Shown here piece by piece: positions 1 through 64,000 of a stretch of 64,000 bases of DNA. This DNA is from Armatimonadota bacterium (GTDB lineage: Bacteria > Armatimonadota > HRBIN16), in the NCBI GenBank assembly GCA_026003195.1, contig BPGU01000001.1, positions 124,001 through 188,000 of the forward strand, written 5' to 3'. The first letter of the stretch is position 1. Every line of letters starts with the position of its first letter. Position numbers and translations under genes: made by a program. The notes under the pieces are model-generated. The model saw nothing but the letters and a program-made list of their open reading frames with translations, was not told the origin of the DNA and made no database searches.

Positions 1-293
1 GGACGTTCCGAGAGGCTGCTCTCAGTGCCCCGGAAGCCGCCATACAGCGCAACGCCGTTCTGGAGGGTGATGCGCTCCTGATACAACCCATAGCGCACCC
101 ATATCTGGTCGCCGGGCAATGTCGTCCGTAACGCAGCGGTCACCGTGCGCTTCGCCGTCGCCCAGGAGAGACCGTCCTGCAGGTCATCGCCCTGGGGGGA
201 GACATACACCACTTTCGCGAACAGGGGACTGCTCATGCCCAGCAGGATGAGGCACAACATGCTTATCCATCCGTAGTGCCCAGACCTTTTCAC
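1..293 (-). CDS. Secreted right-handed beta-helix-like protein, N-terminal part only
   Basis: The first 97 or so residues of a protein that continues past the window edge. A GTG start is chosen because GGAGG lies 8 bases upstream. Residues 1-26 form a signal peptide (basic KR, a hydrophobic LCLILLGM core, cleavage near LFA-K). The mature start VVYVSPQGDD is followed by LSWATAKRTVTAAL and by GALYGGF-like segments (QNGVALYGGFRG). This pattern is known from DUF1565 and pectate-lyase-like beta-helix proteins that act outside the cell. The substrate cannot be read from this fragment. Confidence 0.6.
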   Translation of the reverse strand, partial: MKRSGHYGWISMLCLILLGMSSPLFAKVVYVSPQGDDLQDGLSWATAKRTVTAALRTTLPGDQIWVRYGLYQERITLQNGVALYGGFRGTESSLSER

Positions 294-363
294 TATCACC
301 GCCTCCTTTCATCCAATCTCTTTTCCCTTTGGGCTACGGAAAGACAACATGAGCTTTCACTTC

Positions 364-369
364 ATTATA
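364..369 (-). promoter_or_regulatory. Candidate -10 box for the secreted beta-helix protein
   Basis: On the minus strand the hexamer TATAAT lies about 70 bases upstream of the GTG start of the partial secreted protein. The -35 region (TTCTGT, 17-base spacer) is weak, so this is only a candidate. Confidence 0.3.
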
Positions 370-447
370 TATGCAAGATTCGTACCACAGAAGGGCATTT
401 GGGGGTTTTTAGCAACATTTTTTGAAAAATGGCGGAGGAGCACGCGC

Positions 448-3333
448 CTATTGACCACCGTGCACCAGCCGCGTCCCTCCAGCCAGCCCACCCATCCGCG
501 CTTCGAGGATTAACGTCAGCCCTCCCGTCGCCGGCGTGTATTGAGCATCCATCGGGTTGTACAGGCGAGGCAGGCGGAGGGTGATGGCATACCTGCCCTT
601 ACCCTGCGGCTGCATGTCCCACCAGCGGAAGGCATCGGGTACCAGACGCACACGCACCTGCGCGCCGTCGGCGGGTTTGCCGTCGGGTTGCCACACGGAG
701 GCTTCCACATGCAGGTTTTCGCCCGCCCGATGCACTGCCGCCCTGATTGCCAGGGCGTGTGTCACGCTGCGTGCCAGAGCGAGCGATTTCGCCAGCCGCT
801 GTGCCTGCAGGTGAGCGCGTGCCGACTGCGTGCACCACTGCAGTAGGGAGGTATCCACACCGGCGTTCCTCCAGAGAGCGCACGTCCTCTCCGCCTCGGC
901 TATCGCCCTTTCGCACTCCGAAGGCGTCGTGTGGCGTTCTATCACCAGCAGGCGTGTGCCGTATGCCTCCAGTGTGACCCGAACGGGCAGATTCGGGCTG
1001 AGCACCTCTCCGGTCAGCGCGTCACGCACCCTGTACTCCCCTTGCGCAGCTTCCGACAGGCGGGCGGAGAGCGAAAGGTGCAGATCACGGGCAAAATCTA
1101 CCCGGTGTAACAGCAGTACCACCAGATTCGTGCCGTCGGTGAGGAACAGACACTCCACCCCCTTTGCCCAGCCTGTGTTTGGCGAGGAGGTGACCTCTAT
1201 CGGGCGCAACAGCGCGAACTGTTCCACTTGTCGTTCCATCTCCTCCACCGGCAACGGACGTACCTTCGCCGACCATGTGGCGGCTCCGCGGTCGGTGGAG
1301 GTCTGGTGGATCACGGTTACGGGCGCGCCCGGCGCGTCATCAGGCAGGCGGATGACGCCTTCCGGCAACGGCGGCAGGCTGTTCCCCCTCTCGTCTCGCT
1401 CGGCGAGTGCACCTACCGCCAGCACCTTCCCCCCTGCCCGCAGGTATTCGCTCAACGCGCGGTGCGCTTGCCGGGATAGCACGGGGTCATCCACACTCAG
1501 CAACACGGGCACCGCCTGCGCGAGAGAGGCATCGCACTGCGCATCGTGCACAAACAGGGTGTTCCAGCCGCGCGAGCAGGAGAGGTCGTAGAGCAGACTC
1601 CATCGGTCCTGCCACCAGCGTTGCCACGTGGCGTCCGAGAGGAAGATGCCCACCTGCGGGTGCAGACGCGAACAGCCCTCCAGCCAGGGTGCCGCCCGTT
1701 TCAGCTCCTCAAAGAGCCTCTTACACTCCGCCTCAGCGGGCGTGCCCTGAATGCCCCACTCGCCGTCAGGCAGGGAGCCGCGCCACTGCACCAGCCCGAT
1801 GTGCCATACGCCCAAGCCCAGCGCCTCGTACACCGCCCGACGTGCGGACTGTGGGGAAAAACTTCTGCCGCCGCCTCGCGCGGTAGGAGAGAGCTGCTTG
1901 TTGGCGAGGCGAGGTGCCACTACCGGCATACCGAACCCCGTTTGCATGTCCAGGGTGAGACGGTGGATACGCTCAGCGTCCTCATCGATGGAGATGGGAC
2001 CGGCTTCGAAGCCGTCTGCTGCGCCGGCGAGGTCAGCGAGGGGAAAGCCCATCTTGCTGCGAAAATCCAGCGCAAAGGGGTTGCCGTGTGTGGGGATGAA
2101 GATGGGGCGGGTGGGGTCTAACTGGCGCAGGGCGGTGGTGTAGAGGGCAAACCGTTCGGTCATCGCCGCCTCACGGAATCGATACCAGAGGTAACGTTCT
2201 TGCTCGGCACCTCTCCCCCCGCCCCTCTCAGGGAAGGGGGATGGAGGGTTAGGTTCAGTTCCACCGCTCCGCCGTTGATAGTTTGCATCTCCCCCTTCCC
2301 TCTCAGGGAAGGGGGATGGGGGGTTAGGTCCAAAACCAGCCTCCTGCCACGCGCGGTAGTGCGCGAGGAACTCCGGTCGAAAGTCGCCCTCGGGCAGACC
2401 AAAATAGTCCGGGTAGCCCTGTTCACCACCGATCACCCAGTAGCGCACCCGCTTCTGCCCACGCAACAGGGGCACGGTCTCACGCATCTGGCGCAGGGTG
2501 GCGTCGGTCAACACCGGGTCATCGAAGGCAATCCATGGGTTCTCCCCCGCGCGGATGATGTTGCCCTCGCGGTCGCGCATCGCAGCCTGCGGGTGCATCT
2601 GCCAGAACCAGTCCGGATAGACTACAAAGAAGGCGTTATTATGCTCGCCGATACCTGCTCCTGCATCCACACGCAGGTTCGCCAGCGTGACGAAGGTGGA
2701 CGTTCCCAGAGGCACAGGCGTATCGTGCCGGGACGAGCGGGTAAGCGGATGTGGCTTTCCCCCTGCGTCTTGCCACTCGCCGATGATGCCCCATGCGCGC
2801 AGTGTCAGGTCGCCCAGGCGCACCCGCGTGCCCTCCTGCAACGCCCGCGCCAGCCACACGTGCGCCTGAGATTTTCGCACCTGAATGCGCACGCGGTAGC
2901 TCCCCGCAGGCAACGGCTTCGCCGGCTGCAGAATCAGGTGCGGCTGGCTGCGCGGTTCGGTCTGCGCACGGGCAAGGGGTGCGGTGGAGGACCTGGGCGC
3001 AAACAGCTCTCCAACCACCTCAGCGTGAGAGTTGGAGGTGCTCACCAGCAGGTTGACCTGCGCCAGCCCCGTCGGCGCGTCGAACTCCAGATCCATCGTG
3101 CGGCGGGTAGACACCTGCACGGGCGCGGGCAAAGGACGGACACCGTAACGGGCGCGTTCGTCCCGAAGCAGGTGCAGCGGCAGATGGAACGAAGTGGCGT
3201 TGGCACCCGTGCGATGCACGGTCTCACGCAGGTCTTCGGAACCCGTCCAGTGCCAGAAGCCGAACATCTCAGCAGGCTGTCGCTGCCAGTGCCAGAAAGC
3301 GGGATGAAGCAGACGCGGTAGCAGGTGCGACAT
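448..3333 (-). CDS. GH42-like glycoside hydrolase with repeat-derived insertion
   Basis: A 961-residue protein without a signal peptide, last gene of the lacI-headed operon. The N-terminal part is beta-rich. A TIM-barrel-like region carries RYWVIGGEQGYPDYFG, a possible acid/base glutamate, and a later segment (YEALGLGVWHIGLVQWRG) recalls clan GH-A enzymes. A beta-galactosidase trimerisation-like domain follows (VGIFLSDATWQRWWQDRW, then YLRAGGKVLAVG), and the C-terminus is beta-rich. By family knowledge this would be a retaining glycosidase; the sugar is unknown. Residues about 334-375 are encoded by two tandem copies of a dispersed intergenic repeat and contain PNPPSPFPE twice, in frame. The start lies 8 bases downstream of the transporter stop, so translational coupling is likely. 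Confidence 0.6.
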   Translation of the reverse strand: MSHLLPRLLHPAFWHWQRQPAEMFGFWHWTGSEDLRETVHRTGANATSFHLPLHLLRDERARYGVRPLPAPVQVSTRRTMDLEFDAPTGLAQVNLLVSTSNSHAEVVGELFAPRSSTAPLARAQTEPRSQPHLILQPAKPLPAGSYRVRIQVRKSQAHVWLARALQEGTRVRLGDLTLRAWGIIGEWQDAGGKPHPLTRSSRHDTPVPLGTSTFVTLANLRVDAGAGIGEHNNAFFVVYPDWFWQMHPQAAMRDREGNIIRAGENPWIAFDDPVLTDATLRQMRETVPLLRGQKRVRYWVIGGEQGYPDYFGLPEGDFRPEFLAHYRAWQEAGFGPNPPSPFPEREGGDANYQRRSGGTEPNPPSPFPERGGGRGAEQERYLWYRFREAAMTERFALYTTALRQLDPTRPIFIPTHGNPFALDFRSKMGFPLADLAGAADGFEAGPISIDEDAERIHRLTLDMQTGFGMPVVAPRLANKQLSPTARGGGRSFSPQSARRAVYEALGLGVWHIGLVQWRGSLPDGEWGIQGTPAEAECKRLFEELKRAAPWLEGCSRLHPQVGIFLSDATWQRWWQDRWSLLYDLSCSRGWNTLFVHDAQCDASLAQAVPVLLSVDDPVLSRQAHRALSEYLRAGGKVLAVGALAERDERGNSLPPLPEGVIRLPDDAPGAPVTVIHQTSTDRGAATWSAKVRPLPVEEMERQVEQFALLRPIEVTSSPNTGWAKGVECLFLTDGTNLVVLLLHRVDFARDLHLSLSARLSEAAQGEYRVRDALTGEVLSPNLPVRVTLEAYGTRLLVIERHTTPSECERAIAEAERTCALWRNAGVDTSLLQWCTQSARAHLQAQRLAKSLALARSVTHALAIRAAVHRAGENLHVEASVWQPDGKPADGAQVRVRLVPDAFRWWDMQPQGKGRYAITLRLPRLYNPMDAQYTPATGGLTLILEARMGGLAGGTRLVHGGQ
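2206..2336 (-). repeat. Two tandem type A repeats inside a coding region
   Basis: Two copies offset by 75 bases share CCTAACCC, then CATCCCCCTTCCCTGAGAGG. The same module occurs between genes elsewhere in the window. Both copies stay in frame with the surrounding glycosidase gene and each encodes PNPPSPFPE. Confidence 0.85.
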
Positions 3334-3341
3334 CTTTCACC

Positions 3342-5300
3342 TCACACGGGGAAGGGTTTGTATAACGGGATGCGGAAGAGCCAGCTCGCCAGCGCAAGCA
3401 CCCCGCATATCGCATAGTCGCCCACGATCAACCCGATGAAGAAAGGCACAGCCCTCTCATACAGGCGCAACCCGCCTGCCCGCAGTACCGCCGCTTTGGC
3501 GACCCCGGCGATAACGATAGGCACCCACATCCACTCTAACGCCCCACTCTGCGCCATCACGAACCCGCCCGGATGCAGGGGAAACCAGAGGAACTGATGC
3601 CTTGCCGCCTGTAGCAACAACACGAACAGAAAACCCCAGCCCGCTGCCAGCAGTTGTGACGCGCCTGGTTGTGGAATCAAACCGTCTACCTGCGAGCGCA
3701 GGATATCGAACGCCTGCCTGCCCTGATAGGTGCGCCACTGGTCGGTGATAGCCGATGCCGCGCCGTAGCGGTAGTACACGTCCAGCGCAATCCACAGGCT
3801 GGCAAGGATGCTGAGCACGGAGGCGATACCCAGCGAGAGCAGGAAGGGCTTGCGAGGCAGGCGCACGGTATCGGCGAGGGTGAGCATCTCCGAGTAGGTG
3901 GGGAGAGCGTGCGCGCGGAAATCGCCAAACGAGAACCAGCGCAGATACGCCAGCCCCACGCCCTCCGAAAGGGGCATCGGCGAACGCACCAGAGCACGTG
4001 TCCACCACGCCACGTCGTTGCCCGGGTTCCAGATGGGTCCCAGCGCAGCCCGCAACCAGCCAATGCTCACCATGCACAAAAAGAACACCAGAAACAGCGT
4101 CACCGCTACCACAGGGCGAAGCCCCAGCGCAATGCCGAAAGCCACCAGCGCCGCCAGCGAGCCAGCGAAAACCAGCCACCACAGCCTTTCCGTGCGATGA
4201 CGCAGCGACTCCTTCACCCGTTGCCTAGCAGACCATGCTACCACCAGCGCGAACGCCACAATCGCTCCTTGAGCCTGCTCGCCCGCATACGGGAAGCCCG
4301 AACCGCCTTCGCCCCCCTGATTCAGCCCCCACACCCCCGCCATCAGATTCTCGCCCTTCATCAGTGCGAAAAAGAAGGCGCAGGAGAAGAGGATGTTGGT
4401 GGGAACCAGCGCGAACAACCCGATGACGCTGGGATAAAAGGTCAGATACAGCGTGCCGATACCGTTCCAGGGCGGAGGCAGCCGACTACCGATTTCGGTA
4501 GGCAACACGCGCAGTTCGGGCACCGAAGGAACCATGTAGTGCAGGGCGTTTAGCCCCTGTATGCCCACCGCCAGCGCGATGCCCGCCCAGAGCAACGGGT
4601 TTCTGCCCGAGCGTTCGCGAGTCAACACCAGCGGCAGCTGGAGCATGGGGAAGGTCAGCCGCTCACGCTTCGCCCAGTGCACGCTGAAGACCATCGCCAG
4701 GCAGAACTGCGCCACGAGCAATGTGCCGATGAACCCCGCCCATACCAGCACCGGCACCAGCCACGCCCGCCACACCTGCGGTTGATACAGGCTGGACTGC
4801 CCCACAAAGAAGCCCTTCACCACGTCGGGCGAGCGCGGAGCAACCCACGCGGGAATATGCGCCCAGAACTCCTCCCACCGATTGCCCGCGTTGGCGAACC
4901 AGAAGGGCGCAACCAGCGTGGTCACCAGAAACTGCACCATGCCCATCGTAGAGATGCCCACCGTGCCTGCCACGACTGCGTATATCCACAGCACCTCTCG
5001 TCTGCCCAAAGCGGGCACCACCAGACGAATCAGCAACAGAGCGAGCAGCACGACCACCGCCGCGACAGGCAGGGAGCTGGACGCCAGGTCCGCCGAGCGG
5101 TACAGAATCTCGCTGCGGAACACCCAGATGCACACCAGCGGCGCGAGCAGCACGGCGCCCCAGAAAGCCACGCGCAGAGCTGGGGGAAACCGTCTCGCCG
5201 CTTCGGTGGTGTCGCGAAGCGAGATGGCATGGGATATGTCTGATGAGGCTGTGTTCATGACCACTGGCTCTTCGGACACAAGGGGCGCATTCCCAGACAA
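3342..5300 (-). CDS. DUF6785/DUF6784-type polytopic membrane protein
   Basis: A protein of about 650 residues with a dozen or more hydrophobic segments. The stretch REVLWIYAV, NRWEEFWAHIP, KGFF and KRERLTFPMLQLPL matches what I know of the DUF6785 N-terminal region, and the C-terminal half fits DUF6784. These proteins are common in Planctomycetota and Armatimonadota and distantly recall oligopeptide-type transporters. A role in carrying a substrate for the neighbouring nucleoside-hydrolase-like and glycosidase genes is inference. The start is uncertain: the TTG used here begins one base after the upstream stop and has AAGGG before it; in-frame GTG (codon 8) and ATG (codon 15) are alternatives. 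Confidence 0.7.
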   Translation of the reverse strand: MSGNAPLVSEEPVVMNTASSDISHAISLRDTTEAARRFPPALRVAFWGAVLLAPLVCIWVFRSEILYRSADLASSSLPVAAVVVLLALLLIRLVVPALGRREVLWIYAVVAGTVGISTMGMVQFLVTTLVAPFWFANAGNRWEEFWAHIPAWVAPRSPDVVKGFFVGQSSLYQPQVWRAWLVPVLVWAGFIGTLLVAQFCLAMVFSVHWAKRERLTFPMLQLPLVLTRERSGRNPLLWAGIALAVGIQGLNALHYMVPSVPELRVLPTEIGSRLPPPWNGIGTLYLTFYPSVIGLFALVPTNILFSCAFFFALMKGENLMAGVWGLNQGGEGGSGFPYAGEQAQGAIVAFALVVAWSARQRVKESLRHRTERLWWLVFAGSLAALVAFGIALGLRPVVAVTLFLVFFLCMVSIGWLRAALGPIWNPGNDVAWWTRALVRSPMPLSEGVGLAYLRWFSFGDFRAHALPTYSEMLTLADTVRLPRKPFLLSLGIASVLSILASLWIALDVYYRYGAASAITDQWRTYQGRQAFDILRSQVDGLIPQPGASQLLAAGWGFLFVLLLQAARHQFLWFPLHPGGFVMAQSGALEWMWVPIVIAGVAKAAVLRAGGLRLYERAVPFFIGLIVGDYAICGVLALASWLFRIPLYKPFPV

Positions 5301-5301
5301 T

Positions 5302-6177
5302 CTATCCCTTTAGCCGCCTCACCATGTCGCTCCACAAACTGTCTGAATCCACTTTTTGAATCCACCGGACACTGGGATACGGATGTCCCTCGCGGGGCGC
5401 GAACTCGAAATCCAGGTTGTCCAGCAAGTAAGGGCGCGGCAACTTCTCCGCCTGCGTCCAGCCGAGCAGGTGCGCGGTCACAATCTCATCCCAGATGGGC
5501 CAGGCATCCTCCCGACCGGTTACATCTTTCACCACTTTCGGCTGCGATTGCAGCCACCACCGCAGCAATCCCACCAGATACTCGCCAGTCTGCCCACAGT
5601 CCGCCAAAAGGGACTGCGCTTTGTCCAGCGTCATCAGCAAGTCGCGCAGGCAGGTGACGGCGGGTCCGAGCGTGAGCGGTACCGGCGCGTCCAGAATCAC
5701 CTGCCACGCCTTCGGGTCGTTCTGCACGTTGAACTCGCGCCCGCCGCCCTCCACGCTGTGGAAAGCCATCGAAACTATCTGGATACGCTCCGCCAGAGAA
5801 GGCTCCCACAGCAGGGCGGATGCTGCGTCGGTCGCCGCGCCGATGGTGAGCAGGGTCAACGGTCGAGATGGGGTATACCGCCGTGCGGTTTCGATGATGA
5901 ACTCTATTCCCTCATTGCGCTGGGGCTGGTGCACGCTTTCCAGTGGCGTGCTGGAGCCGGGTATCACTGGCGGTTTCTCCGCGATGGGCAAGTGGCTCAG
6001 CACCTCCTGCGCCACCTCCGCCGAACGTTGCGCCGTCAAGTAGGGCGTGTGCGTGGTTACAATGCCCAACAGATGCACCTGTGGATGCAGGGCAAGGTGC
6101 GCCATCGCCCACTGGTCGTCCATCTCCGCGCCCACATCTGTGGAAAGCAAAACATCGATGCGTTCACTCCGGGTCAC
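5302..6177 (-). CDS. Inosine-uridine nucleoside hydrolase-like protein
   Basis: A 291-residue member of the IUNH/ribosylhydrolase superfamily. The N-terminal LLSTDVGAEMDDQWA corresponds to the calcium-binding DxDxxxDD motif of the family, with a variant first half (STDVG). IVTTH, LLTIGAATDAASAL and FNVQNDPKAWQ follow the expected order; the FNVQND segment replaces the usual FN-x-x-xDPEA. The reaction would be cleavage of an N-ribosyl or related glycosidic bond. The operon context with a GH-like enzyme and a transporter suggests use of a scavenged glycoside rather than housekeeping nucleoside salvage. The start is GTG with GGGAGG about 15 bases upstream. Confidence 0.75.
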   Translation of the reverse strand: MTRSERIDVLLSTDVGAEMDDQWAMAHLALHPQVHLLGIVTTHTPYLTAQRSAEVAQEVLSHLPIAEKPPVIPGSSTPLESVHQPQRNEGIEFIIETARRYTPSRPLTLLTIGAATDAASALLWEPSLAERIQIVSMAFHSVEGGGREFNVQNDPKAWQVILDAPVPLTLGPAVTCLRDLLMTLDKAQSLLADCGQTGEYLVGLLRWWLQSQPKVVKDVTGREDAWPIWDEIVTAHLLGWTQAEKLPRPYLLDNLDFEFAPREGHPYPSVRWIQKVDSDSLWSDMVRRLKG

Positions 6178-6232
6178 TGTCTTTTCTGGTAGCCTCCCTT
6201 CTTTGCAATCTGTCCGAGGGCATATTCGGCAT

Positions 6233-6448
6233 CTACTTTTTGCCTGCCTGCTGCTCCAGCCTCTGCATCACTTCAGGAGTCACACCGGGCAATTGTCCCT
6301 TGCGAGCACGCTCCAGCAGCTCCTGGCGCATGGCCTGTTCATTCATCCCCTTATCGGGTTTGGTTGCCCACCAGTAGGCTACTCCCACGATCAGGAGCAC
6401 TACTGCCACAATCAGCAATGCCACAGGTGCGGGTACTTCACGTCGCAT
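6233..6448 (-). CDS. Small single-pass membrane protein of the lacI-prepilin cassette
   Basis: A 71-residue protein starting MRREVPAPVALLIVAVV. It has one N-terminal transmembrane segment (about residues 8-28) and a charged soluble tail (MRQELLERARKGQLPG, MQRLEQQAGKK). GAGGTGA lies 9-10 bases before this ATG. The frame is open further upstream, but only through a dispersed repeat, so the longer start is rejected. A second protein with the same opening (MKKEVSTPVVVAVFAVV) occupies the same place in the other lacI-prepilin cassette of the window. The function is unknown; an accessory membrane role for the prepilin-like protein is conceivable. Confidence 0.65.
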   Translation of the reverse strand: MRREVPAPVALLIVAVVLLIVGVAYWWATKPDKGMNEQAMRQELLERARKGQLPGVTPEVMQRLEQQAGKK

Positions 6449-6514
6449 CTCTGCTTTCACCTCACTGTTTAAACTGTATGGAAAAGTGATGTGGGGGAGG
6501 CTTTCTGGGCAAAC

Positions 6515-6632
6515 GGCTCGGCGGGAGCCTCGCCCTCCAGGAGGATGGGTGACGTTCAACCATCTGGAGGGCGAACCTCCCGGTGAGCCAAAACTCACAT
6601 TCCCCGACAGCTCGGCAGGAGCCTCGCCTTCC
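6515..6632. repeat. Type B inverted repeat plus a third half copy
   Basis: A 26-base arm beginning GGCTCGGCGGGAGCC is followed, after 23 bases, by its imperfect reverse complement ending CCCGGTGAGCC, so the two arms can fold into a long stem. A third partial copy starts at 6609. Related single arms occur near 40259 and 41347. The element sits between the prepilin-like gene and the small membrane protein gene and may affect mRNA processing. Confidence 0.8.
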
Positions 6633-6690
6633 CCCGTTCCAGGCGTTCAGAGTGACACTGCCGCGCGCATCGCACCAGTGCACACACGTC

Positions 6691-7470
6691 CTACCGGTAA
6701 CACGGCGGGATGGCGTCTAGCAGCCCCTGCAGTGTCCACGCGGGCTGATCCGGGTAGCTGATGGGTTCATTGTCCCACAGGAACTCCGGTGACAGCGTCG
6801 CGGCGAGGCGCATCCATTTCACATGTCCATCCGCCATCGCCCAGTTGCCACTCTTGTTGTGCCAGAAGGGCAGACTACCGCAGGTGCCGTTGTAGTACTG
6901 CCAGGGAATGGTCCACGCTTCCAGGTCTGGCCACATGTCGTGCGTCTCCAGAACCATGATGGTGCTCGCCGGGTTCTGGAAGTACGCCAGTGTGCGGATG
7001 TACCAGGAGATGTGCCCGTTCGAAGCATAGTTGGCAAAACCCTTGAACCGCCGCGGATTCGCGTTGAAGTCATCCAGCGTCATGGTGACATCGCACACAC
7101 AGCCCTTGCCGCCGATAAAGGGCGACCCCACCCAGAGGGGCCAGTAGAACTCGTTCAGGTGGCGTGGAGCCGACGGACAGACCCACGCACCCTCATTCTT
7201 GATGTAGGGCTGCACGACACAGCGCCAGGTGACGTATGACAGCTCCGGGGTAAACGAGAAGATACGGTTGAGCGGAAGCGTCTCGTCGTAGTCCTGCGCA
7301 TACATCAGCACTGCCAGCCCTATCTGCTTCATGTTGCTGATGCACGAGGCTTGTCGTGCCTTTTCGCGAGCCTGGGCGAACACTGGGAACAGGATCGCCG
7401 CCAGTATCGCGATAATGGCGATGACGACAAGCAGCTCAATCAGGGTGAAGGCACGTCGCGAAACTCGCAT
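6691..7470 (-). CDS. Prepilin-like protein with H-X9-DG C-terminus (cassette 1)
   Basis: A 259-residue protein starting [19 protein letters not shown], a class III prepilin signal with cleavage expected before F and Glu at mature position 5. AAGGAGG lies 10 bases upstream of this ATG, which rules out the longer in-frame start. The conserved [16 protein letters not shown] follows, then a globular domain with YAQDYDET. The C-terminal [16 protein letters not shown] is the H-X9-DG motif known from DUF1559-type proteins of Planctomycetota and Armatimonadota. It is expected to be exported and processed by a prepilin peptidase. It lies 23 bases after lacI and is probably co-transcribed with it. Confidence 0.85.
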
Positions 7471-7493
7471 GGTTGGAACCTCCTTCTGTAATC

Positions 7494-8531
7494 TCAGGTT
7501 TGTGCTTGCAACAAGCTCCCGCACGACTCCCGAATCACGAGCTGTGTGGGAAGCTTCATACACTTCACGGGCAAGTCCATGTTTTGTAACCGGTGCATCA
7601 ACCGGCGCGCGGCGATTTGCCCCATCTGGCGCGGGTCTTGATGCACTGTGGTCAACCGTAGGTGACGTCCAACCTCCGTGTTCCCATAGCCCACGATAGC
7701 CAGCTGTTGAGGCACCTGAACACCATGTTCACGAGCCACTTGCATGGCTTCCGCAGCGAGGTCATCGTTGGCAGCAAACAGAGCGGTGGGAGGCTCGGAC
7801 AGGTGCAACAGTTCCGCCACTATCTCGTGGATGCGCTCCACGGGCATGAAGAACGAGTCACCGCGTACCCACTCGTCGCGAGGTTCTATCCCCGCGCTCT
7901 GCAGGGCAAGCAAGTATCCCGCCTGGCGGTCGCGCGCCGCGCTCATGTCTGAGCCTGCGCCCAGATGCACAATGCGACGATGCCCCAGCTGAATGAGATG
8001 CTGTACCGCCTTTCTGGCTCCAGTCACATCGTCGGATACCACGCAGTCCGCCTCGCCCTCAAAGGTGTGCTCATCCACAATCACCAGAGGTACCCCTTCG
8101 CGCTTTAACATGCGCACCCAGGTACCAGAAGATGCTCCTGCAACAGCGATGGAGATAATGCCATCCACGCGATGCTCCAGCAGCATCTCCACCTGCCTGG
8201 TCTCCAGTTCGGCGTTATGTCGCGAATCGGCGAGAAGCACCCGGTAATCGGTGGCGGTACACACCTCTTGAATGCCGTCCATAATCAGCGCGTGGAAGCT
8301 GCTGTCCATGCGGGGTATCAGCACGCCGATGGTCTGTGTTTTGCCACGCACCAGTCCGCGCGCAAGGCCGTTCGGTCGGTAGCCCAGCTCCCGCGCTGCC
8401 TGCCAGATGCGCTCACGGGTGGACTGCGGGATGACCACGTCCTGACGCCCGCTCAGCACGTAGGACACGGTGGTCTGAGAAACTCCCGCCCGCTTGGCGA
8501 CATCCACCATACTCGGTTTGCGTCGAACCAT
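7494..8531 (-). CDS. LacI-family transcriptional regulator (cassette 1)
   Basis: A 345-residue repressor-type protein. The N-terminal helix-turn-helix reads [21 protein letters not shown], followed by the hinge helix ([22 protein letters not shown]). The rest is a periplasmic-binding-protein fold for a sugar or nucleoside effector ([37 protein letters not shown]-like [10 protein letters not shown]). It heads an operon with a prepilin-like protein, a small membrane protein, a nucleoside-hydrolase-like enzyme, a DUF6785 protein and a GH-like protein. A near-perfect palindrome between its promoter and start codon indicates autoregulation. The effector is unknown. Confidence 0.93.
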
Positions 8532-8550
8532 GGCAGCCTCTTTCCTTTAT

Positions 8551-8618
8551 TGAAAGGCATCACTGATACCTTTCACTGATACGCTTCAATAATATCACTG
8601 TCGTTGCGTGTCTGTCAA
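8551..8618 (-). promoter_or_regulatory. Promoter and palindromic operator of lacI cassette 1
   Basis: On the minus strand TTGACA (8613-8618) and TATTAT (8589-8594) are separated by 18 bases. Downstream lies a 25-base near-perfect palindrome at 8551-8575 with arms TGAAAGG and CCTTTCA around ATCA-C-TGAT. The element GTATCAGTGA occurs twice in tandem. The position, just after the expected transcription start and 19 bases before the ATG, fits repression by the adjacent LacI protein. Confidence 0.75.
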
Positions 8619-8762
8619 GGGTTTCGGGGGAAATGCACCCAAAATTTTTCTGCTCAGTAATGCCCAAAGCACGAACAATGTCGCGGGGTGCCCCATACAG
8701 CTGTTGCGTCGCTGTGAACCCAGATGATTCTCAGCCAGCAAGAAGGAGGCGAAGGAAGCACA

Positions 8763-8897
8763 TTATCCGTTATCGCCATAGGCATACTGCTCGGGAGGGA
8801 TGGCTCCCGGTTCTGGCACGAACGTCTTCCTCTTTACCAGATAAACGGTAACGCCTACTGCAATATACACCAGCGGAATTTTGACCAAACCGCTCAT
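8763..8897 (-). CDS. Small single-pass membrane protein, 44 aa
   Basis: A 44-residue protein MSGLVKIPLVYIAVGV with one transmembrane segment and a proline-rich tail (VPEPGAIPPEQYAYGDNG). AGAGGTGAT is 5 bases or so upstream of the ATG, which favours this start over a longer open frame. It is divergent from the hydrolase-fusion gene. The family is not recognised. Confidence 0.5.
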   Translation of the reverse strand: MSGLVKIPLVYIAVGVTVYLVKRKTFVPEPGAIPPEQYAYGDNG

Positions 8898-9054
8898 CCA
8901 ATCACCTCTGTCCTGACGTTGTAGAGCATCTCCTTGTTGGGAAAAGATTATACCCCCCAACACAGACCTTGAAAGTGCCTTTGTGAAGGCGAACAACAGG
9001 AACTTCCCCGTTTCGGCGCGAATATTTTGCTCCCAAAACGGCTCGGGGGTCGCC

Positions 9055-11532
9055 ATGGATCAACAGCTTACCATACGCCGGATGCGCTTTAACGCCCGCA
9101 CGCCTGCGGAAGCGCGCCGATGGCAGACACAGGCACGACAGAAGCTCTTTGAACTGATGATGGGTGGTGCACTACCGCCGCGCGTTGAGCTCAACCCGCA
9201 AACCCTTCGGCGCATCGAGGTGCCTGCGGGTGGGTATGTGTTGCAAGAGATTACCCTGCAAACCCTGCCCGACCGCCGCGTGAACGCCTGGCTTGCCATC
9301 CCGCAAAAGGTTTCGGGCAAAGTGCCTGCGGTGCTGGCTCTACACGGTCACGGCGGCACCGGCGAACAGGTAGTGAAGGGCGAAGGGCTGTACTGGTACG
9401 GACGCACGCTGGCGGAGATGGGCTATGTGGTGCTGGCGCCCGACATCGGCTCGCACGACCTGCAGCACAAGGAATGGTCGCTCATGGGCGAGCGAGTATG
9501 GGACTGCCTGCGGTGTATTGACTATCTGGTTAGCCTGCCGCAGGTGGACTCACGGCATCTCGGCGTGGTGGGGCTGTCGCTGGGTGGAGAGACCACCATG
9601 TACGTCGCCGCGCTGGATGAACGGGTGAAAATCGCCTGCAGCAGCGGCTGGCTGACCACCGTGGAGAACATGAAGAACGGGCACTGCCCCTGCTGGAACT
9701 TCCCCGGTCTGGAGGAACATTTCGATTTCGCCGACATCTTCGCGTGCGTCGCTCCGCGCGTGCTCCTGTGCGAACTGGGTGAGCAAGAGAAGGCGCCAGG
9801 GGGCTTCCCCATCTCTATCGCTCGCCAGCCGGCACAGGAGATTGCACAGGCGTACCGTGTGTTCGGAGCGGAGCAGAACTTTTCCCTGGATACGCATCCC
9901 GGCGGGCATGTATTTCGGGGCAACCGCTGGTGGAGTATGTTGCCCAGGGTGCAGGGGGCAGCATGGCCCTGGCGGGAGCAACGGGATGCTGTCCGTGAGG
10001 CTCTGCGACGCGGCGAAATCGCCCGACGTGCCTTCCTGCGTGCGCTGGGGGTACTGGATGGATGGTGGGCGATACGCGATAAAGAGACTGACCTGCTGCC
10101 CCGTCGCACCGACCAGCGCGTGTGGGCGCCCAATGATAACGCTGCCGACCTCGTGCCGTTCCTCTATCTGACCGCGCACTTTCTCGCAGCCGATCGCCTG
10201 CCAGCGCTGAAGCGCGTGTTCGACAACGAGCGCAGGTTCACCAATCGCCTCGGGGTGCTGCCTGACTGGTATGACCTGGAGAAGAAGGTTTTTGTGTATC
10301 CTGAGGTGGACATCCGCCGACTGGTGTTTGGTGCAGCGGAATACTGCAAAGATGGTCTGGTACCGATGACCGAGGTGATGGGCAGGGGCTGGTGGACCGA
10401 GCGCATGACCGAGCTGGTGGAAGCCATCTTTGAGCATGCTCCGGTGCGCTCGGAGTGGGGCAACCTGCCCGCCGACGATACCGAGGTGAATGGCGAATGC
10501 CTTCAGGTGCTGAGCCGCCTGTTCTTCATGACGCGCGACGAACGCTATCTGCGCTGGGCGGAGCGTATCGGCGATGCCTACTGCTTCGAGGTGATCCCGC
10601 AAAACGGTGGTCTGCCCGCGCACCGCTGGGATTTCACTGCCCACAAACCGCTGAACGACGTCTTGAGCCTGAACGATCACGGTAACGAGATTATCGGTGG
10701 GCTCTCCGAGCTGTATCTGATGATGCGCGAGGCAAACCCCGTGAAAGCGAAGCGATACGAGCGTCCTCTGCGCCAGATGTTCCAGCGTCTGCTGGAGAGG
10801 GCGCGCAATGCGGATGGCTTGTGGTACAGCTTGCTCACCGCATCCACCGCCGAGGTGCGCCACAGGGACGTGCCCGATACCTGGGGCTATGCACTCAGCG
10901 GGGTGTACACCTTCGGCATAGCGACGGGAGAGGAACGCTTCACCGAAGCGGCGAGGTTCGCGCTGGAGCATATCTACCAGCCCAGATACTTGCTGTGGGA
11001 AGGAGCGGATTCCTTCGCTGATTCCATCGAGGGCGCGTTGCTGCTCCTCAATCGCCTGCCCGTGGTGGACGGCTTCCGCTGGATGGAGGCAGTGTTGCCG
11101 CATCTGCTGGGCAAGCAGCGGGAGGACGGCATCGTGGAGGGCTGGTACGGTGATGGCAACACCGCACGTACCCTGCTGATGGCTGGTCTGTACTACACGC
11201 AGGGCGTTCTCCCGCGTCCGTGGCGCCCCGACTTGGTTGTGGGATCTGTGCGTACAGGCGATCGGTGGACCGTTGTGCTCACCGCCGAGCAGGACTGGCA
11301 GGGCGTGCTACAGTTGGACCGTCCGCGCCACCGCGAGCACCTCCGTTTGCCTATCAACTACCCGCGCCTGAACGAGTTCCCCGAATGGTTGACAGTGGAT
11401 ATGGGCAGAGACTACCGCTTGCGAATCGGGCGTGTGGTGCGTCGGAGCAATGGTGGGGAGTTATGGCGTGGAGTGCCTTTGCAGATACGCCGGGCACAGA
11501 CGGTAGTGGTAACCGTGGAGAGCGCTGGATGA
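9055..11532 (+). CDS. Alpha/beta-hydrolase fused to an alpha/alpha-barrel domain
   Basis: An 825-residue protein. The N-terminal third is an alpha/beta-hydrolase of the acetyl-xylan-esterase/dienelactone-hydrolase type: LALHGHGGTGE, the nucleophile elbow VVGLSLGGE, and a late histidine in THPGGHVF. Residues about 350-750 are helical, with repeated WW/W-rich motifs (GWWTERMTELVEAIF, DVLSLNDHGNEIIGGLSELY, DTWGYALSGVYTFGIATG), like the (alpha/alpha)6 barrels of several glycoside hydrolases and lyases. The C-terminus is beta-rich. No signal peptide is seen. A GTG start 24 codons upstream is possible, but this ATG has GGGGGT before it. An esterase coupled to a carbohydrate-processing barrel is the natural inference; the substrate is unknown. 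Confidence 0.65.
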   Translation: MDQQLTIRRMRFNARTPAEARRWQTQARQKLFELMMGGALPPRVELNPQTLRRIEVPAGGYVLQEITLQTLPDRRVNAWLAIPQKVSGKVPAVLALHGHGGTGEQVVKGEGLYWYGRTLAEMGYVVLAPDIGSHDLQHKEWSLMGERVWDCLRCIDYLVSLPQVDSRHLGVVGLSLGGETTMYVAALDERVKIACSSGWLTTVENMKNGHCPCWNFPGLEEHFDFADIFACVAPRVLLCELGEQEKAPGGFPISIARQPAQEIAQAYRVFGAEQNFSLDTHPGGHVFRGNRWWSMLPRVQGAAWPWREQRDAVREALRRGEIARRAFLRALGVLDGWWAIRDKETDLLPRRTDQRVWAPNDNAADLVPFLYLTAHFLAADRLPALKRVFDNERRFTNRLGVLPDWYDLEKKVFVYPEVDIRRLVFGAAEYCKDGLVPMTEVMGRGWWTERMTELVEAIFEHAPVRSEWGNLPADDTEVNGECLQVLSRLFFMTRDERYLRWAERIGDAYCFEVIPQNGGLPAHRWDFTAHKPLNDVLSLNDHGNEIIGGLSELYLMMREANPVKAKRYERPLRQMFQRLLERARNADGLWYSLLTASTAEVRHRDVPDTWGYALSGVYTFGIATGEERFTEAARFALEHIYQPRYLLWEGADSFADSIEGALLLLNRLPVVDGFRWMEAVLPHLLGKQREDGIVEGWYGDGNTARTLLMAGLYYTQGVLPRPWRPDLVVGSVRTGDRWTVVLTAEQDWQGVLQLDRPRHREHLRLPINYPRLNEFPEWLTVDMGRDYRLRIGRVVRRSNGGELWRGVPLQIRRAQTVVVTVESAG

Positions 11533-11540
11533 GAGAAGCC

Positions 11541-12791
11541 TCATGCAGCGTGAGAAGCCTCCGTTGCCGCCCCTTCTTTCCCTTTGTGGTTCGGGCGCAG
11601 GGAAGGGAACAGTGCGAGCACCACAATCCACAGGCTCGCTGCCACCGGTATCGCCAGCAACATGCCCCAGATTCCGAACAGCTTCGCACCCACAATCAGC
11701 GCAAAGATGCTGGCTATCGGATGCAAACCCACCAAACCGCCTACAATGCGCGGCACGAGAATCTGGTCAAACAGAGTGTTGACGCCTATTGCCACGCCCA
11801 CCACCAGCAGGGTGTACTTCCACGACAATGGGGCAACCGTATACATCCACAGCACTTGCTCGGATCCCCCGAAAAAGGCAACGAGAGCCGAGGTCAAAGC
11901 AATCAGCAATGCTCCCAGATAGGGAACAAGATACAACAGCCCAGCCAGCACTCCCAAAACCGCGCTATACCGTACTCCCAGCACGGTAAACAGGATGGCA
12001 ATGGTGACACCATAGATAATCGCTACCGTCACCAGCCCTTTGAGATAACCCCTCCACACCACACCCAGTGCCTTCAGTAAGGCTACCACTGATGGGCGGG
12101 AGTGCTCGGGAATCATCCCCATCAGTCGGTGGCGAATACGAGGTAAATCCACCATGGCGAAAAAGGTAATAATCGGGATGAGCACCAGCCATAAAAGCCT
12201 ACCCAGAAAGGCGGTCACATGCTGCAGCAGATTGCTCATCCATGAGCTGATGTGCTTGTTGAATTCCTCTGAATAGCGGTCTATGAGCACCTGGGGGTTT
12301 TCAGGCAGGTTCAGACGTTCCAGAGTACGATGGTGACGTTGCAGGAAGGGTTGAAACTCCTCCTGAAACCAGCTGTTTGCCCCTCGGATGTAGCGAGGCA
12401 GGTCTTGGGTTAATCCCTGAAGCTGAGAGGTAATCAGCGGCACAATATAAAGAAGTAAAGCCACAACCAGTAACAAGAACAGAATAAAGACGAGCCCGGT
12501 CGCTACCCGGCGAGAGTAGCCTCGCTGTTCCAGCGCATGCAGCTGCCCATCCAGAATACCCGCGATGGCGAAAGCGATGATAAAAGGCACCAGCACATCC
12601 GCCACCAGATATAACGCCCCTGCTGCCAGCAGGAGCACGGTAATCCCCACCCATGGGCGAACACGCGGTGGCAACAGAGAGGGCAGATCCGTCTGTGCTT
12701 CGGCAAAGAGAGCTGTTACATCGCCCGCCCGGGCATCGGGCGGGCGATGGGTTTGGTCGGAATCGTTACGCTTGCGCCTGCTCCGGGGCAT
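11541..12791 (-). CDS. AI-2E family transporter (PerM-like)
   Basis: A 416-residue membrane protein with the family layout: two N-terminal transmembrane helices (VGITVLLLAAGALYLV, VPFIIAFAIAGILDG), a third (LVFILFLLLVVALLLYIVPLI), a soluble amphipathic middle (residues about 120-200), and a C-terminal bundle with PYLGALLIA, GVNTLFDQILVPRIVGGLVGLHP and GAKLFGIWGMLLAIPVAA. Some family members export autoinducer-2, others act in sodium/proton exchange or have unknown roles. The ATG chosen overlaps the upstream YtxH gene by 26 bases and has GGGAG upstream; a GTG ten codons earlier is possible. It is the last gene of the holB-mnmA group. Confidence 0.88.
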   Translation of the reverse strand: MPRSRRKRNDSDQTHRPPDARAGDVTALFAEAQTDLPSLLPPRVRPWVGITVLLLAAGALYLVADVLVPFIIAFAIAGILDGQLHALEQRGYSRRVATGLVFILFLLLVVALLLYIVPLITSQLQGLTQDLPRYIRGANSWFQEEFQPFLQRHHRTLERLNLPENPQVLIDRYSEEFNKHISSWMSNLLQHVTAFLGRLLWLVLIPIITFFAMVDLPRIRHRLMGMIPEHSRPSVVALLKALGVVWRGYLKGLVTVAIIYGVTIAILFTVLGVRYSAVLGVLAGLLYLVPYLGALLIALTSALVAFFGGSEQVLWMYTVAPLSWKYTLLVVGVAIGVNTLFDQILVPRIVGGLVGLHPIASIFALIVGAKLFGIWGMLLAIPVAASLWIVVLALFPSLRPNHKGKEGAATEASHAA

Positions 12792-13053
12792 GTTCTCCCG
12801 CCTCGACTGCCTGTTCCCCACCAGCAGCCTTCTGGCGTATCGTAGAGGCTACGGTCTCCAGAGCAGGCTTAATGCGGTGAGAAAGCTCGGACACGCTCTC
12901 CTTGAGCTTCTCAACAGCCTTCGCCAGTTCCTCACGGGTCTCCTGACCCGACTTGGGCGCCAGCAGCAGAGCTACTACTGCTCCCACAATCGCGCCGATG
13001 CCAATGCCAGCCAGCACGCTTAACAAGACGCTGCGCTCTTCATTGTCCGACAT
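12766..13053 (-). CDS. YtxH domain-containing protein
   Basis: A 95-residue protein with a glycine-rich transmembrane segment (VLAGIGIGAIVGAVVALLLAPKSGQETREEL) that matches YtxH proteins, followed by a coiled-coil-like helical tail and a Glu/Ala-rich end. YtxH proteins are small stress-related membrane proteins of unclear action. GGAGGAGAG precedes the ATG. Its start overlaps the end of the DUF948 gene by 14 bases, a pairing common across bacteria (DUF948-YtxH). Confidence 0.85.
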   Translation of the reverse strand: MSDNEERSVLLSVLAGIGIGAIVGAVVALLLAPKSGQETREELAKAVEKLKESVSELSHRIKPALETVASTIRQKAAGGEQAVEAGEHAPEQAQA

Positions 13054-13663
13054 GGTTCTCTCCTCCTCTCTGTTCTTCGGATATATCCCCAGCAGGGGGT
13101 TCCTCCGTGTTTTTGGACCCTTCTGGTGGCGGTGGCGTTTCGGTGGGTTGCTTGCCCTTCAGCACCGCGTAACCCTTCTTCAACGCCTCTATCCATACGG
13201 CGGGGCGTGACACGGGCGAAGCGGTCACCGTTTTCACCACCTGCGCCACCTTTTGCGGGCGTGTCACCACATCCACTACCGACAACAGGCGCTCGATGCG
13301 TTCTATCTTCTCCACCAAGCTGTGTGCCACCTTCAGCAGATGCCGAATAGTTACCAGTGCCTCGCGGGCGGACGGTATCACCTCGTCGCTCAGGGTTGCG
13401 CCTGCATCCTTCACCGCAGGCATCAGCGCAGTGCGCGTTTCGTTCAGAATGGTATCTGTGGATTCCAGAACACGCTGAAGCTGGTTAATGGCTGGAGGCA
13501 GCTCCTGAAGCGCAGGGAGTGCCTGACCGCGTAGTTCCACAATCGTGCGTTCTGCCTCGGTAACCGTGCGCCGCAGACGAATCACCACGGGTATCAACAA
13601 CGCCAGCACCACAATCGCCAGCACAATCAATATCAACACACCCACCTGAATCAACCCGTCCAT
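13040..13663 (-). CDS. DUF948 domain-containing membrane protein
   Basis: A 207-residue protein with an N-terminal transmembrane helix (VGVLILIVLAIVVLALLIPVVI) and a long amphipathic helical region (RRTVTEAERTIVELRG, LQRVLESTDTILNETRTAL), as in DUF948 proteins, with a low-complexity proline-rich tail. The ATG at codon 4 of the open frame is preferred over GTG because GGAG lies upstream and the ATG falls 5 bases after the mnmA stop. It forms a translationally overlapping pair with YtxH. Confidence 0.8.
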   Translation of the reverse strand: MDGLIQVGVLILIVLAIVVLALLIPVVIRLRRTVTEAERTIVELRGQALPALQELPPAINQLQRVLESTDTILNETRTALMPAVKDAGATLSDEVIPSAREALVTIRHLLKVAHSLVEKIERIERLLSVVDVVTRPQKVAQVVKTVTASPVSRPAVWIEALKKGYAVLKGKQPTETPPPPEGSKNTEEPPAGDISEEQRGGENHVGQ

Positions 13664-13668
13664 TGCTC

Positions 13669-14769
13669 TCACTCCAATCGCTTTGAAATCGTGCCCCCGC
13701 CGACTACCACGTCGCCGCGGTAAAACACTGCCGCCTGCCCCGGTGTAATCGCCCGCTGGGGTGTCTCAAACTCCACCTCTACACACGTAGACACTTCCGT
13801 CGGGAAGATAGTTGCAGGTGCTTCAGGCATATTGTAACGTATCCGTGCCTGTACTGCAAGTGGCTTCGTGAACCTGTCAACAGCAATCCAGTGAACATTT
13901 TCCACCAGAAACCGCCGGCAGTAGAGATATCGCTCAGGACCGACGACTACCACGTTGTTCTGCGCGTCCATATCCACCACATACAGGGGTTCCTGGTGCC
14001 CCGAAAGTCCCAACCCGCGCCGCTGTCCAATGGTGAAAAAGGCGACCCCCGGGTGCTTGCCCAGCACGTTGCCGTGCACGTCACGTATCTCGCCCGGACG
14101 CACCGTATCCGGCACGCGGCTCTGCAGGAAGGCACGGTAGCCTCCCGCCTCGGCGACGAAGCAAATCTCCTGGCTGTCGGGCTTATCGGCGACGGGCAAG
14201 CCCAGCTCCCTGGCTAACGCGCGTGTCTCGGTCTTGCTGGGCAGATCACCCAGTGGAAACAGCGTGCGTGCCAGCTGCGCCTGAGTCATCGGGAAGAGCA
14301 CGTAGGACTGATCCTTCTCGCGGTTCACCGCCTTGAGCAAGAGCCATCGCCGGCTCTTCTCGTCGTACTGGATGCGCGCGTAGTGTCCGGTGGCGATGTA
14401 TTGTGCGCCCAGCTCGTCCGCCTTGCGCAGGAAGGCGTCGAACTTCACATAACGGTTGCACTGCACGCAGGGATTGGGGGTGCGCCCGCGGCGGTACTCC
14501 TCGATGAAGTCGGCGATGACCGTCTGCGCGAACTGCTGGCGGAAGTTGAGCACGTAGTGCGGGATGCCCAGCATCTTCGCTACCCGACGCGCATCCACCA
14601 CCGCCCCCAGCGAGCAACAACCGCTGTGACGCGGGTCGGTCTGGCTCTCCTGCCAGATTTGCAGGGTGATGCCCACCACCTCGTAGCCCCGCTGCACCAG
14701 CAGAGCCGCCGCCACCGAACTGTCCACGCCGCCGCTCATCGCCACGGCAACCAGAGGCTTGTTCGCCAT
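13669..14769 (-). CDS. mnmA: tRNA-specific 2-thiouridylase MnmA
   Basis: A 366-residue enzyme that thiolates U34 of tRNA-Lys, -Glu and -Gln. It has the ATP-pyrophosphatase P-loop SGGVDSSV (residues 12-19), the catalytic CxxC region NPCVQCN with Cys101, and the second active-site Cys in DSQEICFV. The tRNA-binding middle (FFTIGQRRGLGLSG) and C-terminal beta barrel (RYNMPEAPA, PGQAAVFY) are present, so it is full length. The ATG with GGAGGGAG upstream is chosen over an earlier in-frame codon that overlaps holB. It lies between holB and DUF948 in one transcription direction. Confidence 0.96.
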   Translation of the reverse strand: MANKPLVAVAMSGGVDSSVAAALLVQRGYEVVGITLQIWQESQTDPRHSGCCSLGAVVDARRVAKMLGIPHYVLNFRQQFAQTVIADFIEEYRRGRTPNPCVQCNRYVKFDAFLRKADELGAQYIATGHYARIQYDEKSRRWLLLKAVNREKDQSYVLFPMTQAQLARTLFPLGDLPSKTETRALARELGLPVADKPDSQEICFVAEAGGYRAFLQSRVPDTVRPGEIRDVHGNVLGKHPGVAFFTIGQRRGLGLSGHQEPLYVVDMDAQNNVVVVGPERYLYCRRFLVENVHWIAVDRFTKPLAVQARIRYNMPEAPATIFPTEVSTCVEVEFETPQRAITPGQAAVFYRGDVVVGGGTISKRLE

Positions 14770-14801
14770 AGATTCTCCCTCCGGGTGGATTATACCCGCT
14801 T

Positions 14802-15917
14802 TCATGGAGCGAGCAAGCGCATCATCAGCACTTCGGTGGCGAGTTGCACATTGGCGTTGCCTTCCACCGCGCGGCGGATGTCCAGCACTGTATCCAGCGC
14901 ACGCATCAACCCCTGCACGCCCAGGCTACCGGCAGCGCGGTGCAATCGCTCTGCATCGCCCTGATAGGTGATCCCGCTGGGGTCTCCTCCACACGCTATC
15001 CATAGCGCATCGCGGAACCAGGCGCACAGCGCGTCCATCGCCAGCAACAGCGCACCGCGTGTGGGAGTCTTGCCCTTGCCCGCGGCCTCTATGGAAGGGT
15101 CACCTTCCTCTGAAATGTCCACCGTCGCCAGCGAGCGTAGCCGCTCCGCGAGCTGCAGTGCGGGCGCAGGAGAGGGAGATTCGGTGATGGCGTACGCCAG
15201 GTCCGCCAGGGCATCCCACAGCTTCAGCGCCTGCGGTTGCGTCGCCAGCGACCACGCCCTGCCGGGGCAACCCTGTGCCATGAGCGCACACCGATGAGCC
15301 AGCTGAGGGTCTACGTTGTGTTGAACCACCAGCCATTCGCTGATGGTATCGGTATCCACAGGGTGGAGCGGAACCCACTGACAGCGCGAGCGGATGGTCT
15401 CTATCACATCCTCCGGCATCGGCGCGAGCAGCAGGAAGACCACATACGGCGGCGGCTCCTCCGCCGTCTTGAGCAGGCTGTTGGCAGCGGCTTCGGTGAG
15501 GGTCTCGGCGCGCGTAAGAATGTACACAATACGTCTGCCGAAGGTGGGCGCGAAGTTGATAGTGCGCCCGATCACGCCCACCTGATGCGCTTTCGCCTCG
15601 CGGGGGACGCTATGCCCGTCCCACAGCTGCCAGATCAACGTCTGCTCCGAGTAGGGAGCAATGGTGTGGATTTCGGGATGCGACTCGCTGAGGAGGCGAC
15701 GGCAGCTCTCACACTCCCCGCAGGCTTCTCCCTCTGGCGTCGGGTGCAGGCAGGCGAGCGCGGCGGCGAAGGCATGTGCCACGCTGTGTTTGCCCACGCC
15801 CGCCATGCCCGTGAGAAGGTAAGCGTGCGCCACATCGCCCGTGACCACCGCACGGCGTAACAGGCGCAGTGCCGTCTGGTGTCCAACGATTTGCGAAAAA
15901 AACACCGGCAGGCTCAT
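14802..15917 (-). CDS. holB: DNA polymerase III delta-prime subunit
   Basis: A 371-residue clamp-loader AAA+ subunit. FFSQIVGHQTALRLLRRAV opens the protein, with the P-loop GMAGVGKH at residues 37-44. A zinc-ribbon Cys set (C56, then CGECESC at 66-72) follows. LTEAAANSLLKTAEEPPPYVVFLLL is the delta-prime/gamma signature and SRCQ the sensor region. The C-terminal third is helical. It may be preceded by tmk in relatives, but no tmk is present here; the upstream 200 bases are repeat DNA. Confidence 0.92.
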   Translation of the reverse strand: MSLPVFFSQIVGHQTALRLLRRAVVTGDVAHAYLLTGMAGVGKHSVAHAFAAALACLHPTPEGEACGECESCRRLLSESHPEIHTIAPYSEQTLIWQLWDGHSVPREAKAHQVGVIGRTINFAPTFGRRIVYILTRAETLTEAAANSLLKTAEEPPPYVVFLLLAPMPEDVIETIRSRCQWVPLHPVDTDTISEWLVVQHNVDPQLAHRCALMAQGCPGRAWSLATQPQALKLWDALADLAYAITESPSPAPALQLAERLRSLATVDISEEGDPSIEAAGKGKTPTRGALLLAMDALCAWFRDALWIACGGDPSGITYQGDAERLHRAAGSLGVQGLMRALDTVLDIRRAVEGNANVQLATEVLMMRLLAP

Positions 15918-15969
15918 GAGTTCGTCGATCCTCAGTCTTGTAAACGGTCGTGCTCCGCCACCATCTGGG

Positions 15970-16115
15970 TGTCATAGCGAGCCGCGCAGGGTCAAAGCCA
16001 TCTGCTGCGCCAGACCAACCTCATCCCCCTCCCCTACGAGGAGAGGGGCAGTTGTGGTTCCCCCTTCCCTCGCAGGGAAGGGGGTTCGGTGCAGTGGCGC
16101 GCTCTCGCAATGACA
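15970..16115. repeat. Composite repeat: type A hairpins between inverted type C ends
   Basis: The ends TGTCATAGCGAG (15970-15981) and CTCGCAATGACA (16104-16115) are inverted repeats matching at 11 of 12 bases. Between them lie CAGACCAACCTCATCCCC and two C-rich hairpin modules, one reading CCCCCTTCCCTCGCAGGG. The size and ends recall non-autonomous mobile elements. It lies between holB and a Gfo/Idh/MocA gene. Confidence 0.7.
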
Positions 16116-16126
16116 CCAACGCAGCC

Positions 16127-17407
16127 TTACACCAGCGGCGTCTTGCCCGGAATCGCCACCGGGTCCACGGGCATCTCTCCAAACTCGGTCAGATTCTTGA
16201 CCAGGTTCAGCTTGGATTCCTTGAGCACAAAGTCCCAGGTGACCTCCTGCCCGGTGTAAGCCGCCATGCGTCCCATGATGGCGGTCAGCGTGCTGAGCGC
16301 GACCTGTTCGCCCTCATTCAACGGCTTGCCTTCGCGGATGCTGTGGATGAGGTCGGTATGCTCTTGCACGTAGGGGTTGTTGCCGCCCTCGTTGCGCCAC
16401 TGAATCTTACCGCGAATCCAGCCTGCCGGGTCAGAGACCCCCTCTGTGCCGATAACGTACTCACCGACGCGGTTGGCGCAGCCGTCTATCTGGCGGCACA
16501 TGCTCAGCACGCGCACGCCGCCCGGATACTCGTACTCGATGGCGAAGTGGTCGTAGATGTGACCGTATGCCGGGTCGGTGCGTGCCTGCCTTCCGCCCAT
16601 GCCCACACACTTCACGGGGTACGCCTGCAGCACCCAGTTGATGACATCGAGGTTATGGATATGCTGTTCCACGATGTGGTCACCGGAAAGCCAGGTGAAG
16701 TACAGCCAGTTGCGGATTTGCCATTCGATATCGCTCATGCCCGGCTGACGGTCCCACTTCCACAGACCGCCCTGGTTCCAGTAGCACTGCGCCGCCACGA
16801 TTTTGCCGATTGCGCCGTCGTGAATGCGCTTGATGGTTTCGATGTAGCCTTTCTGGTGCCTGCGCTGCGTGCCTGCGACGACGCCCAGCCCCTTTTGCTT
16901 CGCCAGGTTCGCCGCTTCCAGCACCATGCGCACCCCGGTGGGGCATACTGCGACGGGTTTTTCCATGAACACGTGCTTGCCCGCCTCCACCGCTGCCTGA
17001 AAGTGAATCGGTCGGAAGCCGGGCGGCGTGGCGAGAATCACCATGTCCACACCGCTATCGATCACTTTGCGGTAGTTGTCGAAGCCCCAGAAGACGCGCT
17101 CTCTGGTTACCTTGAAGCGGTCGCCCAGGTTCTGCAGGTTATTGAACGCGCCTTCCGCCCGGTCCTGGAACAGGTCGCCCAGTGCCCAGATTTCCACGTT
17201 GGGGGCAGCGTTGACCGCATCGCGGGCGGCTCCGGTGCCGCGCCCTCCACAGCCGATGACGCCTACGCGGATGCGGTCACTGCCCTGCGCCCAGGCATAG
17301 TTCCAGCCCAGCACACCCGACGCCAGCGCCACCGTACCTGCGCCCAGCGATGTTTTGAGAAAGTCCCGGCGCGTCAGGTCTCTACGCGATGTCTTTTGCT
17401 CCCTCAT
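16127..17407 (-). CDS. Tat-exported Gfo/Idh/MocA family oxidoreductase (copy 1)
   Basis: A 426-residue protein. The N-terminal LTRRDFLKTSLGAGTVAL is a twin-arginine signal. The NAD(P)-binding Rossmann motif IRVGVIGCGGRGTGAA follows, then ATPPGFRPIHFQAAVEAG and MEKPVAVC, the conserved EKP of the family, with the putative catalytic region GDHIVEQHIHNLDVINW. Such exported members use tightly bound NAD and oxidise or rearrange sugars; some are GH109 glycosidases. GAGGAGG lies 8 bases before the ATG. It is separated by a terminator from the lacI cassette upstream. It is about three-quarters identical, by eye, to the copy at 19961-21232. Confidence 0.9.
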   Translation of the reverse strand: MREQKTSRRDLTRRDFLKTSLGAGTVALASGVLGWNYAWAQGSDRIRVGVIGCGGRGTGAARDAVNAAPNVEIWALGDLFQDRAEGAFNNLQNLGDRFKVTRERVFWGFDNYRKVIDSGVDMVILATPPGFRPIHFQAAVEAGKHVFMEKPVAVCPTGVRMVLEAANLAKQKGLGVVAGTQRRHQKGYIETIKRIHDGAIGKIVAAQCYWNQGGLWKWDRQPGMSDIEWQIRNWLYFTWLSGDHIVEQHIHNLDVINWVLQAYPVKCVGMGGRQARTDPAYGHIYDHFAIEYEYPGGVRVLSMCRQIDGCANRVGEYVIGTEGVSDPAGWIRGKIQWRNEGGNNPYVQEHTDLIHSIREGKPLNEGEQVALSTLTAIMGRMAAYTGQEVTWDFVLKESKLNLVKNLTEFGEMPVDPVAIPGKTPLV

Positions 17408-17502
17408 CGAATGTCCTCCTCTGCAGCGTTGTCCGTGAGAAAACACAGATGTGCTCATCAACTCCCACCGGCTAATACGCGAAACGGCTAGTAGCATCCT
17501 GC

Positions 17503-17542
17503 AAAACGGGGAGACCGAGCTTCCCCACGGAGCTCGGTCTCC
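17503..17542 (-). terminator. Terminator of the second lacI cassette
   Basis: A perfect 12-base stem (GGAGACCGAGCT with AGCTCGGTCTCC, 9-base loop). On the minus strand it is followed by CCGTTTT. On the plus strand it is followed by TTCTT. It lies just after the stop of the small membrane protein gene. Confidence 0.75.
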
Positions 17543-17562
17543 TTCTTGTCATGCTCGGGAGG

Positions 17563-17883
17563 CTACCGTGGTGGCGGCGGATACATGGGCTGACTGCGTT
17601 GTGCACCTCTGACATCTCCGGGTACGACTCCCGCGGGTGGAGCTACAGGTGGTGCTCCACTCCTGCCCTGCAAGCCGCTGACGTCACCAGGTCGAACACC
17701 GGCGGGTGCCATCGGCGAGCCGGTTGGAGAGCCGTAATTGGGCACCTCCATAGGTCGTCCTCCTACACCCGGAGAGGGAACGTAGGGTTTGGGGCGCAGG
17801 AAGTAGTAGCCCAGCCCGATAAGCACCAGAATAACCACCGCGAACACGGCAACCACCACGGGTGTGCTCACCTCTTTTTTCAT
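17563..17883 (-). CDS. Small proline-rich single-pass membrane protein (cassette 2)
   Basis: A 106-residue protein starting MKKEVSTPVVVAVFAVVILV, with one transmembrane segment (about 8-28) and a Pro/Gly-rich tail that repeats GVRPGDVSG and GVVPGDVRG and ends PPPPR. The opening matches the 71-residue protein of cassette 1, but the tails differ completely. This suggests that the membrane part is conserved and the tail free to vary. It follows the prepilin-like gene by 15 bases. The function is unknown. Confidence 0.7.
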   Translation of the reverse strand: MKKEVSTPVVVAVFAVVILVLIGLGYYFLRPKPYVPSPGVGGRPMEVPNYGSPTGSPMAPAGVRPGDVSGLQGRSGAPPVAPPAGVVPGDVRGAQRSQPMYPPPPR

Positions 17884-17898
17884 GTTAAGCTGCCTCCA

Positions 17899-18699
17899 TT
17901 ACGGCCAGGTGCCTTCTGTGCCGCCAGGGCAAGTCACGTCAATGCCTGTGTGATACGGCAGGATATCATGCCAGTTGCCGGAAAAGCGCGCTCCGTATGT
18001 TGCCGTTCCATGTTCCCAGCAACGATGCCCAGGCAATATGTGGTAGCGACGGTTTGCAGGGTCCCCTTTGACCGCCTTGACATGACCGTCTGCAAAGCAG
18101 ACGTTGCTCATACTGTTGTGGCGATAGGCGAATTCGTTGGTGCCGTCACCGACTGAGCACCAGTTCCACTCACCGCCTTGCGTGTTGCAGTTGTCGCGCT
18201 CAAACACCATCACGGTCAGAGCGGGATACTGCGCCTTCGCCAGAGGTACGGAATACTGGCAGCCAAAGATGGGGTTGCCCCGCAAGGTATTGACACATTC
18301 ATCATAACCGCAGAACCAGCACCAGCCCAGGTAGCCTGGCATGGTATATGAGCGCTTCACTGTGCCCCAGCGTGAGGTCACCGTGGGAGAGTACTGGTCG
18401 CTGGGACAGGTCAGTATCGCCAGGTTCTTCATATAGGGCTGAATCAGGCGATCCCAGGTCATGGTATCATCCCACCGATCGCTCCCGCCCAGTCCAACCA
18501 TCGGCGGACAAAACTGCTCATCGTAATCCTGCTGGTACATCAACATCGCTGTGCCGATGTTCTTCATATTAGACACACAGCTGGACTGACGTGCCTTCTC
18601 TCGAGCCTGGGCAAACACAGGGAACAGGATAGCTGCCAGTATCGCGATAATCGCGATAACCACCAGCAGCTCAATCAGAGTAAATCCGTTTCGCTTCAT
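17899..18699 (-). CDS. Prepilin-like protein with H-X9-DG C-terminus (cassette 2)
   Basis: A 266-residue protein. [17 protein letters not shown] is a class III prepilin signal and [16 protein letters not shown] follows. [12 protein letters not shown] opens the globular domain, and [16 protein letters not shown] is the H-X9-DG motif. AAGGAGGGAG lies upstream of this ATG; longer in-frame starts are rejected. Eight or more cysteines (for example [10 protein letters not shown]) suggest disulfides in the exported form. It is a paralogue of the cassette 1 protein in the same gene order behind a lacI gene. Confidence 0.85.
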
Positions 18700-18819
18700 T
18701 GTTCTTTTCTCCCTCCTTCTGTGATTTTGATTAGTTACAGAGTAGTGTTCATTCACAACACCCCTGCGCTGAGTAGTGAGTTTGCTCCACCCTTCTCTCC
18801 TGTACATCACCTCCCTCGC

Positions 18820-19797
18820 TTATTGTTGTGACGAAGCACGCACCACCAGATGCGGCTTCAGTATCGCTCGCTGTATGGGCAGTGCTGGTTGTTGAAGGCG
18901 TCTCTGCAGGAATAACCACGCCAGCTGGCACATTTCCTCCAGCGGTTGCACAATCGTACTCAACGGAGTCTCCAGAAACTCCGCCTCTTCGATGCCGTCA
19001 CACCCCACCAGCGCAACATCGTCAGGCACGCGAATCCCCATATCACGAAGGCATTTGTAGCACGCCATCGCCATCTGGTCGTTGTGGCAGAATATGGCAT
19101 CGGGCACCTTGTGGTGCTGCAGGTATTGCTTTACCCCGTTGTACGTCTCCCACCGCGACTGGTCAACGGCAAAGATAACCTCTACGGGAAGTCCCATTTG
19201 CTCCATGACAAAACGGTAGGCTTCACCACGAGGTTCACCGTCATGGTATGAAGAGGTATTTACCAGATATGCTATCCGCCTGCGTCCCGTATTCAGAAGA
19301 TGTCGTAGTGCCTCGCTTGCACCAGCGAACAAATCGATACCTACATGGTCACAATCTGTAACATAGTAGCTCCCCATGCTTACCAACGGCATGCTGCACG
19401 GGGTTTGAAGGAAAGATCTGATGCAGTCCACACATTCATGCGCTATGATTCCATCTACCTGTCCGTCAGCAGGGTATGTAGAGGCATCCAGGTAGTCCAC
19501 AGGAGCGATGAGGCAGTAGTAGCTGTCACGGTAAAGGATTTTCTGCATCAGGTGCGCTACATGGGCGTGAAAGCTGGTGCACAGTGAGTACATCCACAGG
19601 GCTATCGTTTGTGTGCGTCCGGTCACCAGAGCCCGCGCAGCATAGTGCGGGCGATAGCCCATCTCACGTGCCGCATCCAGTACGCGCTGGCGCGTCGTCT
19701 CGGAAATGAAGCTTTCGCCCCGACCGTTTAGCACCCTCGACACGGTAGACGGTGAGATGCCCAGATGCTTTGCTATCTGTTTAGCTGTAACACGCAT
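18820..19797 (-). CDS. LacI-family transcriptional regulator (cassette 2)
   Basis: A 325-residue regulator: helix-turn-helix VTAKQIAKHLGISPSTVSRVLNG, hinge GYRPHYAARALVTGRTQTIAL, then an effector-binding fold (VDGIIAHE, GRRRIAYLVNTSSY, DAIFCHNDQMAMACYKCL, DVALVGCDGIEEAEF). It shows low similarity to the first LacI protein outside the helix-turn-helix. The gene is followed by the prepilin-like and small membrane protein genes. Two tandem operator-like sites lie between its promoter and start. Confidence 0.93.
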   Translation of the reverse strand: MRVTAKQIAKHLGISPSTVSRVLNGRGESFISETTRQRVLDAAREMGYRPHYAARALVTGRTQTIALWMYSLCTSFHAHVAHLMQKILYRDSYYCLIAPVDYLDASTYPADGQVDGIIAHECVDCIRSFLQTPCSMPLVSMGSYYVTDCDHVGIDLFAGASEALRHLLNTGRRRIAYLVNTSSYHDGEPRGEAYRFVMEQMGLPVEVIFAVDQSRWETYNGVKQYLQHHKVPDAIFCHNDQMAMACYKCLRDMGIRVPDDVALVGCDGIEEAEFLETPLSTIVQPLEEMCQLAWLFLQRRLQQPALPIQRAILKPHLVVRASSQQ

Positions 19798-19810
19798 GGT
19801 GACACAGCGC

Positions 19811-19878
19811 GCAAACGATTGACTGCAAACGATTGCCTAACCCATACTCATCATAACACACGCTCTGCACAATGTCAA
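19811..19878 (-). promoter_or_regulatory. Promoter and tandem operators of lacI cassette 2
   Basis: On the minus strand TTGACA (19873-19878) and TATGAT (19850-19855) have a 17-base spacer. Two copies of GCAAACGATTG (19811-19821 and 19825-19835, the second extended to GCAAACGATTGC) lie downstream of the expected start site, 14 bases apart. Each is a near palindrome with a central CG, the usual form of LacI-family operators. Autorepression is the likely outcome. Confidence 0.75.
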
Positions 19879-19920
19879 TAGGGAAAGCGGAGAAAGCGCA
19901 GCGCTCAGAGGAAAGGAAAT

Positions 19921-19947
19921 CCCCTCTCCCACAGCGTGGGAGAGGGG
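19921..19947. repeat. Type A hairpin repeat, possible terminator
   Basis: A perfect 12-base stem (CCCCTCTCCCAC with GTGGGAGAGGGG, loop AGC) lying 14 bases after the stop of the second Gfo/Idh/MocA gene. No U-tract follows on the minus strand, so termination would be weak or factor-dependent. Confidence 0.7.
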
Positions 19948-19960
19948 ACAAGGGTGAGAT

Positions 19961-21232
19961 CTACACCAGTGGTGTTTTGCCCGGCATGGCTACTTCATCC
20001 ACCGGCATGTTACCGAAGGCGGTGACGTTGCGCACCAGATTCAACTTGGACTCCTTCAGCACGAAGTCCCACGTGACCTCCTGCCCGGTATACGCTGCCA
20101 TGCGTCCCATGATGGCGGTCAGCGTGCTTTCGGCAACCTGCACGCCCTCGTTGATGGGTTTGCCCGCGCGCACGCTGGCTATCAGGTCGGCGTGCTCCTG
20201 CACGTAGGGATTGACACGTCCTTCCCAGCGCCAGTTCTCCTTGCCACGCAGCCAGAAAGTGTCGAATCCCTCCAGCTTCGCCTGACCCTCTGTGCCGATA
20301 ACTTGATTGGTCACCCGGTTCAGGCAGCCATCCATCTGGCGGCACATAGCGGTGACCCGTGCGCCGTTGGGATAGACGTATTCGATGGCGAAGTGGTCGT
20401 AGATGTGACCGTACGCAGGATCGGTACGTACCTGCCTGCCGCCCATACCAATACACCGCTCCGGCGGCGAGCCCATCACCCAGTTCATCACGTCGATGTT
20501 GTGCACGAACTGTTCCACGATGTGGTCGCCGGAGAGCCAGGTGAAGTACAGCCAGTTGCGGATTTGCCACTCGATGTCACTCATGTTCGGCTGGCGATCC
20601 CACTTCCACAGTGCGCCGGTCAGATAGTAGGCGTACGCCGCCACCACCTTGCCAATAGAGCCACTCTGAATGCGCCGGATGGTCTCGATGTAGCCCTGAT
20701 GGTGGCGATACTGCGTACCGGCAACCACGCCCAGCCCTTTCTGCTCCGCCAGTTTGGCGGTTTCGATCACCATACGCACGCCGGTGGGACACACTGCGAC
20801 GGGCTTCTCCATAAAGACATGCTTGCCAGCCTCTACCGCCGCCTGAAAGTGTATCGGGCGAAAGCCGGGCGGAGTAGTGAGAAGCACATAGTCTACCCCA
20901 CTGTCCATCACTCGCTTGTAGGCATCAAAACCTACGAAACAGCGGTCGTCGGTCACCTTCATCCTGTCGCCCAGGTTCGCCAGCGATTTGCGGCAGTTGT
21001 CCAGCCTGTCCTGAAAGAGGTCGCCCAGCGCCCAGATTTCCACCCCTTCGGCAGCGTTCGCCGCATCACGCGCTGCGCCGGTACCGCGTCCACCACATCC
21101 AATCAGTCCTACACGGATACGGTCACTGCCCTGCGCCCAGGCGTAGTTCCAGCCTAACGCGCTGGCGGTAATCACAGCAGCTCCGGTAGTTTTCAAAAAC
21201 TGCCTTCGAGACAGGTTTCGCTTCTGCTGCAT
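19961..21232 (-). CDS. Tat-exported Gfo/Idh/MocA family oxidoreductase (copy 2)
   Basis: A 423-residue protein with twin-arginine signal LSRRQFLKTTGAAVITASAL and Rossmann motif IRVGLIGCGGRGTGAA. It shares GWNYAWAQGSDRIRVG, MEKPVAVCPTGVRMV and the catalytic-region GDHIVEQFVHNIDVMNW with copy 1. GGAGGTG lies 8 bases before the ATG. The two copies flank the second lacI cassette, which suggests duplication followed by insertion or rearrangement. Its substrate is expected to be a sugar or cyclitol in the periplasmic space; which one cannot be told. Confidence 0.9.
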   Translation of the reverse strand: MQQKRNLSRRQFLKTTGAAVITASALGWNYAWAQGSDRIRVGLIGCGGRGTGAARDAANAAEGVEIWALGDLFQDRLDNCRKSLANLGDRMKVTDDRCFVGFDAYKRVMDSGVDYVLLTTPPGFRPIHFQAAVEAGKHVFMEKPVAVCPTGVRMVIETAKLAEQKGLGVVAGTQYRHHQGYIETIRRIQSGSIGKVVAAYAYYLTGALWKWDRQPNMSDIEWQIRNWLYFTWLSGDHIVEQFVHNIDVMNWVMGSPPERCIGMGGRQVRTDPAYGHIYDHFAIEYVYPNGARVTAMCRQMDGCLNRVTNQVIGTEGQAKLEGFDTFWLRGKENWRWEGRVNPYVQEHADLIASVRAGKPINEGVQVAESTLTAIMGRMAAYTGQEVTWDFVLKESKLNLVRNVTAFGNMPVDEVAMPGKTPLV

Positions 21233-21337
21233 CGTCCCACACCTCCTTTTCTATCTTCCCACGTTCATCTCGGTTTTCCTTTGCAGGGTTTGCGGAATCT
21301 TTGGCGAAGACAAAACAACACGGAGGTGAAAGACACC

Positions 21338-22510
21338 ATGCGCAAATGTCTATGGATAACCCTCTTCGTCATGACTGCGCTGGCAGGGTGCTTCGCGCAG
21401 CCGAAACCCATCTCACAGGTACATCTGTCCTGGAGCGAAGACCCGCAGACCACCATGAGCATCACCTGGCAGAGCGCGGAGCCGCTGCCTCGCCCGATGG
21501 TGCAATACGGTGAGGGAAACACGCTGTCGCAAACGGCGGTAGCCAGGCGCGTCCGCTACGCTCAGGAGACGGCACCGCTATACCAGGTGACCCTGCGCCA
21601 CCTCAAGCCGGACACTACCTACTCCTACCGCGTGGGCGATGCGAACAAAGGGTGGAGTGAGGTGCGCTCGTTTCGCACTGCACCCGCCAAACCACCCGCC
21701 CGGTTCGTCTTCACCGCCTTTGCCGACCACGGCGTGACCCCTGCTGCAGAGCAAAACGTGCGTCGCGTGCTCGCGGGCGGAAAACCAGCGTTTCATATCA
21801 TCATGGGTGACCTCTCCTACGCCAACGGTAACCAGCCGATATGGGACCGGTGGTTCGAACTCATCGAGCCGCTGGCTTCGCAGGTGCCGGCGATGGCGTG
21901 CCCGGGCAACCATGAAGACGAGCGGGACATCCGTTTTGCTACCTATCTCGCCCGCTTCGCTCTACCGGGCAAAGAGCTCTACTATCGCTTCGATTACGGC
22001 AGCACGCGCTTCATCCTGTTCAACTCGCAGGATTTTCGCGATGCGGAGCAGCTACGCTGGTTCGAGCGGGAGCTGCGTGAGGCACGCCGTGACCCGAAAG
22101 TGCAGTGGGTGATCGTGTGCATGCACCATCCGCTGTACAGCTCCACCGTGCGTCGCCTGAATGATACCCCCCGCATCGAAGTGCTCCAGCCCCTGTTCGA
22201 CAAATACCGCCCCGACCTGGTGCTGCTGGGGCACCACCATAACTACGAACGCACCTATCCCTTGCTGGCGATGAAGGCACAAAGCCGGCATCCCAACCGC
22301 TATGCCCGAGGGCAAGGCGTGATTTACGTGACCAGCGGGGGCGGAGGTAAATCGCTTTACGACCAGACGCCGGAACAGCCCGCTTTCACTGCGAAGCGGG
22401 AGAGAGTCTACCAGTATCTGCGCATTACCGTGTCCGACAGGTCCTTGCTAGTGGAATGCCGTCGCACGGAGGATGACAGCCTGCTGGACCGCTTTGAGAT
22501 TGTACGGTAA
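21338..22510 (+). CDS. Purple acid phosphatase-like metallophosphoesterase, exported
   Basis: A 390-residue protein. MRKCLWITLFVMTALAGC looks like a lipoprotein signal (LAGC box). Residues about 25-120 form the fibronectin-III-like N-terminal domain of purple acid phosphatases (VHLSWSEDPQTTMSITW, YSYRVGD). The metal-binding motifs follow in order: FTAFADHG (replacing the usual GDxG), MGDLSYANGN, GNHEDE, MHHPLYSS and GHHHNYERTYP. It would hydrolyse phosphate esters outside the cell. GGAGGTGA precedes this ATG. A PhoB/PhoR-like pair lies elsewhere in the window, but no Pho box was identified here. Confidence 0.9.
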   Translation: MRKCLWITLFVMTALAGCFAQPKPISQVHLSWSEDPQTTMSITWQSAEPLPRPMVQYGEGNTLSQTAVARRVRYAQETAPLYQVTLRHLKPDTTYSYRVGDANKGWSEVRSFRTAPAKPPARFVFTAFADHGVTPAAEQNVRRVLAGGKPAFHIIMGDLSYANGNQPIWDRWFELIEPLASQVPAMACPGNHEDERDIRFATYLARFALPGKELYYRFDYGSTRFILFNSQDFRDAEQLRWFERELREARRDPKVQWVIVCMHHPLYSSTVRRLNDTPRIEVLQPLFDKYRPDLVLLGHHHNYERTYPLLAMKAQSRHPNRYARGQGVIYVTSGGGGKSLYDQTPEQPAFTAKRERVYQYLRITVSDRSLLVECRRTEDDSLLDRFEIVR

Positions 22511-22758
22511 GCAGTGCTGAACCACCCGCCGGCTGCATGAGGAGGAAGGGGCGCATTCACGGGCATCTGGTGAGCCGAACGTGAAACCTCCGGCGGATAC
22601 CCTCGTGCCATTCGCGCCGTCTCTTTCCTGGTGCCGAACAGTTCTTGTGTCCTCCTTCGCGGCGCGCGAGGGGGGTATTGCCTGTGCAGGTGAAACCGTG
22701 TACCCTTCTCCGCCGTCTGAGTAGGTGGGGAATGAGAAGCCGGTATCTATCCGTATGC

Positions 22759-22764
22759 TATAAT
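22759..22764 (+). promoter_or_regulatory. Candidate -10 box of the M48 protease gene
   Basis: TATAAT lies 29 bases upstream of the ATG; the -35 region is not recognisable. The remaining 250 bases between the phosphatase gene and this box show no gene. Confidence 0.35.
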
Positions 22765-22793
22765 GGAAAAGAGTTGCAGTGAGGTTACTCTCT

Positions 22794-23972
22794 ATGAACA
22801 GAAAGTATGGGCAGATATATTTCGTGATGGTGCTCGTGGTCAGCCTGGTGCTGAGCGGGCTGGCAACAGGTGTGTTCGCGCAGCCCAAGCCGGAGGAAGA
22901 CCCCGAGGTGCGTATGGGCAGGGAGGCGGCACAGGAGATAGAACGCACCCTGCGCCTGGTCACCGATCCGGTGCTGGTGGAACGGGTGAACCGCATCGGG
23001 CAAGAGATTGCCGCCGTCGCTAATGCCTCCGAGATTGCCATCACCTGGGGCATCAACAAAAAATCGCAGTTTCAGTATACGTTTAAAGTGGTAGAGGATA
23101 AGGATGTCAACGCCTTCTCGCTTCCGGGTGGCTTTATCTATGTGAACAAGGGTCTGTTGGACTACGTGCAGTCCGACCATGAGCTGGCAGCAGTGCTGGC
23201 GCACGAGATCGCGCACGCCGCACACCATCATCTGCTGCGCCTGGGGCAGGAGAACGAAAAGATTAATCGTCGGGTGACCCTGCCGACCCTGCTCGTGATG
23301 GTTCTCTCCGGCGCACCGGCACGGGATTTGAGCAATGTGATGATGGGAGTACAGCTGTATCAAATCGCCAAACTCAACGGTTACACGCAGGAAGCGGAGC
23401 TGGATGCCGACCGCGCTGCCATCCTGTACCTGATGCAGACGAAGTACAATCCCGTCGGGATGCTCACCTTCATGGAGCGATTGGCGCGGGATGAGTCCCG
23501 ACGACCGGAGAGGCAGTTAGGCATCTTCCGCACGCACCCTCCCTCGCGAGAACGTGCACAGGCGATGCTGAATCTCTTCAGCGAACTGAACATCCCGGTG
23601 AACCGCAGGGCGGTAGCGCGTATTCTCCCGGTGGAACTGCGTGAGAAGAACATGCAGGACCGCAATCTCACGGAGGTCTATCTGGACAGTGTGCCGGTGT
23701 TCGCCCCTGCGGATAGCAACGGCAGAAGCTCCGCCGAGCGCGCACGCCAGATTGGAGAGCGACTGGACAGCCTGTTAAACGACGGCATCCAGATGTACGA
23801 TATCCGCTTGTCCAGCGACAAGCGCACCGTCGTGGCGCGGAATAACCCGATACTCACTATCGAGCCAGAGGATGCCGCCCTGTACGGCAAGAGTGTGCAG
23901 GAGCTGGCGGAACAGGTGTCTAATGCCATCAAACGCGCCCTCTGGAACGAGCTGATCCAGCGCGCCTACTGA
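22794..23972 (+). CDS. M48 family zinc metalloprotease, BepA-like
   Basis: A 392-residue protein with a signal peptide (MVLVVSLVLSGLATGVFAQ) and the peptidase M48 core: NAFSLPGGFIYVNKGLL, the zinc motif HEIAH (in AAVLAHEIAHAAHHH) and the third ligand in EAELDADRAAI. THPPSRERAQAML is typical of the periplasmic BepA/YfgC and LoiP group that oversees outer-membrane and envelope protein quality. The C-terminal 120 residues lack tetratricopeptide repeats and are not recognised. The ATG with AGTGAGG upstream is preferred over a GTG five codons earlier. Confidence 0.9.
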   Translation: MNRKYGQIYFVMVLVVSLVLSGLATGVFAQPKPEEDPEVRMGREAAQEIERTLRLVTDPVLVERVNRIGQEIAAVANASEIAITWGINKKSQFQYTFKVVEDKDVNAFSLPGGFIYVNKGLLDYVQSDHELAAVLAHEIAHAAHHHLLRLGQENEKINRRVTLPTLLVMVLSGAPARDLSNVMMGVQLYQIAKLNGYTQEAELDADRAAILYLMQTKYNPVGMLTFMERLARDESRRPERQLGIFRTHPPSRERAQAMLNLFSELNIPVNRRAVARILPVELREKNMQDRNLTEVYLDSVPVFAPADSNGRSSAERARQIGERLDSLLNDGIQMYDIRLSSDKRTVVARNNPILTIEPEDAALYGKSVQELAEQVSNAIKRALWNELIQRAY

Positions 23973-25222
23973 AGCTCCTGAATGAAAATGTTGCGAAACT
24001 CCACCAGGCTGCGATGGTTCTGCAAGCCGATGTAGCCCCAGTTGGGACGACGGTAAAGCAGATGGGTGCGGGGCAAGTTGGCACTCAGCGCAGGGTCATC
24101 CAGGTGGATGTCGTGTACCAGATGACCGTTCCACACCACCCGCAGATGTCTGTCTTTTAGCGTGATCTCCACCTGATTCCACTCGCCGGCGGGCTTCGCC
24201 GGGTTGAGGCGCGGCGTCACCACACTGTATACTGCTGAGGTGCAGGTATTGCTGGGCGGACTGCTTCCGTCATCCTGAATCTGCAGCTCCATGCCCAGCC
24301 GGGAGCTTCTGCCGTAGTGCGGGGCGCGCAGGAAGATGCCGCTGTTCCCACCGGGCGAGATGCGGTACTCCAGCCTTAGGATGAAATTGCGGTACATGCG
24401 GTTGGAGCGCAGCCAGCCCGTGCTCTCGCTCAATCCGGTGCATACAATCACCCCATCCTGCGCGTACCAGCAGGGCGGACCGACCTCTCCCCAGCCCTCC
24501 AGATTGAATCCGTTGAACAGCGAGATGAATCCCTTCGGCGGGCGCGGGGTGCGCGGCTGAGGTGGCTTGCGTCCGGCGCACCAGTACACCGCATTCACGA
24601 CCAGCTTCTGGAAAGCGGGATGATTCCACGCGGAAGGGGCATGTCCCAAAGTGGTAACGAATATTCTCCCTTTCTCTGTCTGCTGTATCCATGCCAGCGG
24701 CTGCCCGTTTCTGTGGCGAGCGACCACCTGTGCTCCAGCAGGCAGATTGCCTTCGCTCTGCAGGGGGGCATCGGTTATCTGGAAGGAAGGCACCTCCTGT
24801 GTGAGGAGATGGCGGGGGGGCATGATTTCTACCACCACGTTGCCTGTTGTCCCTTCCGTGGCGGGCACAGGACTGGTATGCAGATAAACCACTCCGCCGC
24901 CACGCTGGAGGAACTGCTGCAAAGCCTGTTGTTGCTCCACGCCGAGCGGTACTCCGGGCGCAAAAAGCACCAGAACGTCGACGCTCTGCAATCCTTGCGG
25001 AGACAGGACGTTGCTGTCCTTGTGAAGGGTGAACTGTATTTCGTCATAACGCTTCAGCAACCACGAGAGTGTGGACGAGATCGCTCCCCCGTCATGTCCC
25101 TCGCCCATGACGACGAGCAAAGCACGTAGCGGTTTGGCAGATGATACGGTAGTGCACGTTCCGAAGCACACGAAAATCGCCATCAGGAACAATGTCGGCA
25201 TCAGTCTCCTGGTGCAACGCAT
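23966..25222 (-). CDS. Secreted ThuA-like and DUF1080 (3-keto-disaccharide hydrolase) fusion
   Basis: A 418-residue protein. After a signal peptide (MPTLFLMAIFVCFGTCTTVSSA) comes a ThuA-like glutamine-amidotransferase fold (LRALLVVMGEGHDGG, LVLFAPGVPLGVEQQQALQQFLQRGGGVVYLH). The C-terminal 190 residues are a DUF1080/LamG-like lectin fold (GFISLFNGFNLEGW, NFILRLEYRISPGGNSGIFLRAP, GEWNQVEITLKDRHLRVVWNG). DUF1080 proteins are known as 3-keto-disaccharide hydrolases, partners of Gfo/Idh/MocA enzymes, two of which lie nearby. The ATG after GAGGTGA is preferred over an earlier GTG. It overlaps the M48 gene tail to tail by 7 bases. Confidence 0.85.
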   Translation of the reverse strand: MRCTRRLMPTLFLMAIFVCFGTCTTVSSAKPLRALLVVMGEGHDGGAISSTLSWLLKRYDEIQFTLHKDSNVLSPQGLQSVDVLVLFAPGVPLGVEQQQALQQFLQRGGGVVYLHTSPVPATEGTTGNVVVEIMPPRHLLTQEVPSFQITDAPLQSEGNLPAGAQVVARHRNGQPLAWIQQTEKGRIFVTTLGHAPSAWNHPAFQKLVVNAVYWCAGRKPPQPRTPRPPKGFISLFNGFNLEGWGEVGPPCWYAQDGVIVCTGLSESTGWLRSNRMYRNFILRLEYRISPGGNSGIFLRAPHYGRSSRLGMELQIQDDGSSPPSNTCTSAVYSVVTPRLNPAKPAGEWNQVEITLKDRHLRVVWNGHLVHDIHLDDPALSANLPRTHLLYRRPNWGYIGLQNHRSLVEFRNIFIQELQ

Positions 25223-25294
25223 CTCCTTCACCTCTGCCAGAAGATATTCGCCGTATGCACGGTTCTTCCTGCAGGGAGCAAGCGACGCAGCCCC

Positions 25295-25323
25295 TTGACA
25301 TTGCGCGAAAAATGCGGTATCTA
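25295..25323 (+). promoter_or_regulatory. groESL promoter
   Basis: TTGACA and TATCTA separated by 17 bases, immediately upstream of the CIRCE operator, as expected of a housekeeping-sigma heat-shock promoter. Confidence 0.85.
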
Positions 25324-25327
25324 AAAA

Positions 25328-25354
25328 TTAGCACTCGAAGAGTTCGAGTGCTAA
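25328..25354 (+). promoter_or_regulatory. CIRCE operator
   Basis: A perfect CIRCE element TTAGCACTC-N9-GAGTGCTAA. It is the binding site of the HrcA repressor; hrcA is not in the window and must lie elsewhere. Confidence 0.97.
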
Positions 25355-25379
25355 TTTGCCGTGAGAGGAGGTGCATGCA

Positions 25380-25667
25380 GTGCTCAGACCGATTGGCGAT
25401 AAGGTGGTTGTGGAGGTGTTTGAAGAGGAAGAGAAGACCGCTGGCGGCATCTTCCTGCCCGATACCGCCAAGAAGAAGCCGCAGGAAGGACGTGTGGTGG
25501 CGGTGGGGCCCGGTCGTGTGTTGCAGGATGGCACCCGTGCACCGATGTCGGTGAAGGTGGGTGACCGCGTGATATTCTCCAAGTATGGTGGCAACGAAGT
25601 AGAAGTGGACGGCAAAGAGTACACCATTCTGGATGAAGACCAGATTTACGCTATCCGCGAAGGCTAA
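25380..25667 (+). CDS. groES: Co-chaperonin GroES
   Basis: A 95-residue co-chaperonin capping the GroEL cavity. [34 protein letters not shown] holds the mobile loop, and [21 protein letters not shown] the barrel. The GTG chosen has AGGAGGTG 7-8 bases upstream and gives the standard MLRPIGD start; a GTG three codons earlier overlaps that site and is rejected. It is followed by groEL 28 bases later. Confidence 0.97.
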
Positions 25668-25692
25668 ATCTCAACGGAGAGGAGGTGTGTGA

Positions 25693-27312
<1,620 letters not shown>

Positions 27313-27321
27313 TTTCCCTCA

Positions 27322-27345
27322 TGCCCCCGCCTGCCGGCGGGGGCA
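27322..27345. terminator. Hairpin between groEL and the convergent symporter gene
   Basis: TGCCCCCGCC pairs with GGCGGGGGCA. No clear U-tract follows on either strand. The position between two convergent genes suggests a bidirectional stop. Confidence 0.6.
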
Positions 27346-27352
27346 CACCGTC

Positions 27353-28576
27353 TTATCCCCTTGCACTCCACCGAGTCATAATCACTGTTCCTGCGATGTC
27401 TCCCTCTACATTGACCATGGTGCGAAACATGTCTAGCACCCGGTCCACCGCCAGAATTAGCCCGATACCCTCTATCGGCAAGTGGACTGCCTGCAGCACG
27501 ATGACCATCGTAAACAGTCCTGCGCTGGGGATGCCTGCTGCGCCAATCGCTGCCAGCGTAGCAGTCAAAAGCACAACGATTTGCTGAGTCACGTCCAGGG
27601 AGATACCATACGCCTGTGCGATGAACAGGGCAGCAACCGCTTCGTAAAGGGCTGTGCCATCCATATTCACCGTCGCCCCAATGGGCAAACAGAAGCGGCT
27701 GATGTGCCCTGGCACCTTGAAAGCTTGCTCCACACATCGCATGGTGACAGGAAGAGTGGCTGAACTGGAGCTGGTACTCAGCGCAGTCAACAATGCCGGA
27801 AAAGCTCCTTGAAAGAACTTCCACGGTGGCATTTTCGCCAGCAACCACACCAGCAGAGGCAACACCAGCACGCCGTGTAGGGCCAACCCTCCCAGCACCG
27901 CTCCCATATACTTCACCAGCGGCACGAAGACCTCCCAGCCAGCCTGCCCTACAGAGCGCATGAGCAACAGGGCAACACCTGCGGGTAACACACGCAGCAC
28001 CCACCGCACGATCACCGTCGATAGCTCCAGCACCTCGTCCACAAAAAGGCGCACTGTCCTGCCCCGCTCGCCCAGCAGGTTGAGTGCAATACCTGCCATC
28101 AGACTGAAAGTGATAATCTGGAGCATATCTGTCCTTGCCAGTGCATCGATAGGGTTCGCAGGAATCAGGTTGCGTAGCAGGTCTGCGAAAGTAGGGGGTT
28201 GCCGTGTGCCTATCTCTTCGGGCAGTTCTGTGCCTCGCAACCTCACTCCTACGCCCGGCTGCACGAAATGTACTATCGCCAACCCCAATGCTACTGCCAG
28301 CAGGGTAGTCGTTAGATAATAGATGAGGGTGAGACTGCCCAGTCTGCCCAAATGGCGTGTATCTAGACTGGCTGCTGCACTGATCAACGAGGTCATGACT
28401 AGAGGCACGATAATCATGCGCAGCAGGCGCACGAAGAGGTCTGCCCCTAAAGAGACGGCTCCGAAAAGCGGGAAAGACTCCCCGCCTGCCCAATTCATCC
28501 ACAAGCCTGCGACGACGCCTGCAAGGATGCCTACCAGCACCCAGCGGATAGATACAAACTCTCGATGCGAATCCAA
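27353..28576 (-). CDS. Dicarboxylate/amino acid:cation symporter (DAACS family)
   Basis: A 407-residue transporter with eight membrane helices and two re-entrant loops. The serine-rich hairpin reads ALSTSSSSATLPVTM, the substrate/sodium motif PIGATVNMDGTALYE, and the second hairpin GAAGIPSAGLFTM. The last signature is DRVLDMFRTMVNVEGD. Known members carry glutamate, aspartate or C4-dicarboxylates with protons or sodium; which one applies here is not visible. The TTG start is supported by GGAGG 8-9 bases upstream. Confidence 0.93.
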   Translation of the reverse strand: MDSHREFVSIRWVLVGILAGVVAGLWMNWAGGESFPLFGAVSLGADLFVRLLRMIIVPLVMTSLISAAASLDTRHLGRLGSLTLIYYLTTTLLAVALGLAIVHFVQPGVGVRLRGTELPEEIGTRQPPTFADLLRNLIPANPIDALARTDMLQIITFSLMAGIALNLLGERGRTVRLFVDEVLELSTVIVRWVLRVLPAGVALLLMRSVGQAGWEVFVPLVKYMGAVLGGLALHGVLVLPLLVWLLAKMPPWKFFQGAFPALLTALSTSSSSATLPVTMRCVEQAFKVPGHISRFCLPIGATVNMDGTALYEAVAALFIAQAYGISLDVTQQIVVLLTATLAAIGAAGIPSAGLFTMVIVLQAVHLPIEGIGLILAVDRVLDMFRTMVNVEGDIAGTVIMTRWSARG

Positions 28577-28892
28577 GATTCTCTTCCTCCAGATGGTGTC
28601 GGCTAAGTGTGTTTGTTACGGAAGTTATACCCGATGTCGCTTTTTTGTGTGATGGGGCGGGGAATGTTCTTTCAAAGCGGATTCTCGGCGGTGTTCCCCC
28701 ATCTTGTGGGTAAGACATAGCAGAATCACCCCCTTTTGCCAAGATGAATAAGAATCCCTTCCCCCGCGGTAGAGAGTTTCCTGCTCAACACGCCCTCCGG
28801 CTGTTTGATTCACCTTGCTCCATACCGCAATAAAAAGGGCGTCCACCGGGACGCCCAAGGTCAGGAGGGTCTGCGTTGTCAACCGGCAAACT
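28577..28892. other. Intergenic region, 316 bases
   Basis: Holds a candidate -10 TATAAC for the symporter gene (minus strand, 28624-28629) with a poor -35, and a terminator at its far end. The minus-strand reading frame open across it has no ribosome-binding site and runs through the terminator, so no gene is called. Confidence 0.6.
28831..28856 (-). terminator. Rho-independent terminator of the padR operon
   Basis: On the minus strand GGGCGTCC and GGACGCCC form an 8-base stem with a 4-base loop, followed directly by TTTTTA. It lies 37 bases after the stop of the membrane protein gene. Confidence 0.85.
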
Positions 28893-30176
28893 TCATGCGT
28901 AGCGGTGAATCAAATAACTGCGCCACCTCCAGCTCCAGATACCAGCCCAGATGCCTAACCAGCCTCCTGTGAGCAAGGCTATCAAGGCAGCGGGAACACT
29001 CCACCAGCTAACCAGCACCCTGTGGCGAAACACCCACCAGGTTTGCATCAGCAAGCCTGCTTCATTCCACCGTTGCCAGGCGTTGACGTACTCGCGCTGG
29101 TAGTAGCGGAAAAGCTGCGCCAGCTGGCGAATACGCTGAGGGCGTTCTGACTCATCACGAATCTTCAAATCTTGCGCTGAGAGAATGGGATGCACCCGGG
29201 CAGTGACAGCCGGTCGGGTCAATGTGCTCAGGCGGTCTGCATCCTGCTCCAGTCGGTCGACAATCTGTTGTAGATGGATTTCGTAGAGAGAGCGAACCGG
29301 GTGTTTGCCCGTCTCTTGCAGTGCGATGCCACCGCACCACACTAGGCTGAGTAGCCATGCTGCCACACCGGTAGCCACCACCCACCGCAGGCGACGCATC
29401 AGCACGCCCATCATCGCAGCCAGAGCAAACAGAGTTAAGGTCAGAGCGGTTGATACCAGAGAAGGCGTAGCAGGGAGCGGTTCCCAACAGCCGAAATACC
29501 CGTCGCAAACGCTTATCGGTAGCGCAGGGCGAAAACTCGTGGACGAGGGTGCTGTCGTACTCCCAGGTAGCCGCATGGACGGATAAAGCTCAACAATGCT
29601 CTCTGGGCGTGACGTTGACTTTGTCCGAAACTGCTCGAGCCATTGCTGGTAGTTTGTCCGCACCAGCTGGTCTATCTCCCCCAGCGGAGGAGCGGGTTCG
29701 ATGCTGGCTAGAGGCACAGGGGGTAGAGGAAGTCCGCTCACATATTGCAAGTTGAAAAGGGTGTTGCGCACCTCGGGCAGATTCTCCAGTAGTACAGGTC
29801 CTGCTGTCCAGAGCATCACGTCTACAATCTGTTGCTGCCGGCGTTCCATGTGGGGTTGCAGAGGTGACAGGCTCACGACAAAAAGGGAGGTCAGAGCCAC
29901 CAGCACAATCAGCACTATCGCCCGCCACCAGTTCAGCCGCGGCAGAGGAGTTCGTTTCTCCAGCATCAGCGTGCCCACCCACTCGGGCGAACCGAACTGC
30001 TTGAGCGCAAGCGATACCGCTTCATCATCGCTCACACCCTGCGCTTTCAACTCGCTCACGTGCTCTAGCAGGTGGTCGCGCAGCTCCTGGCGGATACGCT
30101 GACGCTCGTGGTAGGGCAGCCGGCGTATCAGCGGCAGGCACAGCCGGTCCAGATAGTCTTCAATCAGGTTGTACAT
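28893..30176 (-). CDS. Permease-prefix/HAAS-type membrane protein, PadR partner
   Basis: A 427-residue protein. Its first 85 residues (RRLPYHERQRIRQELRDHLLEHV, GVSDDEAVSLALKQFGSP) match the helical permease-prefix/HAAS domain that often sits next to PadR regulators. Four or so transmembrane segments follow (AIVLIVLVALTSLFVVSL, TALTLTLFALAAMMGVL, VAAWLLSLVWCGGIAL and one near the C-terminus). The soluble loops are not recognised. The start overlaps the padR end by 13 bases, so the two are co-translated. It probably acts in envelope-stress or sigma-factor-like sensing; this is inference. Confidence 0.7.
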   Translation of the reverse strand: MYNLIEDYLDRLCLPLIRRLPYHERQRIRQELRDHLLEHVSELKAQGVSDDEAVSLALKQFGSPEWVGTLMLEKRTPLPRLNWWRAIVLIVLVALTSLFVVSLSPLQPHMERRQQQIVDVMLWTAGPVLLENLPEVRNTLFNLQYVSGLPLPPVPLASIEPAPPLGEIDQLVRTNYQQWLEQFRTKSTSRPESIVELYPSMRLPGSTTAPSSTSFRPALPISVCDGYFGCWEPLPATPSLVSTALTLTLFALAAMMGVLMRRLRWVVATGVAAWLLSLVWCGGIALQETGKHPVRSLYEIHLQQIVDRLEQDADRLSTLTRPAVTARVHPILSAQDLKIRDESERPQRIRQLAQLFRYYQREYVNAWQRWNEAGLLMQTWWVFRHRVLVSWWSVPAALIALLTGGWLGIWAGIWSWRWRSYLIHRYA

Positions 30177-30535
30177 GGCTCAATACCTCCCTCTGCAGGT
30201 TGCGACGGTTTGCGCCCAATCACCGCTTCGATAGCGTTGCGGAACCGCTGCCAGGCGTGCTGCTGGCGTTGCAGCTCCTGCAGTCCCCGCGGGGTGATGG
30301 AGTACACTTTACGCTCGCGTCCGCCGCCGGTGCTCTCCCAGCTGCCCTGAATCCAGCCCTTCTGCTCCATCTCGTGCAGGGTGGGATAGAGCGTGCCTTC
30401 GCGGAAACGCAACAGTTCGGCGGTGCGTCGCTCGATCTCCTTCGCGATGGCGTAGCCGTGCATCGGCTTTTCCGCCAGCAACGACAGGATGAGCATGGGG
30501 GTGTTGCCCTTTACCTGTTGCTCCGTGTTACTCAT
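30164..30535 (-). CDS. PadR family transcriptional regulator
   Basis: A 123-residue winged-helix regulator: LILSLLAEKPMHGYAIAKEIERRT, REGTLYPTLHEMEQKGWIQGSWE and ERKVYSITPRGLQEL are the PadR signatures, with a short C-terminal helix for dimerisation (type 2 PadR). The ATG one codon into the open frame, with GAGGT upstream, is preferred over TTG. A palindromic AT-rich site lies just upstream and is a candidate autoregulatory operator. Confidence 0.95.
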   Translation of the reverse strand: MSNTEQQVKGNTPMLILSLLAEKPMHGYAIAKEIERRTAELLRFREGTLYPTLHEMEQKGWIQGSWESTGGGRERKVYSITPRGLQELQRQQHAWQRFRNAIEAVIGRKPSQPAEGGIEPCTT

Positions 30536-30555
30536 CAACGAATACCTCGCTTTAC

Positions 30556-30577
30556 GATATATCTATTATCAATATAC
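30556..30577 (-). promoter_or_regulatory. Candidate PadR operator
   Basis: An AT-rich imperfect dyad (GATATATC...TCAATATAC) about 20 bases upstream of the padR start. PadR sites are usually AT-rich dyads overlapping their own promoter; the match is suggestive only. Confidence 0.35.
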
Positions 30578-30630
30578 ACCTCATCTTACAAAATGTCAAG
30601 GGTTTTCGCGAAAACAGTTCTGCAAACCGC

Positions 30631-30659
30631 TTGACAAGAATAAGATTTCTCTTTATAGT
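30631..30659 (+). promoter_or_regulatory. pilT promoter
   Basis: TTGACA and TATAGT with a 17-base spacer. The expected transcript has an untranslated leader of about 115 bases before the pilT start. Confidence 0.8.
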
Positions 30660-30782
30660 GTATGCAGAATGCTTTTTCCCTATCGGAGCGATTACCGGAG
30701 GGGATAGTGCATCTCTGTAGGATGGTAGTGAGTGTCGCACGTCAACCCGCCCGGAAGGGCAGAACGCAAGGAGGGTGTTGGT

Positions 30783-31940
30783 ATGGTCACCATAGACCAG
30801 CTCATGGACCTGGCGTACGAGAAAGACGCCTCCGATATCCACCTGATTGCAGGGGAAAGACCTGTACTCCGCATCTACGGAAGGCTCCATCGGCTGCAGC
30901 AGTTCGAAGTATTAACCCCTGCGGATACCGAACGGCTGGTGCGCTCTATCTGCCCAGACCGTAACTGGGAAGAGCTGCAGACCGACCGCAGCACCGACTT
31001 CGGTATCTCGCATCAGAACAAGGCGCGTTTCCGTGTAGCCGCGTATTGGCAGAAGAACACGCTGGCGATGAACCTGCGTCTCATCCCCTACAAGATGCTG
31101 AGCTTCGAAGAACTGGGATTGGGGCGCGAGGTGATTGACCTCCTCTATGAACCGCGTGGGCTGATACTGATTACAGGTCCCACCGGTTCGGGTAAAACCA
31201 CCACGCTCGCCACGATGATTGACTGGATTAATACTCATCGTGATTGCCACATCATCACCATCGAGGACCCGATTGAATACTATCACTCCCCGAAGAAGTC
31301 CATCATCTCGCAGCGTGAGGTAGGTGTGGACGTGCCTACCTTCGCAGACGGCGTGGTGCGCGCCCTGCGTGAAGACCCGGACGTGATTCTCGTGGGCGAA
31401 ATGCGCGACCTGCGCACCATTCAGGCGGCGATTACCGCAGCCGAGACCGGACACCTGGTCTTCTCCACACTGCACACCACGGGTGCAGCGAAGACGGTAG
31501 ACCGCATCACCGACGTCTTCCCGCTGGACCAGCAGGAGCAAATCCGCGTGCAGCTTTCCACCAACCTGGTGGCGGTCATCTCGCAGCAGCTGCTTCCGCG
31601 CATTGACCGCCCCGGGCGTGTGGCGGCGTTCGAGGTGATGATTTGCACGCCGGCGATCCAGCACATGATTCGCGACCACAAGACCTACAGCATCTACTCC
31701 GCCATCCAGACGGGGCAGCAGTGGGGCATGTGCACACTGGACTCGTTCCTGCTGTCGCTCTACCGCAAGGGCATCATCGACAAGGATGAGATGATGCGCA
31801 TCGCCGACCGCCCGGAGGAGATTGCCGAGAAGCTGGGGGAGACCGAGGTGCACCGCGCAGCGGATGTACATGCCACGACGGTTCAAACCACCGTGCAGGC
31901 GGTACAGGGTATGCGTCCCCCTGTGGAAAAGGGCGGCTAA
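30783..31940 (+). CDS. pilT: Type IV pilus retraction ATPase PilT
   Basis: A 385-residue hexameric ATPase. It has the N-terminal PAS-like domain (LAYEKDASDIHLIAGERPVLRIYG), Walker A GPTGSGKTTTLATM, the Asp box (IITIEDPIEYYH), Walker B (ALREDPDVILVGEMRD), the His box TAAETGHLVFSTLHTTGA and a C-terminal AIRNLIRE-like region (HMIRDHKTYSIYSAIQTG). It drives pilus depolymerisation and twitching. AAGGAGG lies upstream of this ATG; the GTG 17 codons earlier is rejected. It stands alone; no other pilus-assembly gene is adjacent. Confidence 0.95.
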   Translation: MVTIDQLMDLAYEKDASDIHLIAGERPVLRIYGRLHRLQQFEVLTPADTERLVRSICPDRNWEELQTDRSTDFGISHQNKARFRVAAYWQKNTLAMNLRLIPYKMLSFEELGLGREVIDLLYEPRGLILITGPTGSGKTTTLATMIDWINTHRDCHIITIEDPIEYYHSPKKSIISQREVGVDVPTFADGVVRALREDPDVILVGEMRDLRTIQAAITAAETGHLVFSTLHTTGAAKTVDRITDVFPLDQQEQIRVQLSTNLVAVISQQLLPRIDRPGRVAAFEVMICTPAIQHMIRDHKTYSIYSAIQTGQQWGMCTLDSFLLSLYRKGIIDKDEMMRIADRPEEIAEKLGETEVHRAADVHATTVQTTVQAVQGMRPPVEKGG

Positions 31941-31948
31941 ACATCTCC

Positions 31949-31976
31949 GCGTCCGCCCCCGTGTGGGGGCGGACGC
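31949..31976 (+). terminator. Terminator hairpin after pilT
   Basis: A perfect 12-base stem (GCGTCCGCCCCC with GGGGGCGGACGC, loop GTGT) 9 bases after the pilT stop. The U-tract is poor (CACTTTT follows 10 bases on). Confidence 0.7.
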
Positions 31977-32012
31977 TCACTCCGCACTTTTACGGGAAAA
32001 TAGCCTGAACAC

Positions 32013-32041
32013 TTGACAAGTCTTGCACCGATAACTAAGAT
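32013..32041 (+). promoter_or_regulatory. Candidate promoter of the prkA operon
   Basis: TTGACA and TAAGAT with a 17-base spacer. A second -10-like TATAAT lies at 32057-32062 without a matching -35. The leader to prkA would be about 360 bases, long enough to hold a small open frame and a hairpin. Confidence 0.6.
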
Positions 32042-32190
32042 AGGATAAAAAGCAGGTATAATCCTTATGTCCGCGCGGGTGGCTGCTGCCTTTTGTATCT
32101 TCGAAATGGGAACCTTCACAGTCGGCTGGCAGTCTACTATACAGAACCAACCCAGGACATTGTGCAACGAAAGGTTGTTGGAGACGAAAA

Positions 32191-32304
32191 TTGAGCGACA
32201 CAGGAGATACACTCAAGGAGCCAGTTGACCTTCTCGGTGCTGCAGAGCACACCACTGCAGGCGCTAAGGGCAATCCAAGGGAGGCAGAGCCTCCCGATAG
32301 CTGA
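32191..32304 (+). CDS. Possible 37-aa leader peptide upstream of prkA
   Basis: A TTG-started frame with GGAG 8 bases upstream encodes 37 acidic, hydrophilic residues (MSDTGDTLKEPVDLLGAAEH and onward, ending EAEPPDS). It has no recognised domain. Its place in a long leader ahead of a stem-loop would fit a regulatory leader peptide, but codon evidence is thin. Confidence 0.3.
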   Translation: MSDTGDTLKEPVDLLGAAEHTTAGAKGNPREAEPPDS

Positions 32305-32328
32305 GCACTCTGTTTGCCCGTCTTCACA

Positions 32329-32370
32329 GCGCCTCGTGTGTGCCTCTGCAGCACGAGGCGCATTGCTTTT
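32329..32370 (+). terminator. Leader hairpin upstream of prkA, possible attenuator
   Basis: A perfect 10-base stem (GCGCCTCGTG with CACGAGGCGC, 13-base loop) is followed by ATTGCTTTT. It lies 37 bases before the prkA start, inside the transcript, so it could act as an attenuator or simply stabilise the mRNA. Confidence 0.45.
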
Positions 32371-32406
32371 GCTGGCAATCCACAGCAGGAAGGAGACGGG
32401 ACAAAC

Positions 32407-34335
32407 ATGAAACCATCCGAGTTTCTGAGGCAGGCAGAAGAGCTGCGCCAGAGCGAGCAGTCTCTGCGCTGGGAAGGCACTTTTGCCGACTATCTGGAGA
32501 TTGTTACCAAAAACCCGCAGGTGGCAGACCTGGCGCATGCCCGTGTGTACGACATGATCATGGCTGCCGGAGTAGATGAGCCGGAGGGGCGTCCCAAGCA
32601 GTATCGCTTCTTCCGCTCCGAAATCTTCGGGCTCGATAAGACCCTGCAGCAGATGGTGGAGGAGTACTTCGCACCGGCAGCGCGGCGCCTGGACGTGCGC
32701 AAGCGTATCCTCATGCTCGTCGGTCCCGTAGGAGGTGGTAAGTCCACGCTCGTGACGATGCTCAAGCGAGGACTGGAACGCTACTCCCGCACCGAGCAGG
32801 GCGCGGTGTACGCCATCAAGGGCTGCCCGATGCACGAGGAGCCGCTACACCTCATCCCAGAGGACCTTCGAGCGGATTTCCGCCGGCAGTTTGGCATCTA
32901 CATCGAAGGCGACCTGTGCCCTGTGTGCCGATGGCGCCTGAAGGAAGAGTTTCACGGCAAGATTGACCAGGTGCCGGTGGAACGCATCTTCTTCTCCGAG
33001 CGCAATCGGGTGGGAATCGGCACCTTCAAGCCATCCGACCCCAAATCGCAGGACGTTTCGGATCTGACGGGCAGTGTGAACCTGCAGATGCTGACCGAAA
33101 TCGGCGTGGAGAGCGACCCGCGCGTGTATAACTTCGACGGCGAACTGAACATCGCCAATCGGGGTGTTATGGAATTCATCGAGATGCTCAAGGCGGATAA
33201 GCGATTCCTGTATGAACTCAACACGGTCGCAGGTGAGCAGATGATTAAAGCCTCCCGGTTCGCACTCATCTACTGTGACCTCGTTGTCGTTGCTCACACG
33301 AATGAGTATGAGTACAACGCCTACTTCTCCAACAAAGAGAACGAGGCAATGATTGACCGCATCTTCGTGGTCAAAGTGCCCTACAACCTGCGCGTCAGCG
33401 ACGAAGTGCGTATCTACGAGAAACTCATCGCCCAGAGCGAAGTGCAAGAGGACGGAGTCGACCTCAAGAAGGTGCACATCGCGCCACACGCCCTGCGCGT
33501 TGCCAGTATGTTCGCCGTGCTCAGCCGGCTGAAGCCCTCCAAGAAAAGCGGCTTGAGCCTGATGACCAAGATGAAGCTGTACGATGGCGAAAAGCAGGTA
33601 GGCGATTGGGACCAGCGCCACCTCAAGGAACTGCAAGAAGAGTACCCCGACGAGGGGATGCAGGGCGTGTCGCCACGCTTTATCATCAACCGAATCTCCA
33701 GTGCGATTGCCCGCAGCGGCAAATCGTGTATCACCCCCATCGATGTGTTACGCAGCCTGCGCGACGGTCTTGCCGAGTACACCAGCAACGAAGAGGAAAA
33801 GCGCAAGCTACTGGGGTTGATAGACGAGGTGCGCAAAGAGTACGACGAGCTCGCTAAGAAGGAGATCCAGCGGGCGTTCGTCTACTCCTACGAGAAGGCA
33901 GCGCAGACCTTGCTGGACAACTATCTGGACAATGTGGATGCCTACTGCAACCGTACGAAGGTGAAAGACCCCATCACTGGCGAGGATATGGAGCCCGATG
34001 AGAGGCTGATGCGCTCCATCGAGGAGCAAATCGGCATTTCCGAAAATGCCAAGCGCGAGTTCCGCGAGGGCATCCTGCGCTCGGTCGCCTCGCTGGCAAG
34101 GCGCAATATCCGTTTCGATGTCCACAGTGACGAACGGCTCAAGGAAGCCATCGAGCGCAAACTCTTCGCCGACCTGAAGGACGTGGTGAAGATTACCACT
34201 TCTGTCACCACGCCCAACGAGGAGCAACTCAAGAAGATGAACGAGGTGGTAGACCGGCTGTGCAGCGAGCACGGCTACTGCCCCGTGTGTGCCAGCGAGG
34301 TCATGCGCTACGTGGGCACGCTGTTGAATCGTTAA
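32407..34335 (+). CDS. prkA: PrkA-family serine protein kinase
   Basis: A 642-residue AAA+ kinase/protease-like protein (PrkA/YeaG). The P-loop is GPVGGGKSTL at residues 106-115. GCPMHEEPLHLIP, CPVCRWRLKEEF, the NIANRGVMEFIEMLK segment and VVAHTNEYEY are typical. The C-terminal PrkA domain ends in CPVCASEVMRYVG, so Cys pairs occur in both halves. Known members act in stationary-phase, stress or sporulation control. The ATG with AAGGAGA upstream is chosen over an earlier open frame that runs through a hairpin. It heads the prkA-yhbH-spoVR operon. Confidence 0.95.
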   Translation: MKPSEFLRQAEELRQSEQSLRWEGTFADYLEIVTKNPQVADLAHARVYDMIMAAGVDEPEGRPKQYRFFRSEIFGLDKTLQQMVEEYFAPAARRLDVRKRILMLVGPVGGGKSTLVTMLKRGLERYSRTEQGAVYAIKGCPMHEEPLHLIPEDLRADFRRQFGIYIEGDLCPVCRWRLKEEFHGKIDQVPVERIFFSERNRVGIGTFKPSDPKSQDVSDLTGSVNLQMLTEIGVESDPRVYNFDGELNIANRGVMEFIEMLKADKRFLYELNTVAGEQMIKASRFALIYCDLVVVAHTNEYEYNAYFSNKENEAMIDRIFVVKVPYNLRVSDEVRIYEKLIAQSEVQEDGVDLKKVHIAPHALRVASMFAVLSRLKPSKKSGLSLMTKMKLYDGEKQVGDWDQRHLKELQEEYPDEGMQGVSPRFIINRISSAIARSGKSCITPIDVLRSLRDGLAEYTSNEEEKRKLLGLIDEVRKEYDELAKKEIQRAFVYSYEKAAQTLLDNYLDNVDAYCNRTKVKDPITGEDMEPDERLMRSIEEQIGISENAKREFREGILRSVASLARRNIRFDVHSDERLKEAIERKLFADLKDVVKITTSVTTPNEEQLKKMNEVVDRLCSEHGYCPVCASEVMRYVGTLLNR

Positions 34336-34348
34336 ACCTCTCCCCCTG

Positions 34349-34420
34349 CCCCTCTCCTGCGAGGAGAGGGGGTGTTCCCCTTCCCTTTTAGGGAAGGGGG
34401 AAGGGGGTTAGGTTCAAAAA
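34349..34420. repeat. Two type A hairpins inside the prkA-yhbH operon
   Basis: CCCCTCTCCT/AGGAGAGGGG and CCCCTTCCCT/AGGGAAGGGG, each a perfect 10-base stem with a 3-base loop, followed by GGGGGTTAGGTTCAA, the usual edge of the module. It may tune transcript levels between prkA and yhbH. Confidence 0.8.
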
Positions 34421-34439
34421 GGCAAAGAGGTGACGAAAC

Positions 34440-35606
34440 ATGTGGCATCATCTACCGTTGATACTCTCGCAGGACCCGTGGGACCTGCACCACCGGGCGG
34501 AGCGTGACCGCCAGCGCCACAACGAAAAGGTGAAGGAGGTCATCAAGCAAAACCTGGGCGAGATTATCAGCCAGCAGGACATCATCACTGCGCACGACGG
34601 CAAAATCGTGAAGATACCCATCCGCGGGCTGGAACTGCCGCGCATCCGCTTCGACCCCCATGCAGGCAAGCGCGTCGGGCAGGGCACAGGAGGCACCCAG
34701 CCGGGCGACATCCTGGGCAGGCAACCGGGCGAAGGGCAGGGCGCAGGCAAGCAGGCGGGCACTGAACCCGGTGTGGACTTCTATGAGGCGGAGTTTACCA
34801 TCGAGGAACTGATGGCGCTGGTGTTCGAAGACCTGCACCTGCCCAACCTGCAGGAGAAAGGGAGCAAACAGGTCATGGCGGATACCACGCAGTTCAACAC
34901 CATCGCTCGCAAGGGACCGCTTTCCAACATCGACCGCAAACGCACGCTCATCGAGGCGTACAAACGCAGTGCCAAAGAGGGCAAGCCCGGCTTCCAGATA
35001 CATGCCGACGACCGGCGGTTCCGTTCCTGGGAGGTCGTGCCCGAACCCCAGCGCAACGCCGTCATCTTCGCCATGCGCGATGTGTCGGGAAGTATGGGTG
35101 AGTTTGAAGCGTATATCTGTCGCTCGTTTTATTTCTGGATGTTGCGCTTCCTGCGCACCAAATATACGAACACCGAAATCGTGTTCATCACCTGCCATAC
35201 CATCGCCAAAGAGGTGGACGAGCACGAGTTCTTCGCGGCGGGCGACTCGGGAGGCACCAAGCTCTCGGAAGCGTACAAGCTGGCGCTGGATATCATCGAC
35301 AAACGCTACAACCCACGTGAGTGGAACATCTATCCCTTCCTCTTCTCCGACGGCTATAACTGGGGCGACCATGAGGTAGTGCAACTGGTGGAACAGATGG
35401 CGGCTATCAGCAATCTGGTAGGTTATGGCGAGATTGCGGACGAGCTGTGGGGGCACAGCGACGCTTTTGCTCCGTTAGGGCAAGCGCTCTCCGAGCGATT
35501 CGCCGGCGACCCGCGCGTGGTGCTGGTGCGAATCACCAACAAGGAGGAGGTGTGGCCCGCGCTCCAGCGCTTCTTTAGCAAACACCCGGAGGTAAACCAG
35601 GCATGA
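34440..35606 (+). CDS. yhbH: YhbH/YeaH family protein (DUF444)
   Basis: A 388-residue DUF444 protein. The N-terminal part is basic and glycine-rich (GKRVGQGTGGTQPGDILG), as in sporulation protein YhbH. The von-Willebrand-A-like half has MRDVSGSMGEFE, a MIDAS-type metal motif, and AAGDSGGTKLSEAYKLAL. It is a constant partner of PrkA and SpoVR in many bacteria. AGAGGTGA precedes the ATG, and the gene overlaps spoVR by 4 bases. Confidence 0.93.
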   Translation: MWHHLPLILSQDPWDLHHRAERDRQRHNEKVKEVIKQNLGEIISQQDIITAHDGKIVKIPIRGLELPRIRFDPHAGKRVGQGTGGTQPGDILGRQPGEGQGAGKQAGTEPGVDFYEAEFTIEELMALVFEDLHLPNLQEKGSKQVMADTTQFNTIARKGPLSNIDRKRTLIEAYKRSAKEGKPGFQIHADDRRFRSWEVVPEPQRNAVIFAMRDVSGSMGEFEAYICRSFYFWMLRFLRTKYTNTEIVFITCHTIAKEVDEHEFFAAGDSGGTKLSEAYKLALDIIDKRYNPREWNIYPFLFSDGYNWGDHEVVQLVEQMAAISNLVGYGEIADELWGHSDAFAPLGQALSERFAGDPRVVLVRITNKEEVWPALQRFFSKHPEVNQA

Positions 35607-37048
35607 CTAGTCAGGAACGCGCCGAACTGGAAAAGTTCATTGAACAAGCATGGGAGAAGGTGCACGAGATGGGGTTGGACCCCTTCCCGGTGCATTTCGA
35701 ACTCGTGCCCGCGCATATCATCTACGAAATCGGCGCGTATGGGTTGCCTGCCCGCTTCTCGCACTGGACCTTCGGGCGCGACTACCACCGCCAGAAGACG
35801 ATGTACGAATACAACATCGCCCGCATCTACGAGCTGGTCATCAACACCGACCCCTCGCAAGCGTTCTTGTTGGAGAACAACTCGCTCATCGCCAACAAGC
35901 TGGTGGTGGCGCACGTGCTGGGACATTCGGATTTCTTCAAGAACAATACCTACTTTGCACATACTGACCGGCGCATGGTGGAGCGAGCACGCCTGCACGC
36001 CGACCGCATCCGTCAGTATGAGATGGAGTACGGTCCGCAACGGGTGGAGCAGTTTCTGGATGCGGTGCTCAGTATCGAGGAGCACATTGACCCAGTGGAA
36101 CCCGCCTACCGTCGGCGCGATCCCAAAGAGTACGAACAGCAAAAGTCGGTTTTAGTCCGCCCGACCAGCGAGTTCGACGACCTGCTGGGGCGTGTGGAGA
36201 CGCCGGAGCCGTCCTCCACCAAACGTATCCCTCCGGAACCGGAGAAAGACCTGCTGCTTTTCCTGCGTGACTACGCCAGAGACCTGGAGGACTGGCAGCG
36301 CGACATCATCGGCATGGTGCGCGAGGAGATGTTGTACTTTCTGCCCCAGATACGCACCAAAATCATGAACGAGGGCTGGGCATCGCTGATCCACGAGCGA
36401 GTGCTGGAGGCGTTGCCCTTGACACCAGCCGAGCACCTGGAGTTCCGCCGGATGCATTCCAGCGTGTTGTCGCCCGGTTCGCGCATGAGCGTCAACCCCT
36501 ACTACGTGGGCTATCAGATACTGCGCGACATCGAGCGACGGTGGAACGGCGAGCCGCCCGAAGAGGACGAAGAACCGGAGACCGACTGGTTGCAGCGTCC
36601 CAAACCGCGCCCTACCGGCGAGGGATGGCAGAAGCTGCTCGAGGTGCGCGAGATGGAGTGCGACGTCACCTTCCTGCGCAAATACCTCACGGAAGGATTG
36701 GTCAAGAGGCTGGACATGTACACCTACAAGTTAGAAGAGGTGGACGGCGAGCTGGTGTGGCGCGTGCAGGAGACCGATTGGCAAAAGGTACGCGACGCCC
36801 TGCTGGACTCGATGACCAACTTCGGGGTGCCGGTGGTAACGGTGGAAGATGGCGACTACGGGCGTCGCGGTGAGCTCTACTTGAAGCACCACTACGACGG
36901 CAAGCCTCTGGATATGGACTATACCCTGCGCGCCCTGAAGAACATTTACACGATATGGAACCGCCCCGTACACCTGGAGACGGTCATGGATGGGGAGACC
37001 ACCATCTTCACCTATGACGGGCAACAGGTGACCCGGCATGGAGGATGA
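35603..37048 (+). CDS. spoVR: SpoVR family protein
   Basis: A 481-residue SpoVR/YcgB protein: RFSHWTFGRDYHRQKTMYEYNIARIYELVINTDPS, VVAHVLGHSDFFKNN, and MNEGWASLIHERVLEAL are the family's conserved segments, with NPYYVGYQILRDIE later. The role in sporulating Bacillus is cortex formation, but homologues are widespread in non-sporulating bacteria, where the function with PrkA and YhbH is unsettled. The C-terminal 130 residues (FLRKYLTEGLVKRLDMYTY, DYTLRALKNIYTIWNRPV) are complete. Confidence 0.94.
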   Translation: MTSQERAELEKFIEQAWEKVHEMGLDPFPVHFELVPAHIIYEIGAYGLPARFSHWTFGRDYHRQKTMYEYNIARIYELVINTDPSQAFLLENNSLIANKLVVAHVLGHSDFFKNNTYFAHTDRRMVERARLHADRIRQYEMEYGPQRVEQFLDAVLSIEEHIDPVEPAYRRRDPKEYEQQKSVLVRPTSEFDDLLGRVETPEPSSTKRIPPEPEKDLLLFLRDYARDLEDWQRDIIGMVREEMLYFLPQIRTKIMNEGWASLIHERVLEALPLTPAEHLEFRRMHSSVLSPGSRMSVNPYYVGYQILRDIERRWNGEPPEEDEEPETDWLQRPKPRPTGEGWQKLLEVREMECDVTFLRKYLTEGLVKRLDMYTYKLEEVDGELVWRVQETDWQKVRDALLDSMTNFGVPVVTVEDGDYGRRGELYLKHHYDGKPLDMDYTLRALKNIYTIWNRPVHLETVMDGETTIFTYDGQQVTRHGG

Positions 37049-37084
37049 TAATCCTTTCTTAACATTCGTGCTGGGACGCCTGAC

Positions 37085-37113
37085 TTGACACACCGCCTCT
37101 CTCACGATACACT
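37085..37113 (+). promoter_or_regulatory. Promoter of the conserved unknown gene after spoVR
   Basis: TTGACA and TACACT with a 17-base spacer. The -35 falls on the first TTG of the open frame, which argues that translation starts further downstream. Confidence 0.7.
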
Positions 37114-37153
37114 AGCATACGGTTCCATTTCCAACATTCTGGAGGTCGTGGCA

Positions 37154-38281
37154 TTGGGAACTGCCTATACTCCCGGTCTGGCGGTGAGCGCTCATGCTCT
37201 GATTCGCAAAACGCGGCGTTTACCTCTGAAGGGAACGGTGACGGTGCAGGAGGGGCAAGAGGTCACGCCGGACACGGTTGTCGCCCGGGCGGAGATCCCG
37301 GGCATTATGCAAACGGTGCGTGTGGCAGAGCAGCTGGGTGTGCAGCCCGACGAGCTGCCCAGGTTGCTCAAGGTGAAGGTGGGCGATGCCGTACAGGTGG
37401 GCACGGTGCTGGCGGAATCGCGAGGGCTGTTTGGTCTGTTCCGCAGCGAGGTCAAATCGCCTGTTGAAGGTACGGTAGAGCTCATCTCTGAGGTCTCCGG
37501 TCACGTGGGCATCCGCGAGAAACCGACACCGCTGGAGGTGAAAGCGTACATCGCAGGCACAGTGGTAGAGGTCATCCCGCAAGAGGGGGTTGTAGTGGAG
37601 ACGCACGGCTCGCTGGTGCAAGGTATTTTCGGCGTGGGTGGCGAGCGTCTGGGTGAGATCCAGGTGCTGGTAGACAGTCCGGACAAGCCCATTACGGACG
37701 ATATGATCACCCACGACCTTGCGGGCAAGGTGATTGTGGGAGGCAGCTTCATCCCCGGTTCCGCTTTACGCAAAGCAGGAGAGGTCGGCGTGGTAGGCAT
37801 CGTCGTGGGAGGCACGCTGGATACCGACCTGGTAGAGTTTTTGGGCTACGACATCGGGGTCGCCATCACCGGACACGAAGACATCCCTTTGACGCTGATT
37901 CTGACCGAGGGGTTCGGCGAGATCCGCATGGCGCAGCGCACCTTCAACCTGCTGCGCAGTCTGGAAGGCAGGATGGCGTCTATCAACGGGGCGACACAGA
38001 TTCGTGCGGGCGTCATCCGTCCCGAGGTGATTGTGCCTCGTGCCGAGCTGGCGAACGAGCCGCTTCCTCGCGCCGCCTTGGAGGCTCAGGTGCTGGAGGT
38101 AGGTAGCCATATACGCATCATTCGCGAGCCTTACTTTGGCAGACTGGCAACAGTCACTGCCCTGCCGCCGCAACTGGTGGAGATACCGACCGGGGCAATG
38201 GTGCGCGTTCTGGAGGCGCAGCTGGAAGATGGCGAACGGGTAGTGGTACCTCGCGCCAACGTGGAGATTATCGCCGAGTAG
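37154..38281 (+). CDS. Conserved protein with lipoyl/barrel-hybrid-like domains
   Basis: A 375-residue protein, probably MGTAYTPGLAVSAHALIRKT at its start, from a TTG with GGAGGT 7 bases upstream. The N-terminal half has two half-barrel-like segments (GTVTVQEGQEVTPDTVVARAEIPG, VKVGDAVQVGTVLAE and VKSPVEGTVELISEVSGHVGI) like biotinyl/lipoyl-type folds. A Val/Ile-rich region follows (GKVIVGGSFIPGSALRKAG, GVVGIVVGGTLD), and the end (GSHIRIIREPYFGRLATVTALP) resembles a KOW motif. No transmembrane segment is seen. I do not recognise a named family. The gene has its own promoter and a terminator, so it is a separate unit. Confidence 0.6.
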   Translation: MGTAYTPGLAVSAHALIRKTRRLPLKGTVTVQEGQEVTPDTVVARAEIPGIMQTVRVAEQLGVQPDELPRLLKVKVGDAVQVGTVLAESRGLFGLFRSEVKSPVEGTVELISEVSGHVGIREKPTPLEVKAYIAGTVVEVIPQEGVVVETHGSLVQGIFGVGGERLGEIQVLVDSPDKPITDDMITHDLAGKVIVGGSFIPGSALRKAGEVGVVGIVVGGTLDTDLVEFLGYDIGVAITGHEDIPLTLILTEGFGEIRMAQRTFNLLRSLEGRMASINGATQIRAGVIRPEVIVPRAELANEPLPRAALEAQVLEVGSHIRIIREPYFGRLATVTALPPQLVEIPTGAMVRVLEAQLEDGERVVVPRANVEIIAE

Positions 38282-38286
38282 CTGGA

Positions 38287-38314
38287 GCCCCTCTTCCAGT
38301 GGAAGAGGGGCTTT
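38287..38314 (+). terminator. Terminator hairpin before the phoB-like gene
   Basis: GCCCCTCTTCC pairs with GGAAGAGGGGC (3-base loop), followed by TTT. Only three Ts, so it is a partial terminator. Confidence 0.6.
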
Positions 38315-38329
38315 GAGGAGTGCGGGAAC

Positions 38330-39007
38330 ATGAAAATCCTGGTGGTTGATGACGAGCAGCCGCTTCTGGATGCCCTGCAGTATGCGTTAGAACGCGAAGG
38401 GTTTGAGGTGGTCACTGCTACCGATTCGGAAGACGCCCTGCAGCTTTTCGGCGAGCAGCAGCCCGACCTGGTCATTCTGGATGTGATGTTGCCCACGCGC
38501 AGCGGTTTCGAAGTGTGTCAGATTCTGCGGAAACGCAGTAGTGTGCCCATTATTATGCTCACCGCCAAGGGAGCAGAGGGCGACCGCGTAGTGGGTCTGG
38601 AAATCGGCGCGGACGACTACGTGACCAAGCCCTTCAGCATGCGCGAGCTGATAGCACGCATCAAGTCGGTGCTCAGGCGTGCATCGGCACCGGTGTCGGT
38701 GGCGGGTCCCGTGCTCAAGGCAGGTGACTTGACCCTCGACGTCAATCGATACGAAGCACGGCTAGGCGACATGCCGCTTTCTCTGTCGCCGAAAGAGTTC
38801 GAACTGCTGCGCTTCCTGATGGAACATCCCGGGCAGGTCTTTTCGCGTCAGACGCTGCTGGACCGTGTATGGGGCGAGGAGAAGTATATCGAGGAGCGCA
38901 CGGTGGACGTGCATATCCACTGGCTGCGCGAGAAAATCGAGCCCAATCCGCGCAAGCCGAAGTATCTGCTGACGGTGCGTGGTGTAGGCTACAAGTTTCG
39001 GGGATGA
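38330..39007 (+). CDS. OmpR/PhoB family response regulator
   Basis: A 225-residue regulator. The receiver domain has VDDE at residues 7-10, the phospho-acceptor in LVILDVMLP (about Asp51), LTAKG and KPFSM. The C-terminal winged helix (PLSLSPKEFELLRFLMEHPGQVFSRQ, VDVHIHWLREKIEPNP, VRGVGYKF) binds DNA. It is next to a PhoR-like kinase, 3 bases apart. It resembles phosphate-response regulators but the signal is not proven. Confidence 0.93.
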   Translation: MKILVVDDEQPLLDALQYALEREGFEVVTATDSEDALQLFGEQQPDLVILDVMLPTRSGFEVCQILRKRSSVPIIMLTAKGAEGDRVVGLEIGADDYVTKPFSMRELIARIKSVLRRASAPVSVAGPVLKAGDLTLDVNRYEARLGDMPLSLSPKEFELLRFLMEHPGQVFSRQTLLDRVWGEEKYIEERTVDVHIHWLREKIEPNPRKPKYLLTVRGVGYKFRG

Positions 39008-39010
39008 GCC

Positions 39011-40219
39011 ATGATAGAGTGGTTGCCATGGCTACTGATGCTGGCGATAGGCATCGTGGCTATGGTGCTCTTGGTGAAACAGCATCGCCTGGAGGAACAG
39101 ATAGCCCCTGTGCAGCGGCGATGCGACGAACTCGTGGAGGAACTTCACTACTACCGTTCGCTCCTTCAGTACGTGATGGATTCTCTGCAGGATGCGGTCG
39201 CGCTGGTGACGGCGGAAGGTGTGGTCGCCTCTGCCAATCCCGCTGCGACGCGCCTGCTGGGGGAGGGGCTTTTGGGGCAGTCTCTGCTGCAACGCACCCT
39301 GTGCTATGATCTCCACCTCCTACTGACCCGCTGTGTGCAAACACAGCGTCCCCAACACGCAGAGCTCAGGCTGAACCACCCTCACCCCCGCACGGTATTT
39401 GTGCGTATCCTGCCGCTACCTACCGCACCCCATGCGGCAGAAGCAACCTATCTGGTGGTATTGACGGACATCAGCGAGCTGCGACGTCTGGAGCAGATTC
39501 GGAGCGATTTCGTCGCCAACGTCTCACACGAACTGCGCACTCCGCTGGCTTCCATCCGCGCCAACGCCGAAGCCTTGCTGGACAACCCTACCGATGACCT
39601 TGCCACTCAACAGAGGTTTCTGAACACTATCGTACAGCAAACTGAACGGCTGACCCGCATGACCGAAGACTTGCTGGTGCTGGCGAAGGTGGAAGCACGT
39701 CCGATACCTATCACTCAAGAGATCCATCTGCAAGAGCTGGTGCGCTCACTGGTAGAGCAGATCCACGCACAGGCTGAAGAGGCGCAGGTACAGGTGTTGA
39801 TGGACATTCCAGAGGGCTTCATCGTCTGCGCCCAGCGTGACCAGCTGGAACAGATTCTGTGGAACCTAATGGACAACGCGATCAAGTACAACCGTCGTGG
39901 TGGGCAGGTGCGCATTCGGGCGCAAAAGACGCCAGAGGGGAGCGAAATCATCGTCGAAGATACCGGTATCGGCATCCCGCACGAGCATCTGGAACGCATC
40001 TTCGAGCGGTTCTACCGGGTGGACAAGGCGCGCAGCCGCGCCAAAGGCGGTACCGGGTTGGGGCTTTCTATCGTGAAACACCTGGTGGAAGCGCATGGAG
40101 GGCGAGTGTGGGTGGAAAGCGAATGGGGAGTGGGCAGCCGGTTCGGTGTGGTTCTGCCCGATAGCCGCGCAGAACGCGAAGGTGTGCCAAAAGGCGAAGC
40201 TGCTGGCAAATCATGGTAG
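39011..40219 (+). CDS. PhoR-like sensor histidine kinase
   Basis: A 402-residue kinase. One N-terminal transmembrane helix (WLPWLLMLAIGIVAMVLLV) is followed by a coiled segment and a PAS domain (SLQDAVALVTAEGVVASANPAATRLLG). The H-box is FVANVSHELRTPLASI. The ATPase domain has LMDNAIKYN (N box), EDTGIGIP (G1), ERFYRVDKARS (F) and GGTGLGLSIV (G2). It lacks a large extracellular sensor, like PhoR proteins that sense through partners. It is paired with the response regulator upstream. Confidence 0.93.
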   Translation: MIEWLPWLLMLAIGIVAMVLLVKQHRLEEQIAPVQRRCDELVEELHYYRSLLQYVMDSLQDAVALVTAEGVVASANPAATRLLGEGLLGQSLLQRTLCYDLHLLLTRCVQTQRPQHAELRLNHPHPRTVFVRILPLPTAPHAAEATYLVVLTDISELRRLEQIRSDFVANVSHELRTPLASIRANAEALLDNPTDDLATQQRFLNTIVQQTERLTRMTEDLLVLAKVEARPIPITQEIHLQELVRSLVEQIHAQAEEAQVQVLMDIPEGFIVCAQRDQLEQILWNLMDNAIKYNRRGGQVRIRAQKTPEGSEIIVEDTGIGIPHEHLERIFERFYRVDKARSRAKGGTGLGLSIVKHLVEAHGGRVWVESEWGVGSRFGVVLPDSRAEREGVPKGEAAGKSW

Positions 40220-40258
40220 GAATGTGCCCCCCGTGTCCTGAATTTTTACTCTCAACCT

Positions 40259-40372
40259 CTGGAGGGCGAGGCTCCCACCGAGCCGTTGGTGTTGGAACCT
40301 AACCCCCAACCCCCTTCCCTGCGAGGGAAGGGGCAATCCCCTCTCCCTGTGGGAGAGGGGACGGGGGAGAGG
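40259..40372. repeat. Type B arm followed by two type A hairpins
   Basis: A single 26-base type B arm (CTGGAGGGCGAGGCTCCCAC...) and two C-rich hairpins, CCCCTTCCCT/AGGGAAGGGG and CCCCTCTCCC/GGGAGAGGGG. It lies just after the sensor kinase gene. Confidence 0.8.
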
Positions 40373-40415
40373 TGGAATCTTCCGAAAATTCCCCCCCACT
40401 CCCAAGCAAAAACGC

Positions 40416-40643
40416 TTGACAACGACGCAGAGATGTCCTATCGTGCAAGCGGTGGTGCAGATCCCATCGTGTGGCGCAAATCTCCAGAGGACGACGAGTG
40501 CCCTGTATCTGCAGGGCCTCTCTCTGGTACGTCGAAACAGTGAATGGCATCACTTTGACCCGCTGGGCACGGCGGGGGTGATCGCGAACGGGAGCGCGCA
40601 GGTGGTGAGCCGCAACCTGTATGACCTGTTCGGGGGGGCGGTA
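40416..40643 (+). pseudogene. Remnant of an RHS/YD-repeat protein
   Basis: About 50 residues match the core-domain edge of RHS proteins: LYLQGLSLVRRNSEWHHFD, then PLGTAGVIANGSAQVVSR and NLYDLFG. The usual YD-repeat body before it and the toxin-tip region after it are absent, and no start with a ribosome-binding site precedes it. The frame runs on into unrelated DNA. This is a decayed fragment, lying within the repeat-rich island. Confidence 0.6.
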
Positions 40644-40733
40644 TCAACAGGTATCCCATTTTGTAAAAGTGATATGGCCTATCATAAACCCGCCAATGAA
40701 CCCACTGCGTTTCTAAAAAAGGAGGTGGGTTCA

Positions 40734-41000
40734 GTGCTTCATCGCCTGCCTCTTGTCTTGAACGCGGTTTGCCTTGCAGTGTGCATCTTGGCACTGGTGG
40801 CAGCTCATGTTCGGGGACGGGTACTGTGCCTTGTTCGTGAACTGGCTCCAGGCATGAGCGAGCATGAGGTCGTGCAGGCAATCGGTCTACCCGATGCGGT
40901 CTACGAACCTTCGCAGCAGAAAGAAGTCTATCGAATGTACGTCACGAAGCCGCTTATACCCTCCAAAGGGCAGATGTGGACATACGATATATGGATGTAA
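40734..41000 (+). CDS. Small membrane-anchored protein with BamE-like fold
   Basis: An 88-residue protein from a GTG with AAAAAAGGAGGTG upstream. It has one N-terminal hydrophobic segment (LVLNAVCLAVCILALVAAHV), then a short domain VRELAPGMSEHEVVQAIGLPDAVYEPS that resembles the SmpA/BamE-type small outer-membrane-assembly fold (GMSxxEVxxxLGxPD). The open frame extends back through the RHS remnant, but the strong ribosome-binding site marks this start. The role is unknown. Confidence 0.6.
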   Translation: MLHRLPLVLNAVCLAVCILALVAAHVRGRVLCLVRELAPGMSEHEVVQAIGLPDAVYEPSQQKEVYRMYVTKPLIPSKGQMWTYDIWM

Positions 41001-41094
41001 CGACTGGTAGTCCATTTCGGCAAGGACCACCGGGTAGCTTATGTAGTGCTGACGTATACATAAGATGAAGGATATTGTCGGGACATTCTTCCTG

Positions 41095-41406
41095 GTAGTC
41101 TGTCAAGGTTCTATCTTGCAATATCGATGTTGCCTTTTCAGATGGTGCGAACTACTTTCGTCATGCTGATCGTCAGCGAAGCATCTCCAAGTGTTGCTAC
41201 AGTGAGATTCTTCGCTTGCGCTCAGAATGCCCAGACCAACCTCACCCCCGTCCACTCTCCTATGAGGAGAGGGGCGATGGTGGTTCCCCCTTCCCTCGCA
41301 GGGCAGGAAGCCAGGCGGTTAGGTGGAGAAATCAATGGCGTACAACGGCTCGGCGGGAGCCTCGTCCCCTACAGGGTGAAGGCGAGGATCATACTTGACA
41401 GACTAC
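41095..41406. repeat. Repeat island: type C, A and B modules between inverted TTGACAGACTAC ends
   Basis: GTAGTCTGTCAA (41095-41106) and TTGACAGACTAC (41395-41406) are exact inverted copies. Inside lie an imperfect 26-base inverted pair (41162-41187 and 41204-41229, with AGCGAAG and CTTCGCT cores), CAGACCAACCTCACCCCC plus type A hairpins (41232-41315), and a partial type B arm (41347-41364). No gene is seen. The right-hand TTGACA could also be a -35 for the next gene. Confidence 0.6.
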
Positions 41407-41448
41407 TACTGGGGCTAAAGTACAAGCATCTTACCGAGGTTGGGTAGA

Positions 41449-42204
41449 GTGGAAGTTGCGTTGATGTGCCTGGCATCGCTCGGCGCAGGCTTTTTCGATG
41501 CCATCGTGGGAGGTGGGGGACTTATTCAGATACCCGCTTTGCTCCTGCTCTTCCCCCAGTTCGCTCCGGCGACCGTGCTGGGAACGAATAAGCTGATTTC
41601 CATCAGCGGGACGACGGTGGCAGCGTGGCAATACGCCCGAGGCGGGCATGTGCAATGGCGAACCCTGCGCATACCCATTGTGGCAGCGTTTCTCGGTTCG
41701 GCTGCAGGGGCGAGGCTGGCGGGGCATCTCAGCGCGTCCGTGATGCGCCCGCTGGTCGTGGTATTGCTTGTCGCGGTGTGGGTATACACGTGGCAACGGA
41801 AGGAGTTGGGGCTGGTCAAACGCCATCCCGCTACCTCATACCCCCCGGAATGGGTTACCTCCCTCATCGCGCTGGTGGTGGGGATGTACGATGGCTTCTT
41901 TGGACCGGGCACGGGCAGTTTCATGATGTTTGGCATGACCGCGCTGTTGGGGATGGAGTTTTTGCAGGCGACGGCGCATACCAAAGTGCTGAACTGGACA
42001 ACGAACCTCGCCGCGCTGGTCACTTTCGGCTGGCAGGGGCATGTGCAGTGGCTGTTCGCGATACCGTTTGTGGCGTCGAATGTGTTGGGTGGATGGTTGG
42101 GCAGTCGCCTGGCGATGCGCCGCGGTAGCCCGTTCATCCGCAAGTTCTTCCTCTGGGTAGTCGCGGCGATATTGGCGAGGTTGATTTGGGATACGTGGAG
42201 GTAG
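41449..42204 (+). CDS. TSUP family transporter (TauE/SafE-like)
   Basis: A 251-residue membrane protein with the two duplicated halves of the sulfite-exporter TauE/SafE family: GAGFFDAIVGGGGLIQIPALLL with LGTNKLISISGT, and VGMYDGFFGPGTGSFMMF with HTKVLNWTTNLAALVTF. Eight or so transmembrane helices. The substrate may be sulfonate, sulfite or another organic anion. The start is uncertain: GTG here has GAGG 9 bases upstream, with TTG three codons earlier and ATG five codons later as alternatives. Confidence 0.9.
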   Translation: MEVALMCLASLGAGFFDAIVGGGGLIQIPALLLLFPQFAPATVLGTNKLISISGTTVAAWQYARGGHVQWRTLRIPIVAAFLGSAAGARLAGHLSASVMRPLVVVLLVAVWVYTWQRKELGLVKRHPATSYPPEWVTSLIALVVGMYDGFFGPGTGSFMMFGMTALLGMEFLQATAHTKVLNWTTNLAALVTFGWQGHVQWLFAIPFVASNVLGGWLGSRLAMRRGSPFIRKFFLWVVAAILARLIWDTWR

Positions 42205-42205
42205 G

Positions 42206-43375
42206 CTACAGCGGGTTCACTGGCTCCCCGTTTCGGCGTACCTCAAAATGCAGGTGGGGTCCTGTTGCCAGCCCCGTTGCACCTACGTAGCCGATGACCT
42301 GTCCCTGTTTCACCGTTTGCCCTTCGCCGACAGCCAGCGCAGAGCAGTGGCCGTACAGTGTGGCGACGCCCCCGCCGTGGTCAATAATCACCGTGTTTCC
42401 ATAGCCGCGTCGGTAGCCGGCGAAAACCACCTCGCCGTCCGCTGCCGCTTTGATGGGCGTGCCGTATGGCGCAGCGATATCGACGCCATTGTGCATCCGG
42501 TTGACCTTCAGGATGGGGTGGAAGCGCATGCCGAAACCGGAGACAATCGCGCCGTTGACCGGACGGATAAACCCTCCTCGGAAGGGTCGGGCAAGGCGTG
42601 CTTGTCCGCGTGGGGTTTGCTCCATCGCCCGCAGCATGGCGGCAATCTGGCGAGATTCCTCCTCCCACTCATCCAGCGCCTGCTCCTTCAGCTCGCGGTC
42701 GCGGGCGATGTCCTGCAGGATCTCGCGTTTGGCTTCCGTCTGCTGATGGAGCCGAACGGTTTGTTGTGCCAGCTCTGCTTCCAGCCGAGCTATCTCTTGT
42801 GCCTGTTTGTCCAGCTGCGCCTTTGCCTGAGCGACCTCCTCCTTGTCTTGCTGGATGGCAAGCACCAGGCGCGAGTCTGCTCGCGCGATACGCCCCAGCA
42901 CGTACGAACGACTGATGAGGTCGTGCACATCGCGCGAACCCAGCAACACCCGTACGGTACTGGCATTGCCCTGCTGATACGCCACGCGCACGCGGCGGGC
43001 GAGAAGTTGCTGGCGCTGCTGCAAACGCTGTTCCAGCTCCTTCAGACGCGCGGCGGTTTTGCGCTGTAACGAGCGCACAGTATCCAGGCGCGCCCGTACC
43101 GTGCGCAGCCGCTTGCGGGTGGCGTCCAGCTGCTGTTCGGTAGCCAGCAGGTCGGCGGTGATAGCGCGCTCTCGTCGGCGAATCTGGCGGATTTCGGCGC
43201 GCGCCTGCCGGATCTGCTTCTGAACGGTCGCCAGCTTTTTCTGTAGTTCGGTTTTGCTGGCAGGGGCAGGCTTAGAGGATTTCGAAGGCGATTGCTGCGG
43301 TGGCTTTGCCATCGCTGCGGATACGGTCGCGAGAACGATTACCAGACTAACCAGCCATCCCCATCGTAACCCCAT
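42206..43375 (-). CDS. EnvC-like murein hydrolase activator, M23 domain
   Basis: A 389-residue exported protein. After a signal peptide (LVSLVIVLATVSAAMA) come about 200 residues of coiled coil (LQKKLATVQKQIRQARAEIRQI and on), then an M23 LytM domain: GFGMRFHPILKVNRMHNGVDIAAPYGTPI, DHGGGVATLYGH and GPHLHFEVR. The residues for zinc (H..D, HxH) are present, so it may be an active peptidase rather than only an activator. It is the last gene after ftsE-ftsX, the classic partner set. The ATG preceded by GGGGGTG is chosen. Confidence 0.9.
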   Translation of the reverse strand: MGLRWGWLVSLVIVLATVSAAMAKPPQQSPSKSSKPAPASKTELQKKLATVQKQIRQARAEIRQIRRRERAITADLLATEQQLDATRKRLRTVRARLDTVRSLQRKTAARLKELEQRLQQRQQLLARRVRVAYQQGNASTVRVLLGSRDVHDLISRSYVLGRIARADSRLVLAIQQDKEEVAQAKAQLDKQAQEIARLEAELAQQTVRLHQQTEAKREILQDIARDRELKEQALDEWEEESRQIAAMLRAMEQTPRGQARLARPFRGGFIRPVNGAIVSGFGMRFHPILKVNRMHNGVDIAAPYGTPIKAAADGEVVFAGYRRGYGNTVIIDHGGGVATLYGHCSALAVGEGQTVKQGQVIGYVGATGLATGPHLHFEVRRNGEPVNPL

Positions 43376-43392
43376 GATGCACCCCCATGCAT

Positions 43393-44277
43393 TTACACTG
43401 CCTGCAGGTATTTTCGGACGGAGAGCGTACTCACCGCACCCCCAATCGCCGCGCCCAAAAGAGTCAGCACCAGGAACACCACCCACACCGGCATCGGTGA
43501 GCCGCCCAGGCTGTCGATAAACACCAGCTTACGCATCACGAAATGTGAGACCAGCCTGGACACCCCGAAAATCAACCCACAGGCAATCCACGCCCCCAGC
43601 ACGCCCTGCACGACCCCTTCCAGCACGAACGGCGTGCGGATGGTGCCCGCCGTGGCTCCGATGAGCTGCATGATGCGTATTTCCCGACGGCGGGCAAAGA
43701 CCGTCAGGCGGATAGCGTTATAGATAATGATACTGGTGGCAATCAGCAGCAGAACGGTTCCGCCGATGCCAATCCAGCGCACCACCGTTGCCACCGACAG
43801 GATGATGTCCACCTCTTCTTTGGCGTCGCGTACGGCGTCCACTTCAGGCAGGCTCTTGAGCCACGTGCTGACCGCCCCCGTGCGCGACGGGTCTTTGACC
43901 TGGATAACGAAGCTGTCGGGCAATGGGTTATACGGCAATGCGGCGGTAATCTCCTGCTGCAGCTCCTTCTGGAACTCGGGCCACGCCTGTTCTTTGGGCT
44001 TGAAGGTGACCTGCGCGATGTCGGGATGCTTTTCCAACTGCTTGTGCAGCTCCTGTGCTCGCTGGCGCGAGACGTGATCTTTCAGGAACACATCGATGGC
44101 GAACTTGGGGGGCAGGCTCTTCGCCAGGTTCTCCAGTCGCCAGACGATGAGTCCGAAGCCACCGAACACCGCCAGCGCGAGCGCCACCGTGCCGATAGCC
44201 GCTAGCGTCATCAAGCCATTACGCCGCAGGTTGACCAGAGCCTCTTCCACCAGAAACTCCACATGGCTAAGGTTCAT
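43393..44277 (-). CDS. ftsX: Cell division protein FtsX
   Basis: A 294-residue membrane component of the FtsEX complex, which controls peptidoglycan hydrolases during division. It has an N-terminal membrane helix (GLMTLAAIGTVALALAVFGGFGLIVW), an extracellular domain (FLKDHVSRQRAQELHKQLEKHPDIAQVTFKPKEQA), and three C-terminal helices with the FtsX-permease motif (RRREIRIMQLIGATAGTIRTPFVLEGVVQG). It overlaps ftsE by 11 bases. The downstream M23 gene is probably its periplasmic partner. Confidence 0.95.
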   Translation of the reverse strand: MNLSHVEFLVEEALVNLRRNGLMTLAAIGTVALALAVFGGFGLIVWRLENLAKSLPPKFAIDVFLKDHVSRQRAQELHKQLEKHPDIAQVTFKPKEQAWPEFQKELQQEITAALPYNPLPDSFVIQVKDPSRTGAVSTWLKSLPEVDAVRDAKEEVDIILSVATVVRWIGIGGTVLLLIATSIIIYNAIRLTVFARRREIRIMQLIGATAGTIRTPFVLEGVVQGVLGAWIACGLIFGVSRLVSHFVMRKLVFIDSLGGSPMPVWVVFLVLTLLGAAIGGAVSTLSVRKYLQAV

Positions 44278-44953
44278 GCGCGTACACCCCGCACGGAACG
44301 TCACTGACAATCGTGCCTCTATCCAGCATCACCACGCGCTTGCGCATTCGGTCTATCACATACTTGTCGTGGCTGGCGACGAGCACGGTTGTGCCGCGGA
44401 TATTGATGTGGCTGAGCAGCTGCATGATGTCCCAGGAGGTATCCGGGTCCAGGTTGCCCGTCGGCTCATCCGCCAGAAGCAGGGGCGGGTCGTTGGCGAT
44501 AGCGCGGGCGATGGCGACCCGCTGGGCTTCGCCTCCCGATAGCTGAGCGGGGAAACTATCGCATCGGCGCAACAGTCCCACCAGCTCGATCGCATTGGCA
44601 GTGCGCTTACGAATCTCCTTGCGCGGCAGCCCCAGCACCCGCAGAGCAAACGCCACATTCTCCCACACCGTCTTGTTGGGCAGCAGTCCGAAATCCTGGA
44701 AGACCACACCCATCATGCGGCGGTAGTAGGGCACTTCGTGGGGGGGAATCTCGGCGACATTGCGTCCCGCCACGATGACCTTGCCCTGTGTCGGCAGCAC
44801 CTCGCGCGTGATGAGTCTGAGCAGGGTAGACTTTCCCGCGCCCGTGGCCCCTACCAGAAACACGAACTCCCCCTTCTCCACGCGCAGGTTGATGTTTCGG
44901 AGCGCGTGTACGCCGTTAGGATATGTCACCGAAGCTTCCTGTATCTCGATCAT
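44267..44953 (-). CDS. ftsE: Cell division ATP-binding protein FtsE
   Basis: A 228-residue ABC ATPase: Walker A GATGAGKST, Q-loop VFQDFGLLP, signature LSGGEAQRVAIARAIA, Walker B LLLADEPTGNLDP and H-loop VASHDKYV. TVWENVAFAL and the YPNGVHALRNINL start are typical of FtsE. The ATG giving MIEIQEASV is chosen; no Shine-Dalgarno is obvious. Divergent from the secreted protein gene upstream. Confidence 0.95.
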   Translation of the reverse strand: MIEIQEASVTYPNGVHALRNINLRVEKGEFVFLVGATGAGKSTLLRLITREVLPTQGKVIVAGRNVAEIPPHEVPYYRRMMGVVFQDFGLLPNKTVWENVAFALRVLGLPRKEIRKRTANAIELVGLLRRCDSFPAQLSGGEAQRVAIARAIANDPPLLLADEPTGNLDPDTSWDIMQLLSHINIRGTTVLVASHDKYVIDRMRKRVVMLDRGTIVSDVPCGVYAHEP

Positions 44954-45068
44954 GGTGCTACTGTTGCTATGGTATGGTTCGCAACCGGGGTGGCAAAAAC
45001 CTTCGGCAGGAACAACAACCGCGTACGGCGAAAGCGTATGCAGAAATTCATGCAAAAGGGTGAGCAGT

Positions 45069-47546
45069 GTGTCCAGAGGGGTTGTTGTCGCGCTGGCGCT
45101 GATAGTGCTTGCAGTGGCTGCACAGGCGCAGGGACTGATGATGGGGCAGGGCGTTTTCGTCGACCGCGAGGGAACGACCCATCGCTGGCAGATAACGCCT
45201 GCGCATAGCCTGCAGTGGAACGGAGAAATCTACATGCCCACCGGGGTGTGGATTACCCCGCAGTCGCTGCGAGCCGATTCCACCGAGGCGGATTTCCAGC
45301 GCGACGAACAACTGCTGGATGCGCTGGCACGGGCAGGCATCAACGATGTCTGTGTGGTGCCTCGCGATGCGGCACCGACCATCTCTGCAGAGCGCTGGCA
45401 GCGACTGGTGGATGCTCTGGAGGCACGAGGGATGCGCTACGGTCTTTCCCTCGGAGAGGCAGGGTTGCCCGTCGCGCAAGGATACGTGGTAGCACCCGCT
45501 TCCAACCGCATCGCCAACATCGCGCAGGCAGGCGTCGTCGTCTTCCGGGCGCCGTACGCCGACCATGCGCAGACCTTTGTGGTAGACACCCATGATGGCA
45601 GCATCCTCAGCCACACGCGCGTCGCCGTGGAGCAGGGCGTGGGGCGTGTGCCATTGCAGTTGCCGGAAGGTGTCCTGGCGATACTGGTCACCTATCCCCA
45701 TCGTCCTCTGGCGGATGCGGGTGGCTTTGTGCCCGACATCTGGGAGGGTTATGATGCCTGGCGAGATGGGGTGCTGCAGACCCTGGGCAAAGTGCGCTTC
45801 GGCAAAGGGCTGCGGTTCTGGGTGGACCCATTGGGACGGTGGGCACCACCTCTGGAAGAGGAGGGCATTGTGCCCTCTTCCCCGATGTTTCGTCTGGGCT
45901 TCGAAGCCTTTCTGGCACGCAAGTACCAGACGCTGGAGAACCTGATGAGCGCGTGGGCGCTTTCGGAGCGTAATCTGGAATCTTTTGCCGATGCCGCGCG
46001 TCAGTTGCCTCTCTGGCGAGGACAAAAGGGCATTCCCCAGCTGTATGACCTGCAGACGGGTAACCTGCGCCGGGTGGAGGCGACCCGCTGTGCCTACTGG
46101 AGAGATATCCACCAGTATCGGCGAGAGGCTTTGCAGGAGGCGGCAGATCGGCTGGCAGTAATATTGCGAAGGCATCTGGCGGACGTGCCCGTGCTGCTGA
46201 GCTGGCAGAAGTTCCATCCGGTGTACGTGTTCACGCAGAACCAGCCGGGTGTCGAGGGGTTGCTGGTGGTCACCGCCGAGCGCGGCTTCAACCTCGCCGT
46301 CAAGAGTATGGCTCCAGCGATGGGACAAGCCACAGAGAGCGTACGCCCTACCTGGCTGGTGGCTGCGGTGGCACACGACGTGAAACGGGATTACGCGGAT
46401 AGCCAGGCACTGCTGAGCGAGGCGGAAGCTCTGGCTCAGGCAGGCAGTCGGGGCTGGTTCTTCCGGGTGACGGAGGCGTTCACAGACACCGCTCCTTTGC
46501 AGTGGCTGCGCTCTTTTCAGCAAACAGTGCTCACCCGACCGGAATGGCAACAACCTCCCCGTGTGCTCTTCTTCCCCCAAAGCGCATCGGGTATCTGCGA
46601 AGTCAAAAAGCTGCCGGGAGATGTGTGGTGGCTACCGTCGGTGCGTGAGGGGACATTGGTCAACGTCGGGCGAAACTACCGTGCTTATCATCTCCGCACG
46701 CTCACCGGGGAGCAGTACGTGATGTGGTCAGTGGAGAAAGACCGCCCGGTGCAGTTTCGCCTGATGGAGCCGCGCGCGTTTACGGCGTACCTGCCCGATG
46801 GCACGCCGGTCAAAATCAGCGGCAAAGGGCGGAGTTTCTCGATGAATCTTCCCACGGTGCCGGTGGTGTTCATTGGCAGCGGCACGCTCTTTCCGGTAGA
46901 AGCCGCGCAGGACGCCGTCAACGAGCTGGCAAGGCTGATCAAAATCGCGGAGTCGCGCCGGGTAGATGTGGGAACCGGACGATTCCGCTGGCAACAGGCA
47001 CGCGATAATCTCCGAGCCGGTCAGGTGTACACTGCCTATCTGCTCGCCAGTGAAGCGCTGAATGAGCTGATTCAACGGCTGTCACAGTATCTCTGGATGG
47101 AGGCGGAGACCGCCGACGAGAGCAATTTCGATGAGGTCATCGAGCAGCCGTGGGCAAGCGGTGGCAAGCTGGTGCGTTTACAAAACGTCAACGACCCTCC
47201 CGCACGGGGCTACTTCCTGCGCTATCAGTTCGGCGTGAGGGAGGAAGGGAACTATGTCCTGTGGGTGGCTTGTCGTCCAGAGGGCAGCTCGCCCTTGCTG
47301 TGGAGTGTGGATGATAACGCTCCCCAGCCCCCTGAGAGCAACGTTCCCGTCGGCGCATATGGGGAGGGCTTCGGATGGATACGGATGGGCACGGTCAGGC
47401 TATCGCCCGGGGTACATACCCTCGAACTGCGAGTGGTGCAGCGCGCTGGAGAGGGGCTCAAACCCTATGTGCAGTGGTGCGATGTAGTGCTTCTGACCAC
47501 TGAGAACATCATCCCGCAGGGTACCGCCAAACCACCCGTCAGGTAG
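45069..47546 (+). CDS. Secreted GH-like protein with C-terminal carbohydrate-binding-like domain
   Basis: An 825-residue exported protein from a GTG with GGGTGAG upstream. The signal peptide is VVVALALIVLAVAAQA. Residues about 60-480 look like a TIM-barrel-type enzyme region (YMPTGVWITPQSL, LDALARAGINDVCVV, RGMRYGLSLGEAGL, KFHPVYVFTQNQPG, FFRVTEAFTDTAPLQWL). The C-terminal 180 residues (WMEAETADESNF, LRYQFGVREEGNYVLWVACRP, GFGWIRMGTVRLSPGVHTLELRV) resemble a carbohydrate-binding jelly-roll. No known family name is certain, and the catalytic residues are not identified. It is divergent from ftsE and followed by a DUF624-like gene. Confidence 0.6.
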   Translation: MSRGVVVALALIVLAVAAQAQGLMMGQGVFVDREGTTHRWQITPAHSLQWNGEIYMPTGVWITPQSLRADSTEADFQRDEQLLDALARAGINDVCVVPRDAAPTISAERWQRLVDALEARGMRYGLSLGEAGLPVAQGYVVAPASNRIANIAQAGVVVFRAPYADHAQTFVVDTHDGSILSHTRVAVEQGVGRVPLQLPEGVLAILVTYPHRPLADAGGFVPDIWEGYDAWRDGVLQTLGKVRFGKGLRFWVDPLGRWAPPLEEEGIVPSSPMFRLGFEAFLARKYQTLENLMSAWALSERNLESFADAARQLPLWRGQKGIPQLYDLQTGNLRRVEATRCAYWRDIHQYRREALQEAADRLAVILRRHLADVPVLLSWQKFHPVYVFTQNQPGVEGLLVVTAERGFNLAVKSMAPAMGQATESVRPTWLVAAVAHDVKRDYADSQALLSEAEALAQAGSRGWFFRVTEAFTDTAPLQWLRSFQQTVLTRPEWQQPPRVLFFPQSASGICEVKKLPGDVWWLPSVREGTLVNVGRNYRAYHLRTLTGEQYVMWSVEKDRPVQFRLMEPRAFTAYLPDGTPVKISGKGRSFSMNLPTVPVVFIGSGTLFPVEAAQDAVNELARLIKIAESRRVDVGTGRFRWQQARDNLRAGQVYTAYLLASEALNELIQRLSQYLWMEAETADESNFDEVIEQPWASGGKLVRLQNVNDPPARGYFLRYQFGVREEGNYVLWVACRPEGSSPLLWSVDDNAPQPPESNVPVGAYGEGFGWIRMGTVRLSPGVHTLELRVVQRAGEGLKPYVQWCDVVLLTTENIIPQGTAKPPVR

Positions 47547-47552
47547 AGGCTT

Positions 47553-48341
47553 ATGGAAAAAACGCCTTCTCCCACCATCACCTTCTTCCGCGCGTTGCGC
47601 AACGCCACGGGCGACGCCTATGACCGGCTGGGCTTGACGCTGGCGAGCAGCCTGTTGTGGTTTGCGGCGCTGATGGCTGCTTCGATAGCCGTGAGCGCAG
47701 CTGCTCGCACGCAACCGGTTCTGGTGGTACTGGGGGTGTTTTGCATCGGCTCAGTGTTGCTGGGCGAAGTATGGACGGGATGCGTGTACCTGGCATATCG
47801 CATCGCCACGCGCGACGACCCCTCCCTGCTGTGCTTTGTGGAGGCATGGCGGGGCTTGGGGTGGAAAACGCTGGGGCTGGCAGTCATCCAGACCTTTGTG
47901 ACGGTAGTTATTCTGGCAAACATCGCGCTGTATCTGCAGAGCAACCTGCTCTTCATGCGGGTTTTTGGCGTGGTCATCCTGTACCTTCTGCTACTGTGGA
48001 TCACCGCCATGTTGTATCAGTATCCCCTGCTGGTGGAACACGTATTCGGTGCATATACGGCAGAGCAAACGAAGACGAGCTGGGTACGCCGGGTGCTGCG
48101 GCGGTCGTTGTTGCTGACGATAGGCAACCTGCCCTTCAGCGCAGGCATGTTTGCCATCATGACGGCGTGGGCAATCTTTTGCTTCATCAGCGTTGTCGGT
48201 CTTGCGTTGATGTATGCCGGCTTCGTGTCGCTGGCGACAGTGCACTGGACGCGCGCCCTGCTAATCAACTACGGGGTGATTGCACTACCCCCGGAGCCGG
48301 AGGTTATTCCCGACGAGCAGTTCCGTTTGCCAGAGGAATAA
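47553..48341 (+). CDS. YesL-like (DUF624) integral membrane protein
   Basis: A 262-residue protein with about six membrane helices. FFRALRNATGDAYDRLGLTLASSLLWFAAL opens it in the way of DUF624/YesL proteins, which occur in carbohydrate-transport operons. LLYQYPLLVEHV and LLLTIGNLPFSAGMFA follow. It lies 6 bases after the secreted GH-like gene and shortly before a PfkB-type kinase, fitting a sugar-related set. No function is established for the family. Confidence 0.65.
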   Translation: MEKTPSPTITFFRALRNATGDAYDRLGLTLASSLLWFAALMAASIAVSAAARTQPVLVVLGVFCIGSVLLGEVWTGCVYLAYRIATRDDPSLLCFVEAWRGLGWKTLGLAVIQTFVTVVILANIALYLQSNLLFMRVFGVVILYLLLLWITAMLYQYPLLVEHVFGAYTAEQTKTSWVRRVLRRSLLLTIGNLPFSAGMFAIMTAWAIFCFISVVGLALMYAGFVSLATVHWTRALLINYGVIALPPEPEVIPDEQFRLPEE

Positions 48342-48398
48342 GCCCGGCAAGGGAGGAGCCACAAACAGATAGAATAACCCTGTCACGGAGGGAGCGAG

Positions 48399-49343
48399 AT
48401 GATAGAAGTAACCTGTCTGGGCATTCTGGTTGCCGATGTGGTCGGCAAACCGATAGACACCTACCCCGAACGCGGTCGACTGCAGCTGGTAGAGCGTATG
48501 GAACTGCACAGCGGTGGTTGCGCTGCGAACACGGGCGTATCACTGGCGAAGATTGGCATCCGGACCGCCGTCATCGGCAAGGTGGGCAACGACGGCTTTG
48601 GCGACTTTCTCGTGCAGGTTCTGCAGAAACACGGTATCGACACACGCGGCGTGAAGCGTGATGAGAAAGAAGCCACCAGCGCCACGATGGTGATGGTGCA
48701 CAGCGACGGCGAACGCTCGTTCCTGCACTACATCGGTGCGAACGCCGCCCTGCATCTGGAAGACGTAGACATGGACATCGTGCGTCAGAGCAAGGTGCTG
48801 CATGTTGCGGGTGCGCTGGTGATGCCCGGCATCGACGGCGAGCCGACGGCAGAACTGTTGCGCCGGGCGAAGGAGAGGGGCATTATCACCAGCTTCGATA
48901 CCGTGTGGAACACCAACAGTGGCTGGATGAACACCATCAGACCCTGCTTGCCGTATGTGGACTACATGATCCCCAGCATCGAAGAGGCGAAAATGCTCAC
49001 CGGCAAGGAGCACCCCGAAGACATTGCACAGGTGTTTCTGGATCATGGCGTGAAGGTAGTGGGGCTGAAGATGGGCGAGCGGGGATGCTACATCCGCACA
49101 GCGGACGCGAAAATCTCCATCCCGCGCTATCAGGTGGAGGCGGTGGATGCACTGGGCGCAGGCGATGCCTTCGCGGCAGGCTTCCTGACGGGTGTGGTCA
49201 AAGGCTGGGATCTGGAGCAGACGGGACGCTTCGCCAATGCTGTGGGTGCGCTGTGCGTCACCGCTCTCGGCGCAACGACGGGCGTGCGCTCACTGGAAGA
49301 GACCTTAGAGTTCATGCAAAAGACGCCCCTGGCGTCAGGATGA
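48399..49343 (+). CDS. PfkB-family carbohydrate kinase
   Basis: A 314-residue ribokinase-like enzyme. It has the substrate-binding GGCAANTGVSLAKIG, KVGNDGFGDFL, the anion-hole/catalytic segment VDALGAGDAFAAGFLTG with the base Asp, and VVGLKMGERGCYI. By family it phosphorylates a sugar, ribose-like compound or nucleoside; which one is not visible. GGAGGGAG lies 5 bases before the ATG. It is followed 1 base later by the CPBP protease gene. Confidence 0.92.
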   Translation: MIEVTCLGILVADVVGKPIDTYPERGRLQLVERMELHSGGCAANTGVSLAKIGIRTAVIGKVGNDGFGDFLVQVLQKHGIDTRGVKRDEKEATSATMVMVHSDGERSFLHYIGANAALHLEDVDMDIVRQSKVLHVAGALVMPGIDGEPTAELLRRAKERGIITSFDTVWNTNSGWMNTIRPCLPYVDYMIPSIEEAKMLTGKEHPEDIAQVFLDHGVKVVGLKMGERGCYIRTADAKISIPRYQVEAVDALGAGDAFAAGFLTGVVKGWDLEQTGRFANAVGALCVTALGATTGVRSLEETLEFMQKTPLASG

Positions 49344-49344
49344 G

Positions 49345-50238
49345 ATGAACACCCCCAACCCTTTCCTGGAGATAGCCCGCCAGGGCAGGAACGAGTGGTG
49401 GCGGTATGTGACGGGCATGGGGGTCATCTTTATCTGCTGGACAGGAGGGCAGGTCGCTTTGACCTTGCCCCTGTTGCTCAGCGGCACAGATGCTACCCAT
49501 GCCGACCTGCTCTTGTTGACCGCCCTGCTTCTCAGCTTTGTGCCTGCGCTGGTGGCAGTGGCGGTAGTGGTGCGCCTGCTGCATGGCAGACCCTTTCTTT
49601 CCCTCGTCACGCCCTACAAGCAGGTGAGATGGGGAAGGGTAGCCCTCGGTTTTGGGGCGTGGTTGGTGCTCGCAACGGTGGCGGCAGCGATCGAGGCAAT
49701 ACTCTATCCGGGCAGGTATCAACCCACCTCCGAACCGTTGAGCGTGTTGCCCTTCCTGCTGGTAGCCGCGCTGCTGATACCCGTTCAGGCGGGCACCGAA
49801 GAGCTGGTGTATCGTGGTTACCTGTTGCAGGGGATGGGGTTGCTCTTCCGGCAGCCTCTGCTACTGGCAACTCTCAACGGCGCATTGTTCGCTCTTCCCC
49901 ACGCCGCCAACCCCGAAACCTCAGTGAGTTTGCTGAAAGCGCTTTCCCTGTACTTCCTTGCGGGGTTTTTCTGGGCGCTGGTCACCCTGCGCTCTGGTAC
50001 GCTGGAGCTGGCTTGGGGAGCGCACGCTGCCAATAACTTCTTCACTGTCGTGGTGGCAAACTACGAGACAACCGCCCTCCCCAGCCACTCTTTCTTTGTG
50101 ATCCAAGTGATAGACATCAACTACCAGCTGCTGACGATCCTGATCGGCATGGGGTTGTTCTACCTGCTGCTGGCACGCCCTGCACGCCACGAGACCGCCC
50201 CGGAGCTCCTGGAGTGCGAAGATGTCGAAGCGCGATAG
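49345..50238 (+). CDS. CPBP family intramembrane metalloprotease
   Basis: A 297-residue membrane protein with eight or so helices and the CPBP/Abi motifs: AGTEELVYRGYLLQG (EExxxR), FALPHAANP and LAWGAHAANNFF, which supply the catalytic Glu and His residues. Related proteins cleave CAAX-type or membrane substrates, or have immunity functions. It begins 1 base after the kinase stop, so translation is coupled. Confidence 0.9.
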   Translation: MNTPNPFLEIARQGRNEWWRYVTGMGVIFICWTGGQVALTLPLLLSGTDATHADLLLLTALLLSFVPALVAVAVVVRLLHGRPFLSLVTPYKQVRWGRVALGFGAWLVLATVAAAIEAILYPGRYQPTSEPLSVLPFLLVAALLIPVQAGTEELVYRGYLLQGMGLLFRQPLLLATLNGALFALPHAANPETSVSLLKALSLYFLAGFFWALVTLRSGTLELAWGAHAANNFFTVVVANYETTALPSHSFFVIQVIDINYQLLTILIGMGLFYLLLARPARHETAPELLECEDVEAR

Positions 50239-50263
50239 GGTTTGCTCCTTCGTGCATGGGATG

Positions 50264-53200
50264 TTACCACTGAGCCCGGCTCACCTCGCGCATCTCCTCG
50301 ATCCATACCCACCACGCCGGTTTGCTGTGGAAGTGCCCGGAGGTTTGTAATCGGGTTTTTGTGCGAGCTGGCAGGCTGGCTTTCTGGAGCCAACGCCTGG
50401 CTTCCTCCTCGCTGGCGAAGGGTCCCAGCCTCACCGACAGGAGCGGTATCGGTTTATCGCAGGACAGGGTAAATGTGCCGCTTTTTCGCCACGAGTAACC
50501 CAGGCGAGCAACCTGCAAGCCCTTCCCCGCAGGTATCAGCACGGGGAAATTATCCACCTCGATGCCTGTCAGTGGCGACGGGACACGGGGCAGGATGCGC
50601 ACATGGTGGGGATGGGTATCGTCCACCCCGGCGCAGGCTTCCAGTGCGTGCATCGCAGGTCCCTGATTGGCGCCGTTGCTCAGGTCTCCGATGCGGTACC
50701 ACATACCGTTTGGCAGGATACACGTCCCTTCGGGAATAAGCCACAGCCATCTGCGCCAGTCGATACCGCGCTGTGGGTCGGTGTAATCCATGTTCTTGTC
50801 GTAGGAGTATTTTGCCAGGTTCCAGAGCAGCTCGCCCGCGTCATCCATCTCGTCCAGCAGGAGTACGGCATGAGTGAGCCAGCCTTGCCCGTAGCCCATC
50901 GCCAGCACGGGGGCATGTCCATACCTCTGGCTGAGCTGCCGACGCAGGGTGTTGCGCGTGATAGAGGTCATCGTGGCGTCCCAGCGTGTGGGGTCATAGC
51001 CATCCAGATAGATGGAGAACCATGCCTGTACCAGCGAATCCTGCAGGCTGGGCAGTACGGAGTAGGGGCTGACTCGCCAGCAGAAGTTATTGTGGTCTCC
51101 CACTTTCAGCAGGCGGATCATTCCTGCTTGCAGACGGTCGGCGTAGGCGCGCCAGCGGGATGCCCATTCCGTTTCACCCAGCGCGTCGGCGATTTGCGCG
51201 GAGCAACGCAGTGCTACCATGCACGTGTAGGTGGCGTATGGTTCGTACATATCGGCGTTAGCGTAGTTGCGCCGAATCTTCTCAGGGTCGGTTTCACGGC
51301 TCATGCCCGGTGGGCATAAAGGCAGATGAGGTCCACCTCCCCAGCCTGTGACCTCCCCTTCGCTGAATATCACGTCACGCCCGGTGTAGTCCATGAACCA
51401 GCACACAAACTCGGCGGCGTCGCGCGTGGAGTCCCAGCGGCTTTTGCCGTACACCTGCGAGCGAGGAGCGGTCAGCCATTCTCCGGTGGGCGCGCCCAGC
51501 ATTCGCCACGCCACCCACCTGCCTACCATCGTAGCGGCATGTCCCTCCATCTCCTCGTTGCCGTCTATCTCATTCACCGCCCAGGGCAGGGAGTAGGGAC
51601 CATTGACCACAAACGCCCAGTGCGGCGGTGCCTCTTTGGGATAGCGGGTGATGTCCAGCGGTTCGTTCGGCGGACCCTGAGAAGGGTCGCGGTTGGCGCG
51701 GTAGAAGTAGAGCCACTTGTCGCAGAAGTCCACATAATTGGTGCGTCGGGCATCGTCATACGCACACCGCAGCACAAGGGTGGCGTAATGGTCGGAGCTG
51801 CGTCCGTAGGCGCCCTCCGCGTACACCCCGATGGGCACCCAGGTCCCGATGCCGCTGTAGCCGCCATACCAGGGGCAATCCTTGCCCGTCTCGCGGAAAA
51901 AGCCCGTGCCGCTTTCAAACTTCTCCATCATTTGCAGCAGATTGGCTGTCCAGATGTTGGTGAGCATATCTGCCTCGCGCCCGCCCAGAAAGCGGATACG
52001 CGCTGCATCCGTCCCCTGGGGGAAGGGGAGCAAAGCCACACGGGAGGGCAGGTCACTGTCGGAGGTGTACAGGATGCGTGTCAACTCGTCCAGGTCGGCG
52101 AGCCAGTTGGGCACGCGGTACGAGGCAAACGCGGGTTTCAGGTCGTCCGCATCTGCTTTCCACAGCCCGAAGGGTTTCAGATTCGCCTCCGGCTCTGGAG
52201 AAGCCAGCGTGATGGCGGAAACAAGGGGGCGTCCACGCACGTCAGGGTTGTCCACCACTGTGATGGTCTCTATCCTTTTGGCACGAGGGCGAACCGCCAG
52301 ATAGTAATGGGCGTGCCGGGTGTCATTGCCGGCGGGTTCTTCGCTTTCGCGCAAGCGCAGTGCCCGGCGCAGAACACGCATGTACTCGGGGCGCGAAGCG
52401 AACGGTTCGCGAACGGGCACGCTCACCGAATGGGTAGGACCGTGCGTCCATTGCGCCACGAACCACGCGGTCGCCCCCATTACCAGAGGTACCCGGTCGC
52501 TGGTGCCGTCCTCGTAGCGGATGAGCAGGTCCCCGATGCGCGTGCCTATGTATACCAGATCATCGCGCTTCTCACGCAGCTCCGGGTGCTCACCCCAGTG
52601 CGCTACCCCATAATCCCAGCCCTCATTCACCATGCCCAGCAGGTATAGTGTTTCCGCCTGTGCATACACGGGAATGGTCTCGGTATTGCCTTCCATCTGT
52701 CGGCGCGATGCTCCTCGTCGTTCGGGATGCGCCGCCAGGAAAGGGAGAGACCGGCACAACGCCATTTCTGCACCGTCATCGATGGGCAGGGCGTACAGGT
52801 CGTTTCGGTCTATGCACCTGGCGATGGGTGGTTCCTCCTGGCGGTATCCTGCGAAGGCAATCCATGCGAAACCGCCCGGACGGATGACCGGGTTATTGTC
52901 CACCACCTCCAGGTAGACCTGTCTGCCGATGAGGTCGGCGGTAATCCATTTCACCGTCATGAGGGTATTGCCTCCGGAGGTGTGCGCTCGGCGCAGGACG
53001 GCGCCGTCCGGGTGAGATCGCAGTAGCACCCAGTTGCGATCTCCATCGTTGGGGGCGTTCAGGGTACCATCCCAACCCGCAATCAGAAACCGCTGGATGG
53101 GAGCGCGGATCGTGAAAACCGGTGAGCGCAGCACCCCTGTGTTGCTCTCGCCTGCTTCCAGGGAGTTCACCACGTAGCCCGGCTCTATCCCCGGCGGCGA

Positions 53201-53374
53201 AAAGAAGGGCGGGTTCAGGCTGATTCGCCACGTTTCCTTTCCCTCTACCGTCCATCCCTCCAGCGTGCCGGATGCAAAGCGCAGTACTGAGTCCTCATCC
53301 TGTTGCCCATCGGAGACTGTGGCAATGACGCATAGACACACGGTAAGAACGCTGCATGCGAAAAGGGTTCTCAT
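50264..53374 (-). CDS. Large secreted alpha/alpha-barrel protein with SPOR-like C-terminus
   Basis: A 1036-residue exported protein, signal peptide MRTLFACSVLTVCLCVIATVSDG. Residues about 25-180 form a beta-sandwich (ASGTLEGWTVEG, VVNSLEAGESNTGVLRSPVF). The long middle carries helical-barrel motifs seen in several glycoside hydrolases (YDDARRTNYVDFCDKWLYFY, WAVNEIDGNEEMEGHAATM, YEPYATYTCMVALRC, HAPVLAMGYGQGWLTHAVLLL). The last 55 residues (LSVRLGPFASEEEARRWLQKA) look like a SPOR peptidoglycan-binding domain. The enzyme class and substrate are unknown; catalytic residues are not identified. GGAG lies 4 bases before the ATG. Confidence 0.65.
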   Translation of the reverse strand: MRTLFACSVLTVCLCVIATVSDGQQDEDSVLRFASGTLEGWTVEGKETWRISLNPPFFSPPGIEPGYVVNSLEAGESNTGVLRSPVFTIRAPIQRFLIAGWDGTLNAPNDGDRNWVLLRSHPDGAVLRRAHTSGGNTLMTVKWITADLIGRQVYLEVVDNNPVIRPGGFAWIAFAGYRQEEPPIARCIDRNDLYALPIDDGAEMALCRSLPFLAAHPERRGASRRQMEGNTETIPVYAQAETLYLLGMVNEGWDYGVAHWGEHPELREKRDDLVYIGTRIGDLLIRYEDGTSDRVPLVMGATAWFVAQWTHGPTHSVSVPVREPFASRPEYMRVLRRALRLRESEEPAGNDTRHAHYYLAVRPRAKRIETITVVDNPDVRGRPLVSAITLASPEPEANLKPFGLWKADADDLKPAFASYRVPNWLADLDELTRILYTSDSDLPSRVALLPFPQGTDAARIRFLGGREADMLTNIWTANLLQMMEKFESGTGFFRETGKDCPWYGGYSGIGTWVPIGVYAEGAYGRSSDHYATLVLRCAYDDARRTNYVDFCDKWLYFYRANRDPSQGPPNEPLDITRYPKEAPPHWAFVVNGPYSLPWAVNEIDGNEEMEGHAATMVGRWVAWRMLGAPTGEWLTAPRSQVYGKSRWDSTRDAAEFVCWFMDYTGRDVIFSEGEVTGWGGGPHLPLCPPGMSRETDPEKIRRNYANADMYEPYATYTCMVALRCSAQIADALGETEWASRWRAYADRLQAGMIRLLKVGDHNNFCWRVSPYSVLPSLQDSLVQAWFSIYLDGYDPTRWDATMTSITRNTLRRQLSQRYGHAPVLAMGYGQGWLTHAVLLLDEMDDAGELLWNLAKYSYDKNMDYTDPQRGIDWRRWLWLIPEGTCILPNGMWYRIGDLSNGANQGPAMHALEACAGVDDTHPHHVRILPRVPSPLTGIEVDNFPVLIPAGKGLQVARLGYSWRKSGTFTLSCDKPIPLLSVRLGPFASEEEARRWLQKASLPARTKTRLQTSGHFHSKPAWWVWIEEMREVSRAQW

Positions 53375-53448
53375 TTCTCCTGTTTTTGCTCCTCCCGGAC
53401 GAAAACTTACCCTTCTGGCAATCCTCTACTACTCTGTCAAGGCTCAAT

Positions 53449-53577
53449 GTGGTGAGAGACCACCCGGCGACTGGAAGGCGCGGGCAACAACTACAAAACC
53501 CCCTCGGGGGTGGATAACCTGCGTGAGCAGGTTTCGTGCCCCTGTTGCCCGCGATTTTCCATCGCTGGGACAACACC
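53449..53577 (+). ncRNA. Candidate structured RNA upstream of the kaiC-like operon
   Basis: An 11-base stem (CGCGGGCAACA at 53479-53489 with TGTTGCCCGCG at 53543-53553) encloses two hairpins: ACCCC-CTCG-GGGGT and AACCTGC-GTGA-GCAGGTT. The latter has a GNRA tetraloop. Flanking hairpins lie at 53449-53463 and 53561-53577. The three-way-junction form is what structured regulatory RNAs show, but I match it to no known riboswitch class. It lies 223 bases before the KaiC-like gene, and could equally be the 3' end or an independent RNA; the strand is inferred from that gene. Confidence 0.4.
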
Positions 53578-53800
53578 AGCATCCTAAGAAGCAGGTTTGA
53601 CAGACTACTACGCATCCACCGAACGTGCTTTATCCGGTACTCTACGCGAGAGGAGGGAGAATTCCTGCCGCGAGATGACCTGACCGATTACCGTTGGTGC
53701 AGACTGGCGCATTTCAATCTGCATCGAGAAGGAAAAGCATCGGCATGAATCGAAAACAGGGGAGGTTTTGTCATCAAGGCAGTGTACTATGGTGAGATGA

Positions 53801-55255
53801 ATGAGAAAAGCATCCTCACGCGTCTCCACCGGCATTGCCGGTCTGGATGAGGTGCTGGGAGGAGGTCTCATTCCCCAGCGAGCGTACCTGCTCAGGGGGG
53901 CACCCGGTACAGGCAAGACACTCGTCGGACTGCATTTCCTGGTAGATGGAGCGCGGCGGGAGAACCCCCTGTTCATTGCGCTGGATGAGCCAGAGCATAA
54001 GGTGCGTCAGAATGCTGCCAGCGTCGGTCTGAACCTGCGAGGAGTGTGCTTCCTGGACCTTACTCCTTCCTCTGAGTTCTTTGCACAGGCGCAAACGTAC
54101 GACCTGTTCGCGCCGGCGGAGGTAGAACGTGCGCCGATGACCCAGATGCTGGTGGAACGCATACGTGCGCTGAAGCCGCGGCGGGTTTTCGTGGATTCGA
54201 TGACGCATTTCCGCTATTTTGCCCCCAACGAGTTCGAGTATCGCAAACAGGTGTTGTCGTTTTTGCGCTTCCTGATGGAACAGAGGGCAACCGTGATGTT
54301 CACCTCCGAAAGCAGCTCCATCGCTCCTGATGACGACCTGCAATCGCTCAGCGATGGGGTCATCCATCTGGAAATGGACGGTGGCAACAGGCGATTGCAG
54401 GTAACCAAGATGCGCGGTTCTTCGTTCCGTGCCGGTGTACACGCGCTGCGAATCAACGGGCAGGGCGTGCAGGTGTATCCACAGATTCTGCCTGATTCTG
54501 GACGGTTTACTGCCGTGCATGAACAGGTGTCGTCCGGTATTCCAGATCTGGACCACATGCTGCACGGTGGTCTGGAACGCGGCACCATCGCGCTGATTAC
54601 CGGGGCGAGCGGAGTGGGCAAAACCACACTGGGAATGCAGTTTATGAAAGAAGCAGCAGCGCGGGGTGAGCGATCGGTCGTGTACTCCTTCGAGGAGGAG
54701 TTACCGATCGTTCTGAGACGATGCCATTCGGTGGGTATCCCCGCTGCGTCGATGATGGAACATGGCACGCTCTCACTGGTAAAGATAGAGCCTTTGCAGC
54801 ACTCAGCCACCGAGTTCGCCTACATAGTACGCGAGGAGGTGGAACAGCGTGGCGCGCGTATCGTGATGATAGACAGTGTGGCGGGCTACCGCCTGTCTCT
54901 GCAGGGGGAAGACCTCGTAGGGCAGCTGCACGCGCTGTGTAAATGGCTGCAGAGTCGTGGAGTGGTCACTTTGCTGGTGAACGAAACACATACGGTATCG
55001 GGTCCCCTGTTGATTAGCGAGGTGGGGCTGAGTTATCTGGCGGACACTGTGTTGTTCCTGCGTTACGCAGAGAAGTACACCTCGCAGAGGGCGGAATTGA
55101 CGCGGGTCATTGGCGTGCTGAAAAAGCGGTTAAGCGCTTTTGATCACACCCTGCGCGAGTTTCGAATCACCTCGGAAGGTGTTTGGATAGGACCGCCCAT
55201 TCCCCAGCTACGCAACATCGTCGCGGACACACCAGTCTGGGAAGAGGAAGCATGA
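53801..55255 (+). CDS. KaiC-like double-domain ATPase
   Basis: A 484-residue RecA-superfamily ATPase with two KaiC domains. The first has VSTGIAGLDEVLGGGL, Walker A GAPGTGKT (33-40) and Walker B-like RVFVDSMTHFR. The second has SSGIPDLDHMLHGGLERG, Walker A GASGVGKTT, YSFEEELP (the Glu pair typical of KaiC) and Walker B RIVMIDSVAGY. No KaiA- or KaiB-like gene is adjacent. It overlaps the histidine kinase gene by 4 bases. Non-cyanobacterial KaiC-kinase sets are known, but whether this one is a timer or another switch cannot be told. Confidence 0.9.
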   Translation: MRKASSRVSTGIAGLDEVLGGGLIPQRAYLLRGAPGTGKTLVGLHFLVDGARRENPLFIALDEPEHKVRQNAASVGLNLRGVCFLDLTPSSEFFAQAQTYDLFAPAEVERAPMTQMLVERIRALKPRRVFVDSMTHFRYFAPNEFEYRKQVLSFLRFLMEQRATVMFTSESSSIAPDDDLQSLSDGVIHLEMDGGNRRLQVTKMRGSSFRAGVHALRINGQGVQVYPQILPDSGRFTAVHEQVSSGIPDLDHMLHGGLERGTIALITGASGVGKTTLGMQFMKEAAARGERSVVYSFEEELPIVLRRCHSVGIPAASMMEHGTLSLVKIEPLQHSATEFAYIVREEVEQRGARIVMIDSVAGYRLSLQGEDLVGQLHALCKWLQSRGVVTLLVNETHTVSGPLLISEVGLSYLADTVLFLRYAEKYTSQRAELTRVIGVLKKRLSAFDHTLREFRITSEGVWIGPPIPQLRNIVADTPVWEEEA

Positions 55256-56334
55256 ACCGTCTGCTGCTGATGCTGGCTAGCAAACCCAACCTGTGCCTGC
55301 TGGAAGAGGCTCTGGCAGGGCGTTACACGGTCTCGTTTTTTGATAAGACCTGCCAGCAGTATGCTTTGCGGACGTGCGATCTGATTATCGTAGACGGCTT
55401 GATGCTGGAGCAACACACAGACTCTATCATCGCCGCCAGAGAAGAATCTCTGCCTGTGTTTTTACCTGTTCTACTGGTCACTTCGCGACAGAACGTTGGT
55501 TTAGCCACACGCAGCCTGTGGAAGTCCGTCGATGAAGTCATCCTGACGCCGATTGAGCGCGTGGAGCTGCAGGCGCGGGTAGAGGTGATGCTGCGAGCCC
55601 GACGCCTATCGGCGGAACTCTACCAGCGCAACCAGGATTTGGAGGCGTTCGTCCATGCGGTCACCCACGAGCTGCGCGCGCCGTTACGAGCAATGGCAGG
55701 TTTTGCGGAAGCGATTGCGGAGGACGCGAATCTACCGCAAACCGGTGAGGTTGCTACGTATCTGCAGCGCATCATTCGGGCTTCCCAAGACATGAAGCGC
55801 ATCCTGGATTCTTTGCTCACCTTCGCGCGACTGGGGCGCGAGGTGCAGGTGCAAAAAGTATGGCTCCAGCCGCTGGTGGAAAGCTGCTTGCGCGAATTAG
55901 AGAAGGAAATTGCCAGTACAATGGCTCAAGTAGAATGTGAAATAGAGTGTCACACGGTGGAATCCGACCCGCTCCTTTTGAAAATCGTGATGGGAAACCT
56001 GATTTCCAACGCGCTGAAGTTTCGATACAAAGAGCGGAGACCTCAGGTTCGGATCCGTGCCTACCAGCGTGGTGCATTCTGTCGGATTGAAGTGCAGGAT
56101 AACGGCATCGGCATCTCCTCGGAGGACGTGAATCGGATATTCACTCCGTTCACGCGCCTGCACGGTGTGGAAGAGTATGCCGGAGTCGGACTGGGGCTGA
56201 GTATCGTCAGAAAAGCCGTCACCTTAATGGGAGGGCGTTACGGAGCGGTATCCGCCGTCCACGAAGGCAGTACATTCTGGGTGGAGCTGCCTATAGCAGG
56301 TGGTGAAGAGAATGAGGGTGCTACTGGTAGATGA
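55252..56334 (+). CDS. Histidine kinase with receiver-like N-terminus, KaiC-linked
   Basis: A 360-residue soluble kinase. Residues 1-117 have a receiver-like fold (CDLIIVDGLMLEQH, LPVLLVTSRQNV, DEVILTPIERVELQ) with a degenerate active site. The H-box FVHAVTHELRAPLRAMAGFAE and ATPase motifs NLISNALKF, QDNGIGISSEDV and GVGLGLSIVRK follow. This is the bacteriophytochrome-type family of cytoplasmic kinases. ATGA overlap with the KaiC-like stop indicates coupled synthesis. The longer open frame upstream is rejected because it overlaps the ATPase gene heavily. Confidence 0.9.
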   Translation: MNRLLLMLASKPNLCLLEEALAGRYTVSFFDKTCQQYALRTCDLIIVDGLMLEQHTDSIIAAREESLPVFLPVLLVTSRQNVGLATRSLWKSVDEVILTPIERVELQARVEVMLRARRLSAELYQRNQDLEAFVHAVTHELRAPLRAMAGFAEAIAEDANLPQTGEVATYLQRIIRASQDMKRILDSLLTFARLGREVQVQKVWLQPLVESCLRELEKEIASTMAQVECEIECHTVESDPLLLKIVMGNLISNALKFRYKERRPQVRIRAYQRGAFCRIEVQDNGIGISSEDVNRIFTPFTRLHGVEEYAGVGLGLSIVRKAVTLMGGRYGAVSAVHEGSTFWVELPIAGGEENEGATGR

Positions 56335-57889
56335 TAATCCCAACGACCGGGAGCTGATCAAGCGACAGATCCGCAAGGCGATAGAGGACATCCAGTTCAT
56401 AGAGGCAGCGCGTTATGATGACTTCACCGAGGCGTTGCAGCAGGGCGACTTTGACATCGTATTGACGGACTATCTGCTGCACTGGTCGGATGGTCTGGCG
56501 GTACTGCAAGCGGTCAAATTGCACTATCCCCATACGCCGGTGATTATGGTCACCGATTCAGGCAGTGAGGAGATTGCCGCACGCGGGATGCGCGAGGGGC
56601 TCAGTGATTACGTGCTCAAGGGGCATCTGGCACGTCTGCCCTCTGCGATGAAGGAGGCTATCGAGCGCGAGCAGCTGAACCGTGAATACGCACGTGCGCT
56701 CGAAGAGTTGCAGCAGTCGCACCACGCGCTGCAGGAGGCAATGCAACAGCTCCAGCAGACACAACAACAGGTGATTCAGCAGCAACGCCTGCGTGCGCTG
56801 GGCGAAATGGCAAGCGGTATCGCGCACGATTTCAATAATGCGCTGACGCCTATCCTGGGGTTGACCGAGTTGCTTCTGGACGACCCCAAAGTGACCGCCG
56901 ACCCTCAGGTGAAGCGTTATCTGGAGATGATACGCACCGCCGCGCAGGATGCTGCGCAGACTGTTAGCCGACTGCGCGAGTTTTACCGACCACGCGGGCG
57001 TGCGGAACTGCGTCAGCCGCTGGATGTGAACACCATTGTGGAGGAGGTGGTGCAGCTCACCGCGCCGCGCTGGCGGGAGCAGGCAGAGGCGAAAGGCGTC
57101 TTTATTCGGGTACATACCGACCTGCAGCCGGTGCCGCTCCTCCTTGCCAACGGTAGCGAGCTGCGCGAGGTGTTGCAGAACCTGATTTTCAACGCGGTAG
57201 ACGCTATGCCCTGCGGAGGCGACATCACTCTGCGCACCTGGACTGCAGGCAGCTCCGGTGCGGACTGGGTGGTGATAGAGGTGCAGGATAACGGTGTCGG
57301 TATGGATGAGGAGACTCGCGTGCGCTGTTTTGAGCCGTTCTTCAGCACGAAGGGCGAGCAGGGCTCGGGATTGGGGCTGGCGGTCGTGTACGGTATCGTG
57401 CAACGGCATGAGGGCAAGATAGAGATAGACAGTAAGGTGGGCGAAGGTACCACGGTGCGTGTTTTTCTGCCCGTTGTCTCCGCAGAAACCCGTGTCACTA
57501 CTGAAGGAGAAGACCCCGCTCCCCTGCGTCCTCTGCGCGTTTTGCTGGTGGAAGACAAACCGCTGGTGCGCGAGGTGCTTCGGGAACACCTGCTGCGACA
57601 GGGGCACACGGTGGAGACAGCCTCGGACGGGCAGCGGGGACTGCAGAAGTTCCTGGCGTCACGTTACGACCTCGTGATTACCGACCTGGCGATGCCGGCG
57701 ATGAGCGGCGAGCAGCTTGCAATGGAAATCAAGAAAATCGCCCCCAATAAACCCATCATCCTGCTGACTGGTTTCGGCGACCCACGCCTGGCACAGAATG
57801 CCTACTCTGAACTGGTAGACTGTGTGCTGATAAAGCCGGTAACGCTTTTCGCCCTACGCCAGGCGATTGCGAAGGTGACGGCAGAATAG
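56312..57889 (+). CDS. Hybrid histidine kinase with two receiver domains
   Basis: A 525-residue protein, receiver-kinase-receiver. The N-terminal receiver has LLVDDNPND and the phospho-Asp in IVLTDYLL. A coiled coil (LQQSHHALQEAMQQLQQTQQQ) leads to the H-box GEMASGIAHDFNNALTPI and the ATPase motifs NLIFNAVDAMP, QDNGVGMDEET and GSGLGLAVV. The C-terminal receiver has LLVEDKPLV, LVITDLAMP and LIKPV. The ATG is preferred over GTG four codons earlier. It is the third gene of the kaiC-like operon. The phospho-output is not obvious because neither receiver has a DNA-binding domain. Confidence 0.9.
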   Translation: MRVLLVDDNPNDRELIKRQIRKAIEDIQFIEAARYDDFTEALQQGDFDIVLTDYLLHWSDGLAVLQAVKLHYPHTPVIMVTDSGSEEIAARGMREGLSDYVLKGHLARLPSAMKEAIEREQLNREYARALEELQQSHHALQEAMQQLQQTQQQVIQQQRLRALGEMASGIAHDFNNALTPILGLTELLLDDPKVTADPQVKRYLEMIRTAAQDAAQTVSRLREFYRPRGRAELRQPLDVNTIVEEVVQLTAPRWREQAEAKGVFIRVHTDLQPVPLLLANGSELREVLQNLIFNAVDAMPCGGDITLRTWTAGSSGADWVVIEVQDNGVGMDEETRVRCFEPFFSTKGEQGSGLGLAVVYGIVQRHEGKIEIDSKVGEGTTVRVFLPVVSAETRVTTEGEDPAPLRPLRVLLVEDKPLVREVLREHLLRQGHTVETASDGQRGLQKFLASRYDLVITDLAMPAMSGEQLAMEIKKIAPNKPIILLTGFGDPRLAQNAYSELVDCVLIKPVTLFALRQAIAKVTAE

Positions 57890-57926
57890 GGTATCATACC
57901 GCCAATCCAGGTGAGAGGAGGAGCAT

Positions 57927-58436
57927 ATGTCGCAACCGCTGGTAGGAATCATTATGGGTAGTGACTCCGACCTGCCGACCATGCGTCAGGCAGCAGAGGT
58001 GCTGGAGGAGTTTGGCGTGCCGTATGAGATCAGGGTGCTTTCGGTGCATCGTACCACGATGGACGTGATAGAGTACGCCAGAACAGCGCGCCAGCGAGGA
58101 CTGCGTGTGATTATTGCAGGAGCGGGTGGTTCGGCACATCTGCCCGGCATTACCGCCAGCATCACCACCCTGCCCGTCATTGGTGTACCCGTGGAGAGCA
58201 AGTTGCAGGGGTGGGACTCTCTGCTCTCCATCGTACAGATGCCCGCAGGTGTGCCTGTGGCTACGGTGGCTATCGGCGGCGCGCGTAACGCAGGTATTCT
58301 GGCAGTGCAGATTCTGGCAACCGCCGACGAGCAGCTGCATCAGAAGATGGTACGTTTTAAAGAGCAGCTTGCCGAGCAGTCGCGTGCTAAGAATCAGAAC
58401 CTGCCCCACTTACTGCAACAGAACGAGAAACGCTAA
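57927..58436 (+). CDS. purE: N5-carboxyaminoimidazole ribonucleotide mutase PurE
   Basis: A 169-residue class I Pur[13 protein letters not shown] is the nucleotide-binding motif; SVHRTT replaces the common [20 protein letters not shown] and PVIGVPVES are conserved. It converts N5-CAIR to CAIR in purine synthesis. AGAGGAGGAG precedes the ATG. It ends in a 4-base tail-to-tail overlap with purK on the other strand, unlike the usual purEK operon. Confidence 0.95.
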
Positions 58437-59542
58437 AGACGGGCATCAGGGTACAGCTGCAAAACCTGTTCCAGCCATCTGTCACGCTGGGCAGCGTCGT
58501 CTGCACGCACAGTAATATGCCCGATTTTCCTGCCCGGGCGAGGCTGCTTGCCGTAGAGATGCAAGTGGGCGTGGGGGATAGCCAGTACCTCTTCCACAGG
58601 CGGTAAATCACCAATCAGGTTCACCATAGCACTGTGCCCACGTGGAGCAGTGCTACCCAGAGCAAAACCGCAGATGGCGCGCAGGTGGTTTTCAAACTGG
58701 CTGGTCTCCGCACCTTCTATCGTCCAGTGACCACTGTTGTGTACTCGTGGGGCAACCTCGTTGGCAATGAGAAGGTCCCCTACCTGAAACAGCTCGATAG
58801 CCACCACCCCTACGTAATCGAGAGTTTCCATCAGGCGTGTCACATACTCACGTGCAGCAGCCTCCAGCTGAAGTGAGGTATGGGGTGCAGGAGCCAGAGA
58901 GAGACGCAGAATGCCCCCTCGATGATGGTTCTCCACCAGCGGGTAAACCTCCATCTGACCATCCAGAGCCCGCACCCCCAGCACCGACACCTCTCGTTCG
59001 AAATCTATGAGTTCCTCTGCTATCAGCGGATGCGCTGCGAGGGAGGCTAATGCCTGCAGGTATTGCTGCTCATCGTGCACGATGACCTGGCCTTTGCCGT
59101 CGTATCCGAACCGCCTTGTTTTCACCACGCAAGGCAACCCCACCTTTTCCAGCGCAGCGTCTGGTTCATGGGGATGTATCGGCGCGAAGCGAGGCACAGG
59201 TACGCCAATATCCTGCAGAAACGACTTTTCTAACAGCCGGTCCTGAAACATCCCGAGGGCACGAGGGGTAGGACGCACCGGTATCCTGGTGGACAACCAC
59301 TGCACAGCAGATAAAGGCACATTCTCGAACTCGTAGGTGATACACTCCTTGCCTTGCGCAAAATCAGCCAGTGCATCCCACTGGTCGTAAGCTGCGCTCG
59401 TCAAGGGCGCGACCTGTCCAGCACATGCGCTGGCTTCGGGGTCATACAGCGATGTCCGGATGCCGAGGGGATAGCCAGCCAAAGCCAGCATACGTCCTAG
59501 CTGACCGCCCCCCAAAATGCCTACTCGCTTGACACCATCCAT
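58433..59542 (-). CDS. purK: 5-(carboxyamino)imidazole ribonucleotide synthase PurK
   Basis: A 369-residue ATP-grasp enzyme making N5-CAIR from AIR, ATP and bicarbonate. [22 protein letters not shown] opens it; [67 protein letters not shown] are the family signatures. The ATG with AGGGAT upstream gives the standard start; the longer open frame is not coding. It supplies substrate to PurE, encoded convergently. Confidence 0.95.
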
Positions 59543-59560
59543 TCCTTGATCCCTGTCAGC

Positions 59561-59590
59561 TTGACTACTCTGCGCCAACACCCGTATAAT
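59561..59590 (+). promoter_or_regulatory. selD promoter
   Basis: TTGACT and TATAAT with an 18-base spacer in the short gap between purK (divergent) and selD. Confidence 0.75.
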
Positions 59591-59642
59591 GCTATCATAC
59601 ACCCTACATCCAGTGCAAGAGAGGCAACCGGTAGACTGGAAC

Positions 59643-60689
59643 ATGCTGGATAAGCGATACCGACTAACCCAGCAGGTGCGCTGCGCGGGTTGAGCGAGCA
59701 AACTGGGTCCTTCCCAGCTGGCGCAGGTGCTGCGCCAGTTTCCTCATATCGCTCATCCTGACCTGCTGGTGGGCATAGATACCCGTGACGATGCAGGGGT
59801 ATTTCGTGTCCGCGAGGACATGGCGCTCGTGCAAACGGTGGATTTCTTCACCCCGATAGTGGACGACCCTTACTGGTATGGCGCGATTGCGGCGGCGAAT
59901 TCCTTCAGCGACGTATACGCCATGGGGGGTACGCCGCTCACCGCGCTGAATCTGGTATGCTTCCCTATCGATCACGCCCCTGCTGAGATGCTGGCAGACA
60001 TCCTGCGCGGTGGCTACGACAAGGCTCAGGAGGCAGGTGTCGTCATCGTCGGCGGGCATAGCGTAGATGACCCTGAGCCCAAATACGGCATGGCGGTGAC
60101 CGGAATCGTACACCCCCAGCAGGTGGTGACCAATGCAGGGGCGAAGCCGGGCGACGTTCTGGTGCTGACCAAGCCTCTGGGAAGCGGTATTATCACCACC
60201 GCCGCCAAGTTTGACGAGTGCCCGCCCCAGGTGCTGGCAGAGGCGATACGGGTGATGGCGATGCTTAACCGCGGCGCGGCAGAGGCGATGCAAGAGGTAG
60301 GCGTGCACGCTGCCACCGACATCACCGGTTTCGGGCTCATTGGTCATTTGCACCAGATGGCTCTGGCGAGTGGGGTGGCGTTCCGCCTCTTCTCGCAAAA
60401 AGTCCCTCTGTTGTCGGAGGCAGAGCGGCTGGCGATGCTAGGCAACACCACACGCGGAGGCAGTTTGAACCGTGAGTACGTGGGGGACTCTCTGCAGTTT
60501 GCGGACAGTGTTTCGCTGCCAATGCAGCACGTGTTGCTGGACCCGCAGACGTCAGGTGGACTGGTCATCGCGGTCGCTCGCGAGCGTGAGGAGGCTCTGC
60601 TAGAGGCGCTGCGTGCCCACCAGACTCCCTGCGCAGCGGTGGTTGGAGAAGTATTGGAAGGCACACCGGGGCTCATCGTGGTGGAGTAG
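59643..60689 (+). CDS. selD: Selenide, water dikinase SelD, predicted selenoprotein
   Basis: A 348-residue ATP-dependent enzyme forming selenophosphate. The conserved body (VGIDTRDDAGVFR, QTVDFFTPIVDDPYWYGAIAAANSFSDVYAMGG, VGGHSVDDPEPKYG, GAATDITGFGL-like ATDITGFGLIGHL, DPQTSGGL) is unmistakable. The N-terminus is LTQQVRCAG-TGA-ASKLGPSQL: codon 17 is UGA exactly where other SelD proteins have the catalytic Cys or Sec (CAGCA-KL or GUGCK). Reading UGA as selenocysteine restores a normal start and length; starting after it would remove the active-site loop. Hairpins follow the UGA directly. The mechanism needs SelA, SelB and tRNA-Sec encoded elsewhere. Confidence 0.9.
59703..59738 (+). other. 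SECIS-like hairpins after the selD UGA
   Basis: CTGGG-TCCTT-CCCAG begins 9 bases after the UGA and CTGGCGCAG-GTG-CTGCGCCAG (perfect 9-base stem) begins 24 bases after it. Bacterial SECIS elements are stems in this position with a loop G and a U or bulge; the first stem is close to the UGA and the loop sequence only partly fits, so the assignment is tentative. Confidence 0.55.
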
Positions 60690-60796
60690 CCTACCTGCTT
60701 GCCGATTTGCCGCGAGGCTGTTCGATTTCGGTATCTGGAAATGCCTATGCCCAGCGTGTAGCAACACAAATTGGCGTGCTTCTTTCCGAAATATCC

Positions 60797-61570
60797 CTAC
60801 ACCAGTCCCGAACCGTCGAGGGGAATAGTGTCCAGCAACACGAGCACACCGTTGGAGAGGGCGGTGGCACGGGCGTTACCGGTAATGCCCTTGCCCGCGA
60901 CAACGGGAACGGTGTTCAATCCCCACTGGCGGAGCAGTTGTGATCGCTGTATGGCGCGAGATACGTCTTGCTCATCCACTGTCCACGAGATTTCCCATAC
61001 CAGCAGGCGCTCCTCATCCGAAGAGCGGTGTATGCCCTTCACCAGCAGGTCTACTTGGGATATCTGCTCCCATTCTTCGCGGGTCAGGGCGCGCTGCTCG
61101 TACAGGGTATCGATCAGCCGTCCTTTATCCACCACGCGCAGCTTGCGGAAGAACAACCCGAGCAAAGCGGTCGCGTTATTACGGTAGTACTGCTCCAGCG
61201 AAAGCCCTTTCAACTCGCCCACGTCTCGCTCGAGGCGTTCGAAGCGTGCTGCCATCTGCTCAGCAATCTGGTCTACCCGTGCGGTGAGTTGAATGAGCTT
61301 TTCCACCAGCTCGTCATGACGCGCTGCCTGCTGCCGCTGTTGTTCCTCCACCTGCCGAAAGCGCTGCTCGGTCTGTTCTGTAAACCGCTGGAGTGCCTGC
61401 TGGGTTGCCTCCTGTGCAGCTGCCAGGCGCGCGAGAGCCTCCTCCAGCCGGTCTGCCCGCGAAGGCAGTTGCCGATACTGGTCGGTCAGCAGGGCATTGA
61501 GCAGCGGCTCACGCCACTCGGGATGCTCCTGCAGGGCACGGATGATGTCTTCTACAGTCTCCAAAGCCAT
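60797..61570 (-). CDS. Coiled-coil protein with PD-(D/E)XK nuclease-like C-terminus
   Basis: A 257-residue protein. Residues about 30-130 are coiled coil (EALARLAAAQEATQQALQRFTEQTEQ, KLIQLTARVDQIAEQMAARFERLE). The C-terminal part (QVDLLVKGIHRSSDEERLLVWEISWTV) fits the D-x-n-E-x-S/K core of the PD-(D/E)XK fold with Ser in place of Lys, as in DUF3782-type proteins. Such genes are numerous in some thermophilic and cyanobacterial genomes and have no known role. The ATG has GGTGAC upstream. The gene is convergent with selD. Confidence 0.65.
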   Translation of the reverse strand: MALETVEDIIRALQEHPEWREPLLNALLTDQYRQLPSRADRLEEALARLAAAQEATQQALQRFTEQTEQRFRQVEEQQRQQAARHDELVEKLIQLTARVDQIAEQMAARFERLERDVGELKGLSLEQYYRNNATALLGLFFRKLRVVDKGRLIDTLYEQRALTREEWEQISQVDLLVKGIHRSSDEERLLVWEISWTVDEQDVSRAIQRSQLLRQWGLNTVPVVAGKGITGNARATALSNGVLVLLDTIPLDGSGLV

Positions 61571-61611
61571 CGAATGTCACCGGGCATATTATACCAGATG
61601 GTGGGGAGACT

Positions 61612-62304
61612 CTATTGTGACGGAGAGGGCGATTCGGCAGTGGGACGAAAGGCGCGGTAGCCCCGGCTCTCCATCATCTCACCGATTCGGCGCATGAGTT
61701 CGTGACTAAAGGCATCGCGTGTCTGGCGGTCGCTCTCGTACTGCTCAGCGAACCGCTGGTAGTGCATGGGTTCCCCGAAGACCACCTGCAAGCGATGCCA
61801 GCGGGGAAGGCGAGGGTCAGCGGGCAGGATTTCGCGGGTGCCTATCACGGCGGTCGGTACGACAGGCGTGCCGCTCAGCTTCGCCAGCAACGCCACCCCT
61901 GTCTGCGGTTCCAACAGGTAACCATCACCGCTGCGCGTGCCCTCCGGGAACATGATCAACAGCTCCCCCATTTTCAGCACTTCCAGCGCGGTGCGTAACG
62001 CCTGTCGATCGGCAGTGTTCTGGTGAACAGGGAAACAACCTGCGCGGCGGATATACCAGCGAAGCACCGGTATCTGGAACAAGGGCGCTTTGCCCATAAA
62101 GCAGCACTTTCTAGGCCATGCGGCGTATGCAACCACAGGCGGGTCCAGGTAGCTGGTGTGATTCGGGGCGAGGATGGCTGCGCCCTCCGGGATATTCTCC
62201 TTGCCTTCTACCTTCATCCCAAAAAGCACGCTGAAAATGGGAAACAACACCCATTTCGAGACTACGTAGAGGGTGGTGCTTCGTTCGTGAACCGGGCACG
62301 GCAT
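61612..62304 (-). CDS. plsC: 1-acyl-sn-glycerol-3-phosphate acyltransferase PlsC
   Basis: A 230-residue membrane-associated acyltransferase of phospholipid synthesis. The catalytic NHTSYLDP (HX4D) and the substrate motif FPEGTRS are present, with an N-terminal hydrophobic segment (KWVLFPIFSVLFGM). GGAGGTG lies 8 bases before the ATG, inside the cmk gene, which it overlaps by 43 bases. Together with cmk and aroA it forms a tightly packed operon. Confidence 0.93.
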   Translation of the reverse strand: MPCPVHERSTTLYVVSKWVLFPIFSVLFGMKVEGKENIPEGAAILAPNHTSYLDPPVVAYAAWPRKCCFMGKAPLFQIPVLRWYIRRAGCFPVHQNTADRQALRTALEVLKMGELLIMFPEGTRSGDGYLLEPQTGVALLAKLSGTPVVPTAVIGTREILPADPRLPRWHRLQVVFGEPMHYQRFAEQYESDRQTRDAFSHELMRRIGEMMESRGYRAFRPTAESPSPSQ

Positions 62305-62954
62305 ATTCTCAGCACCTCCTCCACCACCTCGTCGAGGCTCATGGTATCGGTGTCGATGATCACTGCATCCGGCGCGGGGCGCAGCGGAGCGACGTGGCGT
62401 GTGCTATCACGCTGGTCGCGGGCTTCCATGTCCAGCTTCACCTGCTCCAGAGAGATGTTGATGCCCCGCTCCAGCAGCTCCTTGTGGCGACGGCGGGCAC
62501 GCTCGTCCAGCGAGGCGGTCAGGAACACCTTCACCTCTGCGTTCGGAAAAACCACTGTGCCTGTGTCGCGCCCTTCCGCCACGGTGCCTCCTTGTTTGCC
62601 GAACTCCCGTTGCCAGTCCAGCAGTATCTCGCGCACCTCCGGGATGGCGGAAATGGGCGAGGCGAGATTGCCCACCTCCGGCGTGCGGATGGCTTCGGTG
62701 ACATCCTGTCCATCCACCAGCACACGCTGCTCGCCGTTCTGCTGCAACAGCTCCACCCGCGTTTCCCGCGTCATCTCTATAATATACCGTGTGTCTTGTG
62801 GACGCAAGCCTCGCTGCAACGCCTTCCATGCCAGGGCACGATACAGCGCCCCGGTATCCAGATACCGATAACCAAGCGACTGAGCTACGCGCTTTGCCAC
62901 ACTGCTCTTACCCGCGCCGGCGGGACCGTCTATGGCGATGATCATCTGCTTCAC
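62262..62954 (-). CDS. cmk: Cytidylate kinase
   Basis: A 230-residue CMP/dCMP kinase. IIAIDGPAGAGKSSVAKRVA is the P-loop and YLDTGALYRALAW the CMP-binding segment; EGRDTGTVVFPNAEVKVFLTAS and RDQRDSTRHVAPL follow. The GTG start overlaps the aroA stop (GTGA) and has GGAGGTAG 5-6 bases upstream; an ATG three codons on is less well placed. The aroA-cmk-plsC order is also seen in other bacteria. Confidence 0.95.
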   Translation of the reverse strand: MKQMIIAIDGPAGAGKSSVAKRVAQSLGYRYLDTGALYRALAWKALQRGLRPQDTRYIIEMTRETRVELLQQNGEQRVLVDGQDVTEAIRTPEVGNLASPISAIPEVREILLDWQREFGKQGGTVAEGRDTGTVVFPNAEVKVFLTASLDERARRRHKELLERGINISLEQVKLDMEARDQRDSTRHVAPLRPAPDAVIIDTDTMSLDEVVEEVLRICRARFTNEAPPST

Positions 62955-64000
62955 TGCCTACCTCCCTCCAGCTCCTGCAGCTTCTCGAAAAAGCTCGGAA
63001 AGGTCTTCTGCACGCACTCCGGATCGGCAATGGCGATGCCCGGCACACGTAACCCGATAAGCGCGAACGCCATCGCGATACGGTGGTCATTGTAGGTTTG
63101 CACTGTGCCCCCTTGTGGTGTGTCCGGGTAGATTGTTAACCCGTCGATATGTTCTTCCACATCCACGCCCAGCCTGCGCAGTTCGGTGGCAACCGCACTC
63201 ACGCGGTTGCTCTCCTGATAGCGGGCGTGCTCCACCCCTCGGATGCGCGTAGGGCTATCGGCGAAGGGCGCGACCACTGCCAGTGTGATAAAGGTATCCG
63301 AGATGTCCGACATGTTCACATCCACGCCGTGCAGGACGCCTGTACCCTTGACCTCTACTGCGTCCGACAGCCAGCGCACCGAACAACCCATCTGCTGCAG
63401 GATGTCCACGAAGCGGATATCGCCTTGCAGCGAATCGCGATTCAATCCACGCACGCACACACGTCCACCGGTGATGGCGGCGGCAGCGAAAAAGTAGGAG
63501 GCGGCGGTCGCGTCGGGTTCTACGGCATAGGTTGCTCCTCCTGCCAGATGGTACTGTTGTGGAGCGGGAACAGCGAGGTGAGCCTTCTGCTCTTCCCATT
63601 CTGCTTCCACGCCAAACTGCCGCATCATCTGCAGTGTCATCTGCACGAAGGGTGCCGATACCAGCTCGCCCTCAATGCGTATCGTCACAGTGTGTTGGGC
63701 GCAGGGGGCAACCATCATCAGCGCGGAGAGAAACTGACTGCTGATGTCGCCCCGTACCGATACCTCCCCTCCGCGCAATCCCTGCGCCCGCACAATGACC
63801 GGAGGACAACCTGTGCCCAGCTCGGAGACCGCTTCCGCTCCTAACCTGTTTAGAGCGTCCAGCAGAGGCTGAACGGGACGCTGGCGCATACGCGGTGTGC
63901 CGTCTATGCGATAGGTGCCCTCGCCCAGCGCGACCAGTGCGGTCAGGAAACGCGCCGCCGTGCCCGCGTTAGCGACCCACAAGTCGGCTTCTCTGGAGGG
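62951..64000 (-). CDS. aroA: 3-phosphoshikimate 1-carboxyvinyltransferase, N-terminus cut off
   Basis: EPSP synthase of the shikimate pathway; the gene enters from beyond the window, so about the first 80-90 residues are missing. The visible part has NAGTAARFL, DISSQFLSALMM, EPDATAASYFFAAAAI, the SNR-containing QESNRVSAVATELRRLG, and YNDHRIAMAFALIGL, all conserved in AroA. It overlaps cmk by 4 bases. Confidence 0.95.
   Translation of the reverse strand, partial: PSREADLWVANAGTAARFLTALVALGEGTYRIDGTPRMRQRPVQPLLDALNRLGAEAVSELGTGCPPVIVRAQGLRGGEVSVRGDISSQFLSALMMVAPCAQHTVTIRIEGELVSAPFVQMTLQMMRQFGVEAEWEEQKAHLAVPAPQQYHLAGGATYAVEPDATAASYFFAAAAITGGRVCVRGLNRDSLQGDIRFVDILQQMGCSVRWLSDAVEVKGTGVLHGVDVNMSDISDTFITLAVVAPFADSPTRIRGVEHARYQESNRVSAVATELRRLGVDVEEHIDGLTIYPDTPQGGTVQTYNDHRIAMAFALIGLRVPGIAIADPECVQKTFPSFFEKLQELEGGRQ

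Follow-up and report, generated by a model that had tools for sequence, protein, structure and literature searches.

A two-domain KaiC coupled to histidine kinases is found in the KaiABC-SasA/CikA system of S. elongatus. In that system the N-terminal domain of SasA is KaiB-like, CikA employs a pseudo-receiver (PMC12632262) that binds KaiB, and KaiC belongs to the clock clade and carries a Ser-Thr site. A different arrangement was reported in 2011 for Ramlibacter, where kaiC is systematically followed by a cotranscribed kinase with a receiver-like N-terminal domain, in the absence of kaiB (PMC3164672). The same paper proposed the receiver-like N-terminus as a KaiC-interacting module, reported SY-type sites, including one in a haloarchaeal KaiC, and put forward an hourglass hypothesis for the Ramlibacter KaiC. 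The R. tataouinensis pair Rta_04330/04340 and its relatives (the ‘dark-blue’ kaiC context, kaiC/Nt_HK) combine a double-domain KaiC, a site of the SY/TY type and a kinase encoded next to it (PMC3164672). In addition, KaiC-like ATPases were proposed to be archaeal signal-transduction hubs by Makarova, Galperin and Koonin in 2017, as cited in PMC5847659.

The locus described here lies at positions 53801–57889 (+ strand) of the window, i.e. the 64,000-nt stretch of DNA from an Armatimonadota bacterium that was analysed, and comprises three real open reading frames. The first (53801..55255, +) codes for a KaiC-like ATPase of 484 aa with two PF06745 matches (E=2.7e-74). The second (55252..56334, +) codes for a cytoplasmic (soluble) histidine kinase of 360 aa, named HK1, in which Pfam recognizes HisKA and HATPase_c; its best start, the ATG at 55252, shares 4 nt (ATGA) with the end of kaiC. 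The third (56312..57889, +) codes for HK2, a hybrid kinase of 525 aa with the order REC1-HisKA-HATPase_c-REC2, supported by Pfam and by same-genus orthologues. It starts at the ATG at 56312 or at a GTG at 56300, and overlaps HK1 by ∼23 nt. The gene purE lies directly 3′ of HK2, and a scan for promoters and terminators gave no signal above chance. The original prediction, made from the sequence alone, that the three genes are coupled was thus borne out. Elsewhere in the window (38330–40219), a separate receiver-containing gene (225 aa) is followed by that of a histidine kinase (402 aa) whose kinase core shares 36% identity with that of HK1; these two are probably an ordinary two-component pair.

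The KaiC-like ATPase contains two RecA-fold domains, CI (residues ∼8–228) and CII (∼245–463), and clock KaiC structures align across its full length (1.3e-52 to 4e-39). The Walker motifs, E298/E299 (E318/E319 in S. elongatus KaiC) and the Arg/Lys sites are all retained. The alignment with the S. elongatus protein placed Ser411-Tyr412 (55031..55036, +) at the position of Ser431-Thr432, so that, of the two phosphosites whose equivalents had been put forward for testing, the serine is conserved while the threonine is replaced by tyrosine (SY type). Across the organism's genome (4.58 Mb; completeness rated at 100%), neither KaiA (PF07688) nor KaiB (PF07689) gave any match, which extends to the whole genome the earlier remark that no kaiA or kaiB is nearby. 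In phylogenetic trees, strongly supported branches separated the window KaiC from S. elongatus KaiC and 8zn5, leaving it well outside the clock clade. Membership in a KaiABC clock was therefore rejected, given the lack of KaiA and KaiB, the different KaiC clade, the SY site, and the lack of a KaiB-like domain at the N-terminus of the kinase. The same genome contains a second, single-domain KaiC-like gene (G000:C3:836854-837540; L072:6840-7553), located 4 bp upstream of a ParB-like gene and with no linked kinases.

The N-terminal domain of HK1 (residues ∼1–125; 55252..55626, +) showed no PF00072 match and is not named by Pfam; HK1 has no sensor domain besides it. A profile made from 17 relatives nevertheless matched the receiver (REC) profile in hhalign with E=2.4e-13 and, in the PDB, matched best the receiver of PleD (1.4e-18). 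An AlphaFold2 model of the domain (pLDDT 88) adopted a (beta-alpha)5 fold with REC topology, its helix 5 still continuing where the modelled segment stops, in the direction of HisKA. The residue at the REC phospho-acceptor position, Asp48 (55393..55395, +), is invariant in the 17 aligned domains (alignment A5); the acidic pair and the catalytic Lys are not retained in them. A REC fold that keeps the Asp and has lost the acidic pair and the Lys identifies the N-terminus of HK1 as a pseudo-receiver (PsR), in line with the degenerate receiver-like N-terminus originally predicted. A KaiB/SasA-like domain, to which the 2011 paper alluded, was considered and rejected: all 60 listed PDB profile matches were receivers or receiver-bearing proteins, and the 50 best Foldseek matches to PDB structures were almost all of the same kind.

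HK2 is a hybrid histidine kinase with HisKA, HATPase_c and REC domains in one chain. Both of its receivers, REC1 (56312..56671, +) and REC2 (57527..57886, +; residues 414–523 of the 529-aa reading frame), match PF00072 and appear intact, REC1 showing the DD, D, T and K motifs. No output domain follows REC2, as had been noticed at the outset. REC1 is a candidate phosphate acceptor for HK1. As to a partner for HK2, the HPt domains of the same genome sit in reading frames of 775–929 aa and offered no obvious candidate. Orthologues of HK2 (74–88% identical) adjoin HK1 in five other genomes of the genus.

Inspection of ten same-genus genomes found HK1 and HK2 to be both present in six and both absent from four, always at a single locus. 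In five of the six kinase-bearing genomes kaiC is intact; in the sixth, the contig ends too soon to show it, HK1 beginning at base 19. The order KaiC-HK1-HK2 is conserved within the genus, more than expected by chance. The genomes lacking the operon retain its flanks at the same site, with purE/selD on one side and the genes at 48399 and 49345 on the other; in two, G002 and G007, the gene at 50264 is kept as well. Genome G007 is only 77% complete, yet its contig spans the empty site. The operon in the window is hence a co-inherited block, its kinases being present all-or-none at one locus of the genus.

A strong KaiC match was obtained in 59 of the 291 genomes of the window's phylum. Neighbourhoods were surveyed by profile at the KaiC loci of these 59 genomes, at named loci and in plasmid records; outside the phylum the search covered at least 13 loci, and the breadth seen there rests on these and on the plasmid records. 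Two KaiC trees were built, one of 105 rows and another of 60 rows with bootstraps. The KaiC proteins linked to a PsR formed one clade of 35 rows (support 100/99) spanning the window's phylum, Cyanobacteria, haloarchaea, Proteobacteria and Myxococcota. The original prediction would have been contradicted by homologues of the ATPase that always occur without the kinases; the opposite was found, since a PsR protein lies within 3 kb of 32 of the 35 KaiC rows inside the clade, versus none of the 68 outside it (Fisher p=1.5e-23, a value that ignores relatedness). The profiles were built from the partners found in the clade, so that other types of pseudo-receiver outside it could escape detection. 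Tyrosine at the Thr432 position followed the same division (35/35 inside, 0/67 outside). The members of the clade with no PsR within 3 kb were L043 and two haloarchaeal paralogues, while L078_10498 was tagged as linked in the tree solely through its proximity to the partner of another KaiC. Most partner genes lie 3′ of kaiC on the same strand, many with a 4-nt overlap. Among plasmids, 24 records had a PsR match, and in 19 of them a KaiC lay within ∼2.5 kb (one being a KaiC remnant); a match in Rhizobium was discarded as an ordinary REC-HD protein.

Two subclades were resolved. PsRA (100/99) includes the window's genus, two other genomes of the phylum, Lyngbya, Phormidesmis, Acaryochloris and haloarchaea, while PsRB (100/100) includes Proteobacteria, Polyangiaceae and other genomes of the window's phylum. 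The nesting of the window's genus near a cyanobacterial KaiC, together with the patchy distribution in its own phylum, suggests horizontal transfer. PsRB likewise has a receiver fold (REC match, E=1.5e-6); a Glu that follows strand 3, close to the position of the phospho-Asp, is invariant in it. A direct profile match between PsRA and PsRB is weak (E=0.012), though both are REC folds.

The locus shares several features with the kaiC/Nt_HK pair: a histidine kinase gene straight after kaiC (ATGA), kaiB absent genome-wide, and an SY site (SY, TY or SF in the set of PMC3164672). Its HK1 is of the PsRA subtype, as in cyanobacteria and haloarchaea, whereas Proteobacteria have PsRB, and it may differ in this from the Ramlibacter kinase; it does differ in the presence of a third gene, that of the REC-HK-REC hybrid kinase. 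Since the pair was described in 2011 (PMC3164672), the locus is a variant of it and not a new clock, which reduces the novelty originally implied for a KaiC-kinase operon outside cyanobacteria. The analysis adds that the PsRA branch is joined to the kaiC/Nt-HK kind through one KaiC clade, both N-terminal domains being receiver folds, together with the strict co-segregation of Tyr432, the exchange of effectors described below, the addition of HK2 as a third gene and the all-or-none occurrence of the kinases in the genus. As for the archaeal hub proposal, to the extent that it is related in the citing paper, its haloarchaeal members tied to kinases and HalX regulators are close relatives of the window's KaiC, whereas the PsR link and the Tyr432 mark derive from the present analysis.

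What lies behind the PsR varies. Behind PsRB it is mostly a histidine kinase. At two KaiC-linked loci it is a SpoIIE phosphatase (L134:5993-7222 and L137:2440-3660, both −) and, at another, an anti-sigma-type ATPase domain, HATPase_c_2 (L136:4491-5516, −). As the effector changes and the PsR stays beside KaiC, the PsR is the constant part of the module; the SpoIIE and HATPase_c_2 proteins may link KaiC to sigma-factor partner switching. PsR kinases of relatives bear PAS or GAF sensor domains. The third position, occupied by HK2 in the window, is taken in other branches by either a PAS kinase or a free-standing receiver, and in several haloarchaea KaiC is followed by two PsR kinases in a row. 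A small receiver of a single domain separates KaiC from the PsR kinase in two cyanobacteria and in G216, a genome of the window's phylum; the small receivers at L080:8012-8383, L081:7489-7863 and L130:8160-8531 have a common GFDRxIW motif. Four Haladaptatus plasmid loci (L121, L122, L123 and L126) contain a PsR-PAS kinase beside a response regulator, of the HalX or another type, and lack an adjacent KaiC, indicating that the PsR can persist without a linked KaiC. On Haloplanus plasmids, apparently intact PsR kinases lie beside a kaiC gene split across two frames (L124:3420-4912) or mere KaiC remnants (L127:3726-4878).

These observations are best accommodated, with a little better than even confidence, by a signalling module independent of KaiA and KaiB in which the PsR of HK1 reads KaiC and the signal is relayed through HK1 and probably HK2. 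The KaiC-like ATPase, probably a hexamer, would change state with ATP/ADP and perhaps with phosphorylation of Ser411. The PsR would be the KaiC docking domain and would switch the kinase activity of HK1, whose phosphate would go to a receiver, the likeliest being REC1 of HK2 in the same operon; the kinase core and REC2 of HK2 could then act on an unlinked HPt protein or regulator. KaiC is inherited with a kinase bearing a non-working receiver, and so probably signals straight via the PsR. The PsR adjacency (32/35) and the joint gain or loss of the kinases in the genus (six versus four genomes) support KaiC and the kinases well as one pathway; of the KaiC-gated phosphorelay originally predicted, the co-inherited unit is thus observed, whereas gating and HK1-to-HK2 transfer are inferred.

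The direction could be the reverse, PsR-HK1 (with HK2) acting as an input that sets the ATPase or phosphorylation of KaiC, which would be the output hub. The PAS and GAF domains in relatives' kinases and the hub proposal cited in PMC5847659 point this way. This is unlikely, however, given that HK1 lacks any such sensor, that the PsR is without the residues for ordinary phosphotransfer, and that the swapped part in relatives is an output enzyme (SpoIIE, HATPase_c_2), which favours KaiC acting upstream of PsR proteins. It is less probable still that the locus is a true timer, hourglass or oscillator, working without KaiB: the retained Ser431 and CII catalytic Glu residues are compatible with one, and the hourglass hypothesis for Ramlibacter (PMC3164672) is a precedent, but the absence of kaiA and kaiB, the Thr432-to-Tyr change and the position well outside the clock clade argue against it. 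Finally, that HK1 and HK2 are independent signalling genes merely sharing a promoter with kaiC is very improbable, since, common as kinases are near KaiC-like genes in general, this specific PsR partner occurs only with a single KaiC clade, in Bacteria and Archaea alike, and the genes overlap (ATGA) and come and go as a block.

Beyond the window, the module reading can be generalized more tentatively, at somewhat less than even confidence: the Tyr432 KaiC subfamily may dispense with KaiB in bacteria and haloarchaea alike, docking a PsR adaptor that connects it to interchangeable outputs (a histidine kinase, a SpoIIE phosphatase or an ATPase of the anti-sigma type); the window's version has three genes, with a hybrid kinase added. 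Relatives of KaiC occur far more widely than KaiB does. If KaiC does contact the PsR directly, a large KaiC clade spanning two domains of life would have a concrete interface open to testing, and there would be a natural way to wire KaiC state sensing to kinases or sigma-factor control.

The survey of the phylum also detected a double KaiC ATPase with an apparent C-terminal domain resembling ABC solute-binding proteins (L044:6286-8889, +; SBP_bac_8, 1.9e-20; SBP_bac_1, 3.1e-20). Probable fusions of the same kind are present at L047:6193-8832, at L057:4741-7377 (−) and in ∼18 more reading frames (∼840–940 aa) of the same phylum, Pfam having been run on L044 alone and the others being assigned by length and tree position.
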